Shown piece by piece: positions 1 through 36,622 of a stretch of DNA of 36,622 nucleotides (position 1 is the stretch's first letter; each line of letters begins with the position of its first letter). This DNA is from Hyphomicrobiales bacterium. Its GTDB lineage: Bacteria; Pseudomonadota; Alphaproteobacteria; Rhizobiales; Xanthobacteraceae. The translations under genes were made by a program, and so were the position numbers. The DNA lies in assembly GCA_009377695.1 (NCBI GenBank), contig WHTP01000057.1, forward strand, positions 1 to 36,622. Reading direction: 5' to 3'. Below the pieces are notes generated by a model. The model was not told the origin of the DNA, ran no database searches, and saw only the letters and a list, made by a program, of their open reading frames with translations.

Positions 1-234
1 ATCGCGGCAATGCGCGATATTGTATGGCTGAGTTGAACGTCCATAAACCGCGCGCCACATTTGGCGGCAGCGGCGCACGCTGGCATCCGGCTCGGCCGGC
101 GTGGCATAGTCGGGCGAAGAGACTTACCTTGAGATGGGAACAATGATCGTTGACACAGTTCGATATTGTCTGCGTGCGGCGACTGCCAATGCGCCGCGCA
201 ACGTGGTCGAGCTGACAGAAGTAACGCTACGCAG

Positions 235-1302
235 ATGACCGCTCCACTCCCGGCAATTCCTGTCGTCGACATCCGCTCCGGCGGGCCGGTACGCCGCGCT
301 ACCGAAGGCGCAGAGCGGGTTCGTGCATTGCGCGATGAATGCGTGGCGTGGCTGCCGCGTGCGGCAACGGCGATGCTTCCGGGTATCGACGCGATGACAC
401 GCCGCTGGCTTGGGCGCTCGCGCTCCCCCTATATCGGAGAGATCGGGACCATTGCCGCGACAGTCGGCTATTCCGGCATCTGGTTCCTCAACGGTTGCTA
501 TCAATGGGGCTGCACGACGCTCGCCTGCGAACAGGCCGGAGCGCCGTGGCTTGCGCGCACGCTCGACTGGCCGTTTCCCGGCCTCGGCCGTTATCTCGAG
601 ATCGCGCGCATGCAGGGGCCTGCGGGCGTATTCGATAATGTGGGATGGCCGGGATATGCCGGCGCGCTGACGGCGTCGGCGCCCGGCCGCTTTGCAGCCG
701 CGATCAACCAGGCGCCGCTCCGCCGCCGCACGCACCATCCGTGGCTCCGCCCCCTTGACATCGCGCTCAATGCGCTTGGGACCTGGAACATTCGCCATAT
801 CCCGCCGGATCATTTGCTGCGCAACGTGTTCGAGACCTGTCCGAACTATAGCGAGGCGAAGCATCGGCTGGAGACGACGCCGATCGCCCGTCCGGCGATC
901 TATTCCCTAGTCGGCTGCGAATCCGGCGAACGATGCGTGATCGAGCGCACGGAAGAAGGCTTCGTGACAAGAAACGAAAACACTTCGGCGGCAAATGACT
1001 GGTTCGAGAGCGCGCCGTCGTGGGAGGCGCGCACGCGTGCAGACTTGATGTTGACGTGCACGTACGAAGAAACCGCGGCTCGCAGCCGTGCGCGCCGTGA
1101 GCATATTGCGAATTGGACGGGGCAATTCTCGAACGGATGTTTCGATTGGGTGACGCCACCGATTCTCAATCCCTATACGCGAGTGGCGGTGGAGATGTGC
1201 CCGGCGACAGGCATTTTACGTGCGATCGGTTACGAGACTCGTCCCGGCGCCGAATTGCCACAAGCGGTGACGTCGACATGTAACATGCAGCAAGCAGCCT
1301 GA
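235..1302 (+). CDS. Acid ceramidase/NAAA-like Ntn hydrolase
   Basis: Probable linear-amide C-N hydrolase of the choloylglycine-hydrolase/acid-ceramidase superfamily, 355 aa. From the ATG at 235 the nucleophile candidate is Cys93 in the string WGCTTLACEQ, followed by ARTLDWPFPG with Arg108 and Asp111. This is the Cys...R-x-L-D-[WY]-P-F arrangement of acid ceramidase and N-acylethanolamine amidase. In that family the enzyme is made as a precursor and cleaved just before Cys, so residues 1-92 would be the propeptide-like subunit; that processing is inferred here. No clear signal peptide is seen, so a cytoplasmic location is likely. A TTG at 166 would add 23 unlike residues; the ATG at 235 has a weak purine stretch (agaag) upstream and is preferred. 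The substrate cannot be deduced. It stands alone, with about 180 bp before the next gene. Confidence 0.75.
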   Translation: MTAPLPAIPVVDIRSGGPVRRATEGAERVRALRDECVAWLPRAATAMLPGIDAMTRRWLGRSRSPYIGEIGTIAATVGYSGIWFLNGCYQWGCTTLACEQAGAPWLARTLDWPFPGLGRYLEIARMQGPAGVFDNVGWPGYAGALTASAPGRFAAAINQAPLRRRTHHPWLRPLDIALNALGTWNIRHIPPDHLLRNVFETCPNYSEAKHRLETTPIARPAIYSLVGCESGERCVIERTEEGFVTRNENTSAANDWFESAPSWEARTRADLMLTCTYEETAARSRARREHIANWTGQFSNGCFDWVTPPILNPYTRVAVEMCPATGILRAIGYETRPGAELPQAVTSTCNMQQAA

Positions 1303-1345
1303 TTTTGATCGCAAAGTCGATCGCAATATCGTCTGTGTGAATGTT

Positions 1346-1358
1346 TGTTCATTGAACA
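1346..1358. promoter_or_regulatory. Perfect 13-bp palindrome, possible operator
   Basis: TGTTCA-T-TGAACA is a perfect inverted repeat in the 178-bp gap upstream of the Gly/Met-rich protein gene. A TTGACA hexamer follows at 1402-1407 without a convincing -10 at the right spacing. It is not the alphaproteobacterial LexA box, which is a direct repeat. Regulatory function is only inferred from the symmetry and position. Confidence 0.25.
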
Positions 1359-1480
1359 TCTATTAAAGCTTAGAAATCACGCGCGAATTCGATGAAGCAA
1401 ATTGACAATTCCCTAGCTTGAGCGCGCAATACATATGGATGGTGGCTCTCGGACGAGTACGCAATAACGGAGGAATCCAA

Positions 1481-2188
1481 ATGCGTCGTTCAATCAAACT
1501 AGGGATGTTGGCTCTGCTCGCCAGCACGGCACTGTTGACGGCCCGCGCCGATGCGGCCGCCGTTCCGAACCCGAATGGCATTCGTGCTGCCATCGACAAT
1601 CTTTCGGTGATCGACAACGTTCAGGTCTACGTGTTCGGCGGTCGGCGATACTGCTTCTATCCGGACGGCTGGCAGGGGCCGGGCTGGTACTGGTGCGGCT
1701 ATGCGTGGCGCCGCGGCTACGGCTGGGGCGGCGGCTACGGCTGGCGCGGTTGGCGTCACCGCGGTTGGCGGCCCGGCGGGCATTGGCATGGTGGCATGGG
1801 TGGCTGGCATGGTGGCATGGGTGGCTGGCATGGTGGCATGGGTGGTGGTGGCATGGGTGGCGGTGGCATGGGCGGCGGTGGCATGGGTGGCGGTGGCATG
1901 GGTGGCGGCGGCATGGGTGGCATGTCCGATGTCCGCGCCAAGCACGCGATCACCTTGCTCGGCCAGCTCGACAACGGCCTCGGCTTCTATCGCTTCAGCT
2001 ATCTCGGCAGCGAGCAGGCCTATGTCGGCGTGATGGCGCAGGAAGTCGAAGCGGTGCGGCCGCAAGCGGTCATCCGCCACAGCGACGGCTATCTCCGCGT
2101 CGATTACGACAAGCTCGGCTTCCAGATGCAGACCTTCGAAGACTGGGTTGCCGCCGGCGAGCGCATCCCGACTCCGTCGGTGCACTGA
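1481..2188 (+). CDS. Secreted Gly/Met/His/Trp-rich protein with S74-like C-terminal domain
   Basis: A 235-aa protein with three parts. Residues 1-26 are a Sec signal peptide (MRRSIKLGMLALLAS..., cleaved after ARADAA). Residues about 45-147 are rich in Gly, Trp, Tyr, His and Met: an RRYCFYPDGWQGPGWYWCGYAWRR segment type seen in rhizobial secreted proteins, then tandem GGMGGWH and GGMGG repeats. Residues 148-235 resemble the intramolecular chaperone/auto-processing domain of phage tail fibres (peptidase S74). They carry SDVRAK, where Ser149 and Lys154 have the S-x4-K spacing of the S74 Ser/Lys dyad, then YVGVMAQEV and DGYLRVDYDKLG. The ATG at 1481 is chosen for its GGAGG site and signal peptide. 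A strong terminator follows. The biological role is unknown; surface or periplasmic location is inferred, and the Met/His repeats could bind metal. Confidence 0.8.
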   Translation: MRRSIKLGMLALLASTALLTARADAAAVPNPNGIRAAIDNLSVIDNVQVYVFGGRRYCFYPDGWQGPGWYWCGYAWRRGYGWGGGYGWRGWRHRGWRPGGHWHGGMGGWHGGMGGWHGGMGGGGMGGGGMGGGGMGGGGMGGGGMGGMSDVRAKHAITLLGQLDNGLGFYRFSYLGSEQAYVGVMAQEVEAVRPQAVIRHSDGYLRVDYDKLGFQMQTFEDWVAAGERIPTPSVH

Positions 2189-2240
2189 CGCTTGAGACGC
2201 GCCGCTCGCGGCGTGACGTCGAACGGAGCTCGACAATTGC

Positions 2241-2270
2241 AAGGGCGGCCGCGAGGCCGCCCTTTCGTTT
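2241..2270 (+). terminator. Rho-independent terminator after the Gly/Met-rich protein gene
   Basis: A perfect 10-bp GC-rich stem, AAGGGCGGCC at 2241-2250 with GGCCGCCCTT at 2255-2264, has a 4-nt loop and is followed by TCGTTT. It lies 53 bp after the stop codon. Confidence 0.85.
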
Positions 2271-2353
2271 GGGTGCTGTCGGTTTGTCGCAAGGCCCACC
2301 GTGGTTGGTATCCTTGCCAACGCTGCCGCTTATGGCTTCCGCGGGCAAAGGCG

Positions 2354-2438
2354 GAATGCTAGTGTCCCGATTCCGAAGGTCGTGCCATTTCGCCGCGGCC
2401 TCGTATGCGACCTTCGGAATCGAAGGACGCTAGCATTC
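2354..2438 (-). repeat. CTAG-bounded hairpin element E1 (reverse orientation)
   Basis: The CTAG-to-CTAG core is 2359-2433. The outer stem GCTAGTGTCC pairs with GGACGCTAGC, extended by GAATG/CATTC outside. The inner stem CGATTCCGAAGGTCG pairs perfectly with its complement and can extend by two G.T pairs, leaving a 21-nt loop. The unpaired AA is on the right arm, which sets the reverse orientation. Read in that orientation the loop centre is CCGCGGCGA. Confidence 0.85.
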
Positions 2439-2445
2439 TTTGAAT

Positions 2446-2523
2446 CTAGTGTGGGTTTGGTTCAGAAGTCCGCATGTCGGACTCGCTGAGAAAATGATGC
2501 GGACTTCTGAACCGCCACACTAG
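2446..2523 (+). repeat. CTAG-bounded hairpin element E2 (forward)
   Basis: A 78-bp element. The outer stem is CTAGTGTGG/CCACACTAG and the inner stem is GGTTCAGAAGTCCGCAT with its exact complement. The loop is 21 nt with centre TCGCTGAGA. The left-side bulge is GTTT against a single G on the right. It shares its terminal CTAG with E3. It belongs to the same stem class as E7 and the half-copy E9. Confidence 0.9.
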
Positions 2524-2596
2524 TGGTCCGATTCTAACATTCGCATCCCTTCTCAGCGGGCGACTTTGCGAATGTTAGAATCACAAGGACCACTAG
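2520..2596 (-). repeat. CTAG-bounded hairpin element E3 (reverse)
   Basis: The outer stem is CTAGTGGTCC/GGACCACTAG and the inner stem is GATTCTAACATTCGCA with its exact complement. The loop is 21 nt and, on the reverse strand, its centre is CCGCTGAGA. The unpaired ACAA lies on the right arm, i.e. TTGT on the left arm in reverse orientation. CTAG is shared with both E2 and E4. Confidence 0.9.
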
Positions 2597-2670
2597 TGCG
2601 GTGGATTTGACGTTCGTACCAGTGTTGCTGCGAGTTCGTAGTACGAACGTCAAATCCAAAACCGCACTAG
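2593..2670 (-). repeat. CTAG-bounded hairpin element E4 (reverse)
   Basis: The outer stem is CTAGTGCGGT/ACCGCACTAG and the inner stem is GGATTTGACGTTCGTAC with its exact complement. The loop is 21 nt and its reverse-strand centre is TCGCAGCAA. The unpaired AAA is on the right arm. Confidence 0.9.
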
Positions 2671-2682
2671 CACCAATGAGTT

Positions 2683-2758
2683 CTAGTGTCCCTTTGGTTC
2701 CGACGCTTGTAAACGCATGTGCGGCAAGGTGATACAAGCGTCGGAACCGGGACACTAG
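2683..2758 (+). repeat. CTAG-bounded hairpin element E5 (forward)
   Basis: The outer stem is CTAGTGTCCC/GGGACACTAG. The left bulge is TTT with nothing opposite. The inner stem is GGTTCCGACGCTTGTA with its exact complement. The loop is 21 nt with centre GTGCGGCAA. Confidence 0.9.
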
Positions 2759-2771
2759 CAAATATAAGCTG

Positions 2772-2851
2772 CTAGTGGAGTTTTGGATTTGACATTCGCT
2801 TTGGGAGTCTGCGGTCAACGGGGGTAGCGAATGTCAAGTCCACTCCACTAG
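2772..2851 (+). repeat. CTAG-bounded hairpin element E6 (forward)
   Basis: The outer stem is CTAGTGGAGT/ACTCCACTAG with a left bulge TTT. The inner stem is GGATTTGACATTCGCT, paired throughout with one T.G wobble. Counting two weaker loop-side positions as stem leaves a 21-nt loop whose core is TGCGGTCAA, offset by one from the others. It is the last of the cluster and ends 73 bp before the next gene. Confidence 0.88.
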
Positions 2852-2923
2852 CGTCCGCGTCATTCTTCCGTCGCCGGGGGCGTCGGTGACACATCTGGTA
2901 GCGCAGGCAAGTATTGAAACACG

Positions 2924-5215
2924 GTGACAATGAGTACGTCTGAGCTGCCGACAAGCGAAGCCCCACAGCGTGCCGCCGTCGCATCCTACGGCTTGCTACT
3001 GCTCACGTTCATCGCGGCCATTTTCGTCAGTGCCGCGCTCCTGTTCGCGGTGCAGCCGATGTTTACAAAAATGGTGCTGCCGCGGCTCGGCGGCGCGGCG
3101 TCGGTGTGGTCGGTGGCGATTGTGTTCTTCCAGACCACGCTGCTCGCAGGTTACGCCTACGCGCATCTGTTGACGCGCTTCCAGCCGGGCCGCAGCTCCG
3201 TTATCATTCATCTCGTCGTGCTCGCATCCGCTTGCTTCTTGCTGCCGCTGCATATCGCAAGCGGATGGGGCCGGCCGCCGCAGGTCGGCGAGGCGTTCTG
3301 GCTACTCGGCCTGTTCACCGTATCGATCGGTTTGCCGTTCTTCGCGTTGTCGGCAAATGGTCCGTTGCTGCAGGCCTGGTTCGTGCGCACCGGTCACCCG
3401 GATGCGAAGGATCCATATTTCCTCTACGCGGCCAGCAATGTCGGAAGCTTTCTGGCGCTGATCGCCTATCCGGTCGCGGTCGAGCCGTTCGTACGGCTCG
3501 GTGATCAGACGTGGCTGTGGACAGCGGGCTATTACCTGCTGATCGCGATGGTGGCGGGCTGCAGCCTTCTGATGCTGCGCTCGCCGAACCGGCTGCCGGA
3601 TGCGGTGGCGTCTGACACGACTCCTGCGGTGACGCCGAGCTGGCGGGACGCCGCGATCTGGGTCGCGCTTGCGGCGGTGCCCTCCGGGTTGCTGATTGCG
3701 GTGACCGCGCACATCTCAACCGACGTGGCGGCGGTGCCGTTGTTCTGGACGATTCCGCTCGCGATCTACCTGCTGACCTTCGTCATCGTCTTTCAGACCA
3801 AGCCATTCATTCCGCATTGGCTGGTCGTCGCCGTCCAGCCGGCGTTCGTGTTGTTCCTGGTCATCGCGATCCTGATGATCCCGATCGAGTCGATTGTGCT
3901 CCAGATCGTGATTCATCTCAGCGTGTTCTTCGTCTGCGCGCTGATGTGCCATGGCGAGCTCGCCCGCCGCCGCCCGCCGCCGCAGTTCCTGACCAGCTAC
4001 TACATGTGGATTTCGTTTGGCGGCATGGTCGGCGGTATTCTGACCGGTCTCGTCGCACCGCAGGTCTCCAGCCGCATCATCGAATATCCGCTGCTGGTCG
4101 TGCTCACGCTCTTGTGCCGGCCGGGCTTCACACTGCCGACGCGAGGCAGCGGCCAGTATCCGCTGCTGTTGGCGGTCGCCGTTGCAGCACTGCTGCTCAT
4201 CGGGATGGCGGCGGTGGACATCCGGCTCGACACGCCGCTTTATGCGGTGGCGGTCGGTTTCCTGCTCGGACTGACGGTGCAATTCTGGAAGACGCCGCTG
4301 CCGTTCGCAGCCATTGTGGCGATGCTGTTCCTGGTCAACCACTACAACAACTACATCACCAGCAATTATCTCGTACGCAACTTCTTCGGCGTGCTCAATG
4401 TTGTCGAGGCGTCCGACGACCGCTTCCGCGTGCTCTATCACGGCACGACGGCGCAGGGCGCCCAGCGCATCCGCGATTACGACGGCAATCTGCTCACGGG
4501 CCGCCCGGACATGGTGTCCGAATTCCATGACGGCGGCGGCTTTGCGCAGGTGGTCGACGCGATGGAGAAGAAGGCCGGTGGACCGATCAACATGGCGGTG
4601 ATCGGGCTCGGTACCGGTGCGCTCGCCTGCCGTGGCAGCGCCGGCACGACGGTGACCTTTTACGAGATCGACGCCGACATCGCACGCATCGCACGCGATC
4701 CGAGCCTGTTCAACTATATTTCGGAGTGCGCGCCCAAGACACAGATCGTCATCGGCGATGCGCGCCTGACGCTCGCCGATGCGCCCGACGGCTCATATGA
4801 TCTCTTGTTCGTCGATGCGTTCATCGGCGCCGCCATTCCGGTTCATCTGCTGACGCGCGAGGCGCTCGAGCTCTATTTCCGCAAGCTCAAGCCCGGCGGC
4901 ATCGTCGCGATGCACGTGTCGAACCGCAATCTTGAGCTCGCTACGGTTGTTGCCGGGATCGCGCAGGCGAATGGCGCGATCGTGCGGGTCTATGATGGGG
5001 GCGACATCGACGAAGATGTCGACGAGCACCGCTGGATTCCGACCATCGCGGCAGTCGCGCGCAACGAGGCAGACTTCGGGTCACTGGCCAAATCGGAGTT
5101 TTGGCCGATCCGTGAGCGGGACCCGCACCAGCGGGTTTGGACCGACGACTATTCCAACATCGTGGGTGCGCTGCTGCGCCACCTGCGGTCGCGGCAGGTC
5201 AGCAGCGATGAATAA
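2924..5215 (+). CDS. Integral-membrane spermidine-synthase-like protein
   Basis: A 763-aa protein. About the first 500 residues hold a dozen or so hydrophobic helices. The C-terminal third is a Rossmann methyltransferase-like fold of the spermidine synthase family: GLGTGAL near residue 560 for nucleotide binding, the acidic YEID strand end, GDARL, and DLLFVDAF followed by a GGIVAMHVSNR strand. Such fusions are usually labelled fused MFS/spermidine synthase; the substrate is unknown and no polyamine-forming activity is proven by sequence. GTG at 2924 or ATG at 2930 are both plausible starts; the six-element repeat cluster lies directly upstream. No operon partner is on the same strand. Confidence 0.8.
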   Translation: MTMSTSELPTSEAPQRAAVASYGLLLLTFIAAIFVSAALLFAVQPMFTKMVLPRLGGAASVWSVAIVFFQTTLLAGYAYAHLLTRFQPGRSSVIIHLVVLASACFLLPLHIASGWGRPPQVGEAFWLLGLFTVSIGLPFFALSANGPLLQAWFVRTGHPDAKDPYFLYAASNVGSFLALIAYPVAVEPFVRLGDQTWLWTAGYYLLIAMVAGCSLLMLRSPNRLPDAVASDTTPAVTPSWRDAAIWVALAAVPSGLLIAVTAHISTDVAAVPLFWTIPLAIYLLTFVIVFQTKPFIPHWLVVAVQPAFVLFLVIAILMIPIESIVLQIVIHLSVFFVCALMCHGELARRRPPPQFLTSYYMWISFGGMVGGILTGLVAPQVSSRIIEYPLLVVLTLLCRPGFTLPTRGSGQYPLLLAVAVAALLLIGMAAVDIRLDTPLYAVAVGFLLGLTVQFWKTPLPFAAIVAMLFLVNHYNNYITSNYLVRNFFGVLNVVEASDDRFRVLYHGTTAQGAQRIRDYDGNLLTGRPDMVSEFHDGGGFAQVVDAMEKKAGGPINMAVIGLGTGALACRGSAGTTVTFYEIDADIARIARDPSLFNYISECAPKTQIVIGDARLTLADAPDGSYDLLFVDAFIGAAIPVHLLTREALELYFRKLKPGGIVAMHVSNRNLELATVVAGIAQANGAIVRVYDGGDIDEDVDEHRWIPTIAAVARNEADFGSLAKSEFWPIRERDPHQRVWTDDYSNIVGALLRHLRSRQVSSDE

Positions 5216-5233
5216 CGACGGCGCGCCGTGTGC

Positions 5234-5545
5234 TTAGCCCGCTGACGCCTCCGCCGGACACGTCGCTGCTTGTGCCGCATTTTGCGCCGCGGCGTGTTCC
5301 TGCTCGCCGCTTTCCAGCGCCGAGAGGATCGCCCGTACCAGCTCCCGCGCCGACTCCGCGCTGATCTCGATGGCGACGCGCTCGCGGCCGCCGTTCGCGG
5401 CGTTGATGAAATCTATGCCGAGCGCATGATCGAGCGGCGCGTGGAACGGATGATCGTAGTAGACGTGTGCGGTATCGATCCGCATCCAGCCGCGGCCCTT
5501 CGCGCTGCCGGTCAGAGCGGCCTTTTCAACGATGTATGAGCACAT
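5234..5545 (-). CDS. DUF6295-like small protein
   Basis: A 103-aa soluble protein starting MCSYIVEKAALTGSAKG. It continues with VYYDHPFHAPLDHALGIDF and ISAESARELVRAILSAL, a pattern I recall from rhizobial DUF6295 proteins. The start at 5545 has TAGGAG eight bases upstream; a longer reading to 5728 lacks such a site and is unlike the family. The C-terminal 20 residues are Ala-rich and low in complexity. It is convergent with the membrane spermidine-synthase-like gene, 18 bp apart. Function is unknown. Confidence 0.7.
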   Translation of the reverse strand: MCSYIVEKAALTGSAKGRGWMRIDTAHVYYDHPFHAPLDHALGIDFINAANGGRERVAIEISAESARELVRAILSALESGEQEHAAAQNAAQAATCPAEASAG

Positions 5546-5776
5546 GAATTGATCTCCTAAGCTGCTGCCGGTTGGCGGACTGATGCCACCAGATGCTTGT
5601 CGAAGGGCGGGCGAAATAGGCCTCGCTCTGGTCGTCGTTGCGGCCCCGGAACGGGACCGTTTCGCTTTCAAGCGCCAAACATAACATCGAGTACGCCCTT
5701 GAACTCGTCGACCTCCTCGGGCGGTCAAGGCTGCAATATAGCACGCGAGTGCGGGGGCTGCTCAACCGTGGGCAGG

Positions 5777-6148
5777 CTATTCGCTGCAGCGGTGGAGCGT
5801 CGCGTCGGAGGTGTGATCCTGATCCTCGAAGTTGAGGGTTTTTTCATCGCGGATAGTGAAGGTGACGTCGCCGAGGATCGGCTGATCGCCCGGCACCTTG
5901 CATTCGACATGGGCCGAGATCGTCTGTCCGATGCGTTTGCGGCTCAGGATGTTGCAGCTTCCCATCGGCGACTCGATTCGCTTTTGCGTAATCGTTACCA
6001 GGAGGTCCGGGCGAGCCGAACCGTTGCCGGTACAGGCGATGTCGCGCATGTAGGTCCCGGCGATCGGAAAATCATCCCCGCCAAGAACCGGCTGGTTGAC
6101 GAGCAACAGAACGACGAGGGCGGCCGCGCAACGGGCTATTCTGATCAC
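5777..6148 (-). CDS. Small secreted protein of unknown function
   Basis: A 123-aa exported protein. From the GTG at 6148 the N-terminus IRIARCAAALVVLLLVNQP is a signal peptide ending near VLGG. The mature part has three Cys (IACTG, GSCN, ECKVPG) plus a C-terminal HRCSE, so disulfides are possible. GTG at 6148 is preferred over GTG at 6160 because GGAG lies just upstream of it. I do not recognise a family; it looks like a conserved periplasmic protein. Confidence 0.6.
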   Translation of the reverse strand: MIRIARCAAALVVLLLVNQPVLGGDDFPIAGTYMRDIACTGNGSARPDLLVTITQKRIESPMGSCNILSRKRIGQTISAHVECKVPGDQPILGDVTFTIRDEKTLNFEDQDHTSDATLHRCSE

Positions 6149-6340
6149 AAATAACTCCACAGCGTCTTTTCACATCGGTCGCGGACTCTACCGAATACAG
6201 TTCATCGAGCAACCTGGAACCATGCGTTGGGGGGCGGCAACTGCCGAAGGTAAACGGGCCCGATCACGGCCGATCACGATTTCGCTGAAGAGGCGTCCGC
6301 CCCCTGGGCAGCGCGACAGGCTCTGTGCTACGCGCGAAGC

Positions 6341-7237
6341 ATGTCCTTATCGCTTGCACTGTGGCGTGACCGCCGCGGCCGGGTATCGGCACTGCGGATC
6401 ATGCTGCTCGCCTTTCTGGCGCTGCCGGTGGCGCTTGCGACGCATGCTTTTCTCACCACAGGCCTGGGGGCGCGGCCGATCAATGATCTGATCCACCGCA
6501 CGGGATACTGGGCCCTGGTATTCCTGCTGGTGAGCCTGGCGGTGACGCCGCTGGCCAGGGTCGGCCGCTTCAACGGCTTGATCGACGGGCGGCGCATGAT
6601 CGGGGTCGGCGCATTCGTCTATGCGGCCACGCACATCCTTCTCTATACCGCCGACCAGATGTTCGACCTCTGGAAGGTGGCGTCTGAAATCGTGCTCCGG
6701 CTCTACCTCACGATCGGCTTCATCGCGCTGTTAGGACTCATCGCGCTGGCGGTGACCTCGACCGACGCGATGGTGCGCGGGCTGGGTAGCCGGCGCTGGC
6801 AGCGCCTTCATCAACTCATCTACGGGATCGTGCTGCTCGCGCTGATCCACTTCTTCCAGCAGACCAAGGCCGACGTCTGGGTGCCAACCTTCGCCGCCGG
6901 CCTGTTCGTCTGGCTGATGGGCTACCGTTTGCTGATGCGCTGGCGAAAGGGCGCACCGTCCGCGCTCGCGCTGCTCGCGCTCGCCGTGATCACCTCAGCG
7001 CTGGTCTTTGCCGGGGAGGCCGTCGGCATCGGGCTCTACTACGGCGTGTCGCCGCTTCTCGTGTTGCAATCGACATTCGAATTCGATCTCGACTTGATCC
7101 GCCCGGGCTGGCTGGTTCTGGGCGCTGGGTTATGCGTCGTGATCCTTCAAATTGTTCAGTCGTGGCGCGCAAAATCGACGGGCGCCAAGGTGAAACCTGC
7201 TCCGCAGCGTGCAATGCGAGTCGAGGAGGTGGCCTAA
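6341..7237 (+). CDS. msrQ: MsrQ/YedZ-like haem-binding membrane subunit
   Basis: Ferric-reductase-like transmembrane protein of the MsrPQ periplasmic methionine-sulfoxide reductase, which passes electrons from the respiratory chain to MsrP. The sequence shows HRTGYWALVFLLVSLAVTP, DGRRMIGVGAF, His98 in YAATH, and His157 and His170 in RLHQLIYGIVLLALIH. The 59- and 13-residue spacing closely matches the haem-ligand histidines of E. coli MsrQ (91, 151, 164). At 298 aa it exceeds the roughly 210-aa E. coli protein, with two or three extra hydrophobic segments after residue 205. No msrP (molybdopterin subunit) is next to it in this window. Confidence 0.85.
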   Translation: MSLSLALWRDRRGRVSALRIMLLAFLALPVALATHAFLTTGLGARPINDLIHRTGYWALVFLLVSLAVTPLARVGRFNGLIDGRRMIGVGAFVYAATHILLYTADQMFDLWKVASEIVLRLYLTIGFIALLGLIALAVTSTDAMVRGLGSRRWQRLHQLIYGIVLLALIHFFQQTKADVWVPTFAAGLFVWLMGYRLLMRWRKGAPSALALLALAVITSALVFAGEAVGIGLYYGVSPLLVLQSTFEFDLDLIRPGWLVLGAGLCVVILQIVQSWRAKSTGAKVKPAPQRAMRVEEVA

Positions 7238-7380
7238 ACGCCATGACGGCACGCGCATGACCATCGCGTTTGAAACTCCGGACTCCGAGCGCCATACACC
7301 AACGGCAGTCTGTGGATAGTCTGTCCGCTGACGGGCACAGGTAGCGAGGTCACGTAGCCCGTCGAACAAACTTCAACGCG

Positions 7381-8373
7381 CTATTCCGGGACGATGCCGG
7401 CGTCCTTGGTGATTTTCAGATAGCGCGCGATGTCGTCCTTAAGGAACGCTGCAAAATCTGCGGCCGTGCCGCCGACCATGTCGTAGCCGAGCTCGGAGAA
7501 CCGGCGCGAGAAATCGGGATCGCGAATGATATCATTGATGGCCGTGTTGAGCTTTTGCACGATATCGGCGGGCGTTCCGCCGGTCACCATGATGCCGACA
7601 TAGCCGGTCGCGGAATAATTGGGTAAGCCGGCTTCGGAGAAGCTCGGGATGCCAGGAAGGACCGGCGCGCGCTTGACGCTGGTGATGCCGAGTGGAACCA
7701 CCTTTCTACCCTTGAGCAAGTTGAGCGCACCTGGAATGTCACTGCAATAAAGGTCGACGTCGCCGCGCGTCATCGCCAGGACGGCGGGTGCGACGCCGCG
7801 GTAGGGCACATGCAGCAGGTCGATACCGGCCTGGCTCTTCAGCAATTCCATGCAGAAATGATGCGCGCTGCCGCGGCCGACGGTGGCATAGCTGAGTGGC
7901 TTCGATGCGCGCGTCTTGGCAAGCGCGATCAGCTCCTTCAGGGAGCTAACGCCAAGAGCCTGCTGCGCAAGGAGCACATTCGGCGACGGTGACAGGTAGA
8001 CGACCGCCGCGAGGTCCTTGAGCGTGTCGTAGGGCAGGGACGTAAACAGACTCGGATTGGCGGACACGCTGGTGTTTGCAAACAACAGCGTGTAGCCGTC
8101 GGGCTCGGCCCGCGCCACTGCCGCAGCCCCGATGGTGTTGCCCGCACCGGGCCTGTTCTCAACGATCACCGGCACCTTCCACTTCGCATTCAGGCGATTG
8201 GCCAGTGCCCGCGCCACCGCATCGACGGTGCCGCCGGCGTCGAACGGAACGACGATCCTGACGGTCCGTTCGGGGAATTGCGCTGATGCAGGCGCAGCAA
8301 CGATGGCAAGGCAAGCGGCGGCTGCGAGCAGCCGCCACGACCACGTGCATGCGACGTCTGTGCCACGGATCAT
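7381..8373 (-). CDS. Bug/TctC-family tricarboxylate-type substrate-binding protein (second of pair)
   Basis: A 330-aa periplasmic receptor of the tripartite tricarboxylate transporter type. The signal peptide runs to about residue 31 (ASAQFPERT). Family hallmarks follow: RIVVPFDAGGTVDAVAR, VENRPGAGNTIGAAAVARAEPDGYTLLF, LLHVPYRG and C-terminal FAAFLKDDIARY. Its ATG overlaps the stop of the upstream paralogue at 8370-8373 (ATGA), so translation is coupled. No membrane components (TctA/TctB) are nearby. The ligand is unknown; carboxylates are typical of the family. Confidence 0.88.
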   Translation of the reverse strand: MIRGTDVACTWSWRLLAAAACLAIVAAPASAQFPERTVRIVVPFDAGGTVDAVARALANRLNAKWKVPVIVENRPGAGNTIGAAAVARAEPDGYTLLFANTSVSANPSLFTSLPYDTLKDLAAVVYLSPSPNVLLAQQALGVSSLKELIALAKTRASKPLSYATVGRGSAHHFCMELLKSQAGIDLLHVPYRGVAPAVLAMTRGDVDLYCSDIPGALNLLKGRKVVPLGITSVKRAPVLPGIPSFSEAGLPNYSATGYVGIMVTGGTPADIVQKLNTAINDIIRDPDFSRRFSELGYDMVGGTAADFAAFLKDDIARYLKITKDAGIVPE

Positions 8374-9356
8374 CGGTCGACCTTCACGCCGGTCCGCTTG
8401 ATGATCTCCAGATAGCCCGCAGCGTCGGTCCGGATCCGATCGACGAACGCCTTCTGGCTGATGCCGGACGCTTCGGTGCCGAGTTGGTTCAGGCGCTTGC
8501 GGACGGCGTCATCCTTGAGGATGCGCAGCACCTCCTGGTCGATGCGGTCGACGATCGGCTGCGGCGTGCCGGTCGGTGCAAACAGCGCGACCCACAGCGC
8601 GGCATCGACCGCGAAACCTTGTTCTGTCAGTGTCGGCCAGTCGGGCGGTGCGAACGAAGGTCGCTGCTTTGTCATCAATGCCAGCACCTTCACCTTGCTG
8701 GCCTCGACCAGCGGCTGCGCGGACGACGGCGTCAACGCGCCGATCGGCACGTCGCCGGCGGCGACTGCGACGGCGGCGGGTGCACCGCCACGATAGGGGA
8801 CGTGCAGGAATTTCAGCTTCGCCTCGATGCCGAGCCATTCCACGGCGAGCTGGTTGATGGTGCCGTTGCCAGGCGAGGAATACGCGATCTTCCCGGGATT
8901 GCCTTTCGCCTGTGCAACCAGGTCCTTGACCGATCCGATCGTACCGCCGGCATGCGCGCCTAGGAGTAACGGAGCAGTAGCGACCTGCACGATCGGGATG
9001 AGATCCTTGTACGGGTCGAAATTCATCTTCGGCATGAGCGTCGGCGTGGTGATGAAATCACCGGTGGTGAACAGCAGCGTGTAGCCGTCGGGCGCGGCCT
9101 TGGTCGCGGCATCGACGCCGAGCGTCCCGCTGGCGCCGGTGCGGTTCTCGACGACGATGGTCTGCCCCAGCGCTTCGCCGAGCCGCTGGCCGATCAGTCG
9201 GGCGGTCACGTCGGCGACGCCGCCGGCCGGGAAAGGTACGATGAACCGGATCGGCCGGGTCGGATAGCTTTGCGCCTGAGCCGGGCCAGCAAGCAGCCCC
9301 GACGCCAGAACGGCCAGTGCGGCGCCAAACACGCGCCTCGTCACAATCTTTTTCAT
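8370..9356 (-). CDS. Bug/TctC-family tricarboxylate-type substrate-binding protein (first of pair)
   Basis: A 328-aa receptor starting MKKIVTRRVFGAALAV with a signal peptide ending GPAQAQSYPTRPI. It has the family signatures RFIVPFPAGGVADVTARL, VVENRTGASGTLGVDAATKA, APDGYTLLFTT and FLHVPYRGGAPAAVAVAAGD. The start at 9356 is chosen because it places a proper signal peptide at the N-terminus; the frame stays open to 9611 but the added residues are not family-like. GAGGAC lies upstream. It is translationally coupled to a second receptor downstream and divergent from a glutathione S-transferase gene, so the 179-bp gap at 9357-9535 may hold promoters for both directions. Confidence 0.88.
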   Translation of the reverse strand: MKKIVTRRVFGAALAVLASGLLAGPAQAQSYPTRPIRFIVPFPAGGVADVTARLIGQRLGEALGQTIVVENRTGASGTLGVDAATKAAPDGYTLLFTTGDFITTPTLMPKMNFDPYKDLIPIVQVATAPLLLGAHAGGTIGSVKDLVAQAKGNPGKIAYSSPGNGTINQLAVEWLGIEAKLKFLHVPYRGGAPAAVAVAAGDVPIGALTPSSAQPLVEASKVKVLALMTKQRPSFAPPDWPTLTEQGFAVDAALWVALFAPTGTPQPIVDRIDQEVLRILKDDAVRKRLNQLGTEASGISQKAFVDRIRTDAAGYLEIIKRTGVKVDR

Positions 9357-9535
9357 GAAGTCCACGTCCTCATTTTGCCCGGTTTTGAAGCGTAGCGCGG
9401 ATGTCGCCGCCGCTTCAAATGCATCGATGGAAGGGGAGCACGAGAATCGACGTTCTCGTATCGTTCTTCTTAGACTAAGGTGCCGACACGCTCTGGATGG
9501 GCAGGGCCGTAACGGTGTACCGCGGAGAATTCGAC

Positions 9536-10147
9536 ATGCTGACACTGTATCACGCCGTTCCGTCGCGTTCTGCGATCGCACGCTGGATGCTCGAGGAAGT
9601 TGGCGAGCCATACGACATCCACCTCCTCGATCTGCAGGCCGGCGATAACCGCAAGCCTGACTATCTCGCCATCAATCCCATGGGGAAGGTGCCGGCGATC
9701 GACCATGACGGTGCGATCGTCACCGAAGCGGCGGCGATCTGCGCGTATCTCGCAGATGCTTTTCCGAAGGCCGGCCTCAATGTGCCGGTCGGCGATAAGC
9801 GGCGCGGGCCCTATCTTAAATGGCTGTTCTTCGGGCCAAGCTGCATCGAGCCAGCGATCACCGACCGTGCTTTTCCACGCAAGGAAGAAGCGCAGCGGGG
9901 CACGCTCGGTCATGGCGACTACGATACGGTGATCGATGTGCTGGCGAAGGGGGTTGGCGCCGGTCCTTACCTTCTCGGCGAGCAGTTCACGGCTGCCGAC
10001 GTCATCATCGGATCGGGACTACGCTGGGGCATGACATTCAAGCTCATACCGAGCCGGCCGGAATTCACCGCCTATGTCGGCCGCCTGAACGAGCGCGCGG
10101 CGGCAAAGCGCGCGCAGGAGAAGGACGCGGCGCTCGCTCAAAAATAG
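9536..10147 (+). CDS. Glutathione S-transferase family protein
   Basis: A 203-aa protein. The N-terminal thioredoxin-like GST domain shows LYHAVPSRSAIARWMLEEVG, then NPMGKVPAID with the cis-Pro and TEAAAICAYLAD, the Glu/Ala glutathione-binding motif. A C-terminal helical domain follows, with GPYLLGEQFTAADVIIGSGLRW (N-capping box region). A GGAG site lies eight bases before the ATG at 9536. The Ser in VPSRS may be the catalytic residue. It probably conjugates or reduces electrophiles in the cytoplasm; substrate unknown. Confidence 0.87.
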   Translation: MLTLYHAVPSRSAIARWMLEEVGEPYDIHLLDLQAGDNRKPDYLAINPMGKVPAIDHDGAIVTEAAAICAYLADAFPKAGLNVPVGDKRRGPYLKWLFFGPSCIEPAITDRAFPRKEEAQRGTLGHGDYDTVIDVLAKGVGAGPYLLGEQFTAADVIIGSGLRWGMTFKLIPSRPEFTAYVGRLNERAAAKRAQEKDAALAQK

Positions 10148-10342
10148 GACGTCAAAGGCCTTCGCCGGCGACCAGATTGATGACAACCGGATAATTCACG
10201 TCGCGATGCTGCCGCGCACACAAACTTCCTGTGCAATGCTGCCAGATTCCGCTTGATCGACGTTGTGGCTTACGTCGCGCGGCCTAATGTGCGGCGCGTC
10301 TGCGGTTCCGCCGCCGACGATCGGTCAAGGCTGGAGATCAAT

Positions 10343-11040
10343 ATGAAGAAGTCGATAGCTGAATTTATCCGTTCACGCTGGTCTTATTTGGATGTGGCGC
10401 GGCGGTGATCGCCGGCATGGGCACTGGTCCCACCGCAATCGACGTACTCGGCATTGCCTTTGCTTTCGGGCTTGCGATCGTCGCGATGGCATATGGCATC
10501 GGGCCAGTATCGGGCTGCCACGTCAATCCGGCGGTGAGTCTGGGCGTGCTGCTCGCCGGCCGCATGAGCACCAGCGATTTCATCTCTTATGTCATCGCGC
10601 AGGTGCTCGGCGCCATTGCCGGCGCGGCCGTGCTCTATCTCATCCTGTCCGGCAAGGCGTCGGGCTGGACCGGCGGCTTGGGCCAGAATGGCTGGGGCGC
10701 GGGATATCTCGGCGAATACAACCTGCTGTCCGCCTTCGTATTCGAGGTTATCGCGACCTTCCTGTTCCTGGTCTGCATTCTCGGCGTCACTCAGCCCGGC
10801 TCGCCGGCGCAATTCGCGGGGCTCGCGATCGGTTTGACGCTGACCGTGATCCACATTGTGGGCATCAACGTCACCGGTGTGTCGGTGAACCCGGCGCGGT
10901 CGCTAGGCCCAGCGCTGGTCGGCGCCGGCTCCAACGCGGCCGCTCTTGGTCAAGTCTGGCTGTTCATCGTTGCGCCGCTGATCGGTGCCGCGATCGCTGG
11001 CGTGCTGTTTCGGCGCGGTGGGGTGTTGTCGGCGGACTAG
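10343..11040 (+). pseudogene. aqpZ: Aquaporin Z gene with N-terminal frameshift
   Basis: The ATG at 10343 follows a GGAG site and begins MKKSIAEFI, the normal start of AqpZ-type water channels. The frame then runs to TGA at 10406-10408. The body (FTLVLFGCGAAVIAG..., SGCHVNPAVSLG, VSVNPARSLG, six-helix pattern) continues in another frame to 11040. Compared with the family's EF-x-GTF-x-LV start, about 4 nt encoding Gly-Thr appear to be missing near 10370. GTG at 10405 overlaps the premature stop (GTGA), so re-initiation could make a 211-aa form lacking most of helix 1. That form is unlikely to be a normal channel. Pseudogene is preferred; a sequencing error or programmed shift remains possible. 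Confidence 0.8.
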
Positions 11041-11053
11041 CCGCATGACGGGA

Positions 11054-11076
11054 GCGGCGGCAATTTATGCCGCCGC
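11054..11076. terminator. Hairpin between convergent genes, possible terminator
   Basis: A perfect 9-bp stem, GCGGCGGCA/TGCCGCCGC, with a 5-nt loop lies between the ends of the convergent aquaporin and DUF2189 genes. There is no long T run, so terminator activity is inferred from position and stability. Confidence 0.5.
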
Positions 11077-11116
11077 CCGCGCGTGTTCGGGGATGGTGCG
11101 CTGCCGTGCCAGCCGT

Positions 11117-12007
11117 TCAGGTGCGTGGCTTGCGCCATCCGGTGAACAACACCGATGGAAAGTCGGCGGCGTAACGTTCGGTGTCCGGTCGAGCCGGCTG
11201 CGCTTCACGCGGTGCCAGATCCGGGACCACCACCTTCCGATAAAGATGCCAGGTCGCGTGCCCGAGCACGGGAATAACGACCGCGAGCCCCACAAAGAAC
11301 GGCAGCGATCCGAGCAACAACGCGGCAGCGACGATCAAGGCCCATAACGCCATGGTCAAAGGATTGCGCAGCACCGCCTTAACCGAGGTTGCGGCCGCCG
11401 CTGCGGCGCCAATGTGGCGGTCGATCAGCAGCGGGAACGCCACCACACTGATGACGAAGGCGACGAGCGCGAATACGAAGCCAACGGCATTGCCGATCAG
11501 GATCATGCGGTGACCGGCGTCGGTGGTGAGCACCTGCCGCGCGAAGGCGTCAACGGACGAAGGCACCGCGTAGCCGAAATAGTACCAATAGATCGTCTGC
11601 GCGACGCCGATCCAGATGGCGAATAGCGCGAGCAGCACCAGTCCGAGCGCCGCGATCGACCGGAACGAGTCCGCCTGTAGGAGACCGAAGGCGTGGCTCC
11701 ATCCGGTATCGAGACCTTGTTCGCGCCGCCGGCTGAGTTCATAGAGGCCGACCGCTGCGACCGGGCCCATGAGCGCGAAGCCCGCGGCTATCGGATAGAC
11801 CAGCCACAAGAGGTTGGCGCCGGACATCGCGAGCGCGATGATCAGGCCGGCGATCGGATAGATCAGCGTGACGAAGAGAGCGTGCGTGGGCATCGCCGTG
11901 AAATCGTCCCACCCTTTCGCCAGCGCGTCGATGAGATCGCGTGGCGTGATGGCGCGCACGCGCGGCAGCGGCGTTGCAGTCGCAGTGATGCTGTCTTGAT
12001 AGGCCAT
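11117..12007 (-). CDS. DUF2189 family integral membrane protein
   Basis: A 296-aa inner-membrane protein with about six helices. It shows RAITPRDLIDALAKGWDDF, ALFVTLIYPIAGLI, then GFALMGPVAAVGLYELSRRRE and FPLLIDRHIGAAAAAATSVKAV, all as in DUF2189 proteins. A soluble tail with PREAQPARPDTERYAADFP ends the chain. The start MAYQDSITATATPLP at 12007 follows AAGGA; the frame is open further upstream but without a ribosome site. Function is unknown in the family. Confidence 0.82.
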   Translation of the reverse strand: MAYQDSITATATPLPRVRAITPRDLIDALAKGWDDFTAMPTHALFVTLIYPIAGLIIALAMSGANLLWLVYPIAAGFALMGPVAAVGLYELSRRREQGLDTGWSHAFGLLQADSFRSIAALGLVLLALFAIWIGVAQTIYWYYFGYAVPSSVDAFARQVLTTDAGHRMILIGNAVGFVFALVAFVISVVAFPLLIDRHIGAAAAAATSVKAVLRNPLTMALWALIVAAALLLGSLPFFVGLAVVIPVLGHATWHLYRKVVVPDLAPREAQPARPDTERYAADFPSVLFTGWRKPRT

Positions 12008-12212
12008 GGACGTTCCTTCCTGAACTTCGTGGTTCAGCGGGCACGGCGCCACAAGCCTGCGGTTTGACGGGGCACGTCAAAGCCGCGCCCATCTGCCGCC
12101 AATATAGGAGAAAGCGCCGTTTTGTTCCAGGCGGGACGCGATCGCGAGTTGCGGAGGAACCTCGGTCGGCGCGAGGCGCTTTATCCTTCGGGGAACCGGC
12201 ATGGAGGATACG

Positions 12213-12710
12213 ATGGCTCATGCAACGCGTGACAAGACGCCGGCCCTGACCGAGGACGAGCGCGTCAGGCTGCGGGCTCGTGCCGGCGTTGGCTCCGACC
12301 AAATGCCTACGCTGGCGATCTCGCCGGAGAAGGTTTGCTTCGTCGTGGTCAAAGCGCGGCAGTTCGACGTCAAGGACGCTCCGACCTTATCCGACGAGGG
12401 TTCCGATCCGCCGGACGAGGAGATGCGCTCAGTGCTCGAGGACCGGCCCGATGATCCGGTCCGGCAGGAGCTGGCCACCTTCATTGCGGGGCTCAGTTAT
12501 GACGAGCAAATCGACATGGTGACGCTGATGTGGATGGGCCGCGGTGACGGCACCATTGCCGACTGGTATGAGCTGCGCGACACCGCCTGCAACGAGCACA
12601 CCGGCCACACCGCGCGCTATCTGCTCGGCACGCCGATGCTGGCCGACTTCCTCGCCGAAGGGCTCGCGCAGTTCGGCCGCTCCTGTGAGGAATTCGCGCC
12701 GGGTATGTGA
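12213..12710 (+). CDS. DUF3775 domain protein
   Basis: A 165-aa acidic cytoplasmic protein. Key segments are ISPEKVCFVVVKARQFDVKDAP, an Asp/Glu-rich linker, FIAGLSYDEQIDMVTLMWMGRGDG, and HTARYLLGTPMLADFLAEGLAQFG, as I recall for DUF3775. The ATG at 12213 is preferred to 12201 because GGAGGA lies between them at the right distance. No catalytic motif is recognised. Confidence 0.75.
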   Translation: MAHATRDKTPALTEDERVRLRARAGVGSDQMPTLAISPEKVCFVVVKARQFDVKDAPTLSDEGSDPPDEEMRSVLEDRPDDPVRQELATFIAGLSYDEQIDMVTLMWMGRGDGTIADWYELRDTACNEHTGHTARYLLGTPMLADFLAEGLAQFGRSCEEFAPGM

Positions 12711-12743
12711 GGCGCCGAACTTGATAGGACGTCCCGTCGAGCG

Positions 12744-12787
12744 ATCGTCCTGCCGCCACGTAATTATCGTCCTGCCGCTACGTAATT
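12744..12787. repeat. Tandem 22-bp duplication spanning the SDR stop codon
   Basis: Two adjacent 22-bp copies, ATCGTCCTGCCGCYACGTAA plus TT, at 12744-12765 and 12766-12787 differ at one base. The SDR stop codon (TAG, read on the minus strand) lies in the second copy; the equivalent triplet in the first copy is TGG. Confidence 0.9.
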
Positions 12788-13566
12788 GACGTGACCACGC
12801 CGCCGTCGGCGCGCACCGGCGCTCCGGTGATGGCGCTGGCTTCGCGCGAGCACAGGAAGGCGACGACATCCGCGATTTCCTTCGGCGTCGCCAGACGCTT
12901 GATGATCGAAGTCGGCCGCCCGTTGTCGATGAAGTCGCGCTGGGCCTTCGGATCGTTGGCCGATTGCCCCATCGACTTGAACATCTCCTCGACGCCTTCG
13001 GTGAGCGTCGGTCCCGGCAGGACCGCGTTGACAGTGACACCAGTGGCAGCGAGCGCCTGCGCGAAGCCGCGCATCAACGCGAGGTCGGCCGATTTTGAAA
13101 AGCCGTAGTGGATCATCTCGGTCGGGATCTGCACGCCCGACTCCGACGAGATGAAGACGATCCGGCCAAAACCCTTGTCGCGCATGTGTGGCCCGTAATG
13201 GCGCGTGAAGCGCACGCCGGACAGCACATTGGTATCGAACATGCGTTGCCAGTCATCGTCGGGAATGTCGAACGCGTCCTTGATCTCGAAGATGCCGATA
13301 TTGTTCACCAGGATGTCGACGTCGCCGGCGGCCTTGATGATCGACGCAACGCCCTCGGCGGTGGCGGCATCACCGGGCGCGGCGGCGAGCTTCGCCTTTG
13401 GCACGGCCCGCTTGATCGTCGCCATCGCCGCGTCAACGTCGGCGCGCTTGCGCCCATTGATGACGACTTCGGCGCCGTTCGCCGCGAGTGCTTGCGCGAC
13501 CGCGCGGCCGATGCCCTTGGTCGAGCCGGTGACGAGGCCGCGCAGCCCGGACAGATCGACGTGCAT
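12778..13566 (-). CDS. Short-chain dehydrogenase/reductase (classical SDR)
   Basis: A 262-aa NAD(P)-dependent oxidoreductase. It has the cofactor motif TGSTKGIG at residues 13-20, ILVNNIG near 85-91, catalytic Ser140/141, Tyr154 and Lys158 (YGFSK), and PGPT after the sixth strand. NGRKRADV after the second strand, with Arg, suggests NADP rather than NAD. The C-terminus ITGAPVRADGGVV is the usual SDR tail. Substrate unknown. The last codons lie in a 22-bp tandem duplication. Confidence 0.9.
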   Translation of the reverse strand: MHVDLSGLRGLVTGSTKGIGRAVAQALAANGAEVVINGRKRADVDAAMATIKRAVPKAKLAAAPGDAATAEGVASIIKAAGDVDILVNNIGIFEIKDAFDIPDDDWQRMFDTNVLSGVRFTRHYGPHMRDKGFGRIVFISSESGVQIPTEMIHYGFSKSADLALMRGFAQALAATGVTVNAVLPGPTLTEGVEEMFKSMGQSANDPKAQRDFIDNGRPTSIIKRLATPKEIADVVAFLCSREASAITGAPVRADGGVVTSIT

Positions 13567-13709
13567 GATGGACTCCTGGGTTGCGGTCGTATGGCCGGCG
13601 CGTCCCGCCGCACAAATCCCCTCACGCGCTATCTAGGCAGCGCGCGCGGCAGCCGCATGCATCCGGGGGATCACGAATTGGAGAGCGCGAATTGGAGAGC
13701 TTATGGCTG

Positions 13710-13737
13710 ATGCGGACTTCTGAAACCGCTACACTAG
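13710..13737 (+). repeat. Right half of a CTAG hairpin element (E9)
   Basis: ATGCGGACTTCTGA-AACCGCTACACTAG matches the right arm of E2 with small differences. No left arm is found upstream, so the element is truncated. Its CTAG provides the TAG stop codon of the minus-strand lipoprotein gene. Just upstream, GCGAATTGGAGAGC-like sequence occurs twice (13675-13700). Confidence 0.8.
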
Positions 13738-14099
13738 CAAGCCCGGCAAATCTGCATCACGCGCCTGAGGCGTTCGTCTTCGCGCGCCTCGCGAGCTCGT
13801 TCCTGCGCCCACCATTCCGGCGAGTATGGCTTCAGGTTGCTCGCCGGCGCCGATCCGATGGTGCCGGTGGAATCCGCTTGCAGTTCCCGGTTGGCGTGCT
13901 CGGCTCGGGCCTTGTGCATCTGCGCCGTCTTGCGCACCCGCGCCGCCCTGCGCGCACGCGGACGCCACTCCTGCGCGACAGTCGAATGCGTCGCGTTGCT
14001 GGCATGTGAAATGGGAATAGCCGGAGCATCATACTGGGCTGCGCATCCGGCCATGCCGAGTCCGCAGCAGACGATCGCGGTAATAGCGATGTGTTTCAT
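13734..14099 (-). CDS. Small lipoprotein of unknown function
   Basis: A 121-aa protein starting MKHIAITAIVCCGLGMAGC, a signal with lipobox GMAGC, so lipid attachment to Cys19 is likely. The mature chain is basic (RPRARRAARVRKTAQMHKARAEH) and then charged-helical, with WWAQERAREAREDERLRRVM and terminal ICRAC. An ATG at 14117 would add six residues and is less likely. The stop codon TAG falls inside the CTAG of the half repeat E9. No family recognised. Confidence 0.65.
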   Translation of the reverse strand: MKHIAITAIVCCGLGMAGCAAQYDAPAIPISHASNATHSTVAQEWRPRARRAARVRKTAQMHKARAEHANRELQADSTGTIGSAPASNLKPYSPEWWAQERAREAREDERLRRVMQICRAC

Positions 14100-14375
14100 C
14101 CGAAGCCCCCGCCTCATGGAAGGTCATGATGAGGCATTTCGCAGAACGCTTCAAGCGTCGACGCGCGAAGACTGGCGATGCGTACTGTCGCGGGGCAGAG
14201 ACGCGAGGCGATAGGAATATGGTCGAGGATGTGACGGCGAAAGCCCACCGCTTTCGCTTCGATTTGATGCGGGCCGGGAAGGAAACGCCTAACCAGATTC
14301 CAACTGCAACATCCGGACCATGCCTGCAATCGCCTAGGCTTGGCGCATTGGAAAACCTGTAGGAAGGACCGTATC

Positions 14376-14813
14376 ATGGTTCCCGTTGTTGCCTCCGACA
14401 AGCTTGCGCGCACGAAGGTGTGGGGAGAAGACGATCCGACCGTGCGCTGGGCCGGCGCCTTCGCAGTTTATGGCGGCCACGGCACGACTGCGTCCTCGAC
14501 AATCGTCTACGAGATCGAACCCGGTGGCCGCCTCGGCTGGCACACCGACGCGACCGAGGAGACGCAGTATATCATCGCCGGCACGGGCGAACTCCACCTC
14601 GAGGATGGGACCAAACATACCGTCGGGCCGGGGAGTGTGTTCGTGCTGCCAACGCCGCTCCGTCATGACTTGGTCAATACCGGCAAAGAGACGCTGCGCG
14701 CGGTCGCCTTCTTCTCCGCAGCGATGTTCACCCAGACCTTCGACAACGTGATGCTGCCGCCGAAGACCCACGTGCTCGGCACGCCGAACCGGGAAGGCCA
14801 AGTGGCATATTGA
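14376..14813 (+). CDS. Cupin-fold protein
   Basis: A 145-aa single-domain cupin. It shows the first cupin motif GGRLGWHTDATEETQYIIAGTGEL (the region of G-x5-H-x-H-x3-4-E, with His then Glu) and the second motif G-P-G-S-V-F-V-L-P-x-P-L-R-H-D-L-V-N, with the final metal-binding His. It may bind a metal and act as a small isomerase, dioxygenase or sensor; the substrate is not deducible. The ATG at 14376 follows AGGAAGGA. The frame is open to 14340 but lacks a site there. Confidence 0.8.
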   Translation: MVPVVASDKLARTKVWGEDDPTVRWAGAFAVYGGHGTTASSTIVYEIEPGGRLGWHTDATEETQYIIAGTGELHLEDGTKHTVGPGSVFVLPTPLRHDLVNTGKETLRAVAFFSAAMFTQTFDNVMLPPKTHVLGTPNREGQVAY

Positions 14814-14875
14814 GCCGGCGAATTGAGCCGGCGTATTGATGGCCTCGATTGCGCGTCCCGGACTGACTATTCGTC

Positions 14876-15283
14876 CTACGCGTCGCGCAACTTGCGCTGC
14901 ACCCGCTCGTCGAAACGCGCGACGCTGACGACGACGCGGTCGTGTGTGCCGCCGCCGATCAGCTCGCGCTCGTCGCGGGCTTCCACGCGGAAGCTGATGG
15001 TGCGGCCCTCGATGCGCATCACCTCCGCCGTCGCGACGACGCGCAGGCCCACCGGCGTTGCGGCGATATGCTTGACGTCGAGATGGATGCCGAGGCTCTG
15101 GTGCCCGGCGGGCAGGAGATGCTCGACCGCTGCCAGCGCGGCAGCCTCGATCACGTTGATCATGACCGGCGTGGCCAGCACGGCAATACGTCCGGAGCCG
15201 ACGAATGGCGCGGTCTTGTCGGGGGTCACGACGATCTCGGATCGTCCGGTGAGACCGGGCGTGATGCGGGTGAGGTCGACCAT
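14876..15283 (-). CDS. FlK-like hot-dog thioesterase
   Basis: A 135-aa hot-dog-fold acyl-CoA thioesterase. It carries VGSGRIAVLATPVMINVIEAAALAAVEHLL and GIHLDVKHIAATPVGLRV, then ELIGGGTHDRVVV. Thr38, Glu46 and His72 have exactly the 8- and 26-residue spacing of the catalytic Thr42/Glu50/His76 of fluoroacetyl-CoA thioesterase FlK. The family in soil bacteria probably clears small acyl-CoAs or fluoroacetyl-CoA; specificity for fluoroacetate is not shown here. Confidence 0.85.
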   Translation of the reverse strand: MVDLTRITPGLTGRSEIVVTPDKTAPFVGSGRIAVLATPVMINVIEAAALAAVEHLLPAGHQSLGIHLDVKHIAATPVGLRVVATAEVMRIEGRTISFRVEARDERELIGGGTHDRVVVSVARFDERVQRKLRDA

Positions 15284-15404
15284 CGTGGGGTGATAACCTA
15301 TGGGGCGTGGGTTGTCGCCAGCGCGCCGGCCGTATGGCGGGATATTGTTGCCATGGTAGCCGCGTGCACCAAGGCGCGCGGCGGCGGATTAGCGAGGACT
15401 TGCT

Positions 15405-15911
15405 GTGGCGTCGCGGCTCGTGATCGTCACCGGCGGCCAGAGTGGCGTCGACCGCGCTGCGCTCGACGTCGTGGCCGAGCTCGCGATTCCCTATGCGGGC
15501 TTCTGCCCGCGCGGCGGTTGGGCCGAGGATTTTCCAGAGCCGCCCGGCCTGCTGACGCGCTATCCGCTGCTGCACGAGACCCCGCTGGCCGATCCGGCGC
15601 AGCGCACGGAATGGAACGTGCGCGACTCCGACGCCGTGCTGATCCTTACGGCCGGCACAGGTCTCGCCGCATCACCCGGCACGACCCTCGCGCATACGCA
15701 GGCGGTGCGCGACGGCAAACCGTTCCTGATGCTTGCGCTCGACCAACCCGATGCGGACGTGCGGGCTGCGGGCTGGCTCGACAATCTGTTGTCCGGTCGG
15801 ACGCCCAGCGCGCCGCTGCATCTCGGGATCGGCGGCCCGCGCGAAAGCGAGGCGCGTGGGATTTACGCGACGGCGTATGCGTTATTGCTGCGTGTGCTGC
15901 AGGGCCGCTGA
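15405..15911 (+). CDS. Molybdenum-cofactor-carrier-like (SLOG superfamily) protein
   Basis: A 168-aa protein resembling the putative molybdenum carrier family, a Rossmann-like fold related to LOG/DprA. It has LVIVTGGQSGVDRAALDVVAELAIPYAGFCPRGGWAEDF, then AQRTEWNVRDSDAVLILTAG and PGTTLAHTQAVRDGKPFLML. GGQSGVDRAAL is the nucleotide/cofactor-binding loop. The GTG start at 15405 follows GAGGA. The ligand (Moco or a nucleotide) is inferred. Confidence 0.75.
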   Translation: MASRLVIVTGGQSGVDRAALDVVAELAIPYAGFCPRGGWAEDFPEPPGLLTRYPLLHETPLADPAQRTEWNVRDSDAVLILTAGTGLAASPGTTLAHTQAVRDGKPFLMLALDQPDADVRAAGWLDNLLSGRTPSAPLHLGIGGPRESEARGIYATAYALLLRVLQGR

Positions 15912-15918
15912 GCTTCGC

Positions 15919-16146
15919 TCAGCCGTCCTGCGCGCGCGCGAACATCGTCAGTTCCCAGGCCAAGCGGTCTTCGGCCACGCGCAGGATGTAGAGGGCACCA
16001 TCCTCGCCTCTGAGCTTGCAGTAGCGGTAGTCCTCGCCGAACCACTGGTCGAGGATTTCGGCAACGGCCACGCGGCGACCGTTGAGACGAAGCGCCCGCG
16101 GCATGTCCAGCCCATCCTCCCTCTCGGTCTCGACCTCGATTTGCAT
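15919..16146 (-). CDS. Small conserved protein of unknown function
   Basis: A 75-aa soluble protein, MQIEVETEREDGLDMPRAL..., with the pattern RLNGRRVAVAEILDQWFGEDYRYCKLRGEDGALYILR. It is similar in style to DUF6504-type single-domain beta proteins. AGGAG lies five bases before the ATG. It is convergent with the MoCo-carrier-like gene and 24 bp downstream of the VOC gene on the same strand, so the two may be cotranscribed. Confidence 0.65.
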   Translation of the reverse strand: MQIEVETEREDGLDMPRALRLNGRRVAVAEILDQWFGEDYRYCKLRGEDGALYILRVAEDRLAWELTMFARAQDG

Positions 16147-16170
16147 GTAGCTCCTGGGGGTTAGCCTCTC

Positions 16171-16629
16171 TCACAACGCCATGCCCTTCTTGGCGAGCTC
16201 CTTCTTCGCCTTTTCGGATTTCGTGCCATCGAACTGCATGCCGCGCATCACATGCGGCGCCTTCGAGAACTGGATGTCGGCATAGCCCACGACCTCGATG
16301 CGGTTGCCCCACGGATCGAGAAAATCGAGGAACGGGCCCTCTACCATGCGCGCGCCCGCAGCCTCTGCCAGTTCGCGCACGTGGGCGCGGTCGTCGACCG
16401 CCAGCCCGAAATGCCGGTGGCGGTCCTGGTGCGGCTCTTTCGTCTCACTCAGCGCCAGGAACTGGTCGCCCATGTCGATGAAGGCCTGGCCCGGTCCGCG
16501 TCCGCGCAGCGTGAAGCGGAAGATCTTGCCGTAGAAGGCGAGCGCCTCGTCGATGTCGCCGACTTCGAGCGCAACGTGATTGATGCCGATCAGGCGGGGC
16601 AGGGGTGAGGAGGGCTTGGATGCTGTCAT
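16171..16629 (-). CDS. VOC (glyoxalase/bleomycin-resistance) family protein
   Basis: A 152-aa single-VOC-domain protein. Likely metal ligands are His18 (GINHVALEV), His73 (HRHFGLAVDD) and Glu112 (DPWGNRIEVV). The core is followed by a Lys-rich tail (SEKAKKELAKKG). GGAG lies nine bases before the ATG at 16629. It could be a dioxygenase, lyase or isomerase; the substrate is unknown. Confidence 0.85.
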   Translation of the reverse strand: MTASKPSSPLPRLIGINHVALEVGDIDEALAFYGKIFRFTLRGRGPGQAFIDMGDQFLALSETKEPHQDRHRHFGLAVDDRAHVRELAEAAGARMVEGPFLDFLDPWGNRIEVVGYADIQFSKAPHVMRGMQFDGTKSEKAKKELAKKGMAL

Positions 16630-16740
16630 TGGGCGCTGCTCCTTCGTTTGGGTGGCGCGGAGCCTTGGCCGAATATGTGGGGTTGTTCGGCGCCAAGGGG
16701 AAGCGCCGCGCGGCGGCTCGTTGAGAGGCGGTGACTCACG

Positions 16741-16780
16741 CGCCCGACCCGCCGTCGCTTTAGCGAAGGTGGGCGGGCGG
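16741..16780. repeat. Imperfect palindrome in intergenic gap
   Basis: CCCGCCGTCGCTT-TA-GCGAAGGTGGGCGGG is a near-perfect inverted repeat in the gap between two divergent genes. It resembles short REP-like palindromes of Bradyrhizobium-type genomes. Confidence 0.5.
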
Positions 16781-16818
16781 GGATGACGGTGCTACTTATT
16801 GGGCGGGAGAGGAGAACC

Positions 16819-17229
16819 ATGGCGTTCGCGATCAAAGCCGAGGTTTGCGATCCGCGGGCGAAGACGTTCGCGTTCACGGCGCAAAAGACGATGTATGGCG
16901 GTAAGCATATCGCCGAAGGTGACACGGTTTTCGTGTTCGCGAGCGAGAACGAGGGCGGGCAAGGCCTCGTCGCGCGCGGCGTTGTCACGTCTGCCGAAGC
17001 GGTCGCGAAGAAGCGCGGCGTCGTCCGGCAAACACCGCGTGTGAGCCTCACCATCAGACGCACCGCGCTCGCGAAGCGGCCGCTGGGACGCAGCGAGCTC
17101 AAACAGTTCACCGACTGGAATGACGGCCAACCCGGGACCGAGCTCAATTTCAAATTCTATCGTCAGGCAACGAACAAGATCGCCGGCATCTCGGGTGAGG
17201 CGGCGGCGTTCCTCAGCGAATTCTTCTAG
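16819..17229 (+). CDS. Conserved small protein, possible PUA/EVE-like fold
   Basis: A 136-aa basic protein beginning MAFAIKAEVCDPRAKTFAF. The run GGKHIAEGDTVFVFASENEGGQGLVARGVVTSAE resembles PUA/EVE-like folds, in which a beta barrel binds modified bases; this is a weak inference. The ATG at 16819 is preceded by GAGGAG; the frame is open from 16783. It is convergent with the dienelactone hydrolase gene, 43 bp away. No family is firmly recognised. Confidence 0.6.
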   Translation: MAFAIKAEVCDPRAKTFAFTAQKTMYGGKHIAEGDTVFVFASENEGGQGLVARGVVTSAEAVAKKRGVVRQTPRVSLTIRRTALAKRPLGRSELKQFTDWNDGQPGTELNFKFYRQATNKIAGISGEAAAFLSEFF

Positions 17230-17272
17230 CGCGATCAGCTTGCGCTTTGGAAATCGCGGCTGCGGTGCGCCG

Positions 17273-17998
17273 TCAAGAGGCCCGGCGCAGTTGATCGCCG
17301 CCGCCGCTGAGCCCGTCGAGGATCGCGAGCGCGCGGCCCATCGAGAACGCGCGCGTATCCGCGCTGAACGCCTTGGTGTTCCAGGGCATCATGTAGCCGT
17401 GCAGCACGCCGGGGATGATGTGCACCTCCACGTTCGGCGCGCGCGCCGGCACCGCCCGGTAGGCGTCGAGCACCTCGGCCGGCGCGGCGTGATCCTGGTC
17501 GCCCCAGATGATGCAGACCGGCGCGGTGACGCCTTGGATGTCGTCGATGTAGTCGAGCATCCGCGAGCCGTGGCAGGAGATGCCGGCGGCATAGCCGAGC
17601 CGCTTGGGCCCGAGGATCGCGTAGGGGCCGCCGTAGCAGAAGCCCATGGTCGCGGCCCGCCCGTTGAACTGCGGCAGCATGCGCAGGTGCGCGAGGGTGT
17701 CGGCCATGTCGGCTTCGCCGGCCTTGATCTTCTCCAGGCGCGGCTGGGAACGCTCCTGCGTGCGCGGATCGCCGCCCGGCAGCGGTCCCGGGATCGAGCG
17801 CCAGAACAGGTCGGGCGCGGCCGCGATATAGCCGTGCCCCGCGAATTCGTCGGCGAGATCGCGGATGTCCTTGTCCACACCATGAACGGCTGCCGCCAGA
17901 ACGACCGCCGGCCGTTTTTGGTCGCCCGCGGGCAGCGCCAGGTAACAGTCGAACTCGCCGCCGCCGCTTGAACGGATCTTGATGGTCGTGCCGGACAT
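17273..17998 (-). CDS. Dienelactone hydrolase family protein
   Basis: A 241-aa alpha/beta hydrolase of the dienelactone hydrolase type. The nucleophile is Cys121 in MGFCYGG, the acid Asp169 in WGDQDH and the base His200 in PGVLHGY. The 48- and 31-residue spacing equals that of the Cys123/Asp171/His202 triad of Pseudomonas dienelactone hydrolase. N-terminal IKIRSSGGGEFDCYLALP is typical. It may act on dienelactones from aromatic degradation or related esters. No aromatic-pathway genes are adjacent. Confidence 0.88.
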   Translation of the reverse strand: MSGTTIKIRSSGGGEFDCYLALPAGDQKRPAVVLAAAVHGVDKDIRDLADEFAGHGYIAAAPDLFWRSIPGPLPGGDPRTQERSQPRLEKIKAGEADMADTLAHLRMLPQFNGRAATMGFCYGGPYAILGPKRLGYAAGISCHGSRMLDYIDDIQGVTAPVCIIWGDQDHAAPAEVLDAYRAVPARAPNVEVHIIPGVLHGYMMPWNTKAFSADTRAFSMGRALAILDGLSGGGDQLRRAS

Positions 17999-18120
17999 CC
18001 TTTACCTCCCTGTTGGCGGGCGTTGGTCGGCGGCCACCGTACATCGGGAGGTGGAGGTGGGAAAGGCGGGGAGGCCGCAGGGCGTGTTAGCCGGATGCGT
18101 AACCGGCCGTCTTGTGGAAC

Positions 18121-18152
18121 GAAGGCGGATTGCGCTTCGCTAATCCGCCTTC
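18121..18152. repeat. Short palindromic repeat (GCGGATTNCGCTTCGCTAATC type)
   Basis: The perfect inverted repeat GAAGGCGGATT/AATCCGCCTTC has a 10-nt spacer. The sequence type (GGATTGCGCTTCGCTAATCC) is one I recall as common between genes in Bradyrhizobium. A degenerate relative lies at 19780-19810. Confidence 0.75.
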
Positions 18153-18156
18153 CACG

Positions 18157-18249
18157 CTAACCGAAGATGATCGGCGTGATGACCGCAAGCAATGCGACTG
18201 CTGAGAGACCAACCCAGGTCGCGGCTTGAACTCCCTCGCGCAGGCACAT
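18157..18249 (-). CDS. Possible 30-aa single-pass membrane peptide
   Basis: MCLREGVQAATWVGLSAVAL plus LAVITPIIFG would be a one-helix membrane peptide. AAGGGG sits about nine bases before the ATG at 18249. An upstream in-frame ATG at 18276 lacks such a site. It has no partner gene. The call rests on the ribosome site and hydrophobic pattern only. Confidence 0.35.
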   Translation of the reverse strand: MCLREGVQAATWVGLSAVALLAVITPIIFG

Positions 18250-18481
18250 GGCTAAGCCCCTTTGTCTTGCAATCATCTGACTGCCACCGGCCGTACGAAT
18301 CAATCTGGAAAAGCGTGTTCCAGAACGAAACTTCGTCAGGGTTGCAAAGATGGCACACATCGAAACGCATATGGTCGGTTGGCGAAACGGATTGAGCGCT
18401 TGTGCCCCCGAGGTGTCGTGTCTTGCGGTGACTGAGCACCAGCCTGCTTGAGCGGCGGAGCTGGCGCATCGCAATTGGGTG

Positions 18482-18880
18482 TCAGCACTTGCGGAAGAAG
18501 CGATAGGTATCCGGCGCCCGCATCCAGATGAAGTCCCGCGTCAGGCCGCCGCGCGCGTTGATTCAGGCGCGGATGTCGGCCTGATACGCGTTCCAGAGCG
18601 TCCTGGTGGCGGTCTCGAGGCGGGCAAGGTGAAATCCGAACGACGCGTTCGGCGTCACGCAGATCCGGCTGCGCGGGATATGGCCGAGCAGGACCGTGCA
18701 GGCCGATTGGCAGGGGCCGACGATGCGCACATTCACGCCACGGCGGGCATGGCCGGCCCAGCGTGCGTTGTAATTCGCGACCCTGCCGCCGTGATTGTCG
18801 GACACGTCGATGGTTTCGGCGGCCGCCGGCGTGGCCAAGAGGCAAAGAAAGGTGGCAATGAATGATAGGCGAACGACCAT
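18482..18880 (-). pseudogene. Clp-protease-like secreted protein gene interrupted by TGA
   Basis: From ATG 18880 the frame encodes a signal peptide (MVVRLSFIATFLCLLATPAAA). It continues with IVGPCQSACTVLLGHIPRSRICVTPNASFGFH, the core of small exported proteins distantly related to ClpP/SDH proteases, with Ser in QSACT and His in GFH. A TGA at 18563-18565 stops it after QADIRA. The same frame then continues INARGGLTRDFIWMRAPDTY plus RFFRKC to TGA at 18482, which reads as the natural C-terminus. Family proteins usually have Trp at this point, so TGG to TGA is likely. The truncated product would be 105 aa instead of about 132. Confidence 0.7.
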
Positions 18881-19066
18881 GTGGCAATCTCCCGATGTCC
18901 TTTAAAGGCGACGGCAACAAGCGACGCCATGCTGTCGGGTGTTACGCCGCGAAATCAATCATCCAAATGGGGGATGCAGAAGCCGATCCGCCGAGCTTGG
19001 GGGAGGACGTAGCCTGCATGAGCGAAGCGACATACAGGATGATTTTTGCTCGTACTTGCTACTGTC

Positions 19067-19657
19067 TTACGCTGCGGTGGAGCGCTTCTTCAGATACGGC
19101 ACTACGAACAGCGCCGCGACCGGAATGTGCAGCAGTACCCCGAGCAGCACGACGAGGCCAATCTCGCCGCCGGAGAGCAGGCCGCGCGACGCCTCGTGCG
19201 CCAGCGCCCAGATCGTGAAGGGCAGGAACAGCACGATCGCGGTGACGAGACCGGGATTGTAGCAACGGAAGCGGATCGAGGTGACGATGTGGATCACGGC
19301 ATTGATCAGCGTCAGGGCGATCCATGCGAGGCCGAGCCAGCGCAGCGCGTGCGGGAACAGCGCGGCGGCCGCGACCGGTAGCCAGACATATCCGATATTC
19401 ACCAGCGCGACGCTACCGGTATCGACCGGCCAATCGTCGCGGCCGCTTTCGAACACGTGGGCGTTGGTGAACTGCCGAAATCCGCCCGGCCACAGATGCT
19501 CTTCGATCTGGTGCACCATGTAGAGGACGAGCAGGGCCGCAAAGATCGCCTGTTCGCTGGCCGGATCGTTGCGAAACAGCGCAACCCAGGCGCCAGTCCC
19601 GATGACGGCGAGCGCAGGCAAGGCTTTCTGCCAGTTGGCGGCAATGAATGCTGACAT
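19067..19657 (-). CDS. HXXEE domain membrane protein
   Basis: A 196-aa membrane protein with about five hydrophobic segments. The defining motif is HQIEEHLWPGGF near residue 48, with N-A-V-I-H-I and F-R-x-Y-N-P-G later. The ATG at 19657 follows GAGGAG. The family may be membrane enzymes or metal proteins with the conserved His/Glu; activity unknown. Confidence 0.82.
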   Translation of the reverse strand: MSAFIAANWQKALPALAVIGTGAWVALFRNDPASEQAIFAALLVLYMVHQIEEHLWPGGFRQFTNAHVFESGRDDWPVDTGSVALVNIGYVWLPVAAAALFPHALRWLGLAWIALTLINAVIHIVTSIRFRCYNPGLVTAIVLFLPFTIWALAHEASRGLLSGGEIGLVVLLGVLLHIPVAALFVVPYLKKRSTAA

Positions 19658-19779
19658 GCGGGCTCCTCGGCAGGAACGCAGCATCGATTCAGTAGTGTTT
19701 CAGCAGCGTTAATGCTTACCATGTCTTCCGGCTGTGGGCACAGGGATGGTCGATCCGGCGCGGAAGGCCGGAGGGGATT

Positions 19780-19810
19780 GGCAGATTACGCTTCGCTACT
19801 CCGCCCTACG
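19780..19810. repeat. Degenerate short palindromic repeat
   Basis: GGCAGATTACGCTTCGCTACTCCGCCCTACG is related to the repeat at 18121 (GATTNCGCTTCGCTA core). It lies at the left edge of the AT-richer islet. Confidence 0.55.
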
Positions 19811-19883
19811 GCTTGTTGGAAATTGCCGTTCTGAACCGCCACAACAAACCAAGCCCTGGGCTGTTGAATCTAGGACTTTCCAG

Positions 19884-20735
19884 ATGATCTCTTTTTCGAA
19901 AATCGAGCAGGAGGCTATTGTACTAAAAGCCGTCTGGGAAATGATCGACGGAATGGTGAACTATGAAATGTTCGTCAAGAACACTCGTACTGAAAACACC
20001 AATTTGATGTTCAATACCCATTCCCATATGCGATTGTTCAATATTTTGCTCGGAGACTTTCTTTCGCTGCCACAAGTTCGCGGCAATGAACGGCTGCCTT
20101 TTGATCTTCCGAAGCCATCTACGAGTGCGCGCGACAGTGACCAAACATTTCTCTACTATATTCGGCTGGCGTGCGACAGCCCGCAGCTGTGCAGAGACTC
20201 GGCTGTGCTGCGTGATCCGTTGAACTCCTTCGCAGATTGGCTCGACGCTGAATGTTGCGTCGAAAAAGTTTGGTTGCCGTCTGTGAACATCGAACTAGAT
20301 GTTCGCATTCCAAGGATATATTACATCAAAATTTGCGCCGATCTTGCGAAACACAATTTCGCGCGCCTTAGTGTGAACGTGCGAAGAATTCGAAAGTTGC
20401 TTGCCGATCACGGACATGAAATCAATGAGGGGGCGGCATATACCGTTCTTCCCGAGTTCTACGACTGGTTTCATTCTCATGTCTTTTGCTATCATTCGAG
20501 TGTCATTGCCGAACTCCTAAACAATCTTCGTTGGGCGATCTTTTGGTACGTCCTTCCTGAGTTCGAGCGTTCATTTGAACGAGTTGAACCAGAGCCGATG
20601 TATCGATTCAATTATCCCGCGGAGGTGACTGACCCATTGGCTCAATCAATGTACTGGGACCTGATGAATCTCGCGCGTTCGAACCCCTGGTTTCCCAAAT
20701 TTTCGGTTTCTACTTCATTTAAGGACGCGTTCTAG
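19884..20735 (+). CDS. Unrecognised islet protein, mostly helical
   Basis: A 283-aa protein starting MISFSKIEQEAIVLKAVWEM. It has FNTHSHMRLFNILLGDFLSLPQ, a Cys pair in LDAECCVEKVW, IYYIKICADLAKHNF and LLNNLRWAIFWYVLPEFERSF. It is rich in aromatic residues with no signal peptide. The base composition is clearly more AT-rich than the neighbours, with codons such as aaa, ttt and att common, which suggests horizontal transfer. AGGA lies just upstream of the ATG at 19884; the open frame extends to 19734 but through repeat-derived sequence. No known family recognised. It is convergent with the two minus-strand islet genes. Confidence 0.7.
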   Translation: MISFSKIEQEAIVLKAVWEMIDGMVNYEMFVKNTRTENTNLMFNTHSHMRLFNILLGDFLSLPQVRGNERLPFDLPKPSTSARDSDQTFLYYIRLACDSPQLCRDSAVLRDPLNSFADWLDAECCVEKVWLPSVNIELDVRIPRIYYIKICADLAKHNFARLSVNVRRIRKLLADHGHEINEGAAYTVLPEFYDWFHSHVFCYHSSVIAELLNNLRWAIFWYVLPEFERSFERVEPEPMYRFNYPAEVTDPLAQSMYWDLMNLARSNPWFPKFSVSTSFKDAF

Positions 20736-20827
20736 CGCCAACGCGCGTCGTTTAGGTTCGGAACAATCCAGTGTCAGCAATCCGCGGCCGCGGCTCTACG
20801 CTCTCGGTCGCGGCACAAAGCGCTTTT

Positions 20828-20848
20828 CTAACGGCGTTTTTCCGTTAG
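20828..20848. terminator. Hairpin between convergent islet genes
   Basis: CTAACGG/CCGTTAG with a T-rich 7-nt loop lies in the 121-bp gap between convergent ends. It could end transcripts from either side; there is no T run outside the stem. Confidence 0.35.
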
Positions 20849-20856
20849 CGGCAAGA

Positions 20857-21489
20857 TCAATCATTGTCCTTCGACAATTGGAAAAGCATACCGACGGCAG
20901 AAGTGCGTAGAAGCCGAGATTCGTCCCGGAGACTACGAAAACGCTTTGGCAGTTCCTTGAACTTGGGGACATCGACCGCCTGATCTAGTGCTGCGCCAAC
21001 TAGGCTAACTACGGGTACGCCAAACGCGGAAGCGATCTGGACTGCGCCTTTAACGACGCAACTCCCGAGTTCAACACCCGCAAACCTCCATTTCTTACCA
21101 GTCAACGTCGAAAGTTTGCTACGATGTTCGTCAAAGACCTTTTGAATGTTCTCGACGACCTGGTCGCTAGTGCGGAAGAAGTTGTCTGGTCTGAGCTGTA
21201 TTAATTCATTCACTCCGGAGGAGAGCATCTGACGTAGCTCAGGAAGCGCGCCAGATCGGCGCATTTCTACAAGGGCCTCAACCGGGACGGCTCCTAGCCA
21301 CGCCATTTCACCTGAAGCAGCATTTTGAAGGGCCTTGGTCATGTGAAGGTTGAGGCCCGTTTCAGAGTCGCGCCGATTGCTGCTATACCCAAGCTTCCAG
21401 TTGAAATACCGCCACGACGTTGGCGCATCGATCATTGGCGAGCCGCCCAAGCTCGTGCTCCTAAAAAGTAAGTCATTGGCCTGTCTCAT
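20857..21489 (-). CDS. Unrecognised islet protein B (possibly C-terminal half of a split gene)
   Basis: From ATG 21489 a 210-aa product is read: MRQANDLLFRSTSLGGSPMI..., SWRYFNWKLGYSSNRRDSE, VEMRRSGALPELRQMLSSGVNELI, then a hydrophobic ASAFGVPVVSLVGAALDQA. The frame is also open upstream to 21543 with no good start. It overlaps the stop of the upstream gene (21473-21475). Its start is weak (AGGA only three bases away). So it may be the distal part of one ~560-aa gene broken by a frameshift. AT-richer than the flanks; family unknown. Confidence 0.55.
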   Translation of the reverse strand: MRQANDLLFRSTSLGGSPMIDAPTSWRYFNWKLGYSSNRRDSETGLNLHMTKALQNAASGEMAWLGAVPVEALVEMRRSGALPELRQMLSSGVNELIQLRPDNFFRTSDQVVENIQKVFDEHRSKLSTLTGKKWRFAGVELGSCVVKGAVQIASAFGVPVVSLVGAALDQAVDVPKFKELPKRFRSLRDESRLLRTSAVGMLFQLSKDND

Positions 21490-22528
21490 CCGTCCTACAG
21501 AGGAGGACAGAACGGCCTTTCCAGCGTGTGCGTCCTGGCTCAAAGGGGACGAAAAACTTGTTGATGTAGGACTCGATATTCGCCTCGGCTGGACCGGTGT
21601 CTCTCACGTCAAAAAGGAGAAGATCGGGATTAGTCAGCCGTGCAGTAACTTCACTTGCTGTTTCAAATTTTTTGAGAAATTCGTGTGCCTCGTCGAGATT
21701 CGAAAGCTGGACTCCAAACATCGACTTTAGGTGTTCGACGGCATCGTCATCAGCTAATCTAAACACGCGCTCACAGATTTGGTCATTCAAGTACAATTGG
21801 TCTGGAACTACCGCTACCAAAGGAACATCAATCTCGGCTAAAGCGGCTTCTTTGTACTGAAGCAGAGACAATCCGCCAGAGACAAAATAGCGGACCGCGA
21901 TTTCAGGATCGGGGCCTTCAAGAAAAACTCGTGCTCGTAAGAAAGGATCGGGTAGGATCGTGGTGTCAACATATATACCTGTGCATGAAACGATGTTCTT
22001 TTTCCCCTGCGGGAACGTCTCCCCGCCGAAAACGCTTTTCAATCCGTTGATATCCTGGGCATGAATATGCGCAACCTCATGTGCGTCTTCCCAGAGGTTG
22101 CTAACCCAAGAAACGACTTCCGGTATTGCTTTCCGAAAGATGCGAACGCCATCAGGGTCGCGGGCAACTGATGAAGCAACTTGGAAAGGGGTTGCTCCTT
22201 CCCTTTGCATGTCTCGATATAAGTTGCCGAATACTTTTTCGATTGATTCAAAATAGCCATGTTGTAATTCTTGGAGCGAGATCACCTGTTTTGTTTGCTG
22301 GCGGTGATTCATGGCCTCAACCGCAAGAGCACGAACGCCGCCCCCGACGGTATTGAGATCAATTTCCCCATCTTCACGATGCCGGACTGCCTGAAGCTCC
22401 CGAGCAATGTTGGGATCAGAGCCAATGTGAAGATTTCCTGCCTCCAGTTCTGCCTTCAGAAGGTGCAGGCGCCTCTTTAATCTCTCCTCATGTGTTTGTT
22501 GTGCGTCGTTGCTCAAAGCCTTCTCCAT
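21473..22528 (-). CDS. Unrecognised islet protein A (possibly N-terminal part of a split gene)
   Basis: A 351-aa protein from ATG 22528 (MEKALSNDAQQTHEERLKRRL). A charged helical N-terminus is followed by DLNTVGGGVRALAVEAMNHR, WEDAHEVAHIHAQDINGLKS, IVSCTGIYVDTTILPDPF and DVPLVAVVPDQLYLNDQICERVF, ending WKGRSVLLCRTDETGQ. There is no signal or membrane helix. IYVDTTILPDP is faintly like the start of a PIN domain, but the rest of the acidic set is not evident. The start has no clear ribosome site. Composition is AT-richer than uvrA next door. No known family. Confidence 0.6.
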   Translation of the reverse strand: MEKALSNDAQQTHEERLKRRLHLLKAELEAGNLHIGSDPNIARELQAVRHREDGEIDLNTVGGGVRALAVEAMNHRQQTKQVISLQELQHGYFESIEKVFGNLYRDMQREGATPFQVASSVARDPDGVRIFRKAIPEVVSWVSNLWEDAHEVAHIHAQDINGLKSVFGGETFPQGKKNIVSCTGIYVDTTILPDPFLRARVFLEGPDPEIAVRYFVSGGLSLLQYKEAALAEIDVPLVAVVPDQLYLNDQICERVFRLADDDAVEHLKSMFGVQLSNLDEAHEFLKKFETASEVTARLTNPDLLLFDVRDTGPAEANIESYINKFFVPFEPGRTRWKGRSVLLCRTDETGQ

Positions 22529-22574
22529 TCGGCTGCGTGCCCAGCGACTCCGCACAATGTATAATATCTCGTAT

Positions 22575-25532
22575 CTACTCCGCCGCCTCGACTCCCTTCT
22601 TCCGCCCCACATCGCGCCGTTCCAGCACCGGCTTCAAAAACTGCCCCGTGTAGCTCCGCGCGACCCTCGCCACGTCCTCCGGCGTGCCCGCCGCAACAAT
22701 CTCGCCGCCGCCGTCGCCGCCTTCGGGGCCGAGGTCGATGATCCAGTCGGCGGTCTTGATCACTTCGAGATTGTGCTCGATCACCACCATGGTGTTGCCG
22801 CCCTCGACCAGTTGATGCAGCACGTCCAGCAGTTTCGCCACGTCGTGGAAATGCAATCCGGTGGTGGGCTCATCCAGAATGTACAACGTGCGGCCGGTCG
22901 AGCGCTTGGACAATTCCTTGGCGAGCTTGATGCGCTGCGCCTCGCCGCCCGATAGCGTGGTCGCCTGCTGGCCGACGTGGATGTAGCCAAGCCCCACGCG
23001 CTGCAGCGTCTCCAAGATGTTGCGGATGCGCGGCACCGCCTTGAAGAACTCCTGCGCCTCGTCGACCGTCATGTCGAGCACGTCGGCGATCGACTTGTTC
23101 TTGAACGTCACGTCGAGCGTTTCGCGGTTGTAGCGCTTGCCTTTGCAGACGTCGCAGGTGACGTAGACATCCGGCAAAAAGTGCATCTCGATCTTGATGA
23201 CGCCGTCGCCCTCGCAGGCCTCGCAGCGGCCACCCTTGACGTTGAACGAGAAGCGGCCGGGCTCGTAGCCGCGCGCCTTGGCTTCCGGCAGGCCGGCGAA
23301 CCATTCGCGGATCGGCGTGAAGGCGCCGGTGTAGGTCGCCGGGTTCGAGCGCGGCGTGCGGCCGATCGGCGACTGGTCGATGTCGATGATCTTGTCGATG
23401 TGCTCGAGCCCCTCGATGCGGTCGTGCGGGGAGGGCGCCAGCGAGGCGTTGTTGAGCTTGCGCGCGACCGCGGCATAGAGCGTGTCGACCAGCAGGGTCG
23501 ACTTGCCGCCGCCGGACACGCCAGTGACGCAGGTGAACAGGCCGAGCGGGATCTCGGCGTTGATGTTCTTGAGGTTGTGGCCGCGGGCGTTGAGCACCTT
23601 GATGGTGCGGCGGCCGCGCGGACGGCGCTCCGGCACCGGGATGCCCATCGCGCCGGTGAGGTACTTGCCGGTCAGCGACTCCTTCGAGGCCATGATATCG
23701 GCGGGCTTGCCCTGGGCGATGATCTTGCCGCCGTGGATGCCGGCGCCGGGGCCGATATCGAGCACGTAATCAGCGCTGCGGATCGCGTCTTCGTCGTGCT
23801 CGACCACGATCACGGTGTTGCCGAGGTTGCGAAGCCTTTTCAACGTCTCGAGCAGCCGCGCGTTGTCGCGCTGGTGCAGCCCGATCGACGGCTCGTCGAG
23901 CACATAGAGCACGCCGGTGAGGCCGGAGCCGATCTGCGACGCGAGGCGGATGCGCTGGCTCTCGCCGCCCGACAGCGTGCCGGACGAGCGCGAGAGCGTG
24001 AGATAGTCGAGCCCGACATCGACCAGGAACCTGAGCCGGTCGCGGATCTCCTTGAGCACGCGGACGGCGATCTCGTTTTGTTTCGTGGTCAGCCGTTGGG
24101 GTAGCTCGGTGAACCATTCGAGCGATCCTCTGACCGACATGTCGGCGGCTTCGCCGATGTGCTTGCCGGCGACCCTCACGCACAGCGCCTCGGGCTTGAG
24201 CCGGTAGCCCTTGCAGGCGTCGCAGGGGATGTCGGTGAAGTAGCGGCCGATCTCCTCGCGCGCCCAGTCGCTCTCGGTCTCCTTGTAGCGGCGTTCGAGA
24301 TTGGTGATCACGCCCTCGAACGGCTTCTTGGTGGTGTAGTTGCGCACACCGTCGTCATAGGTGAAGCGGATCTCGTCGTCGCCGGAGCCGTAGAGGATCG
24401 CCTTCTGGGTAGCCTTCGGCAGCTCTTTCCATTTGGCGTCGAGTGAGAACTTGTAGTGCTTGCCGAGCGCGATCAGCGTCTGGATGTAATAGGGCGAGCT
24501 CGACTTCGACCACGGCGCGATCGCGCCCTTGCGCAGGGTCGCGTCGGGATCGGGGATGACGAGATCGGCATCGATGTGCGGCTCGACGCCGAGGCCGCCG
24601 CATTTCGGGCAGGCGCCGAACGGGTTGTTGAACGAGAACAGCCGCGGCTCGATCTCCGAGATGGTGAAGCCGGACACCGGGCACGCGAATTTCTCCGAGA
24701 ACACGAAGCGCTCGGTGGTCTCGTTGCGCTGCTTATTGGCTTTGTTGACCTTGGCACTGGCGTCCGGCGCGGGGTCGGCCAGTTCGGCAATCGCGAGGCC
24801 GTCCGCGAGCTTCAGCGCCTGCTCGAGCGAGTCCGCAAGCCGTGTGGCGATGTCGGGACGCACCACGATGCGGTCGACCACCACGTCGATGTCGTGGGTG
24901 AATTTCTTGTCGAGCGCCGGCACCTCGGCGATCTCGTGGAACTTGCCGTCGACTTTGACGCGCTGGTAGCCCTTCTTGAGATACTCGGCGAGCTCCTTGC
25001 GGTACTCGCCCTTGCGGCCGCGCACGACAGGCGCCAGCAGGTAGAGCCGCGTGCCTTCGGGCAGCGCCAGGATGCGGTCGACCATCTGCGAGACGGTCTG
25101 GCTCTCGATCGGCAGCCCGGTGGCGGGCGAATAGGGCACGCCGATGCGCGCCCACAACAGCCGCATGTAATCGTAGATCTCGGTGACGGTGCCGACCGAG
25201 GAGCGCGGGTTCTTCGAGGTGGTCTTCTGCTCGATCGAGATCGCCGGGGAGAGGCCGTCGATCTGATCGACGTCCGGCTTCTGCATCATCTCGAGGAACT
25301 GGCGGGCATAGGCCGACAGGCTCTCGACATAGCGGCGCTGGCCCTCGGCATAGATGGTGTCGAAGGCGAGCGACGATTTCCCCGATCCCGACAGGCCCGT
25401 GAACACCACGAGCTCGTCGCGGGGGATCGCGACGTCGATGTTCTTGAGGTTGTGCTCGCGCGCGCCGCGGATCGAAATGACCCGTGAGTCCAAGCGCTTG
25501 GCTTTTCTATTCTGATCGAAAAGGTCGTTCAT
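22575..25532 (-). CDS. uvrA: Excinuclease ABC subunit A
   Basis: A full-length 985-aa UvrA, the damage-sensing ATPase of nucleotide excision repair that loads UvrB. Walker A of the first ABC module is GLSGSGKS (residues 46-53), with signature [13 protein letters not shown] and Walker [14 protein letters not shown]. The second module has [23 protein letters not shown] and [13 protein letters not shown]. The C-terminal zinc finger is C-E-A-C...C-D-V-C. The first zinc module reads C284-P-V-S-G... then C-P-K-C, so one usual Cys is Ser. A LexA box lies 21 bp before the start codon, so SOS induction is expected. Confidence 0.98.
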
Positions 25533-25552
25533 GATGCCCGCCGTGGAGGGCC

Positions 25553-25567
25553 GAACATAGTGAGAAC
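25553..25567 (-). promoter_or_regulatory. LexA (SOS) box upstream of uvrA
   Basis: GAAC-ATAGTGA-GAAC is an exact match to the alphaproteobacterial LexA consensus GAAC-N7-GAAC (equivalently GTTC-N7-GTTC). It sits 21 bp upstream of the uvrA start, the right place for repression. Confidence 0.85.
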
Positions 25568-25678
25568 GGGGTTGTATTGCCAGCCCGCAATGGCGCCGGT
25601 CCCCCGGAATTCACGGGGAGCGGGGAACTCATCGGGCTGGCCCTTGCGCGGGGCTCGTACCGGAGGCTCGGTCTTGCT

Positions 25679-25785
25679 CCGTCATCCTGAGGCGCGAGCG
25701 AAAGCGAGCCTCGAAGGATGCACGGCCTCAGCCGGGCCGTCGCCCTTCGAGGCCCTCGCTGCGCTCGGGCACCTCAGGATGACGG
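25679..25785. repeat. Long intergenic palindrome (CCGTCATCCTGAGG type)
   Basis: Its two ends, CCGTCATCCTGAGG and CCTCAGGATGACGG (one base short of perfect with the flanking base), enclose paired GAGC...GCTC segments and CTCGAAGGATG/CCTTCGAGG. I recall this as a common repeat between genes in Bradyrhizobium and relatives. It lies upstream of uvrA. Confidence 0.8.
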
Positions 25786-25813
25786 ATCAAGGGTGAGCGC
25801 TCGGCAGCGTGGC

Positions 25814-25848
25814 AAAGAAAAAAAGAAGGGCCGGCGCGAGGCCGGCCC
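25814..25848 (-). terminator. Rho-independent terminator of the outer-membrane protein gene
   Basis: Read on the minus strand, GGGCCGGC-loop-GCCGGCCC is followed by TTCTTTTTTTTC. It lies 28 bp after the beta-barrel gene's stop codon and points away from it. Confidence 0.85.
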
Positions 25849-25875
25849 CCAACGTGGTCTTTGGTGTTGCTGGTC

Positions 25876-26631
25876 TCAATAACGGGCGACGACGGGCGAC
25901 CCGTATTGGCCGAAGCGGTAGTTCAAGCCGATCTTCGCTGTATGCACCTGGTTCTTGTGCTCGAAGGTGTCGCCGGCGAGGTTGGCGCTCCGGTGCTTGC
26001 CGAAATTCATGTACAGGTACTCGGCCTTCACGGACCACGCTGGCGAGAGCGCGAACTCGAAGCCGGTGCCGACCGTCCAGCCCCAGCGGGTCTTCTTGAT
26101 CTCGCTGAATTGCGACGGATCGAGCACGAAGCCGTCATAGTCGCCGGCCGCATTGGTGATGTTCGCAACCGCCGCGCCGCCCTTCACGTAAGTGAGCAGG
26201 CGATCGTAGGCGAGGCCGACGCGGCCGGTGATGGTGCCGTACCAGCCGTACTTAACCGACAGATAGTTGTCCGGCATGGGATAGACCGTGTCGCGCATGC
26301 CGAGATAGCCGACGTCGCCCTCGACACCGAGGACCCACATGCCGGACTGCCAGTTGTAGCCAAGCTGGCCGCCGCCGAAGATGCCGACCGGATCGGCGTC
26401 GTAGCTCACCGGAACGCCGGCGTCGAACCCGCCAAAGGGCGAGGTGTTGCTGGTCGTGGTCTTGCCGACCGCAACGCCGGTGTGGCCGCCGATGTAGAAG
26501 CCGGTCCAGGAAAACGGGACCGAGACTGCAACCGGAGCCGTCGGCATCCGGCTTGGCAGGTCAGCCGCTCGCGCCGTGCCGGCACCGAGCAACGCAACAA
26601 GACTGATTCCTGCGAACAGAACGTTCTTCAT
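25876..26631 (-). CDS. Outer-membrane beta-barrel protein (Omp25/Omp31-like)
   Basis: A 251-aa porin-like protein. The signal peptide MKNVLFAGISLVALLGAGTA ends ARAADLP. The 8-strand barrel pattern starts with SWTGFYIGGHTGVAVGK and goes on with GGGQLGYNWQSGMWVLGVEGDVGY, GRVGLAYDRLLTYVKGGAAVAN, WGWTVGTGFEFALSPAWSVKAEYLYMNFG and ends IGLNYRFG, as in rhizobial/Brucella Omp25-31 proteins. AGGAG lies seven bases before ATG 26631. It sits between divergent uvrA and ssb. Confidence 0.9.
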   Translation of the reverse strand: MKNVLFAGISLVALLGAGTARAADLPSRMPTAPVAVSVPFSWTGFYIGGHTGVAVGKTTTSNTSPFGGFDAGVPVSYDADPVGIFGGGQLGYNWQSGMWVLGVEGDVGYLGMRDTVYPMPDNYLSVKYGWYGTITGRVGLAYDRLLTYVKGGAAVANITNAAGDYDGFVLDPSQFSEIKKTRWGWTVGTGFEFALSPAWSVKAEYLYMNFGKHRSANLAGDTFEHKNQVHTAKIGLNYRFGQYGSPVVARY

Positions 26632-27169
26632 TTTTGTGCTCCTTGCACCCCGAAAGGGCGCCCAAGGGACGCCCGAGGAGTTGTGAGTGGCCTCTGTTTG
26701 ACGAGTGCACATTGACTCAACAGGACCTAAAATCGCCTAAAGAACGTGTGGCTTTTCAGTCACAAGCTATTGAAATCGTTGGGCAAAATAGGGCGTAGTC
26801 TTTACCGGCTCTTCACTATGGCCGTGCACCTGCGCTTAACGCTGCGCGGAAAGTCGTAATGAGATCAGCGCGTTAGAAATCCGCGGTCGACGCGGTCTGG
26901 TTACTGAATCGATGATGGGTGGATTCACATCCGGCTAAGCATCAGTAACGAGAGTCGGCGCCGCACCTGCTGATGCGCATTGGTGAAAGTCGTGGCGGCG
27001 GCTTGAACAGGCCCTCAACCTCTGCTAGAACAAAATAAGAACATGTTCCGGATGCTAGTCCTTTGCGGGGTCCATCGTTGTGGACAATGGGCGAGGCGAC
27101 CGCCCGCGCCCGGCAAGGGCGGGGTAGGGTGCCCGTCACGAGTGTACGAGAGATGTGTGGAGGTGAGCG
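26632..27169. other. 538-bp intergenic region with SOS box
   Basis: This region upstream of the beta-barrel gene and ssb has no convincing gene on either strand. It must contain the promoters of both divergent genes. The only site I can name is the LexA box at 27028-27042. The part at 26713-26900 is AT-richer. Confidence 0.6.
27028..27042 (+). promoter_or_regulatory. LexA (SOS) box upstream of ssb
   Basis: GAAC-AAAATAA-GAAC exactly fits GAAC-N7-GAAC. It is 127 bp before the ssb start. The AT-rich spacer agrees with strong LexA boxes. Confidence 0.85.
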
Positions 27170-27664
27170 ATGGCAGGTTCGGTCAACAAGGTGATCCTGG
27201 TCGGCAATCTTGGCCGCGATCCGGAGATCAGGCGCACGCAGGATGGGCGTCCGATCGCCAATGTCAGTGTCGCAACCTCCGAGAGCTGGCGCGACAAGGC
27301 GACCGGCGAGCGCCGCGAGAAAACCGAGTGGCACCGCGTCGTGATCTTCAACGAAGGGCTGTGCCGGATCGCCGAGCAGTATTTGAAGAAGGGGATGAAG
27401 GTCTATCTCGAAGGCCAGCTCCAGACGCGCAAGTATACGGACAAGGACGGCGTCGAGAAATACTCGACCGAAGTGGTGCTGCAGGGCTTCAATTCGCAGC
27501 TCACGATGCTTGATCGTGCGGGTGGTGGCGGCGGAGCAGACGATTTCGGCGCGGAGAGCGGCGGCTCCGACTTCGGTTCATCCAGTCCTGCCCCGCGCGC
27601 GCGCCAGCCGGCGACCGCCGGCGCCGGTGGCAAGCGCGATCTGGACGACGATATTCCGTTTTGA
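27170..27664 (+). CDS. ssb: Single-stranded DNA-binding protein
   Basis: A 164-aa SSB. The OB fold begins [21 protein letters not shown], with [22 protein letters not shown] and [13 protein letters not shown] Gly/Ser/Asp-rich linker (residues about 117-155) leads to the acidic tip DDDIPF that binds partner proteins. GGAGGTG is 6-8 bases upstream of the ATG. It coats single-stranded DNA in replication and repair. It is under a LexA box and divergent from uvrA, separated by the beta-barrel gene. Confidence 0.98.
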
Positions 27665-27677
27665 CGATTTTCCACTT

Positions 27678-27802
27678 GTGTCCCGGGCGCAGCGCGGCAT
27701 GAAATGACGCGCTGCAGACCCGACCCCGGTTTCTAAATTGCAAAGTAACCGGGGTCCCGGATCGGCGGTGCAACGCTACGCGCTGCACCTTGTCCGGGAC
27801 AC
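27678..27802. repeat. Composite nested palindrome after ssb
   Basis: The ends GTGTCCCGG and CCGGGACAC are exact complements. Inside, GACCCCGGTT/AACCGGGGTC (27722-27756) and GTCCCGG...GGTGCA...TGCACC...CCGGGAC form further hairpins. It resembles the GTCCCGGACGCGGTGCAGCG-type intergenic repeat I recall from Bradyrhizobium. It may also act as the ssb terminator. Confidence 0.75.
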
Positions 27803-27828
27803 GGGACCTTCCGTGGGGAGACATCGGT

Positions 27829-28149
27829 ATGAAGCCCCGGCAGACTGCCGTCGCCGCCGTGCTGTGCGCGGCCCTGCTGGTGTCGCTTCCGGCGCGCGCC
27901 GAGACGAAGCGCCAGGAGCGCGTCTCGGTCACTGGCTGCCCCTATGCGGGGGTCACCGCCAATTGCCTGATGATCAAGGGGCCGGGCGACACCGTCTATA
28001 ACATCAGCTCAATACGACCGCGGCCGCGCCAGAGCGGGCGCATGATCCGCGTGCGCGGCAGCGTCACCGACAAGATGAGCATCTGCGGCGAGGGCGTCGT
28101 GCTCGAGCGCATTCGCTGGACCCGCAGGCGCCAGCGGTGCCCGAATTGA
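27829..28149 (+). CDS. Small secreted protein, DUF5818-like
   Basis: A 106-aa exported protein. The signal peptide is MKPRQTAVAAVLCAALLVSL ending ARAETK. The mature domain is beta-rich, with VTGCPYAGVTANCLMIKGPG, TVYNISS, MIRVRGSVTDKMSICGEGVVLE and four Cys, resembling small OB-like DUF5818 proteins. GGGGAG lies nine bases before ATG 27829. The next start codon is 10 bp downstream, so it was probably cotranscribed with the now truncated epimerase gene. Confidence 0.65.
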   Translation: MKPRQTAVAAVLCAALLVSLPARAETKRQERVSVTGCPYAGVTANCLMIKGPGDTVYNISSIRPRPRQSGRMIRVRGSVTDKMSICGEGVVLERIRWTRRRQRCPN

Positions 28150-28159
28150 GCGCGAACGC

Positions 28160-28372
28160 ATGCGCGTCCTGTTGACGGGAGCTTATGGCCTCATCGGCTC
28201 CGCGATCCTCGCGCGCCTGCATCGTGATGGACATGGGCTGGTCGCCGCCGGCCGCCGCATCGACGAAGCACGGCGGCGTTTTCCGTACGCACGATGGATC
28301 GAAGCCGATTTCGCTGCGCGACCGGCGTCATTGCGATGGGCCACAAGCCGACATTGTTCACCGCAAAGGTGA
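28160..28372 (+). pseudogene. Truncated NAD(P)-dependent epimerase/SDR gene, 5' part only
   Basis: MRVLLTGAYGLIGSAILARL begins with the T-G-x-x-G-x-x-G cofactor motif of extended SDRs. It continues with HRDGHGLVAAGR and ARRRFPYARWIEADFA, the normal first ~55 residues. After about 28320 the similarity is lost, and the frame ends at 28372 in unrelated sequence. The catalytic region is absent. The break coincides with the start of the HlyD/hydrolase block, so an insertion or deletion removed the 3' part. Confidence 0.75.
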
Positions 28373-28399
28373 CCCAGGACACTGGCCCCCGGGGTCGCA

Positions 28400-29632
28400 T
28401 CAATGTCCGCTGAACACCAGTGTTTTGAAAGGAAGCAGCAGAGCCTGGATCCGCAGGATCATCGCGTGCACGATGCCAAGAGCATCGACCGCGTGAAGTG
28501 CCACACCCCGTATGACGCCGGTCTCTTTTGAGGCGATCAGGTCGTGGTTGTTCGAGTACGCGTTGGCAATGCAACTGCTGCCGGGCGTGATGCCCGCGAG
28601 CCCGCCTTTGTAGAGAGGTTCAAGATGGACCAGAAGAGTACCGGGCCGCGTCACTTGCTGCGCGTCGACCAGCTGCTCACCGCCGCGGAACTGACCGGCC
28701 GCAATGAAGCCCTGCACGTCTGTAACCACCATCGGGATAATCGTCCGCGGCTTGGATACACACGTGACTTCGGCCAGCATTCCGACCTTCATGATCTGCG
28801 CCTCGATCTGCCCGAAGCCGGCCTGCAGTGTTTGCTGACCGGCGCCTTGCGGGATAAGGATTCCTGCCGGACGCATGAACGGGTTGACGATATCGCCCAC
28901 TCGGAGCCCGAACTGCTCCACACGCCCGCTTACACCCGCGCGGATCGTGGTCTTCGCCAGATCCGCCTCGGCCTGAGCGAGCGCTGCCTGGGCGCTGGCC
29001 TTTTGCGCCGGGAGGAGGGCCGCGATGCGGGCCTCGGCGGCCTGTCGCGCCGCGGTGGCGGAAGCGATCGCGCCCTTGCGGCCTTCGGCGGCGACTTCGA
29101 GCTTTTCGATCTCGCGTCGCGCGACGATCCCCGGATTTCTCTTCTGCAGCTCCAGCTTGGTGTCCAACTCGTCCAAAGCCTGCTGGTGGGCGCCCTTGGC
29201 TTCTTGAAGCTGTCCTTCAGCCTTCAGGATATCGGCTTGCGCAACCACCATTTCCGCCTCGACTTCCGCAATCTTTCGGCGTGCGGCGTCCGCCGCCGCC
29301 TCCTGGCTCGAGCTGTCCAGCCTGAAGATCGGCGCTCCTTTGGCGATCGGACCGCTAAAGCCAACGTAAACCTCGGCGACGCGTCCGTTTATCTCAGGAA
29401 CGATTGGAACGGTTCGATAGAACAACGTGACATTGGTCGTGGACGGGTGGTTGTAGAAGATCACTGTGATTAGGCCAACGGCGAGGATCAGGCAGGCCGT
29501 AATGCCCCACCTCAGCTCGAACCACACAGAATAAAGCGTGATTTCCTTGCCGAGCCGTTTTCCTTGGTAGTAGCGGCGGAAGAGATAGTCGGGAACGATG
29601 GTCAGCAGGGAGCACAGGAGAATCTCAAGCAT
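28400..29632 (-). CDS. HlyD-family membrane fusion (adaptor) protein
   Basis: A 410-aa periplasmic adaptor of the HlyD/EmrA/YibH type. One N-terminal membrane helix (about residues 47-65, GITACLILAVGLITVIFY) is followed by the biotinyl-lipoyl half-motif (VPEINGRVAEVYVGFSGPIAKGAPIFRLD). A long coiled coil (about 110-235, EAEMVVAQADILKAEGQLQEA) and the second lipoyl half plus beta barrel (TTIRAGVSGRVEQFGLRVGD) complete the fold. GAGGAG lies just upstream of ATG 29632. It is 3 bp downstream of a small membrane gene, the usual pairing in YibI/YibH-like loci. No inner-membrane pump or outer channel is in the window. Confidence 0.9.
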   Translation of the reverse strand: MLEILLCSLLTIVPDYLFRRYYQGKRLGKEITLYSVWFELRWGITACLILAVGLITVIFYNHPSTTNVTLFYRTVPIVPEINGRVAEVYVGFSGPIAKGAPIFRLDSSSQEAAADAARRKIAEVEAEMVVAQADILKAEGQLQEAKGAHQQALDELDTKLELQKRNPGIVARREIEKLEVAAEGRKGAIASATAARQAAEARIAALLPAQKASAQAALAQAEADLAKTTIRAGVSGRVEQFGLRVGDIVNPFMRPAGILIPQGAGQQTLQAGFGQIEAQIMKVGMLAEVTCVSKPRTIIPMVVTDVQGFIAAGQFRGGEQLVDAQQVTRPGTLLVHLEPLYKGGLAGITPGSSCIANAYSNNHDLIASKETGVIRGVALHAVDALGIVHAMILRIQALLLPFKTLVFSGH

Positions 29633-29635
29633 GGA

Positions 29636-30151
29636 TCAGCTCCTCGTGCTGGCCGGAGCAAGCTGCTCCGGTGTGGCCGGTGCCGCAACTGAACCCTCCA
29701 CCACTCCGTTACGAGCGACAGTCTCCACCCGCACTTGCGCAGCGTCTTCGTTCCGGCCGAGTCCAGCCGCGGTCTCGACAGGCACTTCGGCGGCGCCTTT
29801 GCCCGCGTTAGTATCAGCGATCCTTTCGACTGATCCCGCTATCCTGCCGAGCCAGCCGCCGATATCGGGAAACTCGATGATCGCAAGCAGAAGAGCGGCC
29901 ACCCAGAAGAGATGCACGTGCGTAAAGAGCGCAAGCAGGCCCAGCACGGCGACGATCTCGAACTGGATCTTGTGCGTTCTATGCGCGATGCGCTCCGGCA
30001 GACTGTGCAACCGAAAGAACAAGATTCCAAACGCCAGGACGATGCCGAGCAGAACAACCGCCATAACGACCATCAAGACATCCGTCCCGCCGGGGGCGGT
30101 TATGAAGACCGGCAGTTGGTCGGAAGCAGCCGGATGAAGCGACCCAGTCAT
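29636..30151 (-). CDS. Small inner-membrane protein paired with HlyD adaptor
   Basis: A 171-aa protein with three hydrophobic stretches (VLMVVMAVVLLGIVLAFGIL, IVAVLGLLALFTHVHLFWVA and ALLLAIIEF). A soluble tail rich in Ala, Glu and Val (EVPVETAAGLGRNEDAAQ) ends the chain. AGGAG lies eight bases before ATG 30151. Its stop is 3 bp from the HlyD start, so the two are one operon. Position and size resemble the DUF3302/YiaW-like partners of YibH adaptors, but the sequence match is not certain. Confidence 0.75.
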   Translation of the reverse strand: MTGSLHPAASDQLPVFITAPGGTDVLMVVMAVVLLGIVLAFGILFFRLHSLPERIAHRTHKIQFEIVAVLGLLALFTHVHLFWVAALLLAIIEFPDIGGWLGRIAGSVERIADTNAGKGAAEVPVETAAGLGRNEDAAQVRVETVARNGVVEGSVAAPATPEQLAPASTRS

Positions 30152-30446
30152 ACCGATGCTCCTATCAGTGACGGTTGATACAACTATTCCAAGCAGTATC
30201 CGGTCCGGTCCCGCATTCCGAAGATCAATGTATCGAACTTGGATATTGCGGCAAGCTGCAGCGCACCTTTGGATGGCCGCTGTGGCTCATCATGCGAAGA
30301 GCTTGCATTGAGCATATTTGTCCGGTTCTGACTCAACTCCCGGACGTATTGCGGCGTTGCAGCGAAACGACGCGCCGGGCCAGAAGCGGGACATCAATCG
30401 CGGGTTTGATTTTGCTCTGCGAACTTGATCGTCATGCTGCGAGATG

Positions 30447-31664
30447 TCAGATGATACGCAGAGTGTCGTCGAGCCAGTCAAGGACGCGACGGTTCAACAG
30501 CGAGCGGTTTCCCATTTCGCAGTGCCCATCCGCGCCCTCAGCCGCGCTGAACCGCACAAGCGCTTTCTTTGGACAACAAAGCTTCTCGAAGAATGTCTGG
30601 GCACGCGCCGCGAGTACATCGTTTTCGGCCATGGTCAGGAGCGTCGGACACGCAATCGCTTCTGCGCGCCCCGTCATCGTGAATTGCTCTGCGGACCGAA
30701 GATAGTCACACAGGTTGTCGACGCCGTGGACCCAAAATCCGCGCTGGATGATCTTCCAGCGCATTTCGGGTTCGCTGGAGATGGCCTGCATCATGCGATC
30801 TAGAATGGGCTGATCAAGATCGCCCAAATTGGTTGCTGCCTGCGCGGTGACGCCAAGCTTGGCAACATAAGCCCGGTATGGGTCGGCGATGCCCCAAAGG
30901 CCTGGATCGGCGATGCAGGCGGCGAGCCGGGGTTCATCCGAGGCAGCGCGGGGAGCAAGATATCCGCCGAGACTCCAGCCGCTGAGCGCGATCCGCGCGG
31001 GATCGACGGTCGCTATTGTGACAGCGACATCCAACACCGCCCTCACGACTGTCTCCCAGTCCGGCCGCAAGTGTAGGCCCTGCACGAAGAGCAATTCACC
31101 TTGGCCGGGGCCGTCGAACAGGAGGCAATGATAGCCGCGCCGCAGCGCCGCCACGGCCGAGCCAAAATACATGTCAGTGATGGTGGCGTCGTAGCCGTTG
31201 GTGAGAACAAGGGTCGGTCGAATCTCCCGCGCCCGCCCGAAGGCCGGGATGAAATACGCTGGCAGCGACGTATCCTCAAAGGGTATCCGCATTGGGACGA
31301 TGGGCGGATCAAAAAGCTTGAGTCCCCGGTCGAACACCTCAACTTGCTTTCGGAACGCTGTCACGAGCCGTGGGTCCACGGGAGCGCCATATAGCAGATG
31401 GTAAGAGGCGCCATAGAATGCGCTCGCACGCAGGAACAGATCGCGAGCGCTCGACTTGTGGCCACGGTCCTCGGCCATGGCGGCCTCCGCTGCCACCCTG
31501 TCACCTGCCGCCACCCATGCTTCGTAAAATGCGCTGTCGTCACCGGAACCGACAGTACGACCAATGGCCCGGATTTCGCCGAAGTCCGGCCCGCCAAAGG
31601 GGATGTAAGCAATGGGCCACGTGCCGAACTCGTCGTGAAGATCGTTCTCGAATATGAGGCCCAT
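30447..31664 (-). CDS. Alpha/beta hydrolase (DHPON hydrolase/FrsA-like)
   Basis: A 405-aa enzyme from ATG 31664 (MGLIFENDLHDEFGTW). A helical N-terminal cap domain (AWVAAGDRVAAEA, LFLRASAFYGASYHLLYG) precedes the hydrolase core: TLVLTNGYDATITDMYF, LLFDGPGQGELL, nucleophile Ser in SGWSLGGYLAPRAAS, acid Asp in MAENDVLA and base His in EGADGHCEMG. Cap plus core is the layout of 2,6-dihydroxypseudooxynicotine hydrolase and FrsA-type enzymes that cut C-C bonds or esters. A TTG at 31700 would add 12 residues without a ribosome site. The substrate is unknown. Confidence 0.82.
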   Translation of the reverse strand: MGLIFENDLHDEFGTWPIAYIPFGGPDFGEIRAIGRTVGSGDDSAFYEAWVAAGDRVAAEAAMAEDRGHKSSARDLFLRASAFYGASYHLLYGAPVDPRLVTAFRKQVEVFDRGLKLFDPPIVPMRIPFEDTSLPAYFIPAFGRAREIRPTLVLTNGYDATITDMYFGSAVAALRRGYHCLLFDGPGQGELLFVQGLHLRPDWETVVRAVLDVAVTIATVDPARIALSGWSLGGYLAPRAASDEPRLAACIADPGLWGIADPYRAYVAKLGVTAQAATNLGDLDQPILDRMMQAISSEPEMRWKIIQRGFWVHGVDNLCDYLRSAEQFTMTGRAEAIACPTLLTMAENDVLAARAQTFFEKLCCPKKALVRFSAAEGADGHCEMGNRSLLNRRVLDWLDDTLRII

Positions 31665-31850
31665 GGCCTCGATCTTTGCGCCGGATGATTGATCACACAA
31701 GGAGACTATCTACTGAGGGTTGCCATTTCCATAAATCGGACGTCCGGATTGGGCGCGGTTGATGTCGCTTGCCCTCCCAAAAGCGGACGCAAAATCGGAC
31801 ACCGCTGAAGGTCCGCTTTGCGGCTATGGCTGCGCGCCAATGAGTCCACG

Positions 31851-32477
31851 CTAGCCCGTCAGCGCCGCCCGCCCGCCGTCGATCACATATTGCACCGCCA
31901 ATGCGGCAAGGATCACGCCGAGCAGCCGCTGCAGCACCACATTGCCGGCGACGCCCATCAGTCGTTCGATGCGGCTCGCCAGCAGGAAAGCGAGCAGACA
32001 CGACGCCATCACGGAGGCGATCACACCGAACAGCACGGCCAGCGACAGCGGCCGCCCCCCGGCCTGGCCGGCGAGGAGAAGGGTGGCCGTGATCGCGCCG
32101 GGGCCCGCCATCAACGGGATGGCGAGAGGGAAAGCGGCGATGTTGTGGACGTGTTCCTCCAGCGCGTCTTCGGCCTGTTTGGACTGGCGGTGGATGCGGA
32201 CGCCAAGGACCATTTCGGTCGCGACCAGGAACAGCAAAAGCCCGCCGGCGATGCGGAACGCCGGCACGCCGATCCCGAGCTGGTGCAGCAGCCAGTCGCC
32301 GACCAGCGCTGTGCCGACCAGGATCAGTCCCGCGATCAAGCTGGCGCGCAACGCAATCTGCTTGCGCGCCTTCGCCGGCAGACCGTGCGTGACAGCGAGG
32401 AAGGTCGGTACGAGCCCGACGGGGTCAACGACCACCAGCAAGGTCACCAATGCGGAGACGAGATAGTCGATCGGCAT
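31851..32477 (-). CDS. marC: MarC family integral membrane protein
   Basis: A 208-aa six-helix membrane protein. It shows SALVTLLVVVDPVGLVPTFLAVTHG, the family's first conserved loop with D-P-x-G, then AFRIAGGLLLFLVATEMVLG and FPLAIPLMAGPGAITATLLL, the second conserved loop with P-L-x-x-G-P-G. GAGG lies nine bases before ATG 32477. The family's function is not settled. It is divergent from gyrA, with 437 bp holding two hairpin elements. Confidence 0.92.
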   Translation of the reverse strand: MPIDYLVSALVTLLVVVDPVGLVPTFLAVTHGLPAKARKQIALRASLIAGLILVGTALVGDWLLHQLGIGVPAFRIAGGLLLFLVATEMVLGVRIHRQSKQAEDALEEHVHNIAAFPLAIPLMAGPGAITATLLLAGQAGGRPLSLAVLFGVIASVMASCLLAFLLASRIERLMGVAGNVVLQRLLGVILAALAVQYVIDGGRAALTG

Positions 32478-32727
32478 CGTATCGGGCCTCGTTTGCGTGG
32501 CGAACAGGTGCTCGCTTCGCCAAAGCGCCGCCTATTCAGCGCCAAACCGATGCGCATGCAATTGCTAAAGCCGGTCGGGGACGGGGGCGTTTTCAAGTGG
32601 GTTAGCCGGGCCGCAATCGGCCTCTTGAAAAGTCCATCTAGCTCATTGAAAAAACATAAGAAAATACTACATAACTAAAGCGATTTCGGGTGGCGTCCAC
32701 CCGTTTAATCGGCTATGGAAATTCACA

Positions 32728-32805
32728 CCAGTGTGGCGGTCCAGAAGTCCGCATTATTCTCGCGGCGAGTCTGACATGCGGACTTCTGAACCAAAGCCAC
32801 ACTAG
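32728..32805 (-). repeat. CTAG-bounded hairpin element E7 (reverse)
   Basis: A 78-bp element. The left end is CCAGTGTGGC (one base off CTAG), the right end GCCACACTAG. The inner stem GGTCCAGAAGTCCGCAT pairs with the right arm with one mismatch. The loop is 21 nt; the reverse-strand centre is TCGCCGCGA. The unpaired AAA is on the right arm. Its stems and loop closely match E2 in opposite orientation. Confidence 0.88.
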
Positions 32806-32818
32806 ATTCAAACAGTTG

Positions 32819-32893
32819 CTAGTGTCCTTCGATTCCGAAGTTCGTAAATGAGCGCGCTGCAAGACGATACGAACTTCGGAATCAGGACACTAG
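32819..32893 (+). repeat. CTAG-bounded hairpin element E8 (forward)
   Basis: The outer stem is CTAGTGTCC/GGACACTAG with a left bulge TTC opposite A. The inner stem GATTCCGAAGTTCGTA has an exact complement. The loop is 21 nt with centre GCGCTGCAA. It ends 21 bp before the gyrA start codon, so it lies in the gyrA leader. Stem class as E1. Confidence 0.9.
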
Positions 32894-32914
32894 TTTCGTC
32901 AGGATTTTTGCCCC

Positions 32915-35659
<2,745 letters not shown>

Positions 35660-35697
35660 TCTGGGGGCGATTCAAGCTTGATGAGAGTCTTCGTCTT

Positions 35698-35772
35698 CCG
35701 CTCGTCCCTGCGCAAGCGGGGACCCAGTCTTTCGAGAAGATTCTGGATTCCCGCTTTCGCGGGAATGAGCGG
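35698..35772. repeat. Intergenic palindrome after gyrA
   Basis: CCGCTCGTCCCTGCGCAAGC plus GGGGACCCAG mirrors CTGGATTCCCGCTTTCGCGG plus GAATGAGCGG. This is the widespread CCCGCTTTCGCGGGAAT-type repeat that I recall from several alphaproteobacteria. It may serve as the gyrA terminator. Confidence 0.8.
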
Positions 35773-35801
35773 CGGATAAAGCCGATGCAGGAAGCGCGAG
35801 C

Positions 35802-36248
35802 GTGTCGTTAGACAAGTCATCCGTGCCACCGCCTGCGCCGCCGCCGCCGATCCCCCACGGCATACCGATCACGCTTGAGGTGGCAAAGCGCGTCGCCGCG
35901 GCGGCAGAGGCCGCGGCCCGCCAGAACGGCTGGCCGATGGCGATTGCAATCGCCGAGCCAACGGGCGCGCTGGTCTATTTCCTGAAGATGGACAACACAC
36001 AATACGCGTCGATTGATCTCGCCAAGGCGAAGGCCAAGACCGCCGCGGTGTATCGCCGGCCGACCAAGCTGTTCACCGCGGCGCTCGACAACGGCCACCT
36101 GCTCTTTCTGACTTTTGACGGCCTGTGCGCGGCGCCCGGCGGGCTGCCGCTTGTCGCCGACGGCAAGCTGATCGGTGCGATCGGCGTCAGCGGCGGCGCC
36201 GGCCATCAGGACGACGTCGTGGCCGAGGCCGGGGTCGACGCGCTGTAG
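35802..36248 (+). CDS. GlcG/HbpS-like (DUF336) protein
   Basis: A 148-aa protein. A proline-rich start (VPPPAPPPPIPHG) precedes the domain: ITLEVAKRVAAAAEAAARQNGWPMAIAIAEPTGALVYFLKMD, SIDLAKAKAKTAAVYRRPT, APGGLPLVADGKLIGAIGVSGG. These are the typical segments of GlcG/HbpS, a small alpha/beta fold that binds haem or cobalamin-like ligands in some members. There is no signal peptide. The GTG start at 35802 follows AGGAAG. Adjacency to a Bug receptor gene is common for this family. Confidence 0.87.
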   Translation: MSLDKSSVPPPAPPPPIPHGIPITLEVAKRVAAAAEAAARQNGWPMAIAIAEPTGALVYFLKMDNTQYASIDLAKAKAKTAAVYRRPTKLFTAALDNGHLLFLTFDGLCAAPGGLPLVADGKLIGAIGVSGGAGHQDDVVAEAGVDAL

Positions 36249-36293
36249 AAATCTGCCGTTCCTTCGCGTTAGTTTGTGCAGCGAACTCCGTTA

Positions 36294-36402
36294 CCTCACC
36301 CCGCTTGCGGGGTGAGGTCGGCGCACGTGGTGCGCCGGGTTGGGGGACCATCGAGAGAACGCATTCGATTGTGAGTCCCCTTTCCCGCAAGCGGAAAGAG
36401 GG
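36294..36402. repeat. Pair of intergenic hairpins
   Basis: CCTCACCCCGCTTGCGGGGTGAGG (36294-36317) is a perfect hairpin, and CCCCTTTCCCGCAAGCGGAAAG plus AGGG (36377-36402) a second, with GTCGGCGCACGTGGTGCGCC between. It resembles the CTCCCCGCTTGCGGGGAGAGG family of repeats I recall from many Hyphomicrobiales. Confidence 0.75.
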
Positions 36403-36462
36403 AGCCGCGGCTGCCGCGGCAACCAGTTCTGCTCGAACGGGCAGAGTGTGGAAGAAGTGCTC

Positions 36463-36622
36463 TCAATTGATCTTGATATTCGCAGCGTTGGCGACGGCGG
36501 ACCACCGCCGCCGATCCTCCGCGATAAACGCTGCAAATTCGGCCGCGGTACCCGAGCCGGCGGTGGCGCCCAGCCGCTTGAGCGTGGTCTGCATCTCGTT
36601 CGACGTCATCTCGGCATTGATG
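36463..36622 (-). CDS. Bug/TctC-family substrate-binding protein, 3' end only (cut by window)
   Basis: The last 52 codons of a minus-strand gene that starts beyond the window. It reads INAEMTSNEMQTTLKRLGAT, then TAAEFAAFIAEDRRRWSAVA, and ends ANAANIKIN. This is the normal C-terminus of Bug receptors (F-A-A-F-I-x-x-E-x-x-R-W). It is the third such receptor in the window. Confidence 0.85.
   Translation of the reverse strand, partial: INAEMTSNEMQTTLKRLGATAGSGTAAEFAAFIAEDRRRWSAVANAANIKIN

Follow-up and report, generated by a model that had tools for sequence, protein, structure and literature searches.

Head-to-head hairpin pairs at CTAG sites as a probable mobile DNA element of Alphaproteobacteria

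The CTAG-bounded hairpins of a Hyphomicrobiales bacterium are best explained as a small, non-coding and non-autonomous mobile DNA element, a two-hairpin unit that inserts at CTAG and is moved by an enzyme acting in trans, a reading to which we assign a probability of about 0.6. Under this explanation each unit would consist of two long hairpins with related yet different stems, placed in opposite orientation and carrying CTAG at each foot, and it would enter an existing CTAG and end with CTAG borders on both sides. The CTAGs of earlier copies would also serve as targets, which would lead to nested arrays, and the trans-acting enzyme would recognise the folded hairpins as DNA, either as a single strand or as a cruciform. 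The explanation starts from direct observations, namely a fixed unit, nesting at CTAG, an empty site, a high copy number and feet that remain paired despite sequence change. As the mover we lean towards an enzyme that recognises the hairpins in their folded form, since inner arms and linker length are preserved in the same way as the outer ends. Head-to-head pairing and nested insertion, both absent from the initial annotation of this DNA, decide the nature of the element.

Anatomy of the hairpins and of the unit

The window, that is the whole analysed stretch of 36,622 nucleotides (contig WHTP01000057.1), carries eight hairpins and a half copy, all found where the initial annotation had placed them (2359–2851, 32728–32893 and 13710–13737). 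Each hairpin is composed of an outer stem of about 9–10 bp, a one-sided unpaired stretch (AAA or similar), an inner stem and a loop, and the one-sided bulge gives it a polarity, so that E1, E3, E4 and E7 point one way and E2, E5, E6 and E8 the opposite way. Their predicted RNA folding energies range from -36.9 to -47.3 kcal/mol.

Three units, A (E1 and E2), B (E3 and E6) and C (E4 and E5), occupy positions 2359–2851, with unit C sitting inside unit B at a CTAG. Unit A begins with the type I hairpin E1 (2359–2433, plus strand), which has a stem of the GATTCCGAAG-TTCG class, here with GGTCG, and a loop of 25 nt; a 12-nt linker without strand (2434–2445) connects it to the type II hairpin E2 (2446–2523, minus strand; stem GGTTCAGAAGTCCGC, loop of 21 nt). 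The CTAG at 2520–2523 is common to E2 and to E3, the first hairpin of unit B (2520–2596, plus strand; stem GATTCTAACATTCGC), and one CTAG is likewise common to E3 and E4. Unit C is inserted at the CTAG that closes E3, and is made up of E4 (2593–2670, plus strand; stem TGGATTTGACGTTCG), a strandless linker of 12 nt (2671–2682) and E5 (2683–2758, minus strand; stem GGTTCCGACGCTTG), which ends with the CTAG at 2755–2758 and thereby returns into unit B. What follows is the 13-nt linker of unit B (2759–2771, no strand), cut off from E3 by unit C, and the second hairpin of that unit, E6 (2772–2851, minus strand; stem TGGATTTGACATTCGCT, loop of 25 nt). The half copy is a single arm of an E2-class hairpin (13710–13737, minus strand). 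Further downstream, the E2-class hairpin E7 (32728–32805, plus strand), a 13-nt linker without strand (32806–32818) and the E1-class hairpin E8 (32819–32893, minus strand) form one A-type unit between marC on the minus strand and gyrA on the plus strand.

Several dimensions were originally given too narrowly. The loop, described as exactly 21 nt long, has that length in six of the eight hairpins and measures 25 nt in E1 and E6, and a fixed 21-nt loop does not hold as a family trait, since loops run from 8 to 31 nt in other fetched samples and shrink to 3–6 nt in the units of two genomes from one other family. The inner stem, put at 16–17 bp, actually spans 15–18 bp, with one mismatch each in E6 and E7, and CTAG-type ends are present on both feet of seven hairpins, the exception being E7, with CCAG as its left foot. 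The proposed loop motif YGCNGMRA was borne out in a much larger set, where 206 of 410 hairpin loops contain it, 144 of them at position 9, compared to 2 of 410 shuffled loops; it is also found in 118 of 410 reverse-complemented loops, because the motif is nearly palindromic. The units with loops of 3–6 nt (G116 and G334, loci L366–L372 and L361) follow the same plan, so the architecture can do without the loop, and in a viral contig (L421, around 4870–4912) a type I hairpin has lost nearly all of its loop and its arms almost abut.

The pairing of hairpins was assessed over 412 distinct hairpins whose inner arms have 12 pairs or more and no more than one mismatch, loci L069–L075 being excluded; decayed copies go uncounted in this set because the feet had to resemble CTAGTG. 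Of the 175 adjacent pairs that it contains, 165 are arranged head to head and 10 in tandem. Their linker is 13 nt long in 125 pairs, 12 nt in 33 and 14 nt in 11 (12–14 nt in 169 of 175), and the unit length falls within 164–169 bp in 168 of the 175. The partner of most hairpins in the fetched loci is of a different stem class and points the opposite way. With the 498-base stretch as query, a BLAST search within the own genome, for which 40 of 473 candidates were scored, returned E1 and E2 alone in at least 26 places (87–93% identity), E4 and E5 alone in at least seven (93–99% identity) and E3 to E6 in at least four places beyond the window. The mobile unit is thus a pair of hairpins of differing stem class, arranged head to head around a linker of 12–14 nt.

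Nested copies, empty site and distribution

The order in the window is E1-E2 followed by E3-[E4-E5]-E6, and other loci present the same units in other combinations. At L005 and L013 the E3 and E6 classes are joined without E4-E5, with CTAG at the junction. An E3-E6 unit is nested in an E1-E2 unit at CTAG at L026, and L027 has an E1-E2 unit nested in an E4-E5 unit, one side of which contains one extra base (CTAGACTAG). In addition, the E7-E8 site upstream of gyrA is empty in a relative (G007), which aligns by eye without gaps across the site; CTGG stands there in place of the CCAG and CTAG that flank the unit in the window. Another relative (G001) has CCGG at the same place and requires one 1-base gap in an alignment made by eye; the near flanks have diverged in these alignments, and G007 is the only gapless empty site outside other units. 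A model built from the eight hairpins of the window (R1) identified no hairpin at the E7-E8 site in either relative. The intergenic stretch of G007 that is equivalent to the location of E1–E6 also lacks a hairpin, and another unit lies about 0.9 kb upstream of its empty gyrA site. Near that intergenic stretch, the same genome contains a 17-base piece resembling a type I arm directly before a terminator-like hairpin (L394, around 1272–1290), perhaps the remnant of a unit.

An empty site holds one CTAG-like tetranucleotide and a filled site has CTAG on both sides, the unit's own feet being CTAG as well; with CTAG in the unit and in its target alike, the number of duplicated bases is unreadable. 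At the level of sequence, the nested copies and the empty site directly yield both the mobile unit and its CTAG target; CTAG, at first taken as a mere boundary of the hairpins, is the insertion site. On the nine Roseibium/Labrenzia plasmids described below, the CTAG foot of the unit (L405, 1501–1504; L405–L413) provides the TAG stop codon of the preceding gene, annotated as an SDR oxidoreductase.

The search for further copies was productive, as the R1 model recovers them with E of about 1e-22 for one genome and detects at least 150 hairpins in the own genome. A 400-kb sample of that genome contains 54 hairpins in 12 of 20 stretches; it was drawn mostly from contigs with known matches, and the genome would hold several hundred hairpins in total if it is representative. 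At E values up to 1e-4, matches are present in 19 of 60 relatives (20 of 61 with the own genome) and in 20 of 384 other sampled Alphaproteobacteria (21 of 385 with the own genome), and none was obtained in 24 sampled genomes from other families of the order. Among the matches listed, one stem class has hosts in Bradyrhizobium, Afipia, Nitrobacter and Hyphomicrobium, and further in Caulobacter, Phenylobacterium, Pseudorhodoplanes and a Rhodospirillales bacterium. Two intergenic regions carry hairpins in different genomes across genera, yet the stem classes differ.

Searches of phage and plasmid records with the window sequence gave no match. When three foreign units were compared with plasmids, two had no match and one, from a Phenylobacterium locus, matched nine Roseibium/Labrenzia plasmids, in all of which the unit has an identical pair of neighbour genes. 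IMG/VR supplied six loci for each of two patterns, eight distinct ones overall, and none of the four that were read is a long element. Of the 54 hairpins in the 400-kb sample, 48 fall outside long ORFs compared to about 22% of random positions, and the 41 hairpins with two called neighbours, which were called crudely by ORF length, are flanked by tandem genes in 24 cases, divergent genes in 12 and convergent genes in five. In a genome of another family (G069, L352 near 4612), a unit is situated shortly upstream of an ORF that looks gyrB-like by eye, comparable to E7-E8 and gyrA.

Stem covariation and rival explanations

The claim of the initial annotation that both arms change together was confirmed with the 150 best matches (80 loci, 146 distinct rows), and with it the view of a family whose structure is conserved and whose stems covary. 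In an alignment fitted to the model, 95.3% of the cells are paired (79.5% in shuffles), 24 of 26 pairs have changed on both sides (15.8 in shuffles) and 604 cells are doubly changed (182.5 in shuffles), in a set whose loci were mostly picked by one type I stem and whose rows are related, so that cells are not independent events. None of 500 shuffles reaches the observed values, and slid structures give 28–133 doubly changed cells. Neither outcome that would have spoken against such a family, a lack of further copies or arms that fail to covary, was seen.

Covariation extends to the feet. CTAG is present twice in 313 of the 412 hairpins, one side is changed in 63, and where both sides are changed the feet are exactly complementary in 20 hairpins and not so in 16. 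When the outer six pairs are tallied position by position, complementarity is kept in 46 of 47 double changes, in a set for which the finder prefers feet that pair and in which a single class supplies much of position 5. Changed feet co-occur within one hairpin in 21 units (10 and 11), a single changed foot is seen in 29 units, and both outer ends of a unit are changed in five units only and are never equal; in units where two or more feet are changed, 28 hairpins have both of theirs changed, and these comprise 17 exact matches and 11 that do not match. Judged by these counts, the foot changes are unlike the decay of a target duplication.

A structured RNA or an RNA-level regulatory element (stabiliser, terminator or sRNA) that became repeated by chance would also account for the strong stem covariation and for the position of 48 of the 54 sampled hairpins outside long ORFs, and other bradyrhizobial repeats appear in transcripts according to the consulted parts of one report (PMC5082802). 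Yet G-U and A-C mismatches are even in both orientation tests, with 74 and 75 when counted by hairpin polarity and 37 and 45 when counted by unit orientation (140 units oriented by their linker, 35 set aside). There is no RNA-strand signature here, because G-U fails to exceed A-C as action of RNA from one strand would predict. Furthermore, Rfam gave no match at the gathering score, and convergent neighbours make up only 5 of 41. Of the two readings first offered for these hairpins, the structured RNA gained no support from these tests and a folded DNA substrate may hold; nothing favours an RNA strand, and we regard an RNA element as very improbable.

The covariation by itself may have another source. 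In template switching at quasipalindromes, one arm is copied onto the other, and such arm-onto-arm copying, rather than a selected fold, could have kept the stems paired whatever moves the unit. It would suit the complementary changes found even at the CTAG feet, where an insertion site should not vary, as well as the missing strand signature. It is less easily reconciled with the orthologous plasmid copies, nine in number, as two of the five that were aligned share one-sided stem changes; these changes persist, and therefore pairing repair is not quick. Arm copying is accordingly a tentative possibility with somewhat less than an even chance. The fold is kept, and either selection on the DNA hairpin or copying from arm to arm may be the source.

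With regard to the mover, no mobilising enzyme or autonomous element was recognised beside the units, no transposase was seen by eye in the 25 and 30 largest protein clusters beside them, and the neighbours of units in low-copy genomes likewise included none recognisable by eye. The hairpins might be mere terminal repeats of an ordinary MITE that depends on a DDE transposase with a CTAG target, for example of the IS5 family. Elements of the IS870/IS427 type have CTAG as their target, and the CTAG on either side of a unit fits a target duplication. In the own and related genomes, IS5-type (DUF4096) elements lie between CTAGs at 6 of 48 loci under the criterion applied (L283, which belongs to the own genome, L288, L293, L295, L299 and L433), and a CTAG target duplicate of an IS is mentioned for Bradyrhizobium in the portion consulted of another report (PMC8692435). 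The terminal repeats of these six elements are nevertheless unlike the unit ends, and a search for a parent element that shares the unit ends, which covered the 48 DUF4096 loci and the surroundings of the units, found none. DUF4096 itself is equally spread, with hand counts of 14 among the 20 hairpin-bearing genomes and 28 among the 41 others, so there is no association; moreover, paired inner arms and a fixed linker are unnecessary for a plain MITE, and the foot changes do not resemble those of a target duplication. An ordinary MITE is consequently considered unlikely, though a more serious candidate than a REPIN-like element dependent on a Y1 (RAYT) transposase, which we hold to be the least probable of all. 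The latter draws on the head-to-head hairpins and spacer, which resemble REPIN anatomy, and on Y1 genes in some of these genomes. Against it, Y1_Tnp is not associated with the hairpins (7 of the 20 hairpin-bearing genomes compared to 10 of the 41 others; Fisher p 0.54), the unit ends lack a GTAG tag, and the seven Y1 loci that were scanned contain no CTAG hairpins, other palindromes being found in three. At L070, L072 and L073, Y1 loci of G010 and G022, a different palindrome, TTGAGCGCAGCGAAA with its complement, stands near the Y1 genes as in ordinary REPs.

Relation to known repeats and CcrM sites

Two families of intergenic repeats invite comparison, CIR, reportedly introduced by Chen and Shapiro in 2003 as Caulobacter CcrM-associated intergenic repeats, and RIME, said to have been named by Osteras in 1995 for Rhizobium-specific intergenic mosaic elements. 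RIME elements are about 130 bp long and contain two large palindromes; compared by description only, they resemble the units as repeated intergenic elements of Rhizobiales. According to the consulted part of a review (PMC2229807), the CIR repeats of Caulobacter and Brucella are about 110 bp long and have two arms joined by a linker, a GANTC site located at or close to one terminal loop, and TA at the ends, and their target duplication and mobility mechanism were left open there. The units share with CIR, as described in that part (PMC2229807), an intergenic location in alphaproteobacteria, two long inverted repeats that serve as arms on either side of a linker, no reported coding capacity, and TA termini, which correspond here to the CTAG that 313 of 412 hairpins carry on both feet. 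CIR has GANTC in one arm, and here it usually occupies one hairpin per unit, with 5 of 10 in the family sample. The units differ from CIR in their length (164–169 bp in 168 of 175, and shorter with loops of 3–6 nt) and in the position of GANTC, which here occupies both arms of one hairpin where its inner stem begins, and a CTAG target, nesting and a head-to-head rule are absent from the CIR description in the same part of the review (PMC2229807). We read the units as a new variant of the CIR/RIME kind rather than as members of CIR, from which the published CIR descriptions would set them apart.

The REP and REPIN repeats, including the GTAG and CGTC repeats of Bradyrhizobium, are also short inverted-pair palindromes with intergenic location and high copy number, whereas the units lack a GTAG or CGTC tag, have hairpins of 75–80 nt instead of 20–40 and show no Y1 association (compared with the part consulted of PMC3733652). 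Similarly, Br-REP1 and Br-REP2 of Bradyrhizobium japonicum are intergenic palindromes of the same bacterial group with a differing consensus, and neither the Br-REP1 consensus nor the 15-nt Br-REP2 core, as given in the consulted part of PMC5082802, has an exact match in the window. The units are MITE-like in being small, non-coding, intergenic and of high copy number with inverted outer ends, and unlike MITEs as outlined in the portion consulted (PMC10969869) they have two complete hairpins each and no parent element that was found. No description of CTAG-bounded paired hairpins came to light in the literature searched, in which subscription papers were thinly covered.

A broader view, which we consider conceivable rather than probable, is that the units represent a kind of two-hairpin mobile DNA widespread in Alphaproteobacteria, to which CIR and RIME may also belong. 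An undescribed enzyme that reads DNA hairpins largely by shape would insert it at CTAG, and its stems would diversify into many classes while the fold, the linker length and, for the majority of lineages, a single CcrM site in each unit are retained. If CIR and RIME are of the same kind, what moves them becomes testable in laboratory strains with recent copies.

The tendency of units to hold GANTC, the CcrM site, in one hairpin suggests a link with CcrM methylation. With duplicate overlapping loci removed, GANTC occurs in a stem arm of exactly one hairpin in 14 of 17 units from the own genome, 14 of 15 from the class and 5 of 10 from the family, and in 75 of 91 named units, a sample itself picked by a GATTC pattern. 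In the window, both arms of E1 and of E3 contain GANTC, and in these two hairpins as well as in E8 it is positioned at the inner-stem base.
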